A stretch of DNA of 64,000 nt. It comes from Aurantimonas marina (GTDB taxonomy: Bacteria; Pseudomonadota; Alphaproteobacteria; Rhizobiales; Rhizobiaceae). Location of the stretch: NCBI RefSeq assembly GCF_017183135.1, contig NZ_JADDXW010000001.1, positions 372,001 through 436,000 of the forward strand, in the 5' to 3' direction. The position numbers and the translations under genes are program-made. Under the pieces are notes generated by a model that saw only the letters and a program-made list of their open reading frames with translations, was not told where the DNA came from and did no database searches. This document shows, in pieces, positions 1-64,000 of the stretch (positions within the stretch are counted from its first letter, which is position 1; the number at the start of each line of letters is the position of its first letter).

Positions 1-429
1 TACCAGGGCACGCCCTTTGAACTCGGCATTGAGGACCAGCGCGAAGGCAAGACCCAGAACGGTCTCGATCGAGACCGAGATCACCGAGTAATAGACGGTG
101 TTCCAGACCGAGTTCCACCATTGCGGATCGAACAGCAGGCCGAAATATTCGCCCTCCCCGTCGCCGTAATCGACATATTCCCAATAGTTCCGGAAGCCGA
201 CGAACTCGGCCCCCGCGATATTGTCGAGGCTGGCGTTGGTGAAAGAGAACCAGATCGTCTGAAGAAGCGGCCAGCCGGCGACAAGGGCCAGCACGACGAG
301 CATCGGGGTCAGGAACAGCCAGGCCGATTTCAGCCGCTGGCGAGAGAGATCGGAGCGGCCCGCCACTCCCTGCTCCTCGGCCGCGATCGCCTTGCCCGTC
401 GGTGGCGCGCCCAGCGAGACATTGGCCAT
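1..429 (-). CDS. Sugar ABC transporter permease, ThuF/MalF type (partial)
   Basis: This is the N-terminal part of an inner-membrane permease of the binding-protein-dependent sugar transporters; the gene runs off the left edge. The ATG at 429 follows GGAGGA about seven bases upstream. A polar N terminus of about 35 residues leads into a first membrane helix (LFLTPMLVVLALVAGWPLL) and then the IWFSFTNASL and FVGFRNYWEY segments typical of MalF-like permeases just before the permease core. It lies 125 bases downstream of the substrate-binding protein gene on the same strand, so the two are probably one operon. By analogy with rhizobial ThuEFGK the substrate may be trehalose, maltose or a related disaccharide. 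The family is clear; the substrate is inferred. Confidence 0.88.
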   Translation of the reverse strand, partial: MANVSLGAPPTGKAIAAEEQGVAGRSDLSRQRLKSAWLFLTPMLVVLALVAGWPLLQTIWFSFTNASLDNIAGAEFVGFRNYWEYVDYGDGEGEYFGLLFDPQWWNSVWNTVYYSVISVSIETVLGLAFALVLNAEFKGRALV

Positions 430-554
430 CTTCGTCCTCCCGTCGGACCATTCACCTGGACGGCCGCAATGGCCAGGACCATACGTCTTTCAGACTGCGG
501 CGGGATGCCTCCACTGCTTCCCGCCACTGTTCGCCGATCGGTTTCGGCTGGTTC

Positions 555-1817
555 TCACTCCCAGGCACTGCGCTTCAGGCGTCGTAGCCGCTTTTCCAGC
601 TGATCGAGATTGTCCGCGGCCGAGCCACGTCCCGAGAGCGTCTCGTTGACCGCCGTCCAGAACTCCTTGGACACTTCGTTGTATTGGCGCTTGGTCGGTG
701 CTGATGGCCGTGGCACCGCATTGGTGACGACTTCCTTCCATTCGGTGACGATTGGCTGCTTTTCGGCGATTTCGGCATCGTCGTAGAGCGCCGGGATCGT
801 CGGCAGGCGCGACTGATTGACGGCCCGCTGCTTTTGCGCCTTTTCCGAACTCAGATATTTGACCAGTTCGATCGCCGCGTCCTGGTTCTGCGAGTATTTC
901 GAGACCGCCAGGTTCCAGCCGCCGAGACAGGCGGCCGACGACCCGCCTTCGCCGGCTGGGAGCGGCATCACGTCGAACTTGCCGGCGACAGCCGAATCGT
1001 CGCCATTCGACAGGGCGTAGGCATAGGGCCAGTTGCGCATGAACACGGCGTTGCCGGTCTGCCAGACGCCGCGGGACTCTTCTTCCTTGTAGGCGAGGAC
1101 GCCGTCGGGTGCGATCGTGCCGACCCAGCCTTTCGCCTTTTCCAGCGCGGCGGCGGCCTCGGGATTGTTGATCGTGATCTCGCCATCCGGCGAGACGATC
1201 TGGCCGCCGCCGTTGCTCGCCACCCATTCGAGACCGTCGCAGGTCAGTCCCTCATAGGGCGCCCCCTGGAAGACGAAGCCGTTCATCTGGGCGTTGCCGG
1301 CCTCGCGCTCCTTGTCCTGGATTTCCTTAGCGGTCGCCTCCAGCTCGGCCCAGGTCTTCGGAGGCTCCTTGCCGTACTTCTCCAGAAGGTCGGTACGGTA
1401 ATAAAGCGCCGGCGCGTCGGTATACATCGGCAACGCGACGAGCTTGCCATCGACCGTCTGGGACTCGATCATCGAGGGGAAGTGCTGGCCGACGATGTCC
1501 TTGGCAGCCTCGGTCAGATCGACCAGACCGCCGGCGAGTTGTGGCGCCCAGATGACGTCGGTCCGGTAGACATCGATGTCGGCGTTACCGGCCGACAGCC
1601 ACAACCGGTACTGCCCGAACTGGTCGGTGGTTGACGCCGGCATTTCGACGATCTTGACCGTGTGACCGGATTCCTTCTCGAAATCGTCAAGCTGCCCCCG
1701 CAATTCCTCGATGTCCTTGCCGACAGAGCCGGAGACGAGGGACAGCTCGGCGGCGAACGCGCTGCCGGTCAAAAGGGTCGAGGCGGCGAATGCCAGAGCC
1801 AGCCGCGAAAGCGTCAT
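555..1817 (-). CDS. thuE: ABC transporter sugar-binding protein, ThuE-like
   Basis: Periplasmic substrate-binding protein of family 1 (MalE-like), 420 residues. The ATG at 1817 is chosen because GGAGGA lies about eight bases upstream and the product then opens with a Sec signal peptide (SRLALAFAASTLLTGSAFA, cleavage near residue 23). The reading frame stays open for another 62 codons upstream, but that stretch does not look like protein. Motifs such as TTDQFGQYRLWLSAGNADID, YRTDVIWAPQL, LPMYTDAPALYYR and GVWQTGNAVFMRNWPYAY match the ThuE trehalose/maltose-binding group of rhizobia as I remember it. It precedes the permease gene. Trehalose uptake would fit ThuA, ThuB, TreY and TreZ at the other end of the window, but specificity cannot be read from sequence. 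Confidence 0.86.
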   Translation of the reverse strand: MTLSRLALAFAASTLLTGSAFAAELSLVSGSVGKDIEELRGQLDDFEKESGHTVKIVEMPASTTDQFGQYRLWLSAGNADIDVYRTDVIWAPQLAGGLVDLTEAAKDIVGQHFPSMIESQTVDGKLVALPMYTDAPALYYRTDLLEKYGKEPPKTWAELEATAKEIQDKEREAGNAQMNGFVFQGAPYEGLTCDGLEWVASNGGGQIVSPDGEITINNPEAAAALEKAKGWVGTIAPDGVLAYKEEESRGVWQTGNAVFMRNWPYAYALSNGDDSAVAGKFDVMPLPAGEGGSSAACLGGWNLAVSKYSQNQDAAIELVKYLSSEKAQKQRAVNQSRLPTIPALYDDAEIAEKQPIVTEWKEVVTNAVPRPSAPTKRQYNEVSKEFWTAVNETLSGRGSAADNLDQLEKRLRRLKRSAWE

Positions 1818-2012
1818 GAGAAATCCTCCCTGGTGTCCCGATCGAGCGTGCCGATCGTCGGTGCCCTGCATCCAGCCACTCCCACGGTCGGATGCCCTTC
1901 TTTCGAAGCTAGCTCGACTGAAGGGAAACGCAAGAGCCGCCATCGTGAGGCGGTACGCCGGCGACGGCGACCGAAGCCGCGATCGGACTTGAGGATGGAT
2001 CAAATCGCATGC

Positions 2013-2041
2013 GTTCGCACCCGCGGCTTGCGGGTGCGAAC
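2013..2041 (-). terminator. Hairpin downstream of the chain-length regulator gene
   Basis: A perfect 12-base-pair inverted repeat (GTTCGCACCCGC and its complement) with a five-base loop ends 13 bases past the stop codon at 2054. It is very stable but lacks a strong T-tract on the minus strand. It probably ends the exopolysaccharide transcript and separates it from the sugar transporter genes that continue on the same strand. Confidence 0.55.
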
Positions 2042-2053
2042 CGGGCTGCTGTC

Positions 2054-4123
2054 TCAGTGGACCTGACGCCGCTCGCGGATATCGGCGATATGCCGCTTGA
2101 CGGCCGCGATGTCGAGTTGGAGACGCTCGACCTCCGCATCATCCGTTTCGGCGAGATTATCCTGATCGCCGATTTGAGGATTCTGGGCGGCGAGCGCGCG
2201 GATGCCGTCGCGCAATTCTTCGCGGGTCTGCAATACATCGTCGGCGGACGCGGGTTCCGCTCCCGCATCGGGCGAATCCGGGGAGTCGCCTGACGGTTGC
2301 GAGTCCGCATCCTCTTCGCCGGCCAACCGCTCCTCTTCGACCGAGCTCATTTCGAACGGCTCGTCGGATTCTGGCTGGTCCCGGTTCAACTCACCCGCCT
2401 CGTCGCTCGAACGGTAGAGTTCCCCCGTCTCGGCGTAGGCCGCAGGACGGATTCCGTTCGCATTAGCCTGAGCCACATCGCCAACGGCGGCGGCTGCGTC
2501 ATCGCCGCCAGTCTGTCGCCCGTCGCCCATGCCGACGGGAGCGGCGGAATAGAAGCCGGCGGATGGATAGAAGCCCGGCGAATAGAGCGAGCGAGCGCGA
2601 TGACCGCCCGCGTCGAAACCGACGGTGACGGGGGCGCCATCCGAGGCGGCACGATGGAATGGCCGGACCTCCTGGAAGAACAGGACAGCGGCGCGGAGCA
2701 CCGCGATGCCGATCCCGGCGAGAAAGCCGAGAATGGCACCGAGGAGGACCATCATCCGCCGGGACAGGCTCGACGGCTCCAGCGGCGGTGTCGCCTCGGA
2801 GATGACATGGACGTTGGCGGTATTCAGGCTTTCCTGCTCGCCAGTTTCGCGCGCGCGAAGCAGGAACGCCTCGTAGACCGCCCGTGACGCTTCGACCTCG
2901 CGCTCGAGTTCGCGGAGCTTGACGAAGGATTCGCTGGTCGCGAGCTGCTTGGTCTTCAACGCGGTGATCTGCTCGGTCAGGTCACGATCGGTCTGTTCGG
3001 CGCGGGTCAAATCGGTCTGCGCTGCGGCGACGATGCGGTTCAGTTCGGCGCGGATGGCGTTCCTGGCCGAGGCCAGCGCCTCCTGACTGGCAAGGCGCTG
3101 CGGATGCCGGGGGCCGAGTGTGGTGCTCAGCACGGCCGCTTGCTGGGCAAGTTCGGAATAGGTGTTGCGCAGCCGGGTCAGCGCCTCCGACGTCAACTCC
3201 TCGGGGAACGAGCCTTTGACGACATCGTCGATGCTCACATTCTTCATCTGCTCGGCACGAACCCGCAACGCCGCCATCTCGCCGCGCGACCGGGCAAGCT
3301 GGTCGTTGGTGCGCAGAATGTAATCGTCATCGACCAGCCGTCCGCCGACGCCGACGAGCCTGTTTTCGGTCTTGTATTCCTCGACGGCCCGCTCGGCTTC
3401 AGCGACAGTCTGGCGCAGTTCGGCCAGCCGCGACGACAGCGCGTCGCTGGCCCGGCGCGCTGTCTGGGACTGGACCCGCCCTAGTTGGTCGATGAAAGTC
3501 GCGCCGATCAGGCTTGACAATTCGGCGGATTTTTCCGGGTCTCTCGTCTCGACCGAAAGGTTGATGATGAAACTCTTGGCATCGCGTGTGACGGTCATCG
3601 CCTTGCGAAGGTTCTTCAGGGTCACGAGTCGTTGCCGCCCGCTTTGGACGTCGTCCTGGCGGAAGAAGGATGCCAGGTTTGGAAAGATCGAGCCGAACAA
3701 GGTTTCGCCCGTCCCGTTGAATTCCGGGTCGCTTTCAAGCCCGGCTTCGTCGATCACCCGGTTCAGGACGTTGTTCGAATAGACGACCGCGATCTGGCTT
3801 TCGATCAACGCCAGGGTTGCCTCGTTGGGCAGACCGTTCGGGGTGACTTCGTTCTGCACGACCTTGATGTCGCGCGGATCGACCAGGATCTGGGTGTCGG
3901 CGGTGTAGAGTTTCGGCGTCGAGAGAGCCAACAGAATGGCGAGGGCGATTCCCAGAAACGTGGTGAGGACGATCAGCGGTTTCGACGCCCAGACCTGGCG
4001 GAAAACGTAGACGGGGTCGACCAGCGAAGCCTGTCCGGACCGCTCGCCAACACTCACATTCGAGCCCAGTAGGGCGCTCGCCGTCTGATTTGTCGTGGAG
4101 GAAGTCGAGAACATGGGCGTCAC
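2054..4123 (-). CDS. Polysaccharide co-polymerase (Wzz/GumC-type) without kinase domain
   Basis: Inner-membrane chain-length regulator for Wzy-dependent polysaccharide export, 689 residues. A Wzz domain with a first membrane helix (near residues 49-68) is followed by a long periplasmic region with two coiled-coil stretches (about 225-300 and 370-470). A second helix after the proline-rich ATPPLEPSSLSRR segment (about 485-520) closes the module. There is no Walker motif or tyrosine cluster, so the autokinase part of BY-kinases is absent. Instead a cytoplasmic tail of about 170 residues is acidic and low in complexity and ends in a short predicted coiled coil (VERLQLDIAAVKRHIADIRE). The first codon here is GTG at 4123; ATG at 4114, three residues in, is equally possible. 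It lies downstream of the GH10 gene and opens the polysaccharide locus. Confidence 0.88.
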   Translation of the reverse strand: MTPMFSTSSTTNQTASALLGSNVSVGERSGQASLVDPVYVFRQVWASKPLIVLTTFLGIALAILLALSTPKLYTADTQILVDPRDIKVVQNEVTPNGLPNEATLALIESQIAVVYSNNVLNRVIDEAGLESDPEFNGTGETLFGSIFPNLASFFRQDDVQSGRQRLVTLKNLRKAMTVTRDAKSFIINLSVETRDPEKSAELSSLIGATFIDQLGRVQSQTARRASDALSSRLAELRQTVAEAERAVEEYKTENRLVGVGGRLVDDDYILRTNDQLARSRGEMAALRVRAEQMKNVSIDDVVKGSFPEELTSEALTRLRNTYSELAQQAAVLSTTLGPRHPQRLASQEALASARNAIRAELNRIVAAAQTDLTRAEQTDRDLTEQITALKTKQLATSESFVKLRELEREVEASRAVYEAFLLRARETGEQESLNTANVHVISEATPPLEPSSLSRRMMVLLGAILGFLAGIGIAVLRAAVLFFQEVRPFHRAASDGAPVTVGFDAGGHRARSLYSPGFYPSAGFYSAAPVGMGDGRQTGGDDAAAAVGDVAQANANGIRPAAYAETGELYRSSDEAGELNRDQPESDEPFEMSSVEEERLAGEEDADSQPSGDSPDSPDAGAEPASADDVLQTREELRDGIRALAAQNPQIGDQDNLAETDDAEVERLQLDIAAVKRHIADIRERRQVH

Positions 4124-4177
4124 CGAATTGCCGGAGCCGAACGTCTGTCGCGGACCCTGATCCGTCGAAAATGCTTA

Positions 4178-4207
4178 TTTATGCTCAAGAAACGGTTAAC
4201 GAGACAA
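4178..4207 (-). promoter_or_regulatory. Possible sigma-70 promoter for the chain-length regulator gene
   Basis: Read on the minus strand, TTGTCT is followed after 18 bases by CATAAA in an A/T-rich patch unlike its surroundings, about 55 bases before the start codon. Both boxes match the consensus at four of six positions. It would let the chain-length regulator be transcribed independently of the upstream GH10 gene. Confidence 0.35.
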
Positions 4208-4231
4208 CGGTGGCGGCCTTTTTACGCCGCG

Positions 4232-5404
4232 TCAGATCGATCGCAAACGCTGTCGCAAGAGGGCCATCCAGCGCTTCGCGGCCATGTCCCGGTCGAGCGG
4301 CAACGGGCGGCTCGGATGTCCGTCCGGGCGGGGAAGCACGTCCGAAACCCAGCTGTAACGGTCGCTGACCCCCCAGACGATCACCGATTCCGGCGCCTTG
4401 AAAGCAAAGACTCCGTCAAGGAGATCGGTCACCAGACGGTGGGCCGTCGCATCCTGGGGTTCGGCACCGGGCACACTCTCCCAGTCGATGACATCCAGCT
4501 CGGTCACCAGCAGGCCGACACCCAAGCCGTCGAGCGTGCGGTGGAACTGCTCCAGTGCATCCTTGTCGATCGTCCGGTCGGCGTAAAGATGTCCCTGGAT
4601 GCCGACGCCGGTGACGGCCACGTTGCGATCCTGGAGCTGGCGCACGATCGTCAGCATCACCTCGCGGCGGGCATCGTAGCGAGGCCCGGTGAATTCGAGA
4701 TCGTAGTCGTTGATCACCAGCCGCGCGCCCGGATCGGCCCGCGCCGTCGCGGCGAAGGCAATGGGGATATGCTGCGGCCCAAGCTTCTTGAGCCAGGCCG
4801 TTCGGCGCAGCGGACCCTCGCTGATGGGGTTGTGTGCAATCACCTCGTTGACGACGTCCCAGCCCGTCAGCTTGCCCTTGTAGCGATCGCCAACCCGTTC
4901 GATGTGCTCGACAAGTGCCGCTTCCGCTTCCGCCGCCGTCTCGATCCGCTCCACCCAGTCGGGCGTCGAGTTCCACCAGATGTGGCAGGTCCCGCGCGTC
5001 GAGCGGCCGTGCGAGAGGGCAAACTCCACCAGCCGGTCCGCTGGCTCGAAATTCCAGCTGTCACGCGTCGGCCGGATCTGCCCGAATTTCAATTCGTTCA
5101 TGGGCATGATCAGGTCGAAATAATCGACGGCGGCGTTTCTGTAGGCCGGATCGGCGTCGAAAAACTCGGCCTGGATCGCGCAACCGAGGGGCACCGGACC
5201 GAAACGGGTTGCCCCATGACGCTCGGCCCGGGCGGGCGCGACCGCCCCCGGAGCCAGCGCCAGTCCCGCGCCGGCGGCCAGCAGGGAACGGCGCGTTAAG
5301 TTTCTCCCGCTATTTGAGGTGTCGGATAAAGACCCATCTTCCGCGATCCGGTCGGGGCAGGCCGACGCGGATCGTGCGGCTCGACGGCTGTGAAATATCG
5401 TCAT
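4232..5404 (-). CDS. Glycoside hydrolase family 10 endo-glycanase, Tat-exported
   Basis: Secreted GH10 hydrolase of 390 residues; the family cleaves internal beta-1,4 linkages, classically in xylan. A long N terminus carries a twin-arginine signal (TRRSLLAAGAG, arginines 38-39) ending near ARA at 60. The catalytic domain shows MNELKFG (about 102-108), the acid/base glutamate in WDVVNEV (Glu187) and the nucleophile in TELDV (Glu302). The ATG at 5404 follows GAGGGG. Only 29 bases separate it from the divergent flippase gene. In a Wzx/Wzy polysaccharide locus, an exported beta-glycanase more likely trims or releases the cell's own polymer than digests plant xylan; that role is inferred. The enzyme family is secure. 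Confidence 0.9.
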   Translation of the reverse strand: MTIFHSRRAARSASACPDRIAEDGSLSDTSNSGRNLTRRSLLAAGAGLALAPGAVAPARAERHGATRFGPVPLGCAIQAEFFDADPAYRNAAVDYFDLIMPMNELKFGQIRPTRDSWNFEPADRLVEFALSHGRSTRGTCHIWWNSTPDWVERIETAAEAEAALVEHIERVGDRYKGKLTGWDVVNEVIAHNPISEGPLRRTAWLKKLGPQHIPIAFAATARADPGARLVINDYDLEFTGPRYDARREVMLTIVRQLQDRNVAVTGVGIQGHLYADRTIDKDALEQFHRTLDGLGVGLLVTELDVIDWESVPGAEPQDATAHRLVTDLLDGVFAFKAPESVIVWGVSDRYSWVSDVLPRPDGHPSRPLPLDRDMAAKRWMALLRQRLRSI

Positions 5405-5433
5405 CTGCCCCTCGCGCTCCAGGGTTCTCGATC

Positions 5434-6747
5434 ATGCCATTTTTCGCAGTCTGGATCGAAAGGCTTAAGGGCAACCTAAACGTCGTTCGGGACTACGCCT
5501 CGTTGGTCGGCGGATCGGCCGGGCGCCTCGTCCTGTCGCTCGCCTATTTCGTCTCCGTCGCCAATGGGCTGTCGGTCGGCGATTTCGGCCTCTTCGCCAC
5601 GGCGTCCGCAACCGGAATCGTTCTGTCGCGCATCGCCGGCTTTGGCTTCGTCTCGCCGCTCTATCGCGTCGCGACGGTGCGCCGGCGCCTGGTGGGAACC
5701 TACACCGCCGGGCTGATCGCCGCCTTTATCCTGTCGCTGCCGCTGGTCGCGATCGCCGCGGCCGGTTTCTACATCGCATTCTTCACCGGCGAGATGAACA
5801 TCGGCGCCTTCGCAGCCGTGGTCCTGGCGGAGGTCGTGTTCTGGCGGGCGCTCGAGGTCGTCATCATCGTCAACAACGGCCTCGGACGCTTTATGCGCGG
5901 GGCGATCATCGTCATCGCCGGCTCGGCGATCCGGGCCGTGGCCGCCGTCGGTTTCGTGATGGTCGGCGACGGCTCGCTGGCCCAATGGACGCTCGCCTAT
6001 GCCTGCGCCAACGCCATCGCGGCGGGCTTTGCGATCATCGCCTATTATCCCCGTCAGCGTCTGCGCCTGCGTCCGACCCTCTATCTCGCCAGGTGGCGGG
6101 ACAGCGTGTCCGTCGCCGGCGCCGAGATCATCTTCTATCTCCAGTCAGAGCTCGACAAGCTGCTGGTCCTGTCGCTCGGCGGACCGCAGATGGCCGGCAT
6201 CTACGCTATCTTGATGCGACTCATCGATCTCACCGCCCTGCCGATCCGGTCGTTCAACACGATGATCGTCCAGAAACTGATGCGGGCGCCCGAATGGCTG
6301 ACACAATGGCGGATCCGTTGGGGCATCGAGGCCGCCGTCGCGGCAGTTTCCATCGCCGGCCTCGCCTTTCTCGGCGGTGTCTTGCATTTCTTCCCGGCGG
6401 CACTCGGCAAGAATGTCGCCGAGGCCGCGCCCTTGGTGCTGCTCGCGCTATTCGTGCCGGCCTTCCGCAATCTGGTCGAATATGAGAGCGAGCTTCTTTA
6501 TGCGCGTGGCAAGACCGGGATACGCGCCCTGATCTTGGCGGTCGTCGGCCTCATCAAGGCGGGACTTTTGGTCGTTCTATTGCGAGCCGCGCCGCAGCCG
6601 GAGACCTGGATTTTCGGCCTGAATGGGCTGTTCCTGACGCTTTGGATCGTGTCCGCCGCCGCGACCTACGCGGCATTCGACTGGACCGGCCCACGTGCTG
6701 CGCGCTCGGCGCGGCGTCTTATGCCAGCCCAGCAGCCCGGCGAATGA
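5434..6747 (+). CDS. Polysaccharide flippase, Wzx/MATE-like
   Basis: Integral membrane protein of 437 residues with about 12 hydrophobic segments, resembling oligosaccharide flippases that move undecaprenyl-linked repeat units across the inner membrane. Typical features are the glycine/serine-rich first helices (LVGGSAGRLVLSLAYFVSVA), the SVGDFGLFATASA segment, and SELDKLLVLSLGGPQMAGIYAILMR near residues 235-260. ATG 5434 is chosen over the open frame reaching back to 5209 because that extension overlaps the divergent GH10 gene and reads as its shadow. The 3' end overlaps the convergent DUF6492 gene by 29 bases. It is the only flippase candidate in the locus. Confidence 0.85.
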   Translation: MPFFAVWIERLKGNLNVVRDYASLVGGSAGRLVLSLAYFVSVANGLSVGDFGLFATASATGIVLSRIAGFGFVSPLYRVATVRRRLVGTYTAGLIAAFILSLPLVAIAAAGFYIAFFTGEMNIGAFAAVVLAEVVFWRALEVVIIVNNGLGRFMRGAIIVIAGSAIRAVAAVGFVMVGDGSLAQWTLAYACANAIAAGFAIIAYYPRQRLRLRPTLYLARWRDSVSVAGAEIIFYLQSELDKLLVLSLGGPQMAGIYAILMRLIDLTALPIRSFNTMIVQKLMRAPEWLTQWRIRWGIEAAVAAVSIAGLAFLGGVLHFFPAALGKNVAEAAPLVLLALFVPAFRNLVEYESELLYARGKTGIRALILAVVGLIKAGLLVVLLRAAPQPETWIFGLNGLFLTLWIVSAAATYAAFDWTGPRAARSARRLMPAQQPGE

Positions 6748-7642
6748 GGTCAGGACCGGTGCCGGTGAAGGACTGGATGCCGGCAGCCACCTGATGGGGC
6801 TCCAGTCCGGTGGCGAAATCCTCCAGCTCGCGCGAGCCGAGGGCCCCGCCGTTCCAGTAGACCTGGCATAATTCCAGATCGCTTGGCGCATGGCGATCGG
6901 GCCGATCTTCGCACTCATCGACAAAGCGCCCGTAGATCGTGCATTCCGACAGGCGGCGCGAAGCCGCAAGCGCCACAAGCCACGATTTGTCGGTGCGCGC
7001 CTCGATTCGACGCTTGAGGTCGTGCACGGTGTCCGTTCGCCAGGCCAGAAGCGTCGTAATGTAGGCCGTGTCGGTCCACGGCGGCGCGGCGATGCCGAGC
7101 AGGTCGCCGGCCCGTCGCGACCATTCGCGGTGTTCGTCACGCGCGACGGGATCGATGGTCGCGACCGCGCCCTTGCGACGGAAGAAACGAACCTTGCCGT
7201 CGCTCGACAGGCTGCCGACGTCAAACTCCCGCAGAAAGACCACGTCCGAATCCACGGAGAGCATCACCTCTTCCTCGATCGTCGCGGCGATCGCCAGCCG
7301 CCGCAATTGCTGGACATGCCAGCCGCGAAGCGGTGGACCGTAAGCCGACAACCAGAGCCGCCGACGGCCGAAGGACAAGGGGTCCGGGAACGGGCGCAAC
7401 CAACGCGGCAGCAGCTCGCGCTCGTCGACGATCTCGCGCTGCGACCCGGCCAGTTGGCGAAACAGCGCGAGGTCGCCGGCCTCGACCAGGATCAGGTGGC
7501 GCGTAAAGCCGGTGACGCGCCGATCGATGCTTTCGCAGAGCAACCGGCATCGCTCTAAATCGCCGCGATAACTGGCTGTCACGATCGCCGAGCGCATCGA
7601 TCGACCTCTTGAAGCGCCCAGCCGTGGCCCAACGTCAGACAT
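6719..7642 (-). CDS. DUF6492 family protein, probable glycosyltransferase-like
   Basis: About 307 residues. The segment MRSAIVTASYRGDLERCRLL resembles the start of DUF6492 proteins, which have a GT-A-like fold and sit in polysaccharide clusters. LSVDSDVVFLREFD (about residues 130-143) looks like a DxD nucleotide-sugar and metal site. ATG 7642 has GGAGG seven bases upstream and overlaps the preceding gene's stop by eight bases, suggesting translational coupling. ATG 7597, 15 codons further in, follows AAGAGG and coincides with the conserved start, so it is a real alternative. Its sugar donor and acceptor are unknown. Family assignment is from memory of the N-terminal motif. Confidence 0.72.
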   Translation of the reverse strand: MSDVGPRLGASRGRSMRSAIVTASYRGDLERCRLLCESIDRRVTGFTRHLILVEAGDLALFRQLAGSQREIVDERELLPRWLRPFPDPLSFGRRRLWLSAYGPPLRGWHVQQLRRLAIAATIEEEVMLSVDSDVVFLREFDVGSLSSDGKVRFFRRKGAVATIDPVARDEHREWSRRAGDLLGIAAPPWTDTAYITTLLAWRTDTVHDLKRRIEARTDKSWLVALAASRRLSECTIYGRFVDECEDRPDRHAPSDLELCQVYWNGGALGSRELEDFATGLEPHQVAAGIQSFTGTGPDLIRRAAGLA

Positions 7643-8432
7643 TGGTTCGCCTCCGATGCGATCGATCGCGCAGAATGCCGAGGAGGAAAAGCGGATTGCC
7701 GAGAATATAACGGCGCCACATCCTGCCGGGCTCCAAGGCCAGACGCCAGGCCCATTCCATGCGCAGGCGTCGAATAGCGAGCGGCGCCCGCGCGACATTG
7801 CCAGCGAGAAAGTCGAACAGCGCGCCGACGCCGACGAAGAGCCGGCCCTGACGCTCGCCCAGATGATCGGCGATGAAGAGTTCCTGGGCCGGAACCCCCA
7901 TGGCGACGAGGACGATGTCGGCCTTGGCCGCGGCGAGGTCGTCCAGGACGCGGGCACAGCCTTCATGGTCGAAGAACCCGTCCGACACCACCAGATAATC
8001 ATGCGCCGGAATATCGGCTGCGAGCCGGGTCGCCGCGCGCTCGGCGATGCCCGGCGCGCCTCCAATCAGGGCGACGCGCAGGCGGCCGTCGAGCGAGGCG
8101 AGAAGGCGGGGCAGAAAATCGGTGCCGTTGAGGTTCTCGCTGAACGGTTTTCCGTAGAGCATCCGCGCCGCGATATCGACGCCGATACCGTCGGGGATCA
8201 CCAGAAAGCGCCCCAGAGCGCGTTTATAGGCCGCGTCCCGGCGGGCGAGGTTGACGCAATGGGCGTTGAGGAAGGCGAGCCGCGTGGTCCGGCCGGCCGC
8301 CAGTGCGCCGGCAAGCGTCGCGATGACCTTCGCGCCCGACAGATCGATGACCGCGATACCGGCGATGTCATGGCTCGCGACGGCTTCGTCTGGCGAGGAA
8401 GCGGCCGACCAATGGGCGCTCGCCTCCATCAT
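7635..8432 (-). CDS. WecG/TagA/CpsF family glycosyltransferase (GT26)
   Basis: Membrane-associated glycosyltransferase of 265 residues that adds a sugar to a polyprenyl-linked intermediate. Family hallmarks are LAFLNAHCVNLARRD (about 50-64), VIPDGIGVDIAARM (about 79-92), NLNGTDF (about 100-106), IGGAPG and the C-terminal GVGALFDFLAG segment followed by a basic tail that may dock on the membrane. The start overlaps the GT4 gene's stop by four bases (ATGA), and the stop overlaps the next start, so three genes form a tightly coupled minus-strand unit. The sugar transferred cannot be deduced. Confidence 0.9.
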   Translation of the reverse strand: MMEASAHWSAASSPDEAVASHDIAGIAVIDLSGAKVIATLAGALAAGRTTRLAFLNAHCVNLARRDAAYKRALGRFLVIPDGIGVDIAARMLYGKPFSENLNGTDFLPRLLASLDGRLRVALIGGAPGIAERAATRLAADIPAHDYLVVSDGFFDHEGCARVLDDLAAAKADIVLVAMGVPAQELFIADHLGERQGRLFVGVGALFDFLAGNVARAPLAIRRLRMEWAWRLALEPGRMWRRYILGNPLFLLGILRDRSHRRRTNV

Positions 8433-9670
8433 CGTATGGCGGTCCCAACGAGTTGCGACGGGCTAGCTGCATCGGTTCTGGCGGACGCGGCCGACTCCCA
8501 AGGGGGATCGATGGTTGCCGTGAAACGTTCCAGACCGGCGGCAATGCCCGCGTCGAGCGCGGTCGCCTGGGAGCGCGCGAAGGCGGCGCCGTCGAGGCGA
8601 AGCGAGTGGCCGGCCCGTTCGGCGGCGACGAGTTCGACGATCCGGTCGGCGAAGTCCCGCGGCGTATCCGCGACCCGCACATTGGCGGGAACACGGTCGA
8701 CACCGCGCAACGCCTGCGACGTCGCGACCGCAGGCATCCCCTCCTCGAAGGTCTCGATCGTCTTCAACTGGACGCCGGTGCCGCCCTTGGTCGCCAGGGC
8801 AAGCACGCGCGAGGCGCCGACGAACCGCTGGGCGTCCTCGACACGGCCGAGGAAAGTGACATTGGCGGGAACGGCGGGTGGCGGGCCGTCGAAGCGTCCG
8901 GCCACAGCGATGGAAATATCGGAAGGAAGCAGCGGGACGACCCGATCCACGAACCAGTCGAGACCGACCCGGTTCGGCGCCCAGCTCCAGGTGCCGATGA
9001 GCCCGACATCGTGGGTGCGCTCACCCGTGTCGGCAGCAATCGGACGGCCGACGGTCAGCGCCAGCGGCACGCATTTGTCGGATTCGGCAAGGCCGAGACC
9101 GTCCCGGTCGTCTTCGCTCAGCGTATGGACAACGGCCGCATCCCGGCAGATGTCGGCTTCCGCCCGTTCGAGCAGCGCCGCCTCGCGGTCGTAGAGCAGG
9201 CGTGTGTGGATGCTGCCCGCGTTTTGGGCGTTTTCGCGCGCGGAGCGATGCTCGACATTGTGGGCGATGAAGATCGAAGGTTTTTCACGCGCCAGGAACG
9301 GATAGGCTGCCGGCATCTGCACGGAACTGAGCACATATCCGTCCATCGGCCCAGCCTCGGCCAGCCGGTCGAGAAGTTCGGCGCGGCCAAGACCGGCGAC
9401 TTTCGCCACCGCGACCGGCAGGTTGCGGGCTAGCGCCGCGCCGACCCAGGCAGCCTTGCGAAGCATCGACGCGCCGGAATTTTCGATCGCCAGTTCGCCG
9501 AGGCAGATTTCGTCCGCCCTGACGGGCCGCGATCCCGGCCGGCGGAAGCCGACAAAGGTCAGTCGTACCCCATGGTGGCGGTACGCCGCGACGATGGCGC
9601 GGTTCGCGATCTCGAAGCCGGTCGATGGATCGTCGTCGGGCAGGAGTGAGGAGACGAACAGAAGATGCAT
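8429..9670 (-). CDS. Glycosyltransferase, GT4/GT-B type
   Basis: Cytoplasmic GT-B glycosyltransferase of 413 residues. The N-terminal half starts MHLLFVSSLLPDDDPSTGFEI, a typical Rossmann beginning with the glycine-containing acceptor loop. The C-terminal half has IGTWSWAPNRVGLDWFVDRV, VTFLGRVEDAQRF and GTGVQLKTIETFEEGMPAVAT, matching the donor-binding region of family 4 enzymes. It is the first gene of a three-gene minus-strand set and overlaps the WecG-type gene by four bases. The sugar specificity is unknown. Confidence 0.88.
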   Translation of the reverse strand: MHLLFVSSLLPDDDPSTGFEIANRAIVAAYRHHGVRLTFVGFRRPGSRPVRADEICLGELAIENSGASMLRKAAWVGAALARNLPVAVAKVAGLGRAELLDRLAEAGPMDGYVLSSVQMPAAYPFLAREKPSIFIAHNVEHRSARENAQNAGSIHTRLLYDREAALLERAEADICRDAAVVHTLSEDDRDGLGLAESDKCVPLALTVGRPIAADTGERTHDVGLIGTWSWAPNRVGLDWFVDRVVPLLPSDISIAVAGRFDGPPPAVPANVTFLGRVEDAQRFVGASRVLALATKGGTGVQLKTIETFEEGMPAVATSQALRGVDRVPANVRVADTPRDFADRIVELVAAERAGHSLRLDGAAFARSQATALDAGIAAGLERFTATIDPPWESAASARTDAASPSQLVGTAIR

Positions 9671-9983
9671 TCCGACCGGATCACTCCGCGCATTGCAGGA
9701 AAAAACCGATTGTCGCAGCCGGGCGTTGACATTGCCCTAATGTCCGACGGCAGCTCTCGGCAATGTGATCGCTGCGCAATGTCGTGGAGTGCGCCGAAGG
9801 CGCCATGACGGTGGACCGGAAAGCGCCTTGCGGGAGGCCGCCCTCCGGTCGACACGCCAAGCGCGCGATCGAATTTCGGGATTTGCCGCCGCCGCGTCGA
9901 GACTTCGTTCATCTTCTTCTGATTTTGTTCTGATAGCTGCTCCGATCCATCTTCCGTCACGCGATCCGATCGAACGACACCTT
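9671..9983. other. Divergent intergenic region within the polysaccharide locus
   Basis: This 313-base gap separates the minus-strand GT4 gene from the plus-strand GT2 gene and must carry promoters for both halves. The one clear structure is a perfect 6-5-6 inverted repeat (GACATT, GCCCT, AATGTC) at 9728-9744, about 57 bases ahead of the GT4 start. It could be an operator for a dimeric regulator. I see no convincing -35/-10 pair and no small gene. Confidence 0.4.
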
Positions 9984-10964
9984 ATGACCGACGCCATCAC
10001 CATCGAGCGTATCTCGCCGGACCTCGATTTCGGGCGGTACGAGGTCGTCGTCACCCTGCCGACCTTCCGGCGGCCGGAGCATCTCCTGAAGACGCTCGAA
10101 TCGCTCGCCGCCCAGCAAACCGAACGGCGGTTCGCGGTCATCGTCATGGAGAACGATGCGCAAGGCCGCGAGGGATTGGCCGCTGCCGCGGCGTTGTTCG
10201 AAACCAGCCGAATTCCGGGCTTGATCCTGGTCGCCCATGAGCGCGGCAACTGCGCGGCCTATAATGCGGGATGGCAGACGGCCCTCGAGCGCTTCCCGGC
10301 GATGCGGTATCTTCTGGTCATCGACGACGACGAGATTGCCAGCGAAACCTGGATCAAGCGGCTGGTGGAGACAGCCGAAACACTCGCCGTCGACCTCGTC
10401 GGCGCGCCGCAGATCCCGGTTTTCGAGGGCGACGGACAGTCCCGCTACGCCCGCCACCCGGTTTTCACGCCGCATTATGCGCGAACCGGTCCCGTGCCGA
10501 TCCTCTATTCCTCCGGCAACGTCCTGATCCGGCGTTCCGTCCTTGAGGCGGTCGGCGCCCCCTATCTCGATACCGCCTTCAACTTCATCGGCGGCGGCGA
10601 CAGCGACTTCTATTCGCGCTGCCGCGAGAAAGGCTTCACCTTCGGCTGGTGCGCGGAGGCTCCCGTCCATGAAACGACGCCGGCTCGCCGCACCGAATTC
10701 TCGTGGCTGAACGCCCGGGGACTGCGCAATGGCGCGATCTCCTCGATCATCGAACGCCGTCGGCGCGGCGAGCCTGCCGACAGGTTCCGCCGCCTCGCCA
10801 AGAGCGCCGCCTTGCTGGCCGTCTCGCCATTCCGATCGGCACGGCTGGCCTTCGACACCAAGTCGCCTGTCATCGGGCTTTATCACATGCAGGTCGCCGT
10901 CGGCCGCCTGCTTGCCGAATTCGGCTTCGTCAATGAACAATATCGTCGTCCCGAACAGAACTGA
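9984..10964 (+). CDS. Glycosyltransferase family 2
   Basis: GT-A glycosyltransferase of 326 residues. The N terminus has VVVTLPTFRRPEHLLKTLES (about 21-40), the standard opening strand and P-loop-like turn of GT2. VIDDDEIASETW near residues 112-123 gives the metal-binding DxD, and FNFIGGGDSDFYSRCREKG near 200-215 is the acceptor/catalytic region with the ED-like acid. ATG 9984 is chosen because the open frame upstream, back to 9765, has no protein character; no strong ribosome site is visible. The 3' end overlaps the polymerase gene by 32 bases, so the two are coupled. Sugar specificity is unknown. Confidence 0.87.
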   Translation: MTDAITIERISPDLDFGRYEVVVTLPTFRRPEHLLKTLESLAAQQTERRFAVIVMENDAQGREGLAAAAALFETSRIPGLILVAHERGNCAAYNAGWQTALERFPAMRYLLVIDDDEIASETWIKRLVETAETLAVDLVGAPQIPVFEGDGQSRYARHPVFTPHYARTGPVPILYSSGNVLIRRSVLEAVGAPYLDTAFNFIGGGDSDFYSRCREKGFTFGWCAEAPVHETTPARRTEFSWLNARGLRNGAISSIIERRRRGEPADRFRRLAKSAALLAVSPFRSARLAFDTKSPVIGLYHMQVAVGRLLAEFGFVNEQYRRPEQN

Positions 10965-12225
10965 CGCCGTCGGCGTCCATGACCCGATCAGGGCGCTCCG
11001 GATCATTTTCGCGGCGACGATCCTGACGTTTCTGCTCGTCTCCTTCACGCCCTTCGTGCTGGAATACGGAACCGACGTTCAGGGCAATATCGTCAATCAA
11101 CTCGGCTACAGCGCGCTCGCTCTCGTCGCGATCGTCGGCCACTTCCTGTTTACGGACCGCGCGGTCGCGCTCTCGCTGCTGCGCCCGGTCTGGCTATTGA
11201 CGATCGCCTTGCTAGGCTTTTCCGTCCTGCAATCAGAGGCGCCAGGCGCGGCCATCCGGGCGATCCTGTTCACCCTGGCCGCAATGCTCGCCATGACCGG
11301 TGCGCTCAGCCTGCCGCCCTCGATCCGCGACTTCCGGCTGGCGCTGGCCTTTGCCGCGCTCGTCGTTCTCGGGCTCTCCTATCTGGGGATCGTCGCCTAT
11401 CCCGGAGTTGCGATCCACGGATCGGACGGGTTCGAGCCGCAGCATGCCGGGTTGTGGCGCGGCATCTACAGCCACAAGAACGTCGCCGGTCCGGTCATGG
11501 CGATGCTGTTTTTCGCTGGGCTCTACCTCATGCGCTGCGGCGAGCGGTGGACCGGCTTCGTCATCGCGTTGCTGGCGGCGGTCTTCATCTACAAGACGGG
11601 CTCCAAGACCACCCTGGCTCTGGTTCCGCTCGTCGCCCTCTTCGTCACCGGCGGCCGGATATTCGGCGGCCGTCTCCTGCCGATCGCGATTCTCCTCCTT
11701 GCCATCATCGTGACCGCGCTGTTGACGCTGGGCGCGGCGATTTCGCCCGCCCTCGACATCGTGCTTCAGGCGGTCCTGCCCGGCACGACCTTCACCGGCC
11801 GCCTCGATCTATGGCGCTTCACCCTCGACTTGATGGGCCATCACCAATGGACGGGGTTCGGCTTCGAGACCTTCTGGAATACCGGCATCGTCTACAAGGC
11901 CGAGGCACCGTTCGAGTTGTCCTGGGATCCGCGCCGGATCGTCAATGCCCATAACGGCTATCTGGAAATCGCTATCTGGGGCGGATGGCCGACCCTGGGT
12001 GTCGCGGCCGTGATGCTGGTGCTGCTGCCGTTCAAGGATTATCTGACGACCCAGCCCACCTTGGCGAATCGTCGCCTGTCGGATTTCCTCCTGATGATCC
12101 TCGCATTTGCCTTGTTGAATTCCTTCTTCGAGAGCTATTTCTTCAGTCGCGGCAACCCGGTCTGGCTGCTGACCTGGCTGGCCATTGTCGGCCTCTGGCT
12201 CTGCAGCCGTTTTCGGCTGGAGTGA
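10933..12225 (+). CDS. O-antigen ligase/polymerase family membrane protein (Wzy/ExoQ-like)
   Basis: Inner-membrane protein of 430 residues with 10-12 hydrophobic helices. The Wzy_C-type region lies in the large periplasmic loop: GTTFTGRLDLWRFTLDLM, then TGFGFETFWN and VNAHNGYLEIAIWGGWPTLG, where the histidine and asparagine are typical. In this setting the likely job is polymerising flipped repeat units. A WaaL-type ligase cannot be excluded, but no lipopolysaccharide core genes are nearby. ATG 10933 lies inside the end of the GT2 gene in another frame; the open frame to 10729 is GT2 shadow. It is the last gene of the polysaccharide locus on this side. Confidence 0.85.
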   Translation: MNNIVVPNRTDAVGVHDPIRALRIIFAATILTFLLVSFTPFVLEYGTDVQGNIVNQLGYSALALVAIVGHFLFTDRAVALSLLRPVWLLTIALLGFSVLQSEAPGAAIRAILFTLAAMLAMTGALSLPPSIRDFRLALAFAALVVLGLSYLGIVAYPGVAIHGSDGFEPQHAGLWRGIYSHKNVAGPVMAMLFFAGLYLMRCGERWTGFVIALLAAVFIYKTGSKTTLALVPLVALFVTGGRIFGGRLLPIAILLLAIIVTALLTLGAAISPALDIVLQAVLPGTTFTGRLDLWRFTLDLMGHHQWTGFGFETFWNTGIVYKAEAPFELSWDPRRIVNAHNGYLEIAIWGGWPTLGVAAVMLVLLPFKDYLTTQPTLANRRLSDFLLMILAFALLNSFFESYFFSRGNPVWLLTWLAIVGLWLCSRFRLE

Positions 12226-12364
12226 CAGGGGCGCGGCGCCACGGCGCCGGACGTCGTCGAACCTGTGGGCGGTACAACCATTCCAATTGTGATCCATCGG
12301 CCTAGTTTGCGGTGCAGTAACCCGTTCAGTCCGCCCATTCAGACAGAAGGCAACGCTCATCACG

Positions 12365-12832
12365 ATGGACCGTCTGCGCCTCCTTGCCGTCGATACCGAC
12401 GATCTCGCCATCCTGTCGGCCTATTGCCAGGATGCCGTCGTGAAATTGCGGGACTGTCGCTACCGGGCCGGTGAGCAGCAGTTCGTCGTCGAGATGAACC
12501 GCTTCGTCTGGGAAACCGCCGAGGGGATTTCGCGCTTTCGCCTGTTCCGCAAGGCCGAGTACGAGCGGCGGCGCGCTATCCTGCATTTCGACCGGGTACG
12601 GAGCGTCAAGCGGACGGGCCTCGACGCCGCCGACGGCGATCAGGTGCTCGTGCTGCTGGCCATCCGCTTCATCCCCTCCGAAGCCCCATCGGGAATCGTC
12701 GAACTTGTCTTCGCCGGCGGCTCCGCGATAAGGCTGGACGTCGAGGTGATCGAGGCGCAGCTGGCCGATGTCGGCGGCGCCTGGAGCACCTGGGCGCGGC
12801 CGGATCACGAGCGTTCCGATCCGTCGGCCTGA
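12365..12832 (+). CDS. DUF2948 family protein
   Basis: Soluble conserved protein of 155 residues, known from alphaproteobacteria without an assigned function. The diagnostic opening is LRLLAVDTDDLAILSAYCQD with AVVKLRD following; the end has GAWSTWARPDH. It lies 63 bases before hisD and in the same direction, the usual arrangement in Rhizobiales. Nothing in it suggests an active site. The preceding 139 bases contain two GGCGCC copies two bases apart but no clear terminator. Confidence 0.85.
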   Translation: MDRLRLLAVDTDDLAILSAYCQDAVVKLRDCRYRAGEQQFVVEMNRFVWETAEGISRFRLFRKAEYERRRAILHFDRVRSVKRTGLDAADGDQVLVLLAIRFIPSEAPSGIVELVFAGGSAIRLDVEVIEAQLADVGGAWSTWARPDHERSDPSA

Positions 12833-12895
12833 TCGAGGCCATTCGGCACGCCGCCGATCGCCACACCGCCGCAGTTCAAGAGGGGAATCGTCACA

Positions 12896-14188
12896 GTGCC
12901 GTCGAGGCTTACCAGCACGGACGCCGATTTCGAGGCGAAGTTCCGGGCGTTGCTCGGCGCCAAACGCGAATCCGCCGCCGACGTCGATGACGCGGTGCGC
13001 GCGATCGTCGGACGTGTACGCGCCGAGGGCGACGCCGCGCTGATCGATCTGACCCGGCGCTTCGACGGCCTCGAGCTGACGGCGAAGACGCTGCGGGTCG
13101 GCCAAGACGAGATCGACGCTGCCTTCGCGGCAACCGCCCCGGAGACGCTTCAGGCGCTGCGGACCGCACATGAGCGCATTACCAGCCACCATGAACGTCA
13201 GCGCCCCAAGGACGACCGCTATGTCGACGCGCTCGGCGTCGAACTCGGCAGCCGCTGGACCGCCGTCGAATCGGTCGGTCTCTACGTTCCGGGCGGTCAG
13301 GCGAGCTACCCCTCTTCGGTCTTGATGAACGCGGTGCCCGCCAAGGTCGCCGGCGTCGAGCGCATCGCCATGACCGTACCGGCGATGCGCGGCGCGCTGA
13401 ATCCGCTGGTGCTCGCGGCCGCGAAAATCTGCGGCATCGACGAGATCTACCGCCTCGGCGGCGCCCAGGCGGTCGCGGCTTTCGCCTACGGCACCGAGAC
13501 GATCCCGCCGGTCGCCAAGATCGTCGGCCCCGGCAATGCCTATGTCGCCGCCGCCAAGCGCCAGGTGTTCGGCACGGTCGGCATCGACATGATCGCCGGG
13601 CCGTCCGAGATCCTGGTAATCGCCGACGGCGCCAACGATCCGGACTGGATCGCCGCCGACCTTCTGAGCCAGGCCGAGCACGACGCGGCGGCGCAGTCGA
13701 TCCTGCTCACCGACGACGGCGATTTCGCCGATGCGGTCGAAGCCGCTGTTGAGCGGCAACTGCGGCGGCTGTCGCGCGGCGAGACCGCTGCCGCCAGCTG
13801 GCGCGACCATGGCGCCATCATCCGCGTGGCCTGTCTCGATGAGGCCCCCGCCCTGTCGGACCGCATCGCGCCCGAACATCTGGAACTCGCGGTCGAGGAT
13901 CCCGAGGAGCTGTTCGCCAAAATACGCAACGCCGGCGCGGTCTTTCTCGGCCGCCATACGCCGGAGGTCATCGGCGACTATGTCGGCGGCTCGAACCACG
14001 TCTTGCCAACCGCCCGCTCGGCCCGTTTCTCGTCGGGGCTGTCGGTTCTCGACTTCGTCAAGCGCACGTCGATCCTCAAGCTCGGGCCGGAACAGTTGCG
14101 GGCGCTCGGCCCCGCGGCCATCGAACTCGCCCGTGTCGAGGGACTCGACGCCCACGGCCGGTCCGTGGCGATCCGACTGAACCTTTGA
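12896..14188 (+). CDS. hisD: Histidinol dehydrogenase
   Basis: Catalyses the last two steps of histidine synthesis, oxidising L-histidinol to histidine with NAD and a zinc ion; cytoplasmic homodimer. The 430 residues are the normal length. Recognisable stretches are [56 protein letters not shown], the zinc-binding DLLSQAEHD and the catalytic RIAPEHLEL. The start is GTG at 12896 with GAGGGG about nine bases upstream. It sits between DUF2948 and UPF0262 genes, in the standard rhizobial operon order. Confidence 0.97.
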
Positions 14189-14195
14189 TCTTGCG

Positions 14196-14684
14196 ATGAC
14201 CGACGGCGGCGACCAGAAGAGCGGCAAGCTCATCGACATCGAGCTCGACGAGAGCATCGGTCGGGCAACACCGGACGTCGAACACGAACGCGCGGTGGCG
14301 ATCTTCGATCTCATCGAGGAAAACGTCTTCAACCCGGCCGGCGCGCCCGAGGGCGGCCACTTCAAGCTCAGGCTCTCGCTCGCCGACAAGCGCCTCGTCT
14401 TCGACATTCGGGACGAGGCCGGCGAGCCGATCGTCGCCCATATCCTCTCGCTCACGCCCTTTCGCCGTGTGATCAAGGATTATTTCCTGATCTGCGACAG
14501 CTATTACGAGGCGATCCGCAGCGCGACGCCGCAGCAGATCGAGGCGATCGACATGGGCCGGCGGGGTATCCACAATGACGGATCGCAGACGCTGATGGAC
14601 CGCCTGAAGGGCAAGATCGCCGTCGATCTCGATACGGCGCGTCGGCTGTTCACGCTGATCTGCGTTCTGCACTGGCGGAACTAA
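14196..14684 (+). CDS. UPF0262 family protein
   Basis: Conserved cytoplasmic protein of 162 residues, found almost only in alphaproteobacteria next to hisD. Typical segments are [37 protein letters not shown] and [16 protein letters not shown]. It starts eight bases after hisD ends. Function unknown. Confidence 0.92.
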
Positions 14685-14792
14685 GCCCACGATGACGCCG
14701 CGGATGAAACCGGCAATCGGCACAAGATCCGGCGTAGCGTGCGACGACCGCCGCGGCGGTTTCCGTTTTGTTGGCGCATTGGGGGCGGGCCG

Positions 14793-15248
14793 ATGATCAA
14801 GGCGGCCAACCCCACCGGCAACGCCGCGGTTTCGTCACTCTTGTTCGTCTGCGGCATGAACGCGATCCGCTCGCCGATCGCCGAGGCGATCGCCCGCTCG
14901 ATCCTTCCCGCCTCGGTCTACATCGCCTCGGCCGGTGTCCGCAGCGGCCAACGTGATCCCTTCGTCGACATCGTGCTGGCCGAGCGGGGCCTCAGTCTCG
15001 GCGACTACAGGCCCAAGCGCTTCGAGGAACTGCAGGACGGCTATTTCGACCTGATCGTCACCATGGCTCCGGAGGCGCACCACGCTGCTCTCGACGCCAC
15101 GGGAACGGCCTCGGTCGACGTCGAGTTCTGGCCGATGCCGGACCCGTCCGTGGCGGACGGCAGTCGCGAACAGATTCTCGACGCCTATCGCGACGTCTGC
15201 GACCGGATCGAGGCGCATATCCGCAAGCGGCTGCTGGAGAAGAAATAA
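14793..15248 (+). CDS. Low-molecular-weight phosphatase-like protein
   Basis: Member of the low-Mr tyrosine phosphatase/arsenate reductase fold, 151 residues. The P-loop is VCGMNAIRSP, with nucleophile Cys20, Arg26 and Ser27; the general-acid aspartate is probably Asp117 in WPMPDPS. The loop departs from the common CxGNxCR(S/T): glycine-asparagine is replaced and the second cysteine is isoleucine. That variant is shared, as I recall, by rhizobial relatives following hisD and UPF0262. ATG 14793 is chosen over an 18-codon extension that has no protein character. In many Rhizobiales infA and maf follow; here the convergent engB follows instead. Substrate unknown. Confidence 0.85.
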   Translation: MIKAANPTGNAAVSSLLFVCGMNAIRSPIAEAIARSILPASVYIASAGVRSGQRDPFVDIVLAERGLSLGDYRPKRFEELQDGYFDLIVTMAPEAHHAALDATGTASVDVEFWPMPDPSVADGSREQILDAYRDVCDRIEAHIRKRLLEKK

Positions 15249-15261
15249 ACCGTCGTCGCGC

Positions 15262-15939
15262 TCAGTCCGCCAGCGACTGGATCTCGGCCTTAAGATCGTC
15301 CAGCCCGACGCTCTTTTCCGACGATGTCGACAGAATCCGCGGAAACGCCGCCGGACGTTTGGCGATCGCTGCCGCGGTCGCCTCGATCAGCTTTGGAACA
15401 GCCGGCGCCTTGATCTTGTCGATCTTGGTCAGAACGATCTGATAGGAGACGGCCGCCTTGTCCAGAAGGCTCATCACTTCGGCATCGTTGGTCTTGATCC
15501 CGTGGCGGGCGTCGATCAGCAGGAAGACGCGCTTGAGGCTGACCCGTCCGCGCAGATAGGAAAACACCAGCCGCGTCCAGGCGTCCACCTGGTCCTTCGG
15601 CGCCTTGGCGTAGCCATAGCCGGGCATGTCGACTAGAGCGATCGGTGGCAATTCCGTCGTCTCGCCGCCATAGCCGTCCGGCACGAAGAAATTCAGTTCC
15701 TGCGTGCGCCCCGGCGTGTTCGAGGTCCGCGCCAGTCCCTTGCGACCGAGCAGCGCGTTGATCAGCGAGGACTTGCCGACGTTGGAACGTCCGGCGAAGG
15801 CGATCTCGGGCGGGCCTTCCGGCGGCAGGAACTTCATGGCCGGCGCGCCGCGCACGAAGATCCACGGACGCGCGAAAAAGCGCGGGTCCGCCGCTTCCGG
15901 GAGCGTCTCGGCCTGTACGGTTTCGTCAGCCATGGTCAT
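15262..15939 (-). CDS. engB: Ribosome biogenesis GTP-binding protein YsxC/EngB
   Basis: Essential circularly related GTPase that helps assemble the large ribosomal subunit; 225 residues. Visible motifs are Walker [10 protein letters not shown] (about 50-58), the G2 region SNTPGRTQ, the G3 [12 protein letters not shown], and G4 LTKIDK. ATG 15939 overlaps the upstream acetyltransferase stop by four bases; ATG 15933 two codons in is also possible. It ends the rpmH-rnpA-yidC-acetyltransferase-engB series and converges on the phosphatase gene 14 bases away. Confidence 0.95.
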
Positions 15940-16574
15940 TGCGCCTTCTCAAGCATGTCGATGTCGGCGCCCCGGATTGCTCCGAGATTGCGGCTGACCT
16001 TGTCTATTGGCCAATCCCACCATCCGATCGCAAGCAGCCGGGCAACGGACGACTGGCAAAACCGGTGCCGGATCAGCCGAGCAGGATTACCCCCGACAAC
16101 GCCATAGGCGGGCACGTCTCCGGTGACAACAGACCGTGCGGCCACGATCGCACCGTCGCCGATCGTCACACCCGGCATGAGCGTCGCGCCGTCGCCGATC
16201 CACACATCGTTGCCGACGATCGTGTCGCCCTTCATGCCCGCGAGGATGGTCGCGAAATCGAACCCCTCCTCCCAGCCATGGCCGAAGATATTGAAGGGAT
16301 AGGTCGAGATCCCGGTCATCGCGTGGTTGGCGCCGTTCATGACGAAAGAAACGCCGGCGGCGATGGCACAGAAGCGGCCGATGACGAGGCGGTCACCCAG
16401 AAAGGGATAGAGATGGCCGACGCAGCGCTCGACGAAGTGTTCCGGTCCCGCCGGGTCGTCGTAATAGGTGTAGGCACCGATTTCGATCTGCGGATGGTCG
16501 ACGATCGGCTTGAGGAAACCGACCCGGGGATGCTTGCTTACCGGGTGGGGATCGTCGGGATCGGGTCCATGCAT
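15936..16574 (-). CDS. CatB/Vat-like xenobiotic acetyltransferase (left-handed beta-helix)
   Basis: Trimeric hexapeptide-repeat acetyltransferase, 212 residues, of the CatB/VatD group that uses acetyl-CoA. The typical opening region [20 protein letters not shown] is followed by hexapeptide turns ([60 protein letters not shown]). The histidine in NGANHAM is the expected catalytic base, and [16 protein letters not shown] is the CoA-side motif. Some relatives acetylate chloramphenicol or streptogramins, but most chromosomal ones have unknown substrates. It sits between yidC and engB, which are usually adjacent in Rhizobiales, and overlaps engB by four bases. Confidence 0.87.
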
Positions 16575-16608
16575 CGTCGGCCCCTCGCCTCTATCCGATG
16601 ATTTCGGC

Positions 16609-18423
16609 TCAGCTCTCTGACGGCTTTTCCCGTCGCCGGAACATGCCGCGCAGATTGTCCCACAGTTCGATCTTGGTGCCGTTGCGCTTCATGATCACGG
16701 TCTGCTGGATGATCGAGAGGGTGTTGTTCCACGTCCAGTAGATGACGAGGCCCGCCGGGAACGAGGCCAGCATGAAGGTGAAGATCACCGGCATCCAGGT
16801 GAAGATCATCTGCTGGGTGGGGTCCGGCGGGGTCGGATTGAGCCGCATCTGGATGAACATCGTGATGCCCATCATGATCGGCCACACGCCGACCAGCAAG
16901 AAGCTCGGCAGATCGACCGGGATCAGGCCGAAGAGATTGAAGATGCTTGTCGGATCGGGCGCAGCGAGATCCTGGATCCAGCCGAAGAACGGCGCATGCC
17001 GCATTTCGATGGTGACATAGAGGACCTTATAGAGGGCGAAGAACACCGGAATCTGGATCAGGATCGGCCAACAACCGGCCGCCGGATTGATCTTCTCCTC
17101 CTTGTAGATCCGCATCATCTCCTGCTGTTGCTTCTGCTTGTCGTCCTTGAAGCGTTCGCGCAGCTCGGTGATCTTGGGCTGCATGTTCTTCATGCGCGCC
17201 ATGGATTTGTACGACTTGTTGGCCAGCGGGAAGAAGATCAGCTTGAGGACGACGGTGACCGCCAGAATAGCCAGACCGAAATTGCCGATAAAGCGATAGA
17301 GCCAGTCGAGCGCGTGGAACATCGGGCGGGTGATGAAATAGAACCAGCCCCAGTCGATCAACTGGCCGAACTGGCGGATGTTCAGCGTGTCCTCGTAGCC
17401 GTCGATGACGTCGACCACCTTGGCTCCGGCGAAGGTGCGATTCGTCGCGGTCACCGTAGTGCCGGGGGCAAGCGTCACCGGGTCGGCGACATATTCGGTC
17501 TGGTAGCGCGGCCGGTTGCCGGTCAGATAGAGGAAGCGCGACTGGAACGGCTGGCCGGCCTGCGGGATCAGCGTCGTCGCCCAGTATTTGTCGGTAATGC
17601 CGAGCCAGCCGCTGGCAACCTTCGGCGGCGTGAAGCGCTCGTCGGATTCGATCGCGGAATATTTGACCTCGGAGAGCCCGTCCTCGCCGAACACTCCGAT
17701 CAGCCCCTCGAACAGGACATAGACGGAAGCCACTTCCGGCTTGGAGTAGCGGGTGACACGTCCGTAGGACGACAGGGTGACCGGCTGCGCGCCGCCGTTG
17801 CGCACCGCGTCTTCCACCGTGAACATGAAATTGTCGTCGACCGAAATCTGCCGCGAGAAGGTCACGCCGGCACCGTTCGTCGTGGTCAGCGTCACCGGCG
17901 TCGTTGGCGTCAGGGTCTGGTTGCCCTCGGCCTGCCACTTCGTCGCGGGACCGGGCAGATCGCCGGCATTCTGTCCAATATAACCGAACTCGGCGAAATA
18001 TCCGGTCGGCAAATTCTCGGGGGACAGAAGCACGATGGTCGGCGAGGTATCCTTGACGGTCTCATGATAATTCTTGAGCCGCAGGTCATCGAGCCTGGCG
18101 CCGGTCAGGTTGATCGAGCCCGACAGCGCAGGTGTGTCGATCGGGATGCGCGCACCGGAAGCGACAGCTTCCTCGCGGGTTGCCGGAACTGCGGTCACGG
18201 TCCCCTCACTCGGCACGACGCTCTCGCGCCCCGCCGGTGCGGCGACATTTTCCTGGGGAGTGCCCGCCGGCGTCTGCGGGGTTTGCAACGAACCGTCGTT
18301 TTGAACCGTCTCTGTCGATTGCCGCTGCGCGTCCATGCGCGGGCTGACAACCAGAAACTGCCAGCCCACGAGGACCGCGATGGACAGCGCCATGGCGATC
18401 AGAAAGTTGCGGTTGTTTTCCAT
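16609..18423 (-). CDS. yidC: Membrane protein insertase YidC
   Basis: Inserts and folds inner-membrane proteins, alone or with SecYEG; 604 residues. The N-terminal helix ([20 protein letters not shown]) is followed by a low-complexity stretch, the large periplasmic beta-sandwich (to about 350) and the conserved insertase core. The core includes [20 protein letters not shown], the coiled hairpin with KITELRERF, and [20 protein letters not shown] with the hydrophilic groove nearby. ATG 18423 overlaps the rnpA stop by one base (TGATG); a TTG codon just upstream is less likely. Confidence 0.97.
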
Positions 18424-18812
18424 CAATCAGACCCCGATGGACGCCCCGGCGGACGCCGCTTCACTATGGTCGGCTCGCGATCCGGCCGCTTCGCACGTGC
18501 AAACCGTCGGGACAGCTCGTCCTTCAGGGCGGCGAAGGGCATGGCCAGCACCTCGCGCCGTGCGACGATCACATAATCGATGCCGAGCGCCATGTCAGCC
18601 TCGGCGTCGAGGCGGATCGCCTCGCGCAGCCGGCGGCGGATGCGATTGCGCACCACGGCGTTACCGACCTTCTTGGTCACGGTCAGACCGACGCGGGGAT
18701 CCTCGCCATCACCCCGATCGAGGGCTTCGACAAAGAAAAACGGGCCGTTCAGGCGACGGCCCTTGCGCGCGGCCAGAAACTCCGCGCGTTTCGTCATTCT
18801 GCCGACGGCCAT
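18423..18812 (-). CDS. rnpA: Ribonuclease P protein component
   Basis: Small basic protein that assists the RNase P RNA in trimming tRNA 5' ends; 129 residues. The first strand is followed by [20 protein letters not shown] and RRRLREAIR, the conserved RNA-binding helix (the RNR-type motif). The C terminus is a disordered basic tail. ATG 18812 or the ATG five codons later at 18797 could be the start. It lies between rpmH and yidC, the near-universal bacterial order, but is parted from rpmH by a 130-base gap filled with palindromic repeats. Confidence 0.95.
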
Positions 18813-18839
18813 CGGAAACGTCTGGCGGCCGCGACGCGA

Positions 18840-18883
18840 CTAGAGCGCCGTGCGTCCATTCGGACGCACAAAGGACGCTCTAG
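18840..18883. repeat. Palindromic repeat in the rpmH-rnpA gap (first unit)
   Basis: Outer arms CTAGAGCG and CGCTCTAG enclose a second perfect inverted repeat, GTGCGTCC and GGACGCAC around ATTC (18850-18869). The whole folds as a long interrupted hairpin. Ending both sides in CTAGAGC resembles the dispersed intergenic palindromes common in Rhizobiales chromosomes. No coding content. Confidence 0.6.
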
Positions 18884-18893
18884 CACTTCGATT

Positions 18894-18943
18894 GAGCATC
18901 GGAATGATCCAAAAACCGGATTCCACTTTTTGGTCCGATGCTC
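18894..18943. repeat. Palindromic repeat overlapping the rpmH stop codon (second unit)
   Basis: Ten-base arms GAGCATCGGA and TCCGATGCTC enclose CCAAAAA and TTTTTGG and a short centre CCGGATTCCAC. On the minus strand the element starts with the rpmH stop codon itself (TAG then AGCATCGG). This pattern of a TAGAGCATCGG start, an internal AAAAAGTGGAATCCGG and an inverted end matches a dispersed rhizobial intergenic repeat I recognise from other genomes. It may act as a transcript 3'-end stabiliser or attenuator between rpmH and rnpA. Confidence 0.65.
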
Positions 18944-19077
18944 TACGCCGAGAGCCGCTTGCGGCCCTTGGCGCGGCGCGCCGCGATGACCTTCTGGCCA
19001 CCGTTGGTCGCCATGCGCGAGCGGAAGCCATGACGGCGTTTGCGGACGAGCCGGGACGGCTGATAGGTACGTTTCAT
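18943..19077 (-). CDS. rpmH: Ribosomal protein L34
   Basis: Forty-four-residue very basic large-subunit protein beginning [20 protein letters not shown], with the conserved [19 protein letters not shown] centre and ending RLSA. The stop codon TAG is part of the downstream palindromic repeat. It is the first gene of the rpmH-rnpA-yidC series and has its own strong promoter 119 bases upstream. Confidence 0.97.
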
Positions 19078-19178
19078 CGTATCAATCCCGCGCTCGGGTG
19101 CGCGGACCCTTCATATGTTCCGAAGTCTGGGTACGGATGCGGGAGCAAAGCGCGCAACAACCCGTCGCGCGGAACACT

Positions 19179-19194
19179 GCCCACTCGTGTGGGC
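19179..19194 (-). other. Hairpin at the predicted rpmH transcript start
   Basis: A perfect six-base-pair stem (GCCCAC and GTGGGC) with a four-base loop lies immediately downstream of the rpmH -10 box, so it would form at or next to the 5' end of the messenger. It could stabilise the transcript or be a regulator's operator. Confidence 0.4.
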
Positions 19195-19195
19195 G

Positions 19196-19225
19196 CTTAT
19201 AGGAAGGGTGGGAGGCAAAAGTCAA
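19196..19225 (-). promoter_or_regulatory. Sigma-70 promoter of rpmH
   Basis: On the minus strand TTGACT (19225-19220) is separated by 18 bases from TATAAG (19201-19196). Each box matches the housekeeping consensus at five of six positions. It would give a leader of about 110 bases before the rpmH start. The rest of the 19078-19411 gap shows no gene. Confidence 0.72.
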
Positions 19226-19411
19226 TCGGTCGGGGGACGATCGAAGAGAGATCCTACCGCGCGGACCACAGTGCGGCCGCAAGCCGGATTTCACCATTGC
19301 CCCGACCGGTGGGCTCGCTATCGCGGGGCGGCGGGGCGACTGTTTCCTGCGTCCGGGCCAGGATATCCCCAGAAGCAGAATTCACGCTCGGCCGATGCCT
19401 GGGTCCGCGCG

Positions 19412-20944
19412 CTACTCGGTGATCAGCTTGTAGCGTTGCCCGGCGCGAACCTCGCCGCCGCCGGCGAGGCCGTTCAAAAGCCGGAACATCTGCGATTTGC
19501 GGTCGACGCCGACCATGCGGGCAGCAAGCCGTTCGGCCGTGTCTCCGGCTGCTGCCGTCACGATCCGGATCCGCAGGGGCTTGAGCGCGGCCTTTTCCGA
19601 GGTACTGAGCAGACGGAAGGAGCCAGCGACACGATCGGCGACGGTGCTGACGGAAGCCGCCGACGCGGCCTGGACCGCGGTCAGGAACCGGTAGACCTGA
19701 CCACCCACCCGGATGACCGTCACGTCGAAGGCGTAATCGCCCCCGCGCGCCCGCGCCGAGACCGCGTCCAGATTGCCGACCCGTCGCCGCCGGATGGTCG
19801 ATGGATCGAGGCCGCCGATCCAGCCGCTGTTGACGTAGTCGACGAGGCTGGTGGTGACAGGCAGGGCCACACCGTCGAACCGGATCGCGGTATCGCCCGG
19901 CCCCGTCGCCAGAACGGCTTCGGCGGTGTTGTCGATGAGAAAGCCCTCGGGCACCTCGAAGGTGATGCCAAGGCCGGGATGATAGAATCGCCGCTCGCGC
20001 ACGTAGCCTTCCGCGGCGGAGTCGCCGAACAGCATGCCGTCGATGCCCGACAGATACCGGTCTCGGTCGGTCGCGCCGGACCCGGACGGGCCATATTGCC
20101 GGGCATGGCGCTCGGCTAGGTCGATGCGCTGCGGCGCCGAGGGGTGCGAGGCGAGAAAGTCGAGATTGGGATCGTTGGCTTGAAAGGCGTTGCGTATCCT
20201 GGAATAGGAATCCATCGCGCTCAAGAAGCGCGAGGCCGCAAACGGGTCGTAGCCGGCACGGGCAACATGGCGGATGCCGAGCACATCGGCCTGCAATTCC
20301 TGCTTGCGAGAGAACTGGGCGAGATTCAAACGGCCGCGGGCGAGCGCGATTTCCCCGGCCGGCTCGCTCGCCAGAACCTCGCTGACGACGCGACTGGCGA
20401 TCTCTGCGGCCTGCTCGCGCTGCTGACGCTCAATGCCGTGATTAGCAGTCACATGCCCCATCTCGTGACCGATCACCGCGGCCACTTCGGCGGAATCGTT
20501 CGCAAGCGCAAGCAGGCCGCGGGTCACATAGACGTAGCCGCCCGGCAGCGCGAAAGCGTTGACATTTGGAGAGTTCAGGATGGTGATCCGGTAGGCGCGG
20601 TTCGGATCCTCCGTTTCCGCCTGAAGCTTGCCGACGACCGCCGCCAGCGTTCGCTCGAGTTTCGGATCGGAATAGGCCCCACCATAGGCCGCCAGAATCT
20701 TCGGATGTTGCGCCCGCCCGATGACCGACTGCGGATCGCTTCGCTGGATATTTTCGAAGGTAATCGGCTGGCGCGTCGCCGCATAGCCCGACTTGACATC
20801 GCCGCCGACGTCGCCGGCCAAGCTGTCCAGGCTCGCCTCCAATGACGTACACGCGCCGGCCGCCATAAGCGCGGCCAGCGCCGCGCCGCGAAGCGCCGCG
20901 CGTGTGACACGCCTTGCGGACCGGACACTGGACATGATTTCCAT
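19412..20944 (-). CDS. M48 family metalloprotease, putative lipoprotein
   Basis: Zinc protease of the BepA/LoiP type, about 510 residues. The N terminus has basic residues, a hydrophobic stretch and LMAAGACTS, a plausible though imperfect lipobox (Cys32), suggesting an outer-membrane lipoprotein facing the periplasm. The catalytic motif is HEMGH (about 160-164) and the third zinc ligand lies in KQELQADVLGIRHVARAGYD. After the protease domain a region of about 230 residues ends in a LysM-like module (ITAAAGDTAE-type segment near the C terminus, ending YKLITE). ATG 20944 is used; a TTG eight codons upstream and an ATG three codons downstream are alternatives. It may help outer-membrane protein quality control. 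Confidence 0.88.
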   Translation of the reverse strand: MEIMSSVRSARRVTRAALRGAALAALMAAGACTSLEASLDSLAGDVGGDVKSGYAATRQPITFENIQRSDPQSVIGRAQHPKILAAYGGAYSDPKLERTLAAVVGKLQAETEDPNRAYRITILNSPNVNAFALPGGYVYVTRGLLALANDSAEVAAVIGHEMGHVTANHGIERQQREQAAEIASRVVSEVLASEPAGEIALARGRLNLAQFSRKQELQADVLGIRHVARAGYDPFAASRFLSAMDSYSRIRNAFQANDPNLDFLASHPSAPQRIDLAERHARQYGPSGSGATDRDRYLSGIDGMLFGDSAAEGYVRERRFYHPGLGITFEVPEGFLIDNTAEAVLATGPGDTAIRFDGVALPVTTSLVDYVNSGWIGGLDPSTIRRRRVGNLDAVSARARGGDYAFDVTVIRVGGQVYRFLTAVQAASAASVSTVADRVAGSFRLLSTSEKAALKPLRIRIVTAAAGDTAERLAARMVGVDRKSQMFRLLNGLAGGGEVRAGQRYKLITE

Positions 20945-21129
20945 CGGTGCGATCACCGCCCCCGCCAATATGCCGCAGAAATTCAGCTCTGCCCTCTACG
21001 GACAAGACCCTTAACCGAAATGCCGCGCTCTGCGGAAGGATCGATCCGCAACACGACCTCGCAAAACTGCAGTGCACCCCCTCATCTCGGATAATCTCCC
21101 GGCTAACAAGCAAATTCGCCGGAAATGCG

Positions 21130-21867
21130 TCACGAAGCAGAATCCTGTGTGCCGAGATAGCGGGCGACACGCGGATCGCTCTGGCCCGACAGGATCGCCC
21201 GGGTCGGCCCGACGGCAAGCACCACGCCCTGATCGAGGAACGCGACGCGATCGGCGTGATCGGCCGCGTCGTCCGGATGATGGGTCACCATCACCACACT
21301 CATGGGACGCTCTGCGCGTTCCGCGCGAAGCGCCTTCAGCATCCCCAGCATCTCCTTGCGCAGCGCCGGCCCCAGCGCCGCAAAGGGCTCGTCGAGGAGC
21401 AGCAGCGGTCGATCGCGCAGGAAGGCGCGCGCCAAGGCGACACGCTGGCGCTCGCCGCCGGACATCGTGGCGGAACGACGGGCCTCGAAACCAGAGAGGC
21501 CCACGGCCTCCAGCGCCGCCAAGACGCGGCGCCGGTCGCCGCCGGACAGGCGAAGATTCGGGGCGATGCCGAGCGCGACGTTGCGAAACACATCGAGATG
21601 GGGAAACAGATTGTTTTCCTGGAAGACGATGCTGAGCGGCCGTTCGGCGGGGGCGACCCCGGTCATGTCGGCGCCGGCGATGGCGACCCGCCCCGAATCG
21701 GGCGTCGCGAAACCGGCCGCCAGATCGAGGAGCGTCGACTTGCCGGCGCCGCTCGGCCCGATCACCGCCAGCCATTCGCCCTCGCTCACGTCGAGATCGA
21801 ATCGCATGTCGCTGCCCTCATAGGCGAGCCGAACGTCTTCGAAGGACAAGGCCGGCACACCGCTCAT
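21130..21867 (-). CDS. thiQ: Thiamine ABC transporter ATP-binding protein
   Basis: Cytoplasmic ATPase of the thiamine/TPP importer, 245 residues. It shows Walker A GPSGAGKST, the Q-loop in FQENNLFPHLDV, the signature MSGGERQR, Walker B LLLLDEPFAALGP and the H-loop VTHH. ATG 21867 overlaps the permease stop by four bases (ATGA); the longer open frame to 22113 is permease shadow. Last gene of thiBPQ, under the riboswitch upstream of thiB. Confidence 0.93.
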   Translation of the reverse strand: MSGVPALSFEDVRLAYEGSDMRFDLDVSEGEWLAVIGPSGAGKSTLLDLAAGFATPDSGRVAIAGADMTGVAPAERPLSIVFQENNLFPHLDVFRNVALGIAPNLRLSGGDRRRVLAALEAVGLSGFEARRSATMSGGERQRVALARAFLRDRPLLLLDEPFAALGPALRKEMLGMLKALRAERAERPMSVVMVTHHPDDAADHADRVAFLDQGVVLAVGPTRAILSGQSDPRVARYLGTQDSAS

Positions 21868-23522
21868 CGCTTTTCTCCCGCGCCTGCCAGCCCGCGCTCG
21901 GCCAGCGCCATCAGGCCGAGGCACAGGACACCGAGGATCAACGCCAGACCGGCCGCGTCGCTGGTGCGATAGCTGCCCATCCGTTGCAACAGCAGATAGG
22001 GCAGCGTGAGGAGGTCCTGGTTGCCGAACAAAGCGATCGCTCCGAGATCGCCCAACGAGATCGCCAGGGCGAAGGCGAAGGCGAGGCCGAGCGCTGGGCG
22101 CATGGCCGGCCAATCGACGACGCGCAGCCGCGACAGGCCGGCGAGTCCCAGACTGTCCGCCAGTCGCCCGGTCGCCTGATTGGCAGCGGCGAGCGCCGGC
22201 CCGACGATCCGCACGATGAACGGCACGGCCATGGCCGCGTTGGTGGCGACGACGACATAGGGCGCGGCGGCAAAGACGTCGGTGACCTGGCGTAGCGCCA
22301 GGAACCAGCCGGCCCCGACAACGATCGGCGGAACCACGAGGACGAGGCTGGCCGCCGTCTCCAGTCCCTTGCGCGCGGTATCGCGGCCACGTGGCGCACC
22401 GAATGGCGCGCTGCGCAAGGCTTCGAGGGCGAGGATCACCAGAATCGAGACGAGAAGCGCCAGCGATGCCGCGGCAAGGGCGATGACCAGGCTGGTCAGC
22501 GCCGCGCGACGGACCGCTGGATCGACGGCGAGCGAGACGAGGTCGGCCTGCAACCCGCGCACCAGAACCGCGACGAATGGCGACAGGACGAAGGCGATTC
22601 CGAGCGACAGGATCGCGGCGTCCATCGCCGCCCTCGCCCGGCTCGGCCGGTCATAGCGCAGAGCCCGGCCGCCGAGACCGAAGCCGGCCGCGACATCGCC
22701 GCCAAGTCGGGTTGCCAGCCACAGGATGATGGCGGTCAGGGCGATCTGCAGAAGCGACAGGGCGATCGCCCGACCGGGGTCGAACTCATAGCGTAGCGCC
22801 TGGTAGATCGCGACTTCCAGCGTTGTCGCGCCGGGCCCGCCGCCGAGGACGAGGACAAGCGTGAAACTCGTCACGCAGAGCATGAAGACGAGGCTCGCCG
22901 CTCCCGGCAGGCTGGCGCGGATCGCCGGCCATTCGAGCAGGCGGAAGGTGGCGAGCGGCGTCAGCGACAATTGCCCGGCGAGCTTCCAGCTTTCGGCCGG
23001 CACGCGATCCAGCGCCGCCACCATCAGCCGGGCGGCGAGCGGCAGGTTGAAGAAGACATGGGCGATCAGAATGCCGGCCAGCCCATAGACGTCGAGCCGC
23101 GGCAACCCGATCGCGGCGAAGGCTCCGGAGAGCACCCCGTTGCGGCCCCAGATGGTGATGATCGCGAGCGCGCCGACGAGGACCGGCAAGGCCTGCGGCA
23201 AGAGAAACAACCGCAGCACCGCCCGGCGTCCGAGAAAGCGGGCACGGTGGAGCGCGACGGCCAGCGGCACCGCACCGGCAAGCGACAAGAGCGTCGACAG
23301 CGCCGCCTGCTCCAGGGTGAAGACCACGACGCCCCGAATATAGCGGTCGGCGAAGAGCGCCGGCAGATCCGGCGCGGCACCCGTTGCCGCGAACAGGAAC
23401 ACAAACGCGCCGCCGAGAAAGGCGATCAGGATTGCAGCGGCTGCAAAGCCGAGGCCGATGCGCAGGGTCCGGTCGGTGGCGCCCGTCATGACCGCGCGGG
23501 CAGCCGAGCCCCGCCGCGCCAT
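21864..23522 (-). CDS. thiP: Thiamine/thiamine pyrophosphate ABC transporter permease
   Basis: Inner-membrane permease of 552 residues formed of two fused binding-protein-dependent permease modules, about 12 helices in all. The two EAA-type loops can be seen: ESWKLAGQLSLTPLATFRLL in the first half and GRLADSLGLAGLSRLRVVDW in the second. ThiP proteins of this double length are the rule. The start is uncertain: ATG 23522 has no clear ribosome site, and ATG 23489 lies 11 codons later. It follows thiB by 22 bases and overlaps thiQ. Confidence 0.92.
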   Translation of the reverse strand: MARRGSAARAVMTGATDRTLRIGLGFAAAAILIAFLGGAFVFLFAATGAAPDLPALFADRYIRGVVVFTLEQAALSTLLSLAGAVPLAVALHRARFLGRRAVLRLFLLPQALPVLVGALAIITIWGRNGVLSGAFAAIGLPRLDVYGLAGILIAHVFFNLPLAARLMVAALDRVPAESWKLAGQLSLTPLATFRLLEWPAIRASLPGAASLVFMLCVTSFTLVLVLGGGPGATTLEVAIYQALRYEFDPGRAIALSLLQIALTAIILWLATRLGGDVAAGFGLGGRALRYDRPSRARAAMDAAILSLGIAFVLSPFVAVLVRGLQADLVSLAVDPAVRRAALTSLVIALAAASLALLVSILVILALEALRSAPFGAPRGRDTARKGLETAASLVLVVPPIVVGAGWFLALRQVTDVFAAAPYVVVATNAAMAVPFIVRIVGPALAAANQATGRLADSLGLAGLSRLRVVDWPAMRPALGLAFAFALAISLGDLGAIALFGNQDLLTLPYLLLQRMGSYRTSDAAGLALILGVLCLGLMALAERGLAGAGEKR

Positions 23523-23544
23523 CCAACGCAAACGACGAGGCGCA

Positions 23545-24567
23545 TCAGCGGCCGATCGCCTCGAGCCATTCCTGCGTCCAGGCCTTGCGGTTTGCGGCGA
23601 CCGTCTCAGGATCGATGAACAGCGGCGTATCCACCTTGACCAACCGGTCGAACGCCTCCGGCAGTTCGATGCCGTCGATCACCGGCAGCGTCCAGTTGGT
23701 GGTCGGGATGATCGACTGGAACTCGGGGGTCAGCATGAATGCGAGGAATTGCCGCGCCAGCTCCGGCTGATCGGCGTTCTTGAGCAGGCCCGCGACCTCG
23801 ATCTGGAGAAACTGGCCTTCCGAGAAGGCGGCGGCCTGATAGCGCTCGGAGCCTTCCTCGACCATGTGATAGGCCGGCGACGTCGTATAGCTCAGCACCA
23901 ACGGAACCTCGCCATTGGTGAACAGGCCATAGGCCTCGCTCCAGCCGGGCGTCACGGTGAGGATGCGGTCGGAGAGCTCCGACCATTTGGCCTTCGCTTC
24001 CTCGCCATAGACCGCCTTCATCCATAAGAGCAGACCCAGCCCCGGCGTCGAGGTGCGCGCGTCCTCGATGGCGATCTTCTGCTCGGGATCGCCGGAGACC
24101 AGTTCCTCGAGGCTTTTCGGCGGGTTTTCGACCCGCTCGGTGTCGTAGACGACGGCGAGGTAGGAGTAATCGTAGGGCACGAAGACCGGATCGGAAAAGC
24201 CAGTCGGCACCGTCAGCTTGGACAGATCGACGCCGCTTTCGGCGAACAGGCCTGTCGCCTTGGCTTCCGGAATGAGGTCGGAGGTCAGGCCCAGCGCGAT
24301 GTCGGCGTCGCTCGTTTCGCCCTCCAGCTTGAGCCGGTTGAGGATCGCGACCCCATCCCCAAGACCGACGAATTTCAAGTCGCAACCGCAGACCGTCTCG
24401 AACGCCGCCTCGATCTTCGGTCCCGGACCCCATTCAGGGATGAAGCTCTCATAGGTGTAGATGGTGAGCGTCGGCTTGCCCTCCTTTGCTGAAGCGGGCG
24501 CGGCGAAGGCAAACAGTGCGGCGAGGACAGCCACACTGGACAAGAGCTGCGGAGGGATGGGGATCAT
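23545..24567 (-). CDS. thiB: Thiamine-binding periplasmic protein
   Basis: Periplasmic receptor of the thiamine importer, 340 residues. A signal peptide ends at ASA (about residue 27). Conserved ThiB stretches follow: LTIYTYESFIPEWGPGPKI, CGCDLKFVGLGDGVAILNRL, VPYDYSYLAVVYD and TSTPGLGLLLWMKAVYG, the last typical of the thiamine site. ATG 24567 lies just after the riboswitch. First gene of thiBPQ. Confidence 0.93.
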   Translation of the reverse strand: MIPIPPQLLSSVAVLAALFAFAAPASAKEGKPTLTIYTYESFIPEWGPGPKIEAAFETVCGCDLKFVGLGDGVAILNRLKLEGETSDADIALGLTSDLIPEAKATGLFAESGVDLSKLTVPTGFSDPVFVPYDYSYLAVVYDTERVENPPKSLEELVSGDPEQKIAIEDARTSTPGLGLLLWMKAVYGEEAKAKWSELSDRILTVTPGWSEAYGLFTNGEVPLVLSYTTSPAYHMVEEGSERYQAAAFSEGQFLQIEVAGLLKNADQPELARQFLAFMLTPEFQSIIPTTNWTLPVIDGIELPEAFDRLVKVDTPLFIDPETVAANRKAWTQEWLEAIGR

Positions 24568-24631
24568 GGGCTTGCCTCTCAATGCAGCGACGTCGGAAGC
24601 GCCGCGCCGCGAGGATCCCGCGAACGCCCGC

Positions 24632-24712
24632 AATCCCTCCGCCGGTACGATCCGGATCAGGTTCGACGGGTTGGCAAGACGCCTCTCAGCCCGAAGGCAC
24701 CCCGTGTGAGCT
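24632..24712 (-). promoter_or_regulatory. TPP riboswitch (thi-box)
   Basis: On the minus strand the conserved aptamer reads in order: GGGGTGCC, GGCTGAGA, a short variable arm, then ACCCGTCGAACCTGATCCGG and GTACCGGCGGAGGGA. These are the P2/P3 pyrimidine-sensing and P4/P5 pyrophosphate-sensing elements of the thiamine pyrophosphate riboswitch. It ends about 65 bases before the thiB start. With no obvious terminator between, translational control is likely. It predicts that thiBPQ is shut off when TPP is plentiful. Confidence 0.92.
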
Positions 24713-24840
24713 GCGGAAAGATTTAGCGACAAGCACCGCCACCGGCAAGAGCAGGACACCCCTGTTCCGGTGACGTAACGAGGGGGACGCGCGTGGTTTT
24801 CCCTCCCCTTCGAAGCTGCGGTGCGCTAGATCAGAGCGCC

Positions 24841-25479
24841 ATGCGCTTCACGATCCTTCTTGCCGGCCGCGTCGATCCGACCCCCGCCCTGATCGCCACC
24901 GTATCCGGCACGCGGGTGATCGCCGCCGACGACGGAATTCGCCATGCCACGGCGCTGGGGCTCACGCCGGAACTGTGGGTCGGCGATTTCGATTCCAGCC
25001 CGGCGGTCCCGGCCGTCCAGTCCTCAGGCATTCCCCGCGAAACCTTTCCCAGCGACAAGGACCAGACCGATGGGGAACTCGCTATCGAGGCAGCGGTCGC
25101 CCGCGGCGCGACCCGGCTGCTGCTCGTCGGCGCGCTCGGCGGACCGCGCAGCGACCATGCCTTCGCCCATCTCATCCTGGCACTGCGCTTTGCCGCGCGC
25201 GGCCTCGACGTCGCGCTGTTCGACGGCCGCGAGCATGGCTGGCCGCTTTCACCTCGGTCGCGTCGATTCGACCTGGCCCCCGGCGCGCAATTCTCGATCC
25301 TGAAATTCTCCGACCTCTCCGGGCTGACGGTGGCAAACGCGAAATGGCCGCTCGCCGATGTCGACGTCCCGTTCCATTCGATCCTGACTCAGTCGAACGA
25401 GGCACTCGGCGAGGTCGTGGTCCAGCTACGCGAGGGCGCCGCCATACTGATCGCCCAAGCCGACCCGGCGGTGCGCTGA
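24841..25479 (+). CDS. Thiamine pyrophosphokinase
   Basis: Transfers pyrophosphate from ATP to thiamine, giving TPP; 212 residues, cytoplasmic. Family motifs are VIAADDGIRHA (about 28-38), VGDFDSSP (about 47-54), PSDKDQTDGELAIEAA and ALGGPRSDHAFAHLI. It is transcribed away from thiBPQ, so uptake and activation of thiamine are encoded back to back, but it lacks a thi-box of its own. ATG 24841 is chosen; 16 codons of open frame upstream do not look like protein. Confidence 0.9.
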   Translation: MRFTILLAGRVDPTPALIATVSGTRVIAADDGIRHATALGLTPELWVGDFDSSPAVPAVQSSGIPRETFPSDKDQTDGELAIEAAVARGATRLLLVGALGGPRSDHAFAHLILALRFAARGLDVALFDGREHGWPLSPRSRRFDLAPGAQFSILKFSDLSGLTVANAKWPLADVDVPFHSILTQSNEALGEVVVQLREGAAILIAQADPAVR

Positions 25480-25495
25480 GGCGACGCCGAGCGGT

Positions 25496-26815
25496 TCAAT
25501 CCTCCCGGAAGGCCCTTGAGAAACTGTCGGTGATGGGCTTGGCGAGATATTCCAGGAAGGTGCGCTCGCCGGTCGCGATATAGGCCTCCACCGGCATGCC
25601 CGGATAGATCTGGTCGCGGCTGATCTCGGGTGGCAGATCGTCGATCATGCTGAGCCGGGCAGTGTAATAGGGCTGCTGGGTCGTCTGATCGATCAGCCGG
25701 TCGGCGGAAAGATAGGTGACCTTCGCCTCGACGGTCGGCGTGGTGCGCGTATTGAGCGCGCTGAACCGCAGCCGGGCCCTTTGTCCGATGGAGATGACGT
25801 CGACATCCTGTGGCGAGACGCGGGCCTCGATCAGGAGGTCTTCGCCGGTCGGCAGAAGTTCGAGGAGCTGATCGCCGGGCCGAACCACACTACCGGAGGC
25901 ATTCACACTCATCTTGATGATGATTCCATCGCTCGGCGAACGAACGACGATGCGATCGAGCACATCCTCGGCCGCCCGCAGCTGCTCTTCGGTATCGGAG
26001 ACCTGCGCCCGGATTTCGTTGAGCTGCGTCACGGCGGTCTCGACGCGCTGGGTGTCGAGACGCGCCAGTTGCGCCTGCGCTTCGGCGATCTGGGTCTTCG
26101 CCGCCAGGATGCTGGAAACGCTCTGCCCGACCTGACCGACCAGATCCGCCTCGCTGCGAAGCAGCGCTGTGTATTCCGAGCGATTGGTCAGGCCCTTGTC
26201 CAAGAGCGTGCGCTTGCGCGTCACTTCCTCCCGAACGACTTCCAGCTGGCGCTCGAGAGCTGTCTGCTGCGCGGACATCCCCTCGATCTGCTCGCGGAGG
26301 GCCTGAACGCGCTGGCCCATGATCACCTGCTCCTGGCGGTGGCGGTCCAGACGGGCGGTGAACTCGCGTTCCTGCTCGTTGAGAAGATTGCCGATGCCTT
26401 CTGTCGCGGCCAGTTCATGCAACACCGGGGGAAACGACAACTCCTCCAGGCCGTCGCGCTCGGAGGTCAGCCGCTCGGTCCGCGCCTTCAGGCCGACCAT
26501 CTGTTTCTGCAGTCGATTGCGCTGCGCCTCGGGCCCTGTCGGATCGAGGGCGAACAGCGCTTGGCCCGCCTTGATGCGCTCGCCCTCGCGCACGAGGATG
26601 GTCCGCACGATCCCGCCCTCCAGATGCTGGACTCCTTGGTTCTGACCGGCCGCCGCAACGACACCCGGCGCGACCGCAGCGCTCGCCAGCGGCGCCAGTG
26701 CGGCCCAGGCGCCGAAGCCCAAAAGAAAGCTCGCCGAGAGAGCGGCACCCGTCATGGTGATCAGCCGTATGCCGGTCTTGACGTCGCGAGCCCAGCCGTC
26801 GTCGTTTTTCGTCAT
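25496..26815 (-). CDS. Type I secretion periplasmic adaptor, HlyD/PrtE family
   Basis: Membrane-fusion protein that links an ABC exporter to a TolC-like outer-membrane channel; about 439 residues. A single N-terminal membrane helix (near residues 22-45) is followed by the lipoyl half-motif GGIVRTILVREGERIKAGQ. A long coiled-coil hairpin (about 95-270) comes next, then the second lipoyl half and beta-barrel (VRSPSDGIIIKMSV, VSPQDVDVISIGQRARLRF) and YPGMPVEAYI near the end. ATG 26815 is chosen because GGAG lies nine bases upstream; ATG 26830 and ATG 26848 are in frame. It follows the exporter ATPase gene closely and converges on the thiamine pyrophosphokinase gene. Confidence 0.9.
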   Translation of the reverse strand: MTKNDDGWARDVKTGIRLITMTGAALSASFLLGFGAWAALAPLASAAVAPGVVAAAGQNQGVQHLEGGIVRTILVREGERIKAGQALFALDPTGPEAQRNRLQKQMVGLKARTERLTSERDGLEELSFPPVLHELAATEGIGNLLNEQEREFTARLDRHRQEQVIMGQRVQALREQIEGMSAQQTALERQLEVVREEVTRKRTLLDKGLTNRSEYTALLRSEADLVGQVGQSVSSILAAKTQIAEAQAQLARLDTQRVETAVTQLNEIRAQVSDTEEQLRAAEDVLDRIVVRSPSDGIIIKMSVNASGSVVRPGDQLLELLPTGEDLLIEARVSPQDVDVISIGQRARLRFSALNTRTTPTVEAKVTYLSADRLIDQTTQQPYYTARLSMIDDLPPEISRDQIYPGMPVEAYIATGERTFLEYLAKPITDSFSRAFRED

Positions 26816-26859
26816 CGATGTCCGCTCCATTGTCGGCAACCGGGCCATCGAGCCGCCGC

Positions 26860-28773
26860 TCAGCTGTCAGCCGTTTCGTAGTTCCGCCCGCCGGTGACGA
26901 CAGCCGGAAAACGCCCAGTGACGATCGGGAACGGCGCCGGCGAAGCTTCCGCCCGATCGTCGGAAGCCGCGCGCGCGGCCTCCTGGGCCGCCTTGGCCTT
27001 CTGGACCTGGCGCGCGAACACCTCCTGCCGTGGCCCGAAATCCTGCACGGCTCCCTCGCGCAGGATCATGATCTTGTCGGCCCGTTCGGCAATCGGCCGG
27101 CGCTGTGTCACCAGAAGCACCGTCACCTTCGCCTCGCGGGCCGATGCCAGCGCCTTGTCCAGCGCCATCTCGCCTTCGGTGTCCAGATTGGCGTTCGGCT
27201 CGTCGAGAACGAGCAGCTTCGGCGATCCATAAAATGCCCGGGCCAGACCGACGCGCTGGCGCTGCCCGCCGGACAATTGCTGGCCGGCTGGCCCGATGAT
27301 CGTATCATAGCCCTTCGGCAATCGCTGGATGAGGTCGTGGACCTCGGCTTTCTTTGCCGCGTCGATGATGGCCGCATCGCGCGCGTCGGGATCGAACCGG
27401 GCGATATTCTGCGCGATCGTCCCCGGCAGAAGTTCGACGTCCTGGGCCAGATAGCCGACATGGCGACCCAGACTCTCCCGGTCCCAGTTGCGGATATCGG
27501 CCCCATCGACACGAATCGCGCCCGAACGGATGTCGAAACCGCCGACGATGGCGCGCATGAGCGTCGATTTCCCGGCGCCGGAAGGACCGACCACCACGAC
27601 GCAGTCGCCGGCCGGAATCTCGGCCGAGATCCGTTTGAGCAGCGGGTCGGCGTTCGCTGCAGTGGGCGGAAACACGACGACATTCTCAAGCGACAGGCGC
27701 CCGACAGGATCGGGCAGATCGGTCGCGGCCGGCTTGGTCCCAAGCGGAGCGAGCAACACGCTCAGCCGTCCCCAGGCCTTGCGGGCATCGACGGCGGGCT
27801 TCCACCCCGCGATGACCTGGTCGATCGGCTGGAGTCCGCGACCGGAAATCAGCGAGGAAGCGAAGATCATCCCGGCGGTCATCTCACCGGCCAGCACCAG
27901 ATAGCCGCCATAGCCGAGGATGGCGATCTGCAACCCGATTCGAAGCGTGCGGGAGACGCCGGCATAGATCGCATTGATGCGGTTCAGCCGGTCCTGCGCC
28001 TCCAGCGAACGCGCTTCCTGGCCGCCCCATGCTCCTACGACATTGCCCACCATGCCCATCGCTGCGATACTTTCGGCGCCGCGGGCGAAGGACTGCGCTG
28101 CGAGCATCGCGGCCATCGCCCGCTCGCCGGCTTCGCCGACCGGGCGCTGCATCGCCTGCTGATTGGCCCAGGCGAGCAGGGCCAGGATGGTCGCGCCACC
28201 CAGCGTCAGCCAGAAAAGATGCGGGTGGATGAAATAGAGAATGCCGATGAAGAGCGGGACGAAGGGTAGGTCGAAGTAGGCCAGCAGGGAACGGCCGGAT
28301 ATGAATGCGCGCACCGTGGCGAGATCGCGCAGCGGCTGGACGTCGCCCAGCGACGCCCGCGGACCGCGCATCGCGCCGACGAGCGTCCGGGCGCCCGTCC
28401 CTGCCTCCAGCCGCGCGGCGATCCGACCGCAGATCATCGACCGGATCGCGTCGACCGCGCCGAGCAGGACCAGCGCGGCCACCGCGATGACGGAAATGAA
28501 CGCCAGCGTCTCGACGGAGGCCGAGGACAGCACGCGGTCATAGATCTGCAGCAAATAGATCGGCTGAATCAGAAGCAGAATGTTGATGACGAAGCTGAAG
28601 ACGATCAGCGCGACGAAGCCGCCGGTCAGGTCAAAGCCGAAACGTTGGTCATTTCCAGTCAATGCGATCCCGCCCCCTCCGGTTTTCCTCAAAGATGTCA
28701 CTCGCCATAGCCCGCGGCCCTCGAAACCCCGACCCCCATCGTCGATCATTCGACAGTGATAAGAAGCCGACAC
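26860..28773 (-). CDS. Type I secretion system permease/ATPase, PrtD family
   Basis: Fused membrane and ATPase half-transporter of 637 residues that exports unfolded proteins directly out of the cell. Six helices (about 50-310) show FVALIVFSFVINILLLIQPI and QIYDRVLSS, typical of PrtD. The ATPase has Walker A GPSGAGKST, signature QQLSGGQRQR and Walker B LLVLDEPNANLD. A tail of about 50 residues rich in alanine and proline ends the protein. The GTG at 28773 follows a GGAAAG-like site; ATG 28749 is an alternative. No RTX-type substrate or TolC gene is in the window, so the cargo is unknown. Confidence 0.9.
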   Translation of the reverse strand: MSASYHCRMIDDGGRGFEGRGLWRVTSLRKTGGGGIALTGNDQRFGFDLTGGFVALIVFSFVINILLLIQPIYLLQIYDRVLSSASVETLAFISVIAVAALVLLGAVDAIRSMICGRIAARLEAGTGARTLVGAMRGPRASLGDVQPLRDLATVRAFISGRSLLAYFDLPFVPLFIGILYFIHPHLFWLTLGGATILALLAWANQQAMQRPVGEAGERAMAAMLAAQSFARGAESIAAMGMVGNVVGAWGGQEARSLEAQDRLNRINAIYAGVSRTLRIGLQIAILGYGGYLVLAGEMTAGMIFASSLISGRGLQPIDQVIAGWKPAVDARKAWGRLSVLLAPLGTKPAATDLPDPVGRLSLENVVVFPPTAANADPLLKRISAEIPAGDCVVVVGPSGAGKSTLMRAIVGGFDIRSGAIRVDGADIRNWDRESLGRHVGYLAQDVELLPGTIAQNIARFDPDARDAAIIDAAKKAEVHDLIQRLPKGYDTIIGPAGQQLSGGQRQRVGLARAFYGSPKLLVLDEPNANLDTEGEMALDKALASAREAKVTVLLVTQRRPIAERADKIMILREGAVQDFGPRQEVFARQVQKAKAAQEAARAASDDRAEASPAPFPIVTGRFPAVVTGGRNYETADS

Positions 28774-28914
28774 CAGGGAACTTTCCTTAGGTCATTCAAA
28801 CCTATTCATCGTGCAACGACAAGATGATCTTCGGCGGGCGCGTCAGGCGGCTTGGCGAGCATGACGGCCGCGATGGTCAGCGGGGCTCGCAAAACCCGGC
28901 TCGTCGAACAAGGC

Positions 28915-28943
28915 TTGGCGCCGGCGGCCGGATTCGATTATGG
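28915..28943 (+). promoter_or_regulatory. Probable promoter of tRNA-Arg
   Basis: TTGGCG and TTATGG, 17 bases apart, end 12 bases before the mature tRNA 5' end. The spacing fits a housekeeping promoter reading only this tRNA. Confidence 0.45.
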
Positions 28944-28954
28944 TGCGCCCTCGT

Positions 28955-29031
28955 GGTCCCGTAGCTCAGCAGGATAGAGCATCAGATTCCTAATCTGAGG
29001 GTCACTGGTTCGAATCCAGTCGGGATCACCA
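28955..29031 (+). tRNA. tRNA-Arg (anticodon CCT)
   Basis: A full cloverleaf of 77 bases including an encoded CCA end. The acceptor stem pairs GGTCCCG with CGGGATC (one G-U). The D-arm contains GCTC...GAGC, the anticodon stem TCAGA/TCTGA encloses TTCCTAA giving anticodon CCT (decodes AGG), and the T-arm has CTGGTTCGAATCCAG. Its 3' end has the features of an integration site; see the direct repeat and the neighbouring insertion. Confidence 0.96.
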
Positions 29032-29032
29032 T
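28998..29032 (+). repeat. Left candidate attachment site in tRNA-Arg
   Basis: This 3' part of the tRNA gene (AGGGTCACTGG, the T-arm, then GGATCACCAT) reappears 766 bases later with the T-arm missing. Integrases commonly use tRNA 3' halves as attachment cores, and the DNA between the two copies is unlike the chromosome. Position as a left junction is inferred. Confidence 0.5.
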
Positions 29033-29349
29033 AGAAATGAAATACTTAATTTCAGGCAGGCCCGGTTTCATGTTGCATCCATGTTGCGACCAGTTCCCTT
29101 GAATTGCAGGCGTTTGCAGGTACTCTCAGCAACTCCACGCGACTCGACGGATTCCGTCAAAGGTCGGCTTCGGACGGAAAGTGTAGGGAGTCGAGGCGTT
29201 CCCGACCTTGAGCGGGTGCCATTGAGGGTGCGCATACGGTGCATATCCCGCTGGGCAGGCCATGATAAACGTACCTGTCGGCCGGGGCGTCTGCCGACAA
29301 GTCATAGGACCAACCGTCATCGGGCGATCGATTTCGACCGACGAACGAC

Positions 29350-29421
29350 ATGGGCAGTGACATGGCCTCGTTCTTTTTTGGCATTCTCGGGGAATTCTGG
29401 CGTGGCTCACGTCACAGATGA
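29350..29421 (+). CDS. Possible 23-residue ORF or frameshifted N terminus
   Basis: ATG 29350 opens a short frame whose product begins MGSDMASFFFGILGEFWRG and stops at 29421. The stop overlaps the ATG of the next frame as ATGA. It is either a coupled leader peptide or the original N terminus of the following gene, separated from it by a frameshift. No good ribosome site is visible. Low confidence as a gene in its own right. Confidence 0.25.
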   Translation: MGSDMASFFFGILGEFWRGSRHR

Positions 29422-29789
29422 TCGCGGAGCCGATACGCTGGCTGTGGACACTTCGGAGGGAAGCGCGCGTTGAGTTGAAAGAGTTGGCGCGCTCTTGGCC
29501 GATAAAGAGCAGCGGAGATTTGCATCCCGAATATCCTATGCTTCACTACCAAAAAGCCGAAAAGGATCGCTCCCGACTGGCCAACCTCGGGCAGCAGCTT
29601 GCCGCATTCACCGAAATTCATCTGAGGCTATCGTCCACATATGCTAAGTGGTGGAAGGGGTATGACTTGAAGGAGGCCGCTGACGGCTTCACTAGTATGG
29701 CGGGTCATCTCCACACGTCCAACATGCATGAGCGGCGTGAAGCCGAGCGCAACATCAAAAGGGGTCTTGGCTTCAAGGACATGCATTAG
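29418..29789 (+). CDS. Hypothetical protein in the tRNA-Arg insertion
   Basis: Soluble, charged protein of 123 residues; I do not recognise a named family. The sequence has real protein texture: WLWTLRREARVELKELARSW, SGDLHPEYPMLHYQKAEKDR and LSSTYAKWWKGYDLKEAADG are segments not expected of a shadow frame, and no competing gene lies opposite. Codon choice is less G+C-rich than in flanking genes. There is no membrane segment or signal peptide. It fills most of the stretch between the tRNA and its partial copy, so it is likely cargo or a remnant of an integrated element. The true start may lie upstream in another frame. Confidence 0.5.
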   Translation: MIAEPIRWLWTLRREARVELKELARSWPIKSSGDLHPEYPMLHYQKAEKDRSRLANLGQQLAAFTEIHLRLSSTYAKWWKGYDLKEAADGFTSMAGHLHTSNMHERREAERNIKRGLGFKDMH

Positions 29790-29808
29790 GGTCGCTGGGG
29801 ATCACCAT
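29788..29808 (+). repeat. Right candidate attachment site, partial tRNA copy
   Basis: AGGGTCGCTGG directly followed by GGATCACCAT repeats 20 of 21 bases of the tRNA-Arg 3' half, provided the 14-base T-arm piece 29009-29022 is skipped. The last 11 bases (GGGATCACCAT) match 29022-29032 without a gap. It closes the small insertion on its right side, just after the hypothetical gene. Confidence 0.5.
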
Positions 29809-30025
29809 GCAGTTCGATAGCTGCACGAGCCTGTTTTACAGGTGTGCGCGTCATGCTTATCTACTCTGCCGCCCGAGCGTCGAGATAGCTTCTCAGACGC
29901 TCAAAGATCATTCCGCAAGATATTCACCTCACCGGCCACTGCCTCAGCGCAACGGCCGTCTTACATATTTCCGCCGCCCGGTTGATGATGTCGGATTTCG
30001 CGGCGAGCGGGAAGCATGGCGGCGC
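29809..30025. other. Gap between the insertion and trkH
   Basis: No convincing gene. A seven-base inverted repeat (GAGCGTC at 29875-29881, GACGCTC at 29896-29902) with a 14-base loop could serve as a weak terminator of trkH, but no T-tract follows. Base composition is still lower in G+C than the flanks. Confidence 0.35.
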
Positions 30026-31411
30026 TCAGTCGAGCCAGGTCGCTGGGAACAAGAGAACGAGCACCGTCACGATCTCGAGCCGCCCGAGCAGCATGATCGC
30101 GGAAAGAACCCAGAGCGTCGGATCGGAGAATTTGCCGAAATTGCCGGCGGGGCCGATGATCTGGCCAAATCCCGGACCGACATTTGCGAGCGCGGTGAGC
30201 GATCCGGAAAAGGCCGTCATGAAATCGAGCCCGAGCAAGGTCAAGACGACGGTGCCGATCAGCAAGACACCGAAAAACAACAAGACGAACAGCGTCACGG
30301 TCTGCAGCAATTCCGGCGTAACCTCCTGATTGCCGTAGCGCAGGCGCCGGATCGCATGCGGACGGAACAGTCCCCGGGCGCTGGCTTTCACGAGGAGGAA
30401 GAGGATGACCAGCCGGTTGGCCTTGATCCCGCCGGCGGTAGACCCGGCGCAGCCGCCCAGGAACATGGCGAGAAAGAAGACACCCGTCGCAGCGTTCGAC
30501 CAGAGCGTATAGTCCTCCGAAGCATAGCCCGTCGTCGTGATCACCGAAATGAGGTTGAACGCCGAACTGGCGAACGCCTCGTTGAAGGGCGTCGCGTTGA
30601 GAGCATGGCGGGTAGCAGCCAGAGCGACGCTGAGCACGGCGCAGGTCACCAGGAAAACCAGGATCTGCGGATCGTTCCAGCGCTGGAATCGGAACGGCAG
30701 GAGCACCCGGATGTAGATCACGAAGGGAAGCGAGGCGAGCACCATGAACAGGCTCGAGACGACAAGCAGCCGGTTGTCGTCGAAATAGCCCATCGAGGAG
30801 TCGTGGGTCGAGAACCCGCCGGTCGCCAACGTCGTCATCGCGTGGTTCACGGCATCGAAGACGCTCATGCCAAGGGCCGAATAGGCCATGATGCAGAGGA
30901 CGGTCAGCACCGCATAGGCAGCCATCAGGCCGGCCGCCAACTGGTTGACGCGCGGCAGGATTTTCTCGGATTTGTCCGAACTCTCCATGTGGAACAGGGA
31001 AAGACCGCCGCCGCGGATCGACGGCAGGATCAGGATCGCCATGCCGATGATGCCGATGCCGCCGAGCCATTGCAGCAGCGAGCGCCACAAAAGAAGGCCC
31101 GGCGGGAGCGCATCGAGGCCGGAAATCACTGTCGAGCCTGTTGTCGTCAGTCCGGACATCGATTCGAAGAAGGCGCCGGCGAAGCTGAGGTGGACCGAGC
31201 CGAAATACAGCGGCAGGGCGCCGATGCCGGCGGTGACCAACCAAACCGACGTCACCAGCAGGAAGCCGAGGCGCGGCGTGAACGGCACGCGTTCGCCGCG
31301 GGTGGCCGCGGCGACAAGACTGCAGACGATCGCAACGTCGACAGCGGAAAACACGAAGATTCGCCAGTCGTCATTGGCGTTGGAAAAATCCGTCAACGCG
31401 GGAATCAGCAT
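30026..31411 (-). CDS. trkH: Trk-type potassium uptake membrane protein TrkH
   Basis: Potassium-translocating subunit of the Trk system, working with the cytoplasmic NAD-binding TrkA (not in this window). Four selectivity-filter repeats are visible: SGLTTTGSTV, HAMTTLATGGFS, VITTTGYASEDY and ALANVGPGFG. Helix-breaking LGGCAGSTAGGIKANRL in the third repeat is also typical. From the first ATG, at 31411, it has 461 residues and starts in the middle of the usual first helix. The frame stays open upstream and encodes a fitting start of that helix (FHTASIFGLALAGA), but with no ATG, GTG or TTG. An ATT at 31468 preceded by GGGAG would give 480 residues, the normal length. Confidence 0.92.
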   Translation of the reverse strand: MLIPALTDFSNANDDWRIFVFSAVDVAIVCSLVAAATRGERVPFTPRLGFLLVTSVWLVTAGIGALPLYFGSVHLSFAGAFFESMSGLTTTGSTVISGLDALPPGLLLWRSLLQWLGGIGIIGMAILILPSIRGGGLSLFHMESSDKSEKILPRVNQLAAGLMAAYAVLTVLCIMAYSALGMSVFDAVNHAMTTLATGGFSTHDSSMGYFDDNRLLVVSSLFMVLASLPFVIYIRVLLPFRFQRWNDPQILVFLVTCAVLSVALAATRHALNATPFNEAFASSAFNLISVITTTGYASEDYTLWSNAATGVFFLAMFLGGCAGSTAGGIKANRLVILFLLVKASARGLFRPHAIRRLRYGNQEVTPELLQTVTLFVLLFFGVLLIGTVVLTLLGLDFMTAFSGSLTALANVGPGFGQIIGPAGNFGKFSDPTLWVLSAIMLLGRLEIVTVLVLLFPATWLD

Positions 31412-31786
31412 GGCTCCGGCCAGGGCCAGTCCGAAGATCGACGCCGTATGGAAGGTTGTCCGGAGAATGGGAAGCTCCCGCGAGGATCACGGCGATCCGG
31501 ACAGCCGGATGGCGTAAACGCGCTTTTATACCCGCGCCGCGGCGTCGACAACGGGGCGCCGCCACCGTCACGGGCGGCCCTTGCCTGCCGACCGAGCCCC
31601 AAGCTCGCCGCGTAGAAATCCATTCCGCCGAAGTGCCCATGCCGCGACATGCTTTGCCCTTGTCAGCCTTCGAGGGAGCGGCTACGTCCGGGCGAAACGA
31701 GGACAGGTCGGAATCCGAGCCGGCACTGTCGCTCGCGCAAGAACCGACCCTCTCCGAATGGGGTCCGACAAGACCGAGGTTCCGTC
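31412..31786. other. Divergent gap between trkH and fdxA
   Basis: The 57 bases nearest trkH probably code for its true N terminus. The rest must hold promoters for both genes. I see no strong -35/-10 pair, no hairpin and no additional gene; the open frames crossing it are shadows. Confidence 0.4.
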
Positions 31787-32125
31787 ATGACCTATCTGGT
31801 GACCGACAACTGCATCAAGTGCAAATACATGGACTGTGTGGAGGTCTGTCCGGTCGACTGTTTCTACGAGGGCGACAACATGCTCGTCATCCATCCCGAC
31901 GAGTGCATCGACTGCGGCGTGTGCGAGCCGGAATGCCCGGCCGAGGCGATCAAGCCGGACACCGAGCCGGGCCTCGACAAATGGCTGACGGTCAACACCG
32001 AATACGCCGAGAAATGGCCGAACATCACGATCAAGCGTGAGCCGCCGGCCGACGCCGAGAAATTCGACGGCGAGGAAGGCAAGTTCGAGAAGTACTTTTC
32101 GCCCGAACCCGGCGAAGGCGACTGA
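31787..32125 (+). CDS. fdxA: Seven-iron ferredoxin FdxA
   Basis: Small soluble electron carrier of 112 residues with one [3Fe-4S] and one [4Fe-4S] cluster. Cysteines 9, 17 and 50 should bind the three-iron cluster and 21, 40, 43 and 46 the four-iron cluster ([17 protein letters not shown] and [12 protein letters not shown]). The long C-terminal tail, ending in acidic residues, is typical of alphaproteobacterial FdxA. ATG 31787 is chosen because the conserved family start is MTYLVTDNC; the open frame back to 31649 is not conserved. In many Rhizobiales fdxA follows the helicase and S4 genes on the same strand; here it converges on them. Confidence 0.95.
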
Positions 32126-32167
32126 ACCGTCAGTGTTCGCAGCAAAGGCCCGATAGGCTAGCCGGAT

Positions 32168-32554
32168 TTATCCCCAGCGCAGGCGCTCATGGGCGCGGCG
32201 CTCTTTCTTGTTCGGCGGCCGTTTTGGCGGGGTATAGCCGCCCTTGGGCGGCTCGGCATCCTTGCGCTTGGTTGTCTCATCTGGCGGCGGCGACAGATCC
32301 TCGTACAACTCCGCCGCTTCGCTAGCCGGCCCGCGGCGGGTGCCGCAGTCGCGAATCTTCAAAATGCGAACCGTGTCGTGGATCGACACGGTCAGCGTGT
32401 CGTCGGCACGCACCAGACGCGCGGCATTGGTGGTCTTGTCGCGGTTTATCCGCACGCCGCCCGATTGGACAAGCTTCTGGGCAAGGCTGCGCGACTTCAC
32501 GACCCTCGCGAAGAAGAGCCATTTGTCGATGCGCTGACCCGTTCCGTCAGCCAT
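32168..32554 (-). CDS. S4-domain RNA-binding protein (HslR-like)
   Basis: Basic protein of 128 residues with an N-terminal S4 domain: RIDKWLFFARVVKSRSLAQ, then VRINRDKTTNAARLVRADD. The Hsp15/HslR family binds stalled 50S subunits carrying nascent chains. The C-terminal third is a lysine- and proline-rich tail (GGYTPPKRPPNKKERRAHER) typical of the rhizobial form. It starts 17 bases after the helicase gene ends and is surely co-transcribed with it. Confidence 0.9.
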   Translation of the reverse strand: MADGTGQRIDKWLFFARVVKSRSLAQKLVQSGGVRINRDKTTNAARLVRADDTLTVSIHDTVRILKIRDCGTRRGPASEAAELYEDLSPPPDETTKRKDAEPPKGGYTPPKRPPNKKERRAHERLRWG

Positions 32555-32571
32555 CGGAACCGTTTTCGGGC

Positions 32572-35850
<3,279 letters not shown>

Positions 35851-35988
35851 GCGTATCGCTATGTGGGATCACAGGTCGTTTGGAAAAGGTTCCGCCTTGA
35901 TTCGCAATGGCTTCGAACGCCCGAGAACCGGCGCGGATTTCAAGCGAACCACGGCGCGACAAAAAAAATCGATCGACTCGAACTTTTT

Positions 35989-36017
35989 TTGGAACCACTG
36001 GCGCGCCCCCGCATTAT
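35989..36017 (+). promoter_or_regulatory. Promoter of the predicted small RNA
   Basis: TTGGAA (35989-35994) and CATTAT (36012-36017) are separated by exactly 17 bases, each box matching the housekeeping consensus at four of six positions. The predicted start of transcription, about 36021-36024, lies just where the C-rich RNA begins, and a strong terminator follows 70 bases later. Confidence 0.5.
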
Positions 36018-36020
36018 TCA

Positions 36021-36096
36021 GGCACCCCCAAGCGATCATCCCCCTCGATCGCGATATGCAGACGGAAAAAGGCAGCTCCCCCTCGCTGCCTTTTTT
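36021..36096 (+). ncRNA. Predicted trans-acting small RNA with C-rich loops
   Basis: About 76 bases between a promoter and a Rho-independent terminator, with no reading frame. It starts GGCACCCCCAA. A first hairpin (36032-36052) has stem GCGATC/GATCGC and loop ATCCCCCTC. The second hairpin is the terminator, whose loop is TCCCCCTC. The same C-rich, anti-Shine-Dalgarno-like word is therefore displayed three times: in the 5' tail and in both loops. This design is known from rhizobial trans-acting small RNAs that mask ribosome sites (for instance the alpha-r14 group), though I cannot assign it to a family without a search. It lies between the divergent helicase gene and the EamA transporter gene. 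Confidence 0.6.
36066..36096 (+). terminator. Rho-independent terminator of the predicted small RNA
   Basis: Stem AAAAAGGCAGC/GCTGCCTTTTT, loop TCCCCCTC, run of six T. Symmetric, so it could also act on the minus strand. No protein gene ends here on the plus strand, which is the main reason to suspect a non-coding transcript. Confidence 0.85.
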
Positions 36097-36220
36097 CGCG
36101 TCTGGAGGTGGGGTCCTTGCCACACCGGGGCGAAAAACTCGGCCCTTATCGCAAATTCGGTTGCACAATAAGATGGGGTTAACGTAGCGACGAGTTCCCG
36201 CCGCCGTCCCGGATCACTCC

Positions 36221-37105
36221 ATGCAAGCCGGAATTCTCCTGGCCTTCGCCGCCTATTTTTCCTTCGCGGGCGCCGATGCCAGCCTGAAGTGGATCGGCCC
36301 CGACCTTCCCATCTTCGAGATCGGCTTCTTCGTCTCGCTGTTCGCCCTTTTGCCGGCGCTGTTCACCAAGCGCCCGGAAGACAACTGGGGCAACGTCTTC
36401 GTGCCCAAGCGTCCCGGCCTGCTGGCGCTGCGGATGCTGAGCGGCACGCTCGGCGGCATCGGTGGGGTGATTGCCTTCACCACCCTGCCGCTGGCCGAGG
36501 CCTACGCCCTCATTTTTCTCCTGCCGATCTTCGTGACGGTGTTTTCCCGGGTGGTGCTGAAGGAGCCGGTCGGCTGGCGGCGTTGGCTCGCCGTCTTCGG
36601 CGGCCTCATCGGGGTTCTGTTCGTCGTCAGGCCCGGTTTCCGGGAAATCCTGCCGGGCCACTTCGCCGCCATTCTCGTCGCCATCTGCGGCGCGGCGACC
36701 GTCCTCATCCTGCGCGTCCTCGGCCCCTCCGAACGCCGGATCACGCTGATTGGTGCCGTTCTCGTCGCCGGGATTGTTGTCAACGGGGTGTTGATGGTCC
36801 CGAATTTCGAAGCGCCCGGCCCCGCCCTCTGGCCGGTTCTCCTGCTCGGCGGCGTATTCGCCGGCATGGGCCATCTGTTGATCGTCTTCGCCACAAGGCT
36901 CGCGCCCGCCGCTCGGGTGGCCCCCACCCAATACAGCCAGATCGTCTGGGCCGCGGTCATCGGCGCCACCTTCTTCGGCGAATATCCGGACGGTCTCGCG
37001 ATGGTCGGCATGGCGTTGGTCGGAGTCTCCGGCCTCTTCACCCTGGTGCGCGAGGAGCAGCGATTCGGCTGGCCGAGCCGGATTCCGCTGATTCGCAATC
37101 GCTGA
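36221..37105 (+). CDS. EamA/DMT family transporter
   Basis: Inner-membrane protein of 294 residues with ten helices in two EamA repeats (about 1-140 and 145-285). Typical are the first helix GILLAFAAYFSFAGADASLK, the ALRMLSGTLGGIGGVIAFTT segment and the second-repeat APTQYSQIVWAAVIGATFFGE. Members export amino acids, nucleotides or other metabolites; the substrate is unknown here. The 111 bases that follow contain the pyc promoter. Confidence 0.9.
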   Translation: MQAGILLAFAAYFSFAGADASLKWIGPDLPIFEIGFFVSLFALLPALFTKRPEDNWGNVFVPKRPGLLALRMLSGTLGGIGGVIAFTTLPLAEAYALIFLLPIFVTVFSRVVLKEPVGWRRWLAVFGGLIGVLFVVRPGFREILPGHFAAILVAICGAATVLILRVLGPSERRITLIGAVLVAGIVVNGVLMVPNFEAPGPALWPVLLLGGVFAGMGHLLIVFATRLAPAARVAPTQYSQIVWAAVIGATFFGEYPDGLAMVGMALVGVSGLFTLVREEQRFGWPSRIPLIRNR

Positions 37106-37159
37106 CGAGAGGGCATTGTGGCGCTTCGCACCTGCGAAAAGCACTGCGGCGCCGCAATC

Positions 37160-37187
37160 TTGAGCGATCGCCGAAAGCGACTATAAG
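37160..37187 (+). promoter_or_regulatory. Sigma-70 promoter of pyc
   Basis: TTGAGC, 16 bases, then TATAAG (37182-37187). The predicted start lies about 22 bases before the pyc TTG codon, leaving a short leader with GTAGGGGGAA as ribosome site. Confidence 0.65.
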
Positions 37188-37216
37188 TCGTGCGACCTGA
37201 GTAGGGGGAACAGTCC

Positions 37217-40678
<3,462 letters not shown>

Positions 40679-40680
40679 TC

Positions 40681-41553
40681 CTAAAGCATCAGCCGCCCGC
40701 CAGTCACCGCCAGGACCTCTCCCGTAACGTAGGTGGAATCGTCCGAGGCAAGATAGACATAGGCCGGCGCGAGTTCCGCCGGCTGCCCGGCCCGGCCGAG
40801 AGGCGTCGAGGAGCCGAAGTTCTCGACCTTCTCCTTCGGCATGGTCGAGGGAATGAGCGGCGTCCAGATCGGACCCGGAGCGACCGCGTTAACGCGAATT
40901 CCCTTGTCGGCGACCAGTTGGGCAAGACCGCCGGTAAAATTGGCGATCGCGCCCTTCGTGGTGGCATAGGCCAGCAATCCGGGCGACGGATCGGTCGCGT
41001 TGATCGAGGTGGTGTTCACGATCGCTCCGCCCGGCTGCATGTTCCGGATGGCGGCCTTGCAGAGATAGAACATCGAATGGATGTTGGTGCGGAAGGTCAC
41101 GTCCCATTCCTCGGCACTGATCTCCTCGATGCTGTCGAACGTCGCCTGGTGAGCGGCGTTATTGACCAAGATGTCCAGCCGGCCGAAGGTATCCATCGCC
41201 TTCTTGACCAGCGCCTCGCAGTGATCCTCCTGCTTGATGTCGCCTGGCATCAGGATCGCCTGGCGACCGGCCTTTTCCACCAGACGCGCGGTCTCCCGGG
41301 CGTCCTCCTCCTCGTTGTAATAGGAGATGAGAACGTCAGCGCCTTCGCGCGCAAAGGCTATCGCGACGGCCCGTCCTATGCCGGAATCGCCGCCGGTGAT
41401 GATCGCCGCGCGATCCGTCAGCTTTCCTGACCCCTTGTAGCTTTCCTCGCCGTGATCGGGCCTCGGAGACATCGCCTCCGTTTCACCTGGCATATCCTGA
41501 TCTTGGTTCGGCTGCTTCGGGCGCGGATAGGCGTTTCGAGGATCGAGGGCCAT
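40681..41553 (-). CDS. Short-chain dehydrogenase/reductase, YdaD/YhdG-type stress group
   Basis: NAD(P)-dependent oxidoreductase of 290 residues. An N-terminal extension of about 45 residues rich in proline and glutamine (PKQPNQDQDMPGE) precedes the Rossmann start IITGGDSGIGRAVAIAFARE. Catalytic YxxxK is in YATTKGA and the serine in NTTSINA. GxxGGDSGIGR with such a tail is typical of stress-induced aldehyde reductases known from Bacillus (GsiB neighbours) and rhizobial general stress regulons. ATG 41553 has AAAGGGA upstream. Substrate unknown. Confidence 0.88.
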   Translation of the reverse strand: MALDPRNAYPRPKQPNQDQDMPGETEAMSPRPDHGEESYKGSGKLTDRAAIITGGDSGIGRAVAIAFAREGADVLISYYNEEEDARETARLVEKAGRQAILMPGDIKQEDHCEALVKKAMDTFGRLDILVNNAAHQATFDSIEEISAEEWDVTFRTNIHSMFYLCKAAIRNMQPGGAIVNTTSINATDPSPGLLAYATTKGAIANFTGGLAQLVADKGIRVNAVAPGPIWTPLIPSTMPKEKVENFGSSTPLGRAGQPAELAPAYVYLASDDSTYVTGEVLAVTGGRLML

Positions 41554-41716
41554 GACGTTATCCCTTTCATCTGCAATGGGCGGACAACCAATTCGGATTG
41601 GTGCCGAACCGGCACGTGGTCGCCTCACGGATTGAAATCTCTTGGGAAACGCGCGAACTAGCTCCGGTTTCGGCTGGAGCACGGAATAATTTCGTCAGTC
41701 GACGAACCGTTGGTCA

Positions 41717-41893
41717 GGGAATGTCGGCCTTTCGCGCTTGGCGATTGCGCCAGGTCAAGCGGTCAGAGCCGGTGATATGCTCTTATCGCTCCAGCCGATG
41801 AAAATGGAGACGGCCCTGCCATCGAACCGGACGTCACCATCGAGGCGGTGCATGTTACCCCCGGCGCGCAGATGGGCGTCAAGGACCTGCAGT
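41717..41893 (+). pseudogene. Relic of a pyruvate carboxylase biotinyl domain
   Basis: The reading frame 41717 onward encodes GNVGLSRLAIAPGQAVRAGD, MLLSLQ and PMKMETAL, matching the end of pyruvate carboxylase (LAVAPGQAVKAGD, MLLSIEAMKMETAL in pyc, residues about 1095-1123). A gap in the start removes APMPG-type residues. After ETAL the match shifts frame and continues as TIEAVHVTPGAQMGVKDL, against TVEAVHVTAGAQIDAKDL in pyc. No in-frame start or the rest of the enzyme is present. It is therefore a broken fragment, from duplication of the nearby pyc 3' end or from an old second carboxylase. Confidence 0.8.
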
Positions 41894-41989
41894 GGTTTCG
41901 GACAACAGGGGCCGATCTCGCCCATCATTGTTGCCCCGCGAACCGCGGTATTCATGCTGACGCTGATACGGTCCAAGGAGACGACAACG

Positions 41990-42862
41990 ATGGTCGCGAC
42001 GCCGGGTCCCTCGACCGAAACCAGATCGACGTTTCCTGGCGTGAACGACCGCTCGCCTGAAGAAACCGCGGCCAACGCGGTCGTTTACCTGTCGGGAAAG
42101 GTGAAGAAGCCGGCGGTCGACGTCGCCGTCCTATCGATACTGGCGGGCTTCTACATCGCCTTCGGCTCGATCTTCTACCTTGTCACTGGCGCGGGCAACG
42201 ATGGCCTGTTCGGGCTCTCGCGTCTGTTCAGCGGCGTCGCCTTTTCCGTCGGCCTGGTACTCGTGGTCGTCGCCGGGGCGGAGCTTTTCACCGGCGACAC
42301 GATGCTGGTGATTCAACGGGTGCGCCACACGCTCGACCGGGCCACGATGTGGCGGTTCTGGGGCATGGTCTATGCCGGGAATTTCGTCGGATCGCTGATC
42401 ATCGCGATTCTATTCGTCATCGCCGGTGGGTACATGATCGGCGATGGTGCCGTGGGGCTCAACGCACTCAAGGTCTCTGCGGGAAAGACCGGCGACGCCT
42501 TCTACGCCAATTTCGCCGCGGGAATTCTTGCCAACATGCTAGTCTGTCTGGCCATCTGGCTGGCGCTCGCGGCACGAACCGTGCCGGGCAAGATCCTTGC
42601 GATTGTCGGTCCGATCGCGACCTTCGTCGCTGCGGGTTTCGAGCATTCTATCGCCAACATGTCGATCATACCGATCGGCCTGATGACGAAGTGGTTCGCC
42701 GGGGAACAGTTCTGGACGATAACCGCGTCCACACCTGATGCGTTTGATGGGCTTACCGTCGGCTGGTTCCTGTGGAACCTTCTGTTCGTGACGATCGGCA
42801 ATATGATCGGCGGCGGCCTCATCGGTTTGTCTTATTGGTATGCATATCTGCGCGAGAAATAG
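41990..42862 (+). CDS. Formate/nitrite transporter family channel
   Basis: Pentameric inner-membrane anion channel of the FNT (FocA/NirC) family, 290 residues with six helices. It shows the first-helix SILAGFYIAFGSIFYLVTG, the GAELFTGDTMLV loop of the second helix, ILANMLVCLAIWLALAA, the GFEHSIANMSIIPIGL segment and the last helix NLLFVTIGNMIGGGL. ATG 41990 follows AAGGAG. An N-terminal tail of about 45 residues is longer than in FocA, as in many proteobacterial homologues. Substrate may be formate, nitrite or another small anion. Confidence 0.92.
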   Translation: MVATPGPSTETRSTFPGVNDRSPEETAANAVVYLSGKVKKPAVDVAVLSILAGFYIAFGSIFYLVTGAGNDGLFGLSRLFSGVAFSVGLVLVVVAGAELFTGDTMLVIQRVRHTLDRATMWRFWGMVYAGNFVGSLIIAILFVIAGGYMIGDGAVGLNALKVSAGKTGDAFYANFAAGILANMLVCLAIWLALAARTVPGKILAIVGPIATFVAAGFEHSIANMSIIPIGLMTKWFAGEQFWTITASTPDAFDGLTVGWFLWNLLFVTIGNMIGGGLIGLSYWYAYLREK

Positions 42863-42893
42863 GCGTCGTGCAGGCTTTGCTAGGATTGTCACT

Positions 42894-44129
42894 TTGAGTA
42901 ATGGGCAGCGGATCGCGGCCGGCTGGAGCACTCGGCTGTCGTTCAGGACGCCGGGCGCGCGCCTTGCGGCCGCCATCGCCTTTTTCGTCAACGGCTTCGT
43001 GCTCGGCAGCTGGGCGCCGCAGGTGCCGGTGCTGGCCGACCGGCTCGCCATCACCCAGTCGACCCTCGGCCTGTTCGTTCTGGTGCTCGGGCTCGGCGCC
43101 ATGACCGCCATGCCGCTGATCGGCGCCACGATCGCCCAGGGCGGGTCGCGGCGGCCCGTGCTGATAACGCAGATGCTGCTGGCTCTCGCCCTACCGCTGC
43201 TGGCGGTGGCGCCTACCGTGCCCCTCGCCGCTCTGGCGATCTTCTTCTACGGCATGACGCTGGGCGGCATGGATGTGGCGATGAACGCCAACGCCGTCGC
43301 GGTCGAGCGTAGTGCCGGCAAGGCGATCATGTCGTCCTTTCACGGCTTTTGGTCGATCGGCGGATTCGTCGGAGCCGGCGCCGGCGGGGCCGTCATCGCG
43401 GCGATCGGGTCGGTCGGACACACGCTCCTCGTCGGCGGCTTTACCCTCGCGATGCTGTGGCCGGTATGGCGGCACATGCTGGAAGACAGGCAAGCCGCCC
43501 CGGTCGACGACGACCCCCGGTCGGTTGGGCTGACCGGCCTGATCGCGGCCGCGAAACGTGATCGCGCCGCCCTCCTCACGGCGCTCGCCATCGGTATCTT
43601 TTCGCTGTTCGCGATGGTGCCGGAGGGCGCGGCGATCGACTGGAGCGCGATCTATCTGCGTCAGGATCTGAACGTCGACATCGCCGCATCAGGGTTCGGC
43701 TTCGCCGCTTTTTCGGCGGCGATGGCCCTGTTCCGCTTCGTCGGCGACAGGATCCGGGACCGAATCGGCGCGGTCGGCACCGTGCGCCTGTCCCTCCTCG
43801 TCGCAGTAGCGGGCCTGACGCTGATCGGTCTGGCGGGGAATCTCCCCGCGGTCCTGGCCGGATTCGCCCTGCTGGGCGTCGGCCTGTCCAATATCGTGCC
43901 GATCGCCTTTTCGGCCGCCGGCAACGTCGAGGACCTGAAGCCGGGCATCGGCATCGCCATCGCCACGACCTTCGGCTACTCCGGCATCTTAATCGCCCCC
44001 GCTGCGATCGGCGTCTTGGCGGAGCGCTTCGGCTTTCCGGCCGTATTCCTCGGAATGTCCACGCTCTTGTTGGTCATCCTCGCAATGTCGGCACTGATGG
44101 CCGGCGCCGACCGCCGAAAACACCGGTGA
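42894..44129 (+). CDS. MFS transporter
   Basis: Major facilitator of about 411 residues with 12 helices. Opening helix AAIAFFVNGFVLGSWAPQVP, then TQSTLGLFVLVLGLGAM and a conserved SSFHGFWSIGGFVGAGAGG segment typical of the small sugar/unknown MFS group near YbjJ; second half begins GIFSLFAMVPEGAAIDWSAIY. The probable start is TTG 42894 with TAGGA upstream. ATG 42840 is in frame but would overlap the channel gene by 23 bases and lacks a ribosome site. A hairpin terminator follows at 44136. Confidence 0.88.
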   Translation: MSNGQRIAAGWSTRLSFRTPGARLAAAIAFFVNGFVLGSWAPQVPVLADRLAITQSTLGLFVLVLGLGAMTAMPLIGATIAQGGSRRPVLITQMLLALALPLLAVAPTVPLAALAIFFYGMTLGGMDVAMNANAVAVERSAGKAIMSSFHGFWSIGGFVGAGAGGAVIAAIGSVGHTLLVGGFTLAMLWPVWRHMLEDRQAAPVDDDPRSVGLTGLIAAAKRDRAALLTALAIGIFSLFAMVPEGAAIDWSAIYLRQDLNVDIAASGFGFAAFSAAMALFRFVGDRIRDRIGAVGTVRLSLLVAVAGLTLIGLAGNLPAVLAGFALLGVGLSNIVPIAFSAAGNVEDLKPGIGIAIATTFGYSGILIAPAAIGVLAERFGFPAVFLGMSTLLLVILAMSALMAGADRRKHR

Positions 44130-44135
44130 TCTCAG

Positions 44136-44164
44136 GAGACCGGCACAAAGCCGGTCTCCTTTGT
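44136..44164 (+). terminator. Terminator after the MFS gene
   Basis: Eleven-base-pair stem AGGAGACCGGC/GCCGGTCTCCT with loop ACAAA, followed by TT. It starts six bases past the MFS stop and stands between it and the convergent DUF3309 gene, so may serve both. Confidence 0.75.
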
Positions 44165-44181
44165 GACGGGCAGGCCGCGTT

Positions 44182-44340
44182 TTAGATCCGGCCGAGCAGA
44201 AGCAGGATCAGGATCACGACGACGATCAGGCCGAGAATACCGGACGGACCATAGCCCCAACCGCGCGAGTAACCCCACGACGGCAGCGCGCCGATCAGCA
44301 GGAGAATGAGGATGACGAGAAGGATGGTACCGATGCTCAT
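44182..44340 (-). CDS. DUF3309 family small membrane protein
   Basis: Fifty-two residues: a first helix (SIGTILLVILILLLIGALP), a short polar turn with SWGYSRGWGYGPSG, and a second helix (ILGLIVVVILILLLLGRI). That is the DUF3309 pattern exactly, common in alphaproteobacteria and of unknown function. ATG 44340 is the family start; the longer frame to 44367 is not conserved. Confidence 0.88.
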   Translation of the reverse strand: MSIGTILLVILILLLIGALPSWGYSRGWGYGPSGILGLIVVVILILLLLGRI

Positions 44341-44381
44341 GGTGAGGTCCGATCGTTTTTTTGACAACAGTCACCATCACA

Positions 44382-44406
44382 AACCGTTGAACGCCGTTTG
44401 GGTTCC
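44382..44406 (-). promoter_or_regulatory. Possible EcfG-type (general stress) promoter
   Basis: On the minus strand GGAAC (44406-44402) is followed after 16 bases by GGTT (44385-44382). The alphaproteobacterial general stress sigma factor EcfG recognises GGAAC, 16-17 bases, CGTT, so one base is off. It lies about 42 bases before the DUF3309 start. Plausible, not proven. Confidence 0.35.
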
Positions 44407-44435
44407 CGCCTGAGGACGCAAATGATCCTGTCGGT

Positions 44436-44609
44436 TTAAGCCGGACCAAATCCTCCGATCGCGACAAATACGGCGAGCAGGGTGAAGATGATTGCCAGCG
44501 CCAGTGTCGGACGATACCCCCATCCCCGGGAATAGGGCCAAGTGGGCATGACCGCGATCAGGAGAAGAAACGCGACGACGACAACAATGGGTCCGTATTG
44601 GAAGGGCAT
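44436..44609 (-). CDS. DUF3309-like small membrane protein, second copy
   Basis: Fifty-seven residues with the same plan as the gene 95 bases downstream: helix, [14 protein letters not shown] turn, helix. The shared YSRGWGY core marks it as a paralogue. ATG 44609 has GGAG eight bases upstream. Function unknown. Confidence 0.78.
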
Positions 44610-44714
44610 CGGAAACTCCAGGGTGCATTGATCTTTGCCTCGGTACGCACCCCCTCGGCCGGGATCAAGATCGGTTCGGATCGCGATCTGAGGTTTTCGC
44701 TTGCCGGGCCGAGC

Positions 44715-44729
44715 GTCAATCGAATTGAC
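44715..44729. promoter_or_regulatory. Palindrome in the divergent DUF3309/ispG region
   Basis: Perfect inverted repeat GTCAAT-CGA-ATTGAC between the divergent small membrane gene (start 44609) and ispG (start 44787). Length and symmetry suit a dimeric repressor or activator. The regulator is unknown. Confidence 0.35.
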
Positions 44730-44786
44730 AAGCCGGCGCCAAGACGCCACCTCGCAGGTCGACAGCGCATATCCTCAAGGTTCGCC

Positions 44787-46052
44787 ATGACCGTTCAGAC
44801 TTCGATCGACACCGTCGACGCCGATCCGGCACCGCGCCGCCCCACTGTCGGGGTCGATGTCGGCGGTATCGTCGTCGGTGGCGACGCGCCGGTCGTGGTG
44901 CAGTCGATGACCAACACCGATACCGCCGACATCGACGCGACGGTGGCACAGGTCGCTGCCCTTGCCGAGGCTGGGTCGGAAATCGTGCGGATCACCGTCG
45001 ATCGCGACGAATCCGCCGCGGCGGTGCCAAGGGTGCGCGAACGGCTGGACCGGTTGGGTGTCACCGTGCCGCTCGTCGGCGACTTCCACTATATCGGCCA
45101 CAAGCTTCTGGCCGACCATCCGGCCTGCGCCGAAGCGCTGGCCAAATACCGCATCAACCCGGGCAATGTCGGCTTCAAGGACAAGAAGGACCGGCAGTTC
45201 GTCGCCATCGTCGAAACGGCGATCCGCTACGACAAACCAGTGCGAATCGGCGTCAATTGGGGCTCGCTCGACCAGGAGCTCTTGACCCGGCTGATGGACG
45301 CCAACAACGACTTGCCTCAGCCACGCTCGGCCCGCGCCGTAACCCGCGAGGCGATCATCCAGTCGGCGCTCCTGTCGGCCGCGCTGGCCGAGGAAACCGG
45401 GCTTTCACGCAAGCGTATCATCCTCTCGGCCAAGGTCAGCCAGGTGCAGGATCTGATCGCCGTCTACCGTGATCTCTCGCGCCGTACGGACCACGCGCTG
45501 CATCTCGGCCTGACCGAGGCCGGCATGGGCTCGAAGGGCATTGTCGCCTCGTCCGCGGCGATGGGCATCCTTCTTCAGGAGGGCATTGGCGACACGATCC
45601 GTGTGTCGCTGACGCCGGAGCCGGGCGGCGACCGCACGCGTGAAGTGCAGGTCGCCCAGGAACTCCTGCAGACGATGGGGTTTCGCCAGTTCGTGCCGGT
45701 GGTCGCGGCCTGTCCCGGGTGTGGCCGCACGACCTCGACCGTCTTTCAGGAGCTCGCCGAAAAAATTCAGACGGACCTGCGTGTCAACATGCCGGTCTGG
45801 CGGGAGAAATATCCCGGTGTCGAGGCACTCAACGTCGCGGTGATGGGCTGTATCGTCAACGGGCCGGGCGAATCCAAGCACGCCGATATCGGCATTTCGC
45901 TGCCGGGGACCGGCGAGACGCCCGCCGCGCCGGTCTTCGTCGACGGCAAGAAGACGGTGACGCTGCGCGGGCCGAACATCGCGACCGAGTTCCAGGCCAT
46001 GGTCGCCGCCTATATCGAGCGCCGCTTCGGAGAAAAGCAGGCTGCGGAATAG
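44787..46052 (+). CDS. ispG: 4-hydroxy-3-methylbut-2-enyl diphosphate synthase
   Basis: Iron-sulfur enzyme of the MEP isoprenoid pathway that converts MEcPP to HMBPP; 421 residues, cytoplasmic. The start region [19 protein letters not shown], then [10 protein letters not shown] and [11 protein letters not shown], are standard. The [4Fe-4S] ligands lie in CPGCGRT and in [16 protein letters not shown] 44787 is chosen because the upstream open frame covers the divergent gene's control region. It supplies precursors that IspA, 2 kb downstream, joins. Confidence 0.96.
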
Positions 46053-46190
46053 GCGGTTCCGGTCTGCCGGCTGGTGAGGGTCCCGTGGCGTTTGTCCGTC
46101 GGCCTTTCCGTCGGGCTGCCGCTTCGTCATAGTGAGAGCCGGCCGGGTGAGTTGGTCCATTCACCGGCCGACCCGATGCGGATCAGTGCG

Positions 46191-47177
46191 ATGCGAGACG
46201 ACTTCTTCCCCGTTCGGCATGCCTGCCTCTGCGTGGCCATGGGAGTTTTTGCTCTCGCCGCCATCACGCCGACGCGGGCCACTCCGACTGGTGCCGGCTC
46301 ATCCCTGACCCTGCCCGCCCTCGCCTATCCGACCACCCCGCCCGCGATCGTCGCCGACCCGAGCGGCCCGCGCGACCCAAGCCCCGCCAAGGCGGCGACT
46401 TTACAGACGTCGAAACCAACGGCCGCCGACATTTGCGCGTTGATCGCCGCGAACGCCGACGCCGTCGGCATGTCCAGGGACTTCTTCGCCCGGCTGATCT
46501 GGAAGGAAAGCCGTTTCGACAGCGGCGCGATCTCTCCCGTCGGGGCCCAGGGCATCGCCCAGTTCATGCCCTATACCGCCGACGAACGCGGCCTCGCCGA
46601 TCCGTACAATGTTGCGTCAGCCATCCGTCACTCGGCGCTCTATCTCGGCGACCTGAAGGCCGAATTGGGCAATTGGGGACTGGCCGCGGCCGCCTACAAT
46701 GGCGGCATCAACCGGGTGAAGCGCTGGATCGCCAATGGCGGCTCTCTCCCCTATGAAACCGAGGAATACGTCAACGCCATCACCTTCCGCCCGGCCGACT
46801 GGTTCAAGGAAGACGGCAACGAACTGGAGGAGCGGCGGCTCGACTCCAAGCTCGATTTTATCGAAAGCTGCGCTCGGTTGCCCATCATGAAGACGCGGGC
46901 GATCTTCGCCACTGTCGAGAGTGCGCCGATGCGGCCGTGGGGCGTGCAGGTCGCCGGGCATGTGAAGCAGTCGGTCGCGATGAAGATGTTTCGCCGCGTC
47001 CAGTCTGCCTATTCCGGGATCCTCGGCGGCAAGACGCCGATCGTCCTGCGCGACCGTACCGGAGGGCGCGCCAGGATCTATGCCGTCAGGATCGGCGCCG
47101 AGACCCGAGGCGAGGCCGACCAGCTCTGCCAGCGCCTGCGCGGCGCCGGCGGTTCCTGCGTGGTGATGAAGAACTGA
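46191..47177 (+). CDS. Lytic transglycosylase with SPOR-like C terminus
   Basis: Periplasmic peptidoglycan lytic enzyme, about 328 residues. A signal peptide (CVAMGVFALAAITPTRA) and a low-complexity linker come first. The SLT domain has the catalytic glutamate in LIWKESRFDSGAISPVGAQG, then IAQFMPYTADE and AAAAYNGGINRV. The last 80 residues (WGVQVAGHVKQSVAMKMFRR to the end) match the SPOR fold that binds denuded glycan. ATG 46191 is used; ATG 46176 is also in frame. The SLT/SPOR pairing suggests work at the division site or sacculus remodelling. Confidence 0.88.
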   Translation: MRDDFFPVRHACLCVAMGVFALAAITPTRATPTGAGSSLTLPALAYPTTPPAIVADPSGPRDPSPAKAATLQTSKPTAADICALIAANADAVGMSRDFFARLIWKESRFDSGAISPVGAQGIAQFMPYTADERGLADPYNVASAIRHSALYLGDLKAELGNWGLAAAAYNGGINRVKRWIANGGSLPYETEEYVNAITFRPADWFKEDGNELEERRLDSKLDFIESCARLPIMKTRAIFATVESAPMRPWGVQVAGHVKQSVAMKMFRRVQSAYSGILGGKTPIVLRDRTGGRARIYAVRIGAETRGEADQLCQRLRGAGGSCVVMKN

Positions 47178-47238
47178 AGCTTTCAGCTTGCGGACATTGC
47201 CGGATGGGCTACGCTGCTTATGCGAACTGGAGATGCCG

Positions 47239-47436
47239 ATGCGTACGACGATCGCCCTCGACGATGACTTGGTTGCAAAGGCACAGGATTTTACGGGGCT
47301 TAAAGAAAAAAGTGCGCTCGTACGCGAAGCGCTGAAAGCCCTGATCGAGCGAGAGAGCGCGAGACAGCTGGCGCGCTTGGGCGGCAGCGAGCCGGACTTG
47401 ACCATCGCCCCGCGTAGGCGCATTCCGCCGGAATGA
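47239..47436 (+). CDS. vapB: VapB-type antitoxin
   Basis: Sixty-five residues. It starts MRTTIALDDDLVAKAQDFTG, a ribbon-helix-helix of the DUF2191/VapB group, followed by SALVREALKALIERESARQL and a basic C-terminal tail that would thread into the toxin. ATG 47239 has GGAG upstream. Overlaps the toxin start by four bases, so the antitoxin is made first. Confidence 0.9.
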   Translation: MRTTIALDDDLVAKAQDFTGLKEKSALVREALKALIERESARQLARLGGSEPDLTIAPRRRIPPE

Positions 47437-47804
47437 TCCTTGTCGACACCTCGATCTGGATCGATCATCTCCGCCTCGCAGATGCGGAATTGTCGGAGTA
47501 CCTTCTCCAGGCGCAGGTCTTGACGCATCCTTTCGTCATTGGGGAACTGGCCCTTGGAAATCTGCGTCAGCGCCAGACCATTCTCCAAGCCTTGGATGAC
47601 CGTCCGCGAGCCATTATTGCCTCTGATGCGGAGGTGCAGCGCTTTATCGAAGACGAAAAGCTGTTCGGTGCCGGTATAGGATATGTCGACGCACACCTGC
47701 TCACCTCGGCCCGGATTACGCCAGGAGCCACCTTATGGACCGGGGACAGGCGCCTCCGCGCGGCGGCCGAGCGGCTGTCGCTCGCCGGCAATGGCAGTGA
47801 GTAG
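47433..47804 (+). CDS. vapC: VapC-type toxin, PIN-domain RNase
   Basis: Toxin of a type II module, 123 residues; cuts tRNA or rRNA when free of VapB. The acidic metal-binding quartet is Asp5 (LVDTSIWIDH), Glu38 (IGELALG), Asp86 (YVDAHLL) and Asp105 (TGDRRL). All present, so it is likely active. Its ATG overlaps the vapB stop (ATGA). The pair sits between the transglycosylase gene and ispA with no sign of a larger island. Confidence 0.92.
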   Translation: MILVDTSIWIDHLRLADAELSEYLLQAQVLTHPFVIGELALGNLRQRQTILQALDDRPRAIIASDAEVQRFIEDEKLFGAGIGYVDAHLLTSARITPGATLWTGDRRLRAAAERLSLAGNGSE

Positions 47805-47882
47805 ACGACGCCCCTGTCGGATATATGAGGCAGGAACGATCGACATGGCCTCAGCTGCTCCGATACCGCTCGGTCCTGTCGC

Positions 47883-48785
47883 TCAACTGCGTCTATCCGC
47901 CACGAACCGCGCCGTCTCGACCAACGTCGTCGCTCGGTCGCCATAGGGCGCCAGTTCCGCTTCGGCCTGCGCCACGAGTTCGGCGAGGCGGTCTTGCGTC
48001 CAGGCGATGCCGTTGAGCGCCGGCAGCGTCTTCTTGCCCCGCACGCGATCCTTGCCCGCCGCCTTGCCGAGCGTCGCGGCGTCCGCCGTCTCGTCGAGGA
48101 GATCGTCGGCGAGCTGGAAGGCGAGCCCGACGATCTCACCGAAACGCCGCAGCCGGGCGCGATCGTGCGCCGCCGCCTCGGCGATCACCGGCCCGGCCTC
48201 GCAGGCGCAGGCGATCAGCGCCCCGGTCTTCATCGCCTGCATCGTAGCGATCTCATCCTCCGACAGGGCGCGCCCCTCGGCCTCCAGATCGAGCGCCTGT
48301 CCCCCGGCCATGCCCGCCGCCCCCGCCTCGCGCGAAAGCAGCGCGACCAGCCCGAGACGCGCCGAAGCCGACAGTCCGTCCTCATCCGCGATCAGACCGA
48401 AGGCGAGCGTCAGCAGGCTGTCACCGGCGAGAATCGCCGTCGCCTCATCGAACGCCTTGTGAACGGTCGGCTTGCCGCGCCGCATGGCGTCGTCGTCCAT
48501 GGCCGGCAAATCGTCATGGACCAACGAATAGCAGTGGACGCATTCCAGCGCGATCGCCGCACCGAGCGTCTTAGCCGGATCGGCGCCGAACAGGCAGGCG
48601 CTCTCCACAAGCAGAAACGGCCGCAGCCGCTTGCCGCCGTCGAGCGCGCCATGACGCATCGCCCCAAGAAGCCGCTCGGGGGCCGCCGCCAGCAGCGGGT
48701 CCGAGCCGCCAAGGCGGCGCGTCAGAGAAGCCTCGACCGCCTTTGCCGACGCGGCCAGCCGCGTTTCGAATTCACTCGCGCTCAT
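47883..48785 (-). CDS. ispA: Farnesyl diphosphate synthase, polyprenyl synthetase family
   Basis: Condenses IPP with DMAPP and GPP to farnesyl diphosphate; 300 residues. First aspartate motif DDLPAMDDDAMRRG, second AFQLADDLLDE, with GGKRLRPFL before and KTGALI in between, and the family C-terminal KKTLPALNG. ATG 48785 matches the IspA start; the open frame to 48857 is not conserved. It converges on vapC. The family is sure; chain length C15 is inferred from the residues before the first motif (CVHCYSLVHDD). Confidence 0.92.
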   Translation of the reverse strand: MSASEFETRLAASAKAVEASLTRRLGGSDPLLAAAPERLLGAMRHGALDGGKRLRPFLLVESACLFGADPAKTLGAAIALECVHCYSLVHDDLPAMDDDAMRRGKPTVHKAFDEATAILAGDSLLTLAFGLIADEDGLSASARLGLVALLSREAGAAGMAGGQALDLEAEGRALSEDEIATMQAMKTGALIACACEAGPVIAEAAAHDRARLRRFGEIVGLAFQLADDLLDETADAATLGKAAGKDRVRGKKTLPALNGIAWTQDRLAELVAQAEAELAPYGDRATTLVETARFVADRRS

Positions 48786-48957
48786 TCGCGTATCCCTGCT
48801 CCCCAACGTCGCGTCCGGCTTTGCCCATGTGGCGCCGCCGGTCAAGCAAAGCGGCATTGCGACGCCGCAGCGACCCGGCTAGAACGCATTTCATGAGCCT
48901 TCGCCGTCGCCTCCGCATCTTGGAAAGTCCGGGCGCCCGTCGCGACGGACCGCTCTG

Positions 48958-49644
48958 ATGCGCCGCATTTTTGCCGGCGCTTTCCTTCTTGTTCTGGTGC
49001 TCGTGGCGATTCCGTTCGTCCTGACACCGCTCTATGGCATCCGCGCGGTGCATCCCGTCTCGACGCTCATGCTGGCCGATCATTTCAGCTTCCGCCCGTT
49101 ACTGCGCGAATGGGTCCCGATCGACGACGTTGCGCCGGTCATGGTCTATTCGGTGATGATGTCGGAGGACGGGCAGTTCTGCCGACATGACGGCATCGAC
49201 TGGGGCGAAATGCGCGCCGTCGTCGAAGAGGCGTTGGCCGGCGAGGAGACGCGCGGCGCCTCGACCATCCCGATGCAGATGGTGAAGAACCTGTTTCTGT
49301 GGAACGGCCGGTCCTATCTGCGCAAGGGACTGGAAGCACCGCTGGCGCTTTACGCCGATGCCGTCCTGTCGAAGCGACGCATCATGGAAATCTACCTGAA
49401 CATCGTCGAGTGGGACACCGGCGTCTATGGCATCGGCGCGGCGAGCCAGCACTATTTCGGCCGCCCCGCCGCCCAACTCAATGCCCGCCAGGCCGCTCTC
49501 CTCGCCGTCACGCTGCCTGCTCCCGGCACCCGCAACCCCGCCAATCCGAGCAAGAGCCTCGATCGCCTGGCCCGCCGCGTCGAACGGCTGGCGAGCCGGT
49601 CCGGCGACTATATCGGTTGTCTGAAACCGGCGAAGGCGAGCTGA
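48958..49644 (+). CDS. mtgA: Monofunctional biosynthetic peptidoglycan transglycosylase
   Basis: GT51 enzyme that polymerises lipid II glycan without a transpeptidase part; 228 residues. One N-terminal membrane helix, then the family motifs [16 protein letters not shown] (catalytic Glu), [17 protein letters not shown] and [20 protein letters not shown] with [12 protein letters not shown] 48958. In Rhizobiales mtgA is often beside ispA and rpmF, as here. Confidence 0.94.
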
Positions 49645-49874
49645 CGGATTTCGCCTCGCCCCCTTTCCAAAGGCGCCGGGCTTTGCTATGGGCACCCTCG
49701 AATTCCCGTCATGGTGAAGCCTTGCCGCGATCGCAGCGTGATCGCAGTGGCTTTGGACGTGAAAGCGCGGCGCCAGAAACTGGGACGTTTTCTCGCGTTG
49801 GCGCGCAACAGATCAGACTGACGTCGCCGATGCGCCTCGCGGGCCATCGCCCGACAGCCCGAACGGAGCAGAAC

Positions 49875-50060
49875 ATGGCCGTACCCAAACGCAAAACATC
49901 CCCGTCGAAGCGCGGCATGCGCCGCTCCATGGATGCGCTGAAGGCGCCGACCTATATCGAGGACAAGGATTCGGGCGAACTGCGCCGGCCGCACCACGTC
50001 GATCTGAAGACCGGCATGTATCGCGGTCGTCAGATTCTGACGGTCAAGGAAAAAGCCTGA
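49875..50060 (+). CDS. rpmF: Ribosomal protein L32
   Basis: Sixty-one residues, beginning [20 protein letters not shown] and containing [20 protein letters not shown]. The alphaproteobacterial form lacks the four zinc cysteines. GGAG lies upstream of ATG 49875. The 230-base stretch before it holds no gene. A terminator follows at 50198. Confidence 0.96.
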
Positions 50061-50197
50061 CACCAAAGCTGGCGCCATGCGTCATCGCGCGCACGCGGCA
50101 GACTCGGTGTCTGGGCGTGATGGCGGCCGCGATCCGTTGCGGATGTCTGCTCCCGCGCCACAATAGCGCAGCCAAATTCTGAATTAGAATCGAGAGT

Positions 50198-50223
50198 GGC
50201 CGGTTTCCGCAACCGGCCTTTTT
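50198..50223 (+). terminator. Terminator after rpmF
   Basis: Perfect eight-base-pair stem GGCCGGTT/AACCGGCC, loop TCCGC, then five T. Reads on the plus strand, about 140 bases past rpmF; the interval contains no further gene. Confidence 0.88.
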
Positions 50224-50279
50224 CGCGTTGTGGGTCAAGGATCTGGCGTGACGCGTTTCCGACCTCGGAACGTGAGACC

Positions 50280-50888
50280 TCAATCCTTCTTCTTGCCGTC
50301 GAGGGCCTCGATGCGCTTTTGCATCTCGGCGAGTTGCTGGCGCATCGCTTTCAGGTCGTCCTGGCCGGACGCCACGTCGCTCTCCGAGCCGGGCGCGGGC
50401 TCACTCCCGCCTTTACCGGCCTCGTTCATTGCCCCCGCGACGAACGGGTTGAACACCGCCATGGCCTTCCGGAACATCTCGGTGTTGCGGACGACCTGCG
50501 CCTCCATCATCTTGATCGGCGATTGGGCCATGGGCCCGGCCATCTTGTCGCGAAACCCCTCCTGTTCGCGGGTGAAGGCGCTCATCGTCTGTTCCAGATA
50601 GCCGGGGATAACCATCTGCATCTGGTCGCCATAGAACCGGATGAGCTGGCGTAGGAAGGCGATCGGCATCAAGTTCTGCCCGCCCTTGTTCTCCTGCTCG
50701 AAGATGATCTGCGTCAGCACCGAATGCGTGATGTCCTCGCCGGACTTGGCGTCCTGGACGACGAACTCCTCGTTGCTCTTGACCATCGCGGCCAGGTTTT
50801 CCAGCGTCACATAGGTGCTGGTCCCGGTATTGTAGAGCCGACGGTTGGCGTATTTCTTGATGACCGTAACGTCCGAATTCTTGGCCAT
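50280..50888 (-). CDS. phaR: Polyhydroxyalkanoate synthesis repressor PhaR
   Basis: DNA- and granule-binding regulator of 202 residues. PHB_acc_N (VIKKYANRRLYNTGTSTYVT, about 9-28) is followed by PHB_acc (LENLAAMVKSNEEFVVQDAK, DITHSVLTQIIFEQENKGG, LPIAFL-type region to about 85) and a helical C terminus with a coiled coil (KAMRQQLAEMQKRIEALDG). The family represses phasin genes and its own gene until it is titrated by PHB granules. It lies divergent from phaA. Confidence 0.94.
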   Translation of the reverse strand: MAKNSDVTVIKKYANRRLYNTGTSTYVTLENLAAMVKSNEEFVVQDAKSGEDITHSVLTQIIFEQENKGGQNLMPIAFLRQLIRFYGDQMQMVIPGYLEQTMSAFTREQEGFRDKMAGPMAQSPIKMMEAQVVRNTEMFRKAMAVFNPFVAGAMNEAGKGGSEPAPGSESDVASGQDDLKAMRQQLAEMQKRIEALDGKKKD

Positions 50889-50933
50889 GCCTCACCCCTT
50901 GTCCACAACACCGTCAGCGCGGCGGCGTCGCTT

Positions 50934-50957
50934 TGTGCGACTGCTTCGTTGCGCCGC
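50934..50957 (-). promoter_or_regulatory. Candidate PhaR autoregulatory operator
   Basis: Three TGC words at 50936, 50942 and 50950 in a 24-base stretch directly downstream of the phaR -10 box. PhaR of Paracoccus is reported to prefer TGC-rich sites. Position over the transcript start fits repression. Inferred. Confidence 0.35.
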
Positions 50958-50961
50958 ATAA

Positions 50962-50991
50962 ATGATAGGCACAAAACCGGGCGCTTTCCAA
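50962..50991 (-). promoter_or_regulatory. Sigma-70 promoter of phaR
   Basis: On the minus strand TTGGAA (50991-50986), 18 bases, TATCAT (50967-50962). The -10 box matches five of six consensus positions. It would give a leader of about 70 bases. The rest of the 327-base phaR-phaA gap has a TTGACA near 51095 on the plus strand but no good -10 behind it. Confidence 0.55.
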
Positions 50992-51215
50992 ACCTTTCGG
51001 CCACAAGCAGCTGGGAGCGACCGGTTTTCGGTCACCAAAGGTAAAGCAGGGCGTTGATTCCTCCGCAGGCGGCATCCGGCGGCCAGACCCGCGTTTGACA
51101 GTGGCAAACCGCCTCTGCGACAAACGTGAGACAAGCCATGACGGGTGCCCTATCTGCCATTTCAGCCAAAGGCACCGGACTCGGCACGGCGCTCATCTCC
51201 AGGGAAGGACATGTC

Positions 51216-52400
51216 ATGAATAACGGACAATCGGTCGTCATCGCCGGGGCCGCGCGCACGCCGGTCGGCTCCTTCAACGGCGCCTTCGCGACCGTGCCGG
51301 CCCATGAGTTGGGCGCCGCCGCGATTCGCGAGGCGCTGGCGCGCGCCAAGGTCGAGGCGGGCGAGGTCGACGAGGTGATCCTCGGTCAGGTGCTGACCGC
51401 CGGCGAGGGGCAGAATCCGGCGCGGCAGGCGGCGATGCTGGCGGGTTGCCCGAAGGAAACCACCGCCTGGGCATTGAACCAGCTCTGCGGCTCCGGTCTG
51501 CGCACCGTCGCCATCGGCATGCAGCAGATCGCTTGTGGCGACGCCAAGGTGATCGTCGCCGGCGGCCAGGAATCGATGTCGATGGCGCCACACGCCGCGC
51601 ATCTGCGCTCCGGCCAGAAGATGGGAGATCTCAAGCTGATCGACACCATGCTGAAGGACGGGCTACTCGACGCCTTCAACGGCTATCACATGGGCAACAC
51701 CGCCGAGAACGTCTCGCGCCAGTGGCAGATCACCCGCGAGATGCAGGATGAATTCGCGGTCAAATCGCAGAACAAGGCCGAGGCCGCGCAGAAGGCCGGC
51801 CGCTTCAAGGACGAGATCGCGCCCTTCACGGTCAAGGGCCGCAAGGGCGACACCATCGTCGAGGACGACGAATACATCAAGCACGGCACCACGCTCGACA
51901 AGGTGCAGAAGCTGCGTCCCGCCTTCGACAAGGAGGGCTCGGTCACGGCGGCCAACGCCTCCGGCATCAATGACGGCGCGGCGGCAACGGTGCTGATGAG
52001 CGAGGCCGAGGCCGAGCGGCGCGGCCTGACCCCGCTGGTGCGGATCGTCTCCTGGGCCACCGCCGGCGTCGACCCGGCGATCATGGGCACCGGCCCGATC
52101 CCGGCCTCGCGCAGGGCACTGGAAAAGGCCGGCTGGAGCGTCGAGGATCTCGACCTCGTCGAGGCCAACGAGGCCTTCGCGGCGCAGGCCTGCGCGGTCA
52201 ACAAGGATCTCGGCTGGAACCCGGACATCGTCAACGTCAATGGCGGGGCGATCGCCATCGGCCATCCGATCGGAGCGTCAGGCAACCGGGTCCTCAACAC
52301 GCTGATCCACGAGATGATCCGCCGCGACGCCAAGAAGGGCCTCGCGACGCTGTGCATCGGCGGCGGCATGGGCGTCGCCATGTGCTTCGAGCGAATGTAG
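51216..52400 (+). CDS. phaA: Acetyl-CoA acetyltransferase (beta-ketothiolase)
   Basis: Joins two acetyl-CoA into acetoacetyl-CoA, the first step to PHB; 394 residues, cytoplasmic tetramer. Nucleophile Cys91 in [10 protein letters not shown], then [26 protein letters not shown] with the catalytic His, and the second Cys in [13 protein letters not shown] 51216 has AAGGA upstream; the frame to 51126 is not conserved. Followed 80 bases later by phaB, with which it is probably an operon. Confidence 0.95.
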
Positions 52401-52480
52401 GACGACGACACCAACAACCGGCGGGCGGATGGAGGTCCGCCCGTTTGATGCCGGCATGGACACGCAACGGGAGGAAACAC

Positions 52481-53206
52481 ATGGGCAAGGTAGCGATCGT
52501 GACAGGAGGCTCGCGCGGCATCGGCGCGGCGATCTCCAAGGCATTGAAGGCGGCGGGGCATACGGTCGTTGCGACCTATGCCGGCAATGACGAGAAGGCG
52601 AACGCCTTCAAGGACGACACCGGCATCCCGGTCCATAAATGGGACGTGTCGTCCTTCGAGGCGTGCTCCGAGGGGATCGCCAAGGTCGAGGCCGAACACG
52701 GCCCGGTCGAGATCCTGGTCAACAATGCCGGGATCACCAAGGATGCCATGTTCCACAAGATGACGCCGGAGCACTGGCAGGCGGTCATCGGCACCAATCT
52801 GTCCGGCCTGTTCAACATGACCCGCCCGGTCTGGGAGGGCATGCGCGAGCGCAATTTCGGCCGGATCATCAACATCTCGTCGATCAACGGCCAGAAGGGC
52901 CAGGCCGGCCAGGCCAACTATTCCGCCGCCAAGGCCGGCGACCTCGGCTTCACCAAGGCGCTGGCGCTGGAGGGCGCCAAGAAGGGCATCACGGTCAACG
53001 CGATCTGTCCCGGCTACATCAACACCGACATGATGGCGACGATCTCCGACGACGTCATGCAAAAGCACATCCTGCCGCAGATCCCTGTCGGCCGGCTCGG
53101 CGAGGCCGACGAAATCGCCCGCTGCGTGGTGTTCCTCGCCTCCGACGACGCCGGCTTCATCACCGGCTCGACGCTGTCGGCCAATGGCGGCCAGTATATG
53201 GACTGA
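52481..53206 (+). CDS. phaB: Acetoacetyl-CoA reductase
   Basis: NADPH-dependent SDR that makes (R)-3-hydroxybutyryl-CoA, the PHB monomer; 241 residues. TGGSRGIGAAISKAL is the cofactor loop, NNAGITKDAMFHKM and SSINGQKGQAGQANYSAAKAG carry the Ser-Tyr-Lys centre, and PGYINTDM is typical of PhaB. ATG 52481 has GGGAGGAAAC upstream. The PHA synthase phaC is not in the window. Confidence 0.94.
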   Translation: MGKVAIVTGGSRGIGAAISKALKAAGHTVVATYAGNDEKANAFKDDTGIPVHKWDVSSFEACSEGIAKVEAEHGPVEILVNNAGITKDAMFHKMTPEHWQAVIGTNLSGLFNMTRPVWEGMRERNFGRIINISSINGQKGQAGQANYSAAKAGDLGFTKALALEGAKKGITVNAICPGYINTDMMATISDDVMQKHILPQIPVGRLGEADEIARCVVFLASDDAGFITGSTLSANGGQYMD

Positions 53207-53215
53207 GTTCGGTTC

Positions 53216-53240
53216 GGGGCGGCTGACAATCCGCCGCCCC
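53216..53240. terminator. Terminator between phaB and thuB
   Basis: Stem GGGGCGGC/GCCGCCCC (eight base pairs) with loop TGACAATCC, in the 42-base gap between convergent genes. Weak T content on the plus side (ACTTTCC). Could serve both strands. Confidence 0.65.
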
Positions 53241-53248
53241 ACTTTCCG

Positions 53249-54340
53249 TCAGCCGACCGGCAGCATCCGCCGCTCAGCATCCGAGACGAAGCAGAGATCG
53301 AGCAGCTTCTGCACCTCGGCGGCATGACGAAAATCCGGCTCGCCATTGACCCCCGACAAGAGCGCGATGACGAACCGGTCGGCGTTGCGCGGCGTCGGCG
53401 GGCATTCGAGCGGCTTCCAGGTCTGGGTCTCGATATCCGACCCGAGACAGACCCGCAGCATCGAATCGGTCTGGTTCGCCCAGATCTTCAGGGCGCCCTT
53501 GTCGCCGTGGATGGTCAGATCGAGATCGTTGGCGCGGCCGGTGGCGTAGCGACTCATATGGACGACACCGAGCGCGCCGTTCGAAAACTCCACCGTCATC
53601 GCGCAGGAATCATTGGCATCGAGCTTGTAGGCGCCGATGGCCCCACCCTCGGCCTTGTCGAAGGTCTTCAGCCGTGCTTGCAGCGCGACAATGTCGAGGC
53701 CGGTGCCATAGGTGGCGAAGTCGAGGATGTGGATGCCGATATCGCCGAGCACGCCCTTGGAGCCATGCGCCGTCGACAGGCGCCACAGCCATCGCTCGTC
53801 GATGCGCCAGTCACCCCAATGCTGGCCGGTCAGCCAGCTCTGCAGATAACTCGCCTCGACGTGGCGCACCGTGCCGATTTCGCCCGCCTCGATCATCCGC
53901 CGCGCCATCTGAATTCCGTGGGCGTTGCGGTAGGTGAGGTTGACCATGTTGATCAGCCCCGCCCGCTCGGCCGCCTCGGCCATCTCGAAGGCGTCGGCGG
54001 CGTCGACGGCGAGCGGCTTTTCGCAGAACACCGCCTTGCCCGCCGCCAGGATCTCCAGCGTCGTCGGCTTGTGGACATTGTCCGGCGTCGAATTGACGAC
54101 GGCATCGAACTCGCCCCATTGGAGAGCGGCGCCAAGGCTGTCGAAGGATTTCGGGATGGCGTGCATGTCGGCGAAGGCGCGGGCCCGTTCGCCATTGGTG
54201 TCGCAAGCCGCGACGATCCGGCAACCGGGAATCGACAGGAAATGCTCGGCATGGCGATGCGAGATACCGCCGGTGCCGAGGATCATGATGCGCTTTTCGC
54301 CAGCGGCGGCCCCGGTCTCGCCGTCTCCCCCGCTGCTCAT
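53249..54340 (-). CDS. thuB: Gfo/Idh/MocA family oxidoreductase, ThuB-like
   Basis: NAD(P)-dependent sugar oxidoreductase of 363 residues. Rossmann start [20 protein letters not shown], then [20 protein letters not shown] and the FCEKPLA motif with its catalytic lysine; C-terminal half has [20 protein letters not shown]. It overlaps the ThuA gene by four bases (ATGA). In Sinorhizobium ThuA and ThuB are needed together for trehalose and related disaccharide catabolism through 3-keto derivatives. Assignment relies mainly on pairing with ThuA. Confidence 0.85.
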
Positions 54341-55122
54341 CGGTAGCCGGCCTCCCCGGCCTTGTGCAGTCTCGGCCCCTTGACCTCGATCTGCTCCGGC
54401 GCCTTGTCGGCCGGCACGTTCGGCGCCGCCGCGACATCCTTCCAGGCGGGCACCGGATTGTAGGCCCAGCGCACCGCATTCTGGATAACCGTCTGGATCT
54501 CCGCATTGTGGTAGATCGGGTAGGTCTCGTGGCCGGGCCGGAAATAGAAGATCTTGCCCGCCCCGCGCTGATAGGTCAGGCCGGAGCGAAATACCTCGCC
54601 GCCCTCGAACCAGGAGATGAATACCGTCTCCATCGGCTCGGGCACCAGAAACGGCTCGCCGTACATTTCCGCGTTCGGCAGTTCGATCGCCGGGCCCACC
54701 CCTTGCACGATCGGGTGCGAGCGATTCACCGCCCACAGTCGCTCCCGTTCGCCCGCCTCGCGCCAGCGCAGCGAACAGGGCGTGCCCATCAGCCGCTTGA
54801 ACACCTTGGCGAAATGGCCCGAATGCAGGACGATCAGGCCCATACCCTCGTGGACTCGGGCGGCAACGCGGTCCGCGATCTCATCCGAAACCTGGCCGTG
54901 CGCCTTGTGCCCCCACCAGACGAGCACGTCGGTTTCATCGAGGCGCGCCTGCGACAGACCATGTTCGGGCTCGTCGAGCGTCGCGGTCGAGACCGCAAAA
55001 TCCTGCTCGGTCGACAGGAATGCGGCGATCGTGCCGTGGATCCCGTCCGGATAAATCTCCTTGACGACCGGGTTCTCCCGTTCGTGGATGAACTCGTTCC
55101 ACACGACGGTCCGGATGGTCAT
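54337..55122 (-). CDS. thuA: ThuA-like trehalose utilisation protein
   Basis: Cytoplasmic protein of 261 residues with the class I glutamine amidotransferase-like ThuA fold. Starts [17 protein letters not shown], continues [35 protein letters not shown] and [14 protein letters not shown], all characteristic. Upstream of and overlapping thuB. The ThuAB step oxidises trehalose-like disaccharides at C3. Here it lies 70 bases from treY on the same strand. Confidence 0.9.
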
Positions 55123-55192
55123 GGCTTCCTCCGCTCAGATATCGATCCGCCCCCTTAAAACGCGTCCATCTAGGCAGGCGGCCCCCCTCTCG

Positions 55193-57898
55193 TCAGCTCG
55201 CCTCGAGAAGTGCGAAGGGCAGCTTGGCCAAAATCGCGTCGAGCGCAAGTTCGCCGGAGGCCTCGACGGTCTCGTCGGAGAGGATGTTGCGCCAGGATCG
55301 AGCGGCCAGCGTCTCCGGCAGGCTGATCCGCGTGTCGCCCCAGCGCTCGGCCCGAACGTCGATGGCTTCGCGCCCATCGAGAAGCGTCAGGCAAAGCCGC
55401 GGCGCCACGACAATCGCCGCGCCGCCGGTCTCGTTGGTCCGCGCGAAGGCGACGACGTGCCGCGCCATGTCGCCCTCAACCGCCAGCGGCACATAGCTGC
55501 CGGTGGTGAACAGCGCCGGCGTCCGGCCCCGCATCGCCAACCCTGCGGCCGTAAGCATCGCCTTGATGCGGCCGGTGCGCCAATCGGCCAGAGCCTCCTC
55601 GAACGTCACGCCGCCGGCAATCGCCTCGCTGCGTGCCGAAAAATCGACGTCCCGCCGGTTGTCAGGATCGACGAGTGAGACATCGTAGAATTCCGTGCCC
55701 TGGTAGATATCGGGAACACCGGGGGCAGCGAGCTTGATCACCGTCTGCGATAGCGATGTCAGGGCTCCGGCTGCGACGAAGGGCTGCGCCGCCGCCCAGA
55801 AGTCGGCAAGGAACGTGCCCGACTTCTCCGGATCGAGCGCCGCGCCGACGAAGCCGCGCAGCGCGCGCTCGTAAGGCTCGGCCGGCGAAGTCCAGCTGGT
55901 CCAGCGCTTGGCCTCGCGCACGGCCTTTTCCGCATAGGCTGCCAGACGGCCGGCGATCGCTTCCCTCTGCGCCCCGTCGGCGGGGTCGAAATCGGCCGGC
56001 AATACGCCGAGCAGCGATTGGTAGAGCCCCCATTCGGTGGCCGGTTCCGGCGCCTCGAAACCAGCGCCGATGTCCTTGCGCCACGGTGCCATCCGTTCGG
56101 CAAACTCGGTGATGAGATCGCGCCAGTGCTCCGGCGCCTCGGACAGGGTATAGAGCCGGGCGCGGGCATCCTCGCCGCGCTTGGTGTCGTGGGTCGAGGT
56201 GGCGAGCAGGCCTTCGGGCTGGTCCTCGACCCGAATTTGCATCGCCGCGTGGAACGCATCCAGGTCGGCGCCGTAATGATCGGGTTCGCCGCCCACCTCG
56301 TTGAGGGCGATCAGCCGGTTGTAGCGGTAGAACGCGGTATCCTCGACGGCCTTGGCCATGACCGCGCCGGTGGTCTGCTGAAACCGCCGGGTGAAGTCCA
56401 GCGAAGCGGCGACGTCCGCGCCGTCCTCGAAATCCAGCTTGAGCAGGCGGCCGATGAACTGGATCGGCTCGTCGGCTTCGACCTCGCGCCAGGTCATGGC
56501 GAGATCGACGGCATCGTCGATGATTGCGATATCGCGCTGCGGCACGCCGTCGACCGAGACATAGGTGCGATAGACCGGCAGTGCGGTCGCGACCTCGACG
56601 ATCGCCCGTGCGATGGTGTCCTGTCCCAGATCGCGCGTGGCAAGGCCCCGTCCCGCCACGGCCAGGGCGAGACCGGTCAAGTGAGCCAGTTCGCCGGCGA
56701 GGTTGCGCTGGAAGATCGAGCGCTTCTGGCGGGTGATCATGCCCCGCAAATCCTCGTCCTCGCCGAGGAAATCGTGATAGGCCGCCGTCATCGCCTCTTC
56801 CTGCCCGGCATCGACGAAGAGGCCGGACAGGGCGGTGATAAATTCGTAGCCGGTGGTCCCCTCGATCTCCCAGGAGGTACGCAGGCGCTCGGGACCGGTC
56901 AGGATCTTCTCGACATGGATCGTCGGCGAGCGGCGAACCGAGTGGAACGCCTGCTTCAACTGTTCGAGGTAGCCCTTCGGGTCGGCCAGACCATCGACGT
57001 GATCGATCCGGATTCCGTCCAGCCGGCGCTCGCGGGCCAGCCGGATGACCAATTGATGGGACTCGCGGAAGACCCGCCGCGATTCCTGCCGGACGCCGAT
57101 CAGGTCGGCGATCTCGAAAAACCGCCGATAGGTCAGCTTCTCACGGGCCGTCCGCCACCAGGCCAGTCGCCAGGCCTGCGCTTCGTGGAGTTCGTGCAGG
57201 GCGTGTTGATCGCCATTGATCGTCTCGAGCGCTCGGTCGAGGGCGTTGCTGAACTCCTTCTCGGTCAGATGTTCCGAAAAGCGTTCCGCCAGTTCCTCCG
57301 CCTCGGCCGGGGTCGAGACGGAAAAGCGCCGCACCATCCGGTCCTTTTCCGGATGATCCATCAAGCCGAAGACATGGCCGTAGGTTCTGGGATCGATCGG
57401 CAGTCCATAGCCGGAGGCATCGAAGCGCAACTGAGCGTTCTCCGCGTCGAGCTCGACCGACAGATCGCCCTCGGCCAGCGCCTCGCCATAGGGCTTGCCG
57501 AGCACCGGGACGAGGATCTTTTCCGCTTCCCAGGAAATGTCGAAGGTCTGGGCGTAGCGGCTTTCGGCGCCCCAGCGCAAAACATCTTCCCACCAATGGT
57601 TCCTCGGCGAAACGCCCATGTGGTTGGGAACGAAGTCGGCGATCAGCGCGAGATCCGAAGCGACCAGGGCATCGCTCATGGCGGTGAAGCCGCTCAGCCC
57701 GCCGAGATCGTCCTCGAAGGCGTTGTAATCGGTGACGTCGTAGCCGTGCGTCGAACCGGGAGAAGCCGCGAAAATCGGCGAGGCATAGAGATGGCTGACG
57801 CCAAGCCGCGCCATGTAGGGCGCGAGCTGCCCGGCCGTCTCGAACGTCGTGCCCTCGCGAAACTGCAGGCGGTAGGTGGCAACGAGAGGGCGGCTCAT
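55193..57898 (-). CDS. treY: Malto-oligosyltrehalose synthase
   Basis: GH13 enzyme that turns the reducing end of maltodextrin into a trehalosyl unit by transglycosylation; 901 residues. Starts PLVATYRLQFREGTTFETA with HLYASPIFAASPGSTHGYD, then DFVPNHMGV, the nucleophile region GIRIDHVDGL and VEKIL, STHDTKRGEDARAR, and late PDIYQGTEF; all TreY signatures. ATG 57898 overlaps the malQ stop. It works with TreZ encoded two genes upstream. Confidence 0.95.
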   Translation of the reverse strand: MSRPLVATYRLQFREGTTFETAGQLAPYMARLGVSHLYASPIFAASPGSTHGYDVTDYNAFEDDLGGLSGFTAMSDALVASDLALIADFVPNHMGVSPRNHWWEDVLRWGAESRYAQTFDISWEAEKILVPVLGKPYGEALAEGDLSVELDAENAQLRFDASGYGLPIDPRTYGHVFGLMDHPEKDRMVRRFSVSTPAEAEELAERFSEHLTEKEFSNALDRALETINGDQHALHELHEAQAWRLAWWRTAREKLTYRRFFEIADLIGVRQESRRVFRESHQLVIRLARERRLDGIRIDHVDGLADPKGYLEQLKQAFHSVRRSPTIHVEKILTGPERLRTSWEIEGTTGYEFITALSGLFVDAGQEEAMTAAYHDFLGEDEDLRGMITRQKRSIFQRNLAGELAHLTGLALAVAGRGLATRDLGQDTIARAIVEVATALPVYRTYVSVDGVPQRDIAIIDDAVDLAMTWREVEADEPIQFIGRLLKLDFEDGADVAASLDFTRRFQQTTGAVMAKAVEDTAFYRYNRLIALNEVGGEPDHYGADLDAFHAAMQIRVEDQPEGLLATSTHDTKRGEDARARLYTLSEAPEHWRDLITEFAERMAPWRKDIGAGFEAPEPATEWGLYQSLLGVLPADFDPADGAQREAIAGRLAAYAEKAVREAKRWTSWTSPAEPYERALRGFVGAALDPEKSGTFLADFWAAAQPFVAAGALTSLSQTVIKLAAPGVPDIYQGTEFYDVSLVDPDNRRDVDFSARSEAIAGGVTFEEALADWRTGRIKAMLTAAGLAMRGRTPALFTTGSYVPLAVEGDMARHVVAFARTNETGGAAIVVAPRLCLTLLDGREAIDVRAERWGDTRISLPETLAARSWRNILSDETVEASGELALDAILAKLPFALLEAS

Positions 57899-59754
57899 GA
57901 GGCGATGGGTCTTTCTTCACGCATGGCGGCGGCAAGCGCGCGGAAACGCTCGTTCCCCGGCAGGTCCTCGATCGGGATATCCGACCGGATACGCCAGTTC
58001 GGATATTGGTCGGTCGTGCCGGGAAGATTGGGCTGGCGCTCGGCTCCGACCATGTCGTCGAGTTGCACCGTCACTAGCACGGATGGCGTGCGGGCGACGA
58101 AGCGGTGGATCGCGACGGCCAATTCGGCGGGCAATTCCGCCGGCAGGTCGTCCGTTCCGGCCACCGCCGGGCGCAGATCGTCGGGGAGTATCCCCTCCTC
58201 CGCCAATGCCACGGCCAGCGCACGGCGATCATGCCGGCGGCTGTCGCGGTCGCGCTCGGTGGCGGCGGCGTCCTGGGTGCCCATCGCGGCCCGCAACGCA
58301 ATGTCGGCACCCTGCCACCATCCCGCAAGGGTGGCGAGATCATGGGTCGAGACGCAGGCGAGCGCGAGCTTCGGATAGGCGCTTGGCGGCAGGAACTCCG
58401 TCTCGCGGTGGCGCTCGAAATACAGCACCCGGTAGGACAGGATTCGTGCCGCTTCCATATTGTGCCGGAAGCCCGGCGGCACGGTGCCGAGGTCCTCGCC
58501 GATGACGAGGCAGGCATTCGCCTCGGACGCCGCCGCGACCGCATCGACCATCGCGCCAAGCGGATAGCGGACATAGCCCCCGCCCGACGACGCAACGCCG
58601 TCGGGAATCCACCACAAGCGGGCAAGCCCCATCACATGGTCGATCCGAATCGCCCCGGCATTGCGGGTGAGCGCCTCGAAGGAATCGCGCAGCGGCTTGT
58701 AGTTCCGTTCGGCGAGTGCTTTGGGCGACAGCGGTGCCAGCCCCCAGTCCTGTCCCTGGCTGTTGAACATGTCCGGCGGCGAGCCGACACGCGCCGCGCC
58801 GACCGTCAGCGACGGATCCGCCCAGGTCTCCGCTCCGTCGGGCGCCACGCCCACCGCGAGATCGAGATAGAGGCCGATCGACATTCCCGCGGCGAGCGCG
58901 CGCGCCTGAGCTTCGGCCAACTGCTCCTCGGCCTCATGTTGCAGCCAGTGGTGAAACAGGACGAGGTCGGCGTTGTCTTCGGCAAAGCGGGCCACCTCCG
59001 CACTGTCCCGGTCCTGGAGCGCCGCCGGCCATGAGTGCCAGCCCGCATGGGCTCCGGCCTCGACCTGCTGTTGGGAGATCGCCTCGAACAGGGCGAACCC
59101 CGCCAAGGACTCCCCTCCTCCGGCGCAAAAACGGTCGAACGCCTGATCGGCGCGGATCTCGTCGATCCGCCCAACGAAAATACGCTTCAGCAGAGCGCGT
59201 TTCACCTGGCCCACTGCGAGGTATTCGACGAGGTCGCCATCGAGGTCGTCAAAGAGCCCCGGCTCCTCGCTCCTCAGCCGCGCGATCGCCTCCGGTCCGC
59301 CCGCCAGTTGGTCGATGGCGATGTACATTGGATTGAGGAAGCGGCGGCTCGAAGGCGAATAGGGACTGTAGCGGCCGGGATCGGCCATGAACAGCGCATG
59401 CAGCGGATTGACGCCGACGAAGCTCGCGCCTTCGTCGGCCGCCAGTTGCGCCAGCTTTGCCAGATCCTCGAAATCGCCGATGCCCAGATTGCGGTTCGAG
59501 CGCAGGCTGTAAAGCTGGCATGCCGCGCCCCAGGCGCGGTTCGACGCGATCGCCTCAGGCAGGGAGCAGCGCCGCGTCGGCACATCTTGCGCTTCATCGA
59601 AACTGCCCAACGTGCCGTGATCTGGATCCACGCCGAGCGCCGCAAGCAAACCGCGCTTGGCCTCATCCGAGATCAGCTGGCGCTCTCCGAGCTCGGAAAC
59701 ATAGGCGAGTTGGATGCCGTGGCTTTCGGCGAGTCTGTCGAGGGACACGCTCAC
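57895..59754 (-). CDS. malQ: 4-alpha-glucanotransferase
   Basis: GH77 enzyme of 619 residues that redistributes maltodextrin chains. NRAWGAACQLYSLRSNRNLG, DFEDLAKLAQLAADEGASFV and NPLHALF open the barrel; the nucleophile is in AIRIDHVMGLARLW, the acid in IGEDLGTVPPG and the stabiliser in VSTHDLATL. The start is GTG 59754, overlapping the treZ stop by four bases (GTGA); the longer frame to 59973 is treZ shadow. It probably lengthens chains for TreY. Confidence 0.92.
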   Translation of the reverse strand: MSVSLDRLAESHGIQLAYVSELGERQLISDEAKRGLLAALGVDPDHGTLGSFDEAQDVPTRRCSLPEAIASNRAWGAACQLYSLRSNRNLGIGDFEDLAKLAQLAADEGASFVGVNPLHALFMADPGRYSPYSPSSRRFLNPMYIAIDQLAGGPEAIARLRSEEPGLFDDLDGDLVEYLAVGQVKRALLKRIFVGRIDEIRADQAFDRFCAGGGESLAGFALFEAISQQQVEAGAHAGWHSWPAALQDRDSAEVARFAEDNADLVLFHHWLQHEAEEQLAEAQARALAAGMSIGLYLDLAVGVAPDGAETWADPSLTVGAARVGSPPDMFNSQGQDWGLAPLSPKALAERNYKPLRDSFEALTRNAGAIRIDHVMGLARLWWIPDGVASSGGGYVRYPLGAMVDAVAAASEANACLVIGEDLGTVPPGFRHNMEAARILSYRVLYFERHRETEFLPPSAYPKLALACVSTHDLATLAGWWQGADIALRAAMGTQDAAATERDRDSRRHDRRALAVALAEEGILPDDLRPAVAGTDDLPAELPAELAVAIHRFVARTPSVLVTVQLDDMVGAERQPNLPGTTDQYPNWRIRSDIPIEDLPGNERFRALAAAMREERPIAS

Positions 59755-61631
59755 GCCGGGGAATCCGCGATCGAGCGCTGCTCTTCCAGGCGGAAGACGA
59801 CGGACGGCCCGGGCAGCGTACGCGTCATGAGATCCGCGTCGGCGCCCTTCGGATGCGCATGAACCAGCGCTCCGCAGCTCAGGTCGCCCTTCATGACATC
59901 CGCGGGAATCGCCCAAGGCTCGTCGTCCAGATTGGCGAAGAGATGCAGGACCGCGCCGCCCTTCAAGACCCACGCCACGACAAACGCCCGGGAATTATCC
60001 GAGACGTGATAGCTGCCACAATAGGCCGGAATGTCTTGTAGCAGCGGAACGATCGTTTGCTGGCGCTTGGCGAGAAGCGCCTTGGTCATGGCCAGCCGTC
60101 GAGCATAGGTGGGGCGGCGCATCATCGACCAGTCCAGCCGCGAATCGCGGAACGTCGTCGCGGCGTTCGGGTCGGGGATCAACTGGCGCGCCTCTTCATC
60201 GCGGAAGGCGCCAAACTTCCTAAATTCGTTGCGCCTGCCCTCCCGCACGGCGTCGCCAAGTTCGCCATCGAAATCCGTGAAAAAGCTGAATGGATGGGTG
60301 TCGCCATACTCTTCGCCCATAAACATCAGCGGAATCTGCGGCGACAGGAGGAGGATGGCCTGAAGACATTCGTTCACCCGACGCGACGCGAGATCCGTCA
60401 GCCGGTCGCCGAACGCGCGATTGCCGATCTGGTCGTGGTTCTGCAGGAAATTGACGAAGGCCGTCGGCGGCAGATGGCCGGACGGCTGACCCACCTTACG
60501 GTCCCGCGTTTGCGAATGCTGACCCTGGTACACGAAGCCGGTAGCGAGACACTTGGCCATCTGCTCGACACTGTGGCGCACATAATCGGCGTAGTAGCTC
60601 TCCTCTTCATGGGTGGCGAGCACATGAGCGCAATGATGAAAATCGTCGTTCCACTCGCCGGAGATAAGCTTGGGCTCGCCCGATGCCCCGCGTTCGATAT
60701 GCCAGGTGATGTTGCGGTCGTCCTCGCTGGTGAGATGGACGTGCCGGTCCGGGAACGCCGCCCGTACCCGCGTCGCCAGTTCCTCTACCAACGGCGTCTC
60801 CGTCGTGTCCTCGATTGAGTCGATGGCGTCGAGGCGAAGCCCGTCGATGCGGTATTCATCCAGCCAATACAGGGCGTTCTCGATCATGAATGCGCGCACC
60901 GGCGCCTCGTCATAGGCGATCGCCGCCCCCCAAGGCGTATGGATTTCCTCGTGGAAGAACTCGGGGGCATACGAATTGATGAAATTCCCATCCGGACCGA
61001 AGTGATTGTAGACGACGTCGAGGAAGACCATCAGCCCGCGCGCATGCGCGGCGTCGACGAGCCGCTTCAGTCCATCGACCCCGCCATATGCCTCATGCGG
61101 ACAATAGAGCAGTACGCCGTCGTAGCCCCAGCCCCGCCGGCCGCCGAACTGGGCGACGGGCAGAAGTTCGATCGCGGTCACCCCGACCTCGCGCAGATAG
61201 TCGAGCTTGTCGATGACGGCGTCGAAGGTACCCTCGGGCGTGAACGTGCCGGTATGGAGTTCGTAGAACACCGCTTCCCGCCAGGGCCGTCCGGCCCAGT
61301 CGGCCGATTTCCACGCGAAGTCTGCGGGATCGACCAACTGCGACAGGCCGTGCACGTCGCCTACCTGCGCCCGCGCCGCCGGATCCGGCACCACATTGTC
61401 GCCATTCACGCGAAAACCATAGCCGCCGCCGACCGCGACACGATCCGTGGTGACGCGCCACCAGCCTTCCGCGTCCTTGTCCATGGTGAGAAATTTAAGC
61501 GAACCGTCTCCCGTGGCGGCGGCCAGTTCGATCGACTGCGCGCTGGGCGCCCATAGCCGGAACTCGGTATGATCACCGTGCCGGGCAGTACCCCAGGAGG
61601 TTTCGAAGGAAGATCTGTCGCTGCTCGCCAT
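59751..61631 (-). CDS. treZ: Malto-oligosyltrehalose trehalohydrolase
   Basis: GH13 enzyme releasing trehalose from the TreY product; 626 residues. A short N-terminal beta domain (FRLWAPSAQSIEL) precedes the barrel with FYELHTGTFTPEGTF, FLDVVYNHFGPDGNF, nucleophile Asp268 in GLRLDAID, acid Glu303 in HLTSEDDRN and Asp400 in FLQNHDQIGNRA. The ATG at 61631 is chosen; 45 codons of open frame upstream lack protein character. First gene of treZ-malQ-treY. The 279-base gap before it shows no clear promoter. Confidence 0.94.
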   Translation of the reverse strand: MASSDRSSFETSWGTARHGDHTEFRLWAPSAQSIELAAATGDGSLKFLTMDKDAEGWWRVTTDRVAVGGGYGFRVNGDNVVPDPAARAQVGDVHGLSQLVDPADFAWKSADWAGRPWREAVFYELHTGTFTPEGTFDAVIDKLDYLREVGVTAIELLPVAQFGGRRGWGYDGVLLYCPHEAYGGVDGLKRLVDAAHARGLMVFLDVVYNHFGPDGNFINSYAPEFFHEEIHTPWGAAIAYDEAPVRAFMIENALYWLDEYRIDGLRLDAIDSIEDTTETPLVEELATRVRAAFPDRHVHLTSEDDRNITWHIERGASGEPKLISGEWNDDFHHCAHVLATHEEESYYADYVRHSVEQMAKCLATGFVYQGQHSQTRDRKVGQPSGHLPPTAFVNFLQNHDQIGNRAFGDRLTDLASRRVNECLQAILLLSPQIPLMFMGEEYGDTHPFSFFTDFDGELGDAVREGRRNEFRKFGAFRDEEARQLIPDPNAATTFRDSRLDWSMMRRPTYARRLAMTKALLAKRQQTIVPLLQDIPAYCGSYHVSDNSRAFVVAWVLKGGAVLHLFANLDDEPWAIPADVMKGDLSCGALVHAHPKGADADLMTRTLPGPSVVFRLEEQRSIADSPA

Positions 61632-61910
61632 GTCCACGGGCCTGCTACCTGTCTCGTTTCGAGTCCCGGACCGCACGCGGGCCGCGATCTGAGGGTCGAT
61701 CAAAATTCGCGGGAAAAAGTCAGCGGCGCGCGTCAACTCATCGGCCGTCGCGCGGACCCGCTTCAATCACCCGTCCCATCAAGGCTAATTGGAGCGGCAA
61801 CGGTTCGTTCCACCCTCAGGCGCCGTCTATTTTTTCAATGACCAGCGAAATCCAACGTCTCAGGGCCGCCTGATCGCGCCCGCCTCAAGTGGGGAGCGTC
61901 ATTCCGCCCG
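61632..61910. other. Gap upstream of treZ
   Basis: No gene found. Should contain the treZ promoter. I searched for an EcfG-type GGAAC/CGTT pair, as trehalose genes are often in the general stress regulon, and found no properly spaced one; a TTGACG on the minus strand has no matching -10. Confidence 0.4.
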
Positions 61911-62990
61911 TCACGTCCGCTTGCCGTGACCGATCCGGCCGTGAACCAGATCGTGGATGAAGCCCAGCTTGCCAATGACGACCTCGTTGAGGACGAACGG
62001 ATAGAGGTCGGAATGACCCATCGAGCGATTGAAGGAATTCAGCGCCGCTGAGAGCGCCAGCCAAGCCTCCGCGACTTCCTGGATGGTGATCTGATGGGCG
62101 AAGACGTCGAAATTGATCGTCGTCGTCAGAAGACCTTGGCCGTCAACCCGCGGATCGACCGTCACCCCCCAGCTATTGCCGGTCTCCAGCGTATCGACGA
62201 TGTGGAAATAATGCGCCCAGGTCTCGGCAAAATCCTCCCATGGGTGGGAACCGGCATAGGATGAGACGAAGAAATCCTGCCAGTCGGGTCTCGGCCCGTT
62301 GGCGTAGTGCGTCTGCAACGCTTGGCCATAGTCCTGTTCATCGTCGCCGAAGACCGCGCGGCAGGCCTCCAGCGCGCCGCCGTCGCGCACCAGTCGGTCC
62401 CAGTACCAATGCCCGACCTCATGCCGGAAGTGACCGAGCAGCGTGCGATAGGGTTCGCCCATGGCGGTGCGCCGCTTCTCCCGTTCGGCGTCGTCGGCCT
62501 CGGCCAGGGCGATGGTGATCAGACCATCGTCGTGGCCAGTCATCACAGCTTCGCCGGTTGCGGTATCGCTGGATAGAAACTCGAAGCCGAGCCCTTCGGG
62601 ATGCTCCTCGCGGGTTTGCAGCGGCAGGCCGAGCCGCATCGCGGTGTAGATCATCCGGTGCTTGGCCGCCTCCATCCGGCGCCAAAGCTCGATGTTTTCG
62701 GGGTCGGCGAGGTCGGGTACGGTGATATTGTGCCGACAGGCACCGCACAGCCCGTCGTCCCTGTCCGCGCCGATGAGCCAGTTGCAGACCCCGTACTGAT
62801 GGTTCTGGCAATATTTCCAGCGCCGTCCCTGGGAATGGCGTCCCACCTCCACCCACAGTCCGTCGGCAGGCTCCAGAGCGAGCATCCGGTTTTCCCGCGG
62901 CTCGTAGCCGAGCGCGTGGTTGCAGCGTTCGCAGACGACGTTCTCAAAGAACACCACTTGGGAGCAGGACGGGCAGGAAAAAAGCTGCAT
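61911..62990 (-). CDS. Putative zinc-binding metallopeptidase (DUF2248 type)
   Basis: Protein of 359 residues. Starts with a zinc ribbon (Cys6, Cys9, Cys20, Cys23), and more cysteines (61, 69, 82, 85) suggest a second zinc site. The metalloprotease signature HEVGH (190-194) sits in [15 protein letters not shown], and a third ligand is probably in [17 protein letters not shown]. This combination is the DUF2248 family, usually next to transglutaminase-like proteins. ATG 62990 is taken; the longer frame to 63218 is not conserved. Divergent from the transglutaminase gene. Substrate unknown. Confidence 0.88.
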
Positions 62991-63186
62991 GATGTCAAAT
63001 CCTAAAATCCATCTTGCGCCAGCCACGCAGCGCCTGCGAATGCGCCAATCCGTCGGCGGTTCCGTCCGCGCGAAGGCGATCAAGACCCCTTCCCGCCCGT
63101 TTGGCCGGCCAGGCGGTTTGCCGGGCGGCGCCAAAGCCCTATTGTCCAACGGCCGCCCCGCCGGAACCGGTCCAACGAAAGCCCCG

Positions 63187-64000
63187 ATGTCGATCCTTGC
63201 AGCCCTCCACCACCTCACCCATTACCGCTACGACCGGCCGGTGCGGCTCGGCCCGCAGGTGGTGCGGTTGCGGCCGGCACCCCATTCGCGGACGAAGGTC
63301 CCGTCCTATTCGCTGAAGGTCCTGCCCGAGCCTCACTTCGTGAACTGGCAGCAGGACCCATTCGGCAACTATCTGGCGCGGTTCGTGTTCCCTGAGCCGG
63401 CGACGGAATTCCGCATCGAGGTCGACCTCGTCGCGGACATGACCGTCTACAACCCCTTCGACTTCTTCGTCGAGGAGGTCGCCGAGGCGTGGCCCTTCGT
63501 CTATGAAGAGCCGCTAAAAACCGATCTGGCCGCTTATCTCGACGCCGAGCCCGCGGGGGCATTGCTGACCCGGTATCTGGAAGAACTCGACCGCAGCGAG
63601 ACCCACACGGTCGATTTTCTGGTCGGGCTCAACCGCTCGCTCGAACAGAAGATCGCCTATCTCGTGCGGATGGAGCCGGGCGTCCAGACGCCCGAGGAGA
63701 CGCTGGAACGGGGCTCCGGCTCCTGCCGGGACACCTCCTGGCTGCTGGTGCAGATCATGCGCCATCTCGGCTTCGCGGCCAGGTTCGTTTCCGGCTACCT
63801 GATCCAGTTGAAGCCCGACACGGTGGCGCTCGACGGCCCCACTGGCACGGACGTCGATTTCACCGATCTGCACGCCTGGGCGGAGGTGTATCTGCCGGGC
63901 GCCGGCTGGATCGGGCTCGACCCGACATCCGGACTGATGACCGGCGAAAGCCACGTTCCGCTCGCCGCGACCCCGCATTTTCGCTCGGCCGCCCCGATTA
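63187..64000 (+). CDS. Transglutaminase-like protein (partial, runs off right edge)
   Basis: First 271 residues. A bacterial transglutaminase-like N-terminal beta domain (about 1-85; [20 protein letters not shown]) leads into a transglutaminase core with nucleophile Cys180 in [14 protein letters not shown], His229 in [12 protein letters not shown] and Asp245 in IGLDPTSGL. All three catalytic residues are present, so a cysteine protease or amide-forming activity is possible. The frame is open to the window end. Relatives of this N terminus are often about 1,100 residues, with DUF2126 behind; shorter ones of about 290 residues also exist. Confidence 0.88.

Follow-up and report, generated by a model that had tools for sequence, protein, structure and literature searches.

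A conserved, unannotated small RNA gene with a predicted general stress promoter and C-rich loops in Aurantimonas and its nearest relatives

Introduction

What is encoded between the divergently arranged helicase and EamA transporter genes of Aurantimonas marina, and to which family, if any, does it belong? A first-pass annotation of the window, by which we mean the whole stretch of 64,000 nucleotides analysed here, had placed at this position an unannotated small RNA gene with repeated C-rich words and had likened it to the alpha-r14 group. The gene itself has been borne out by orthologs and by its fold, and it falls into no Rfam family; the likeness to alpha-r14 has not survived as a family relationship. 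Literature searches, judged by titles and with many subscription papers outside their range, returned no description of the RNA and no small-RNA study on Aurantimonas or Aurantimonadaceae. Judged by its sequence, the locus is a conserved, unannotated small-RNA gene limited to Aurantimonas and its nearest relatives and equipped with a predicted general-stress promoter: a new family, which would act in a manner resembling that of RNAs already described.

Layout and predicted fold

The features of the locus are as follows.

32572-35850, minus strand: Suv3-type helicase gene, divergent from the EamA gene, with the RNA between them
35991..35995, plus strand: -35 element GGAAC of an EcfG/RpoE2-type promoter, invariant in 23/23 orthologs
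36012..36015, plus strand: -10 element CATT, at a spacing of 16 from GGAAC in all 23 orthologs
36021..36096, plus strand: predicted small RNA of about 76 nt, from conservation and fold (its 5' end placed by means of the promoter and its 3' end by means of the terminator)
36024..36031, plus strand: 5' stretch ACCCCCAA, with a C-run at 36025-36029
36032..36052, plus strand: hairpin 1, GCGATC-AUCCCCCUC-GAUCGC, with loop ATCCCCCTC at 36038-36046; stem invariant in 23/23
36063..36098, plus strand: terminator hairpin, with loop UCCCCCUC (DNA TCCCCCTC) at 36077-36084 and U6/T6 at 36091-36096
36221-37105, plus strand: EamA transporter gene, followed by the pyruvate carboxylase gene (pyc)

Along the plus strand, positions 35991-36096 present in order the promoter, the 5' C-run, hairpin 1, a short linker and the terminator hairpin. 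The first-pass annotation had described a C-run at the 5' end and C-rich loops in the first hairpin and the terminator, all of which lie where it put them; the two divergent protein genes that it saw as flanks are confirmed as the helicase (minus strand) and EamA (plus strand), and no accepted plus-strand gene ends at the terminator, as it had also observed. Its description of some 75 bases without a reading frame needs qualification, since long mechanical open reading frames do span the RNA region; a conserved frame is nevertheless unlikely, because by inspection the orthologs show single-base differences in loop length and a variable linker.

The predicted fold of 36015-36100 is better than that of 200/200 dinucleotide shuffles (z -4.6), and for 36022-36098 the z value reaches -6.95 against 200 dinucleotide shuffles, none of which was better. 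When four orthologs were each folded against 200 shuffles, just one, L089, was equalled by any (1/200). The 5' C-run is unpaired in the predicted folds of the window RNA and of 3/4 orthologs and partly paired in that of L096, and the sequence of the 5' stretch varies among orthologs. The six-pair stem of hairpin 1 is invariant throughout the 23 orthologs and gives no covariation signal either way. Its loop keeps 5 or 6 C followed by UC, with a variable 5' edge and C count, and the terminator loop keeps 4 to 7 C, again followed by UC. In the terminator stem 4/14 pairs are changed on both sides, with 100% of cells paired. The covariation score exceeds that of 500/500 shuffles for a structure which includes the outer stem, a figure to be taken with caution as the sequences are related; further pair types in that same structure were reached by 260/500 shuffles and are not in excess. 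Conservation of the hairpins had been set beforehand as one test of the small-RNA reading, and the hairpins are conserved in the orthologs.

The terminator dyad extends past the T-run, at 36058-36106 of the window, by CAGA and TCTG after a 2-base bulge. This extension (helix 2) partly covaries among orthologs, with 77% of cells paired, though it is expected to lie outside the transcript; quasi-palindrome correction during replication could be the cause. A consensus scan of 35000-37000 found no sigma-70 promoter, and the terminator of the RNA is absent from its 2 terminator matches; the terminator is evident from sequence and predicted fold despite this. The covariance search against Rfam, which the first-pass annotation had called for, returned no small-RNA family on the RNA stretch, either at the gathering cut-off or at E <= 10. 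Elsewhere, at 24616-24714 on the minus strand, the window holds a TPP riboswitch, which scores 59.1 bits where the cut-off is 54.3.

Distribution among relatives

By BLAST the element is found in 7/8 genomes of the genus. In the eighth, G006, pyc is without a match at E <= 1e-120, and the helicase match lacks the first 112 residues of the query and starts at base 2 of its contig; the RNA locus is missing from this assembly because the contig breaks inside the helicase gene. In a sample of the family BLAST gave matches in 17/151 genomes at E <= 0.01, of which the 9 at E <= 5e-8 are real and the 8 at E >= 4.6e-4 look like chance. A covariance model built from 13 orthologs, and applied to 15 first-look candidates per genome, so that distant relatives could be missed, matched 47/297 family genomes at E <= 0.001. 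Fifteen of these matches are strong (E <= 2.2e-15) and fall in 5/109 genera; the source genome holds a single copy at E <= 0.001. In the order sample the model matched 11/297 genomes, namely the source genome, seven of genus g73 and three others. All seven g73 loci carry CCTCCTCCC words and are, by reading, alpha-r14-like. The other three loci of the order sample (L057, L059, L060) have the appearance of plain terminators or chance matches.

An exact-pattern scan of named genomes, which may omit the records closest to that of the window itself, gave 104 stretches. Promoter and terminator occur together in 21/104 (16/80 and 5/24, by one rule over all 104; the 5 positives among the 24 further stretches were first chosen by eye and then confirmed by the rule). 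The positives belong to Aurantimonas (9), Jiella (8) and Fulvimarina (4), with no other titles. The other 83/104 stretches have neither promoter nor terminator and come mostly from unrelated taxa, three of them being from related ones (two from Aureimonas, one from another contig of F. manganoxydans). A search for hidden copies at 15 loci upstream of pyc or the helicase gene in near relatives, made with the model and filters off, yielded nothing convincing in G048, G108, G058, G044, G085 and G094, which by helicase identity are the nearest of the genera that have no match. The one strong match was L208, a known positive, accompanied by its weak image on the reverse strand (E 0.0017). L183, which came next (E 0.04), was rejected as a plain terminator without a C-rich loop.

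Promoter and general stress system

The first-pass annotation had read TTGGAA (35989-35994) and CATTAT (36012-36017), 17 apart, as a -35/-10 pair. The positions hold, but the sigma-70 reading is rejected by column conservation, the conserved unit being GGAAC-N16-CATT. GGAAC reaches 2.0 bits per column in 23/23 orthologs, against 0.05-0.45 in the 15 upstream columns and 0.09-0.67 in spacer columns 2-14, and the base right after it is C in 22/23; the TT before it, which the TTGGAA reading requires, is unconserved. The -10 element is CATT in 19 orthologs, TGTT in 3 and CGTT in 1, with TT invariant. An EcfG-type promoter of the form GGAAC-N16-YRTT is accordingly present in 23/23, the strict CGTT in 1/23, and the window itself has CATT. 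In the 21-locus set of the named scan, promoter conservation is partly selected, because promoter and terminator were both required; the 13 orthologs found by BLAST were picked without a promoter filter, and 0/104 scan stretches have a promoter or a terminator alone. Counting both strands, the 64-kb window has only two GGAAC-N16-YRTT sites; the second, GGAAC-N16-CATT, lies at 63063 on the minus strand.

The published motifs, as given in the available parts of the sources, are GGAAC-N16-CGTT for EcfG1 of R. etli (PMC3892343) and GGAAC and CGTT at a spacing of 15-17 for Caulobacter sigma-T (PMC5869019). The most common -10 of the orthologs is one base off the published CGTT, which counts against an EcfG reading. 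In the source genome NepR was found adjoining genes that by inspection are PhyR-like and EcfG-like, and this stress locus has GGAAC-N16-CGTT before phyR, GGAAC-N16-GATT before nepR-ecfG and GGAAC-N16-GGTT before the next gene; since GATT precedes nepR-ecfG, an A as second -10 base occurs at the stress locus too. From these sequences the promoter class is that of the general stress sigma factor EcfG, as far as motif comparison can assign it. The stress locus lies on contig C3 and the RNA gene on C1, so that they do not adjoin, and none of the 8 EcfG-type sites listed within 20 kb round the stress locus is followed within 110 bases by a C-rich hairpin.

Relation to the alpha-r14 RNAs

Members of the alpha-r14 group (RF02344; NfeR1, cuckoo) resemble the Aurantimonas RNA in carrying C/U-rich words in hairpin loops, which in alpha-r14 pair with translation starts. 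In the available parts of the sources they are described as having three hairpins, each with an unpaired CCUCCUCCC (PMC7143759, PMC10746234), and NfeR1 has a sigma-70 promoter, CTTAGAC-N17-CTATAT (PMC10746234). The Aurantimonas RNA, in contrast, has two main hairpins whose loops consist of a C-run then UC, and an EcfG-type promoter. RF02344 matches neither the window (35870-36220) nor 10 ortholog loci at E <= 10, and there is no CCTCC in 36020-36100. The source genome moreover has alpha-r14-like RNAs of its own, three in tandem on contig C45 (L169; G000:C45:172466-172840), arranged head-to-tail within 375 bases and with last loops CCTCCCCCC; two of the three exceed the RF02344 cut-off, and none has GGAAC in the 60 bases upstream. 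Membership of alpha-r14 is ruled out by the RF02344 tests, the number of hairpins, the lack of CCUCCUCCC and these separate copies.

It might still be argued that the RNA is a diverged alpha-r14 (cuckoo) member which blocks Shine-Dalgarno sequences in the same manner. Its covariance model does weakly reach alpha-r14-like RNAs (E 2e-7 to 6e-4): the weak matches in the family make up 35 rows, of which 15 were inspected, and 14 of these 15 show CCTCCTCCC, the fifteenth being off-centre in view; two of the four tested against RF02344 pass. Both kinds of RNA also have an A-tract before a similar terminator. Set against the missing RF02344 matches, the differing hairpin number and promoter and the genome's own tandem copies, these resemblances leave such a descent unlikely.

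Neighbouring genes

Alternatively, the RNA might act in cis, as an attenuator within the leader of EamA, the gene downstream. In 16/21 named loci EamA starts 185-277 bases past the start of hairpin 1; 15 of these were measured directly, and the sixteenth, F. pelagi, whose named locus is cut short, was measured in a second copy (L038), where the distance is about 220 bases. In F. pelagi the RNA (1.83 Mb), the helicase gene (2.38 Mb) and pyc (2.71 Mb) are nevertheless far apart on one contig, the latter two 543 and 882 kb from the RNA. With both so distant there while EamA stays beside it, the RNA does not depend on helicase or pyc; the helicase gene is found within the sequence around 7/21 named loci. 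Against a leader stand L105 and L138, where EamA is about 1.3 kb (up to 1.34 kb) from the start of hairpin 1, and J. mangrovi (L146/L034), where the distance, likewise taken from a second copy of a truncated locus, is about 0.85 kb. In all three an opposite-strand open reading frame, hydrolase-like by inspection and not in the short gap elsewhere, separates the RNA from EamA.

L105, 4314-5069, opposite strand: hydrolase-like ORF
L138, 3508-4263, opposite strand: hydrolase-like ORF
L034, 1652-2357, opposite strand: hydrolase-like ORF

In L096 pyc is next to the RNA with no EamA between them, and the sequence of L131 ends too early to place EamA. Viral sequences scanned with EamA yielded a single pattern match and no relative. 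The leader reading is quite unlikely on these grounds, with some room left for a cis role because EamA lies within 185-277 bases in 16/21 loci, F. pelagi included. The RNA is probably a gene of its own, usually though not always beside EamA.

Pairing with messengers

Pairing was assessed at 297 starts of genes that had been called roughly in about 384 kb of sequence (<10% of the genome), and at codon-interior controls. Strong duplexes (<= -11 kcal/mol) were predicted for loop 1 at 12/297 starts versus 3/297 controls (Fisher p 0.03) and for loop 2 at 18 starts versus 7 controls (297 each; Fisher p 0.04). The 5' run gave 11 starts versus 5 controls at this threshold, yet 26 versus 26 at -9. The alpha-r14 word scored 31 starts versus 15 controls in the same test, and three permuted words, which are without the C5 run, scored 3 versus 4, 3 versus 2 and 4 versus 6. 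The pairing with translation starts proposed at the outset gains from this commoner occurrence of strong duplexes, but the mean energies of the permuted words lean towards starts about as much as those of the loops, by 0.2-0.6 kcal/mol. The suggested target prediction with the C-rich loops gave the duplex excess but exact 7-base complements of the hairpin loops upstream of 0/297 starts. For the 5' run the complement is TTGGGGG, which occurs upstream of 3/297 starts (0.1 expected); GAGGGG occurs upstream of 4 (1.2 expected) and GGGGGA of 3 (0.8 expected); the permuted word GGGAGG occurs upstream of 8 (1.1 expected), as for any Shine-Dalgarno-like word. The energy model gives a faint indication that the C-rich loops may pair with translation starts.

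Two candidate targets, which we take to be an RcdA-like gene and a 5-formyl-tetrahydrofolate cyclo-ligase-like gene, were discarded, their sites being strong in only 4/8 and 5/8 genus genomes. A further candidate, katG, was rejected as the gene was found in 0/8 genus genomes (TIGR00198, E <= 1e-50), with the control positive in 5/14 genomes including Caulobacter.

Repeated identical words would also suit titration, and with target evidence this weak the RNA could be conceived as an EcfG-induced decoy, its C-rich words sequestering a protein or the G-rich words of other small RNAs. GsrN and PmaR, as described in the available parts of the reports, act on messengers through their C-rich loops (PMC5869019, PMC6234868), and a decoy is on balance rather improbable. 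That the locus is just a terminator or a DNA dyad and yields no functional RNA is very improbable: the dyad does extend past the T-run with partial covariation, and terminator stems can covary for termination alone, but conservation also covers the promoter, at fixed spacing, and hairpin 1 with its loop, and no accepted plus-strand gene in the window ends at the terminator.

Proposed mode of action

A stress-induced, trans-acting antisense RNA is the most likely reading of the locus. What the sequence supplies towards it is conservation, the promoter class, the predicted fold, the conserved C-rich loops and a set of PhyR-NepR-EcfG-like genes. In the established pathway PhyR takes NepR off EcfG under stress. 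We infer that the gene is transcribed by RNA polymerase carrying EcfG, so that removal of NepR by PhyR under stress would lead to synthesis of the RNA of about 76 nt. The RNA would fold into two hairpins that expose C4-C7 words, and a third C-run would lie close to the 5' end. Acting in trans, these words would base-pair with G-rich stretches located at ribosome-binding sites or close to them. Such pairing may change the translation or stability of target messengers, up or down. We regard an EcfG-driven RNA gene whose C-rich words pair in trans with messengers as having a good, though not commanding, probability. More tentatively, it is possible that a lineage-specific family of stress RNAs took over a GsrN-like role in Aurantimonas, Jiella and Fulvimarina, away from the stress locus, with the same pairing word in hairpin 1, the terminator loop and the 5' C-run and with a target set that does not include katG.

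With this proposal the general stress response of Alphaproteobacteria gains a clear small RNA candidate that can be put to the test. If it is true, EcfG-driven C-rich RNAs exist in several lineages at different places, searches by proximity to the stress locus alone miss some of them, and promoter class together with C-rich loops would be a better search key than proximity to that locus.

Comparison with known small RNAs

A number of parallels can be drawn with small RNAs described in other Alphaproteobacteria, in each case from the parts of the reports available. GsrN is a general-stress RNA that acts via a C-rich loop on G-rich targets; its BLASTn homologs are reported only in Caulobacteraceae, typically near the stress locus, C. 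crescentus itself excepted (PMC5869019). By description it shares with the Aurantimonas RNA a promoter for the general stress sigma factor, an exposed C-run in a 5' loop and the status of a unit with its own promoter; the exposed C-rich loop towards the 5' end is present in the Aurantimonas RNA according to predicted folds and alignment. The two differ in that the Aurantimonas RNA is not near the stress locus, in that the GsrN target katG was not found in 8/8 Aurantimonas genomes, and in the recurrence of the C-word in the terminator loop of the Aurantimonas RNA. PmaR of Agrobacterium tumefaciens, whose C-rich loop is required for target control and whose species range is narrow (PMC6234868), is alike, by its description, in having a C-rich loop and a narrow range; it differs in forming one long stem with a large loop, and the available part of the report mentions no EcfG-type promoter. 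ReC64 of R. etli is an 88-nt, EcfG-dependent RNA with a GGAAC-N16-CGTT promoter, situated downstream of phyR-tcrY (PMC3892343). It resembles the Aurantimonas RNA, by description, in its shortness and its GGAAC-N16 promoter, which in ReC64 depends on EcfG, and differs in its position downstream of phyR-tcrY. Judged by these descriptions, the design of the Aurantimonas RNA appears closest to those of GsrN and ReC64.
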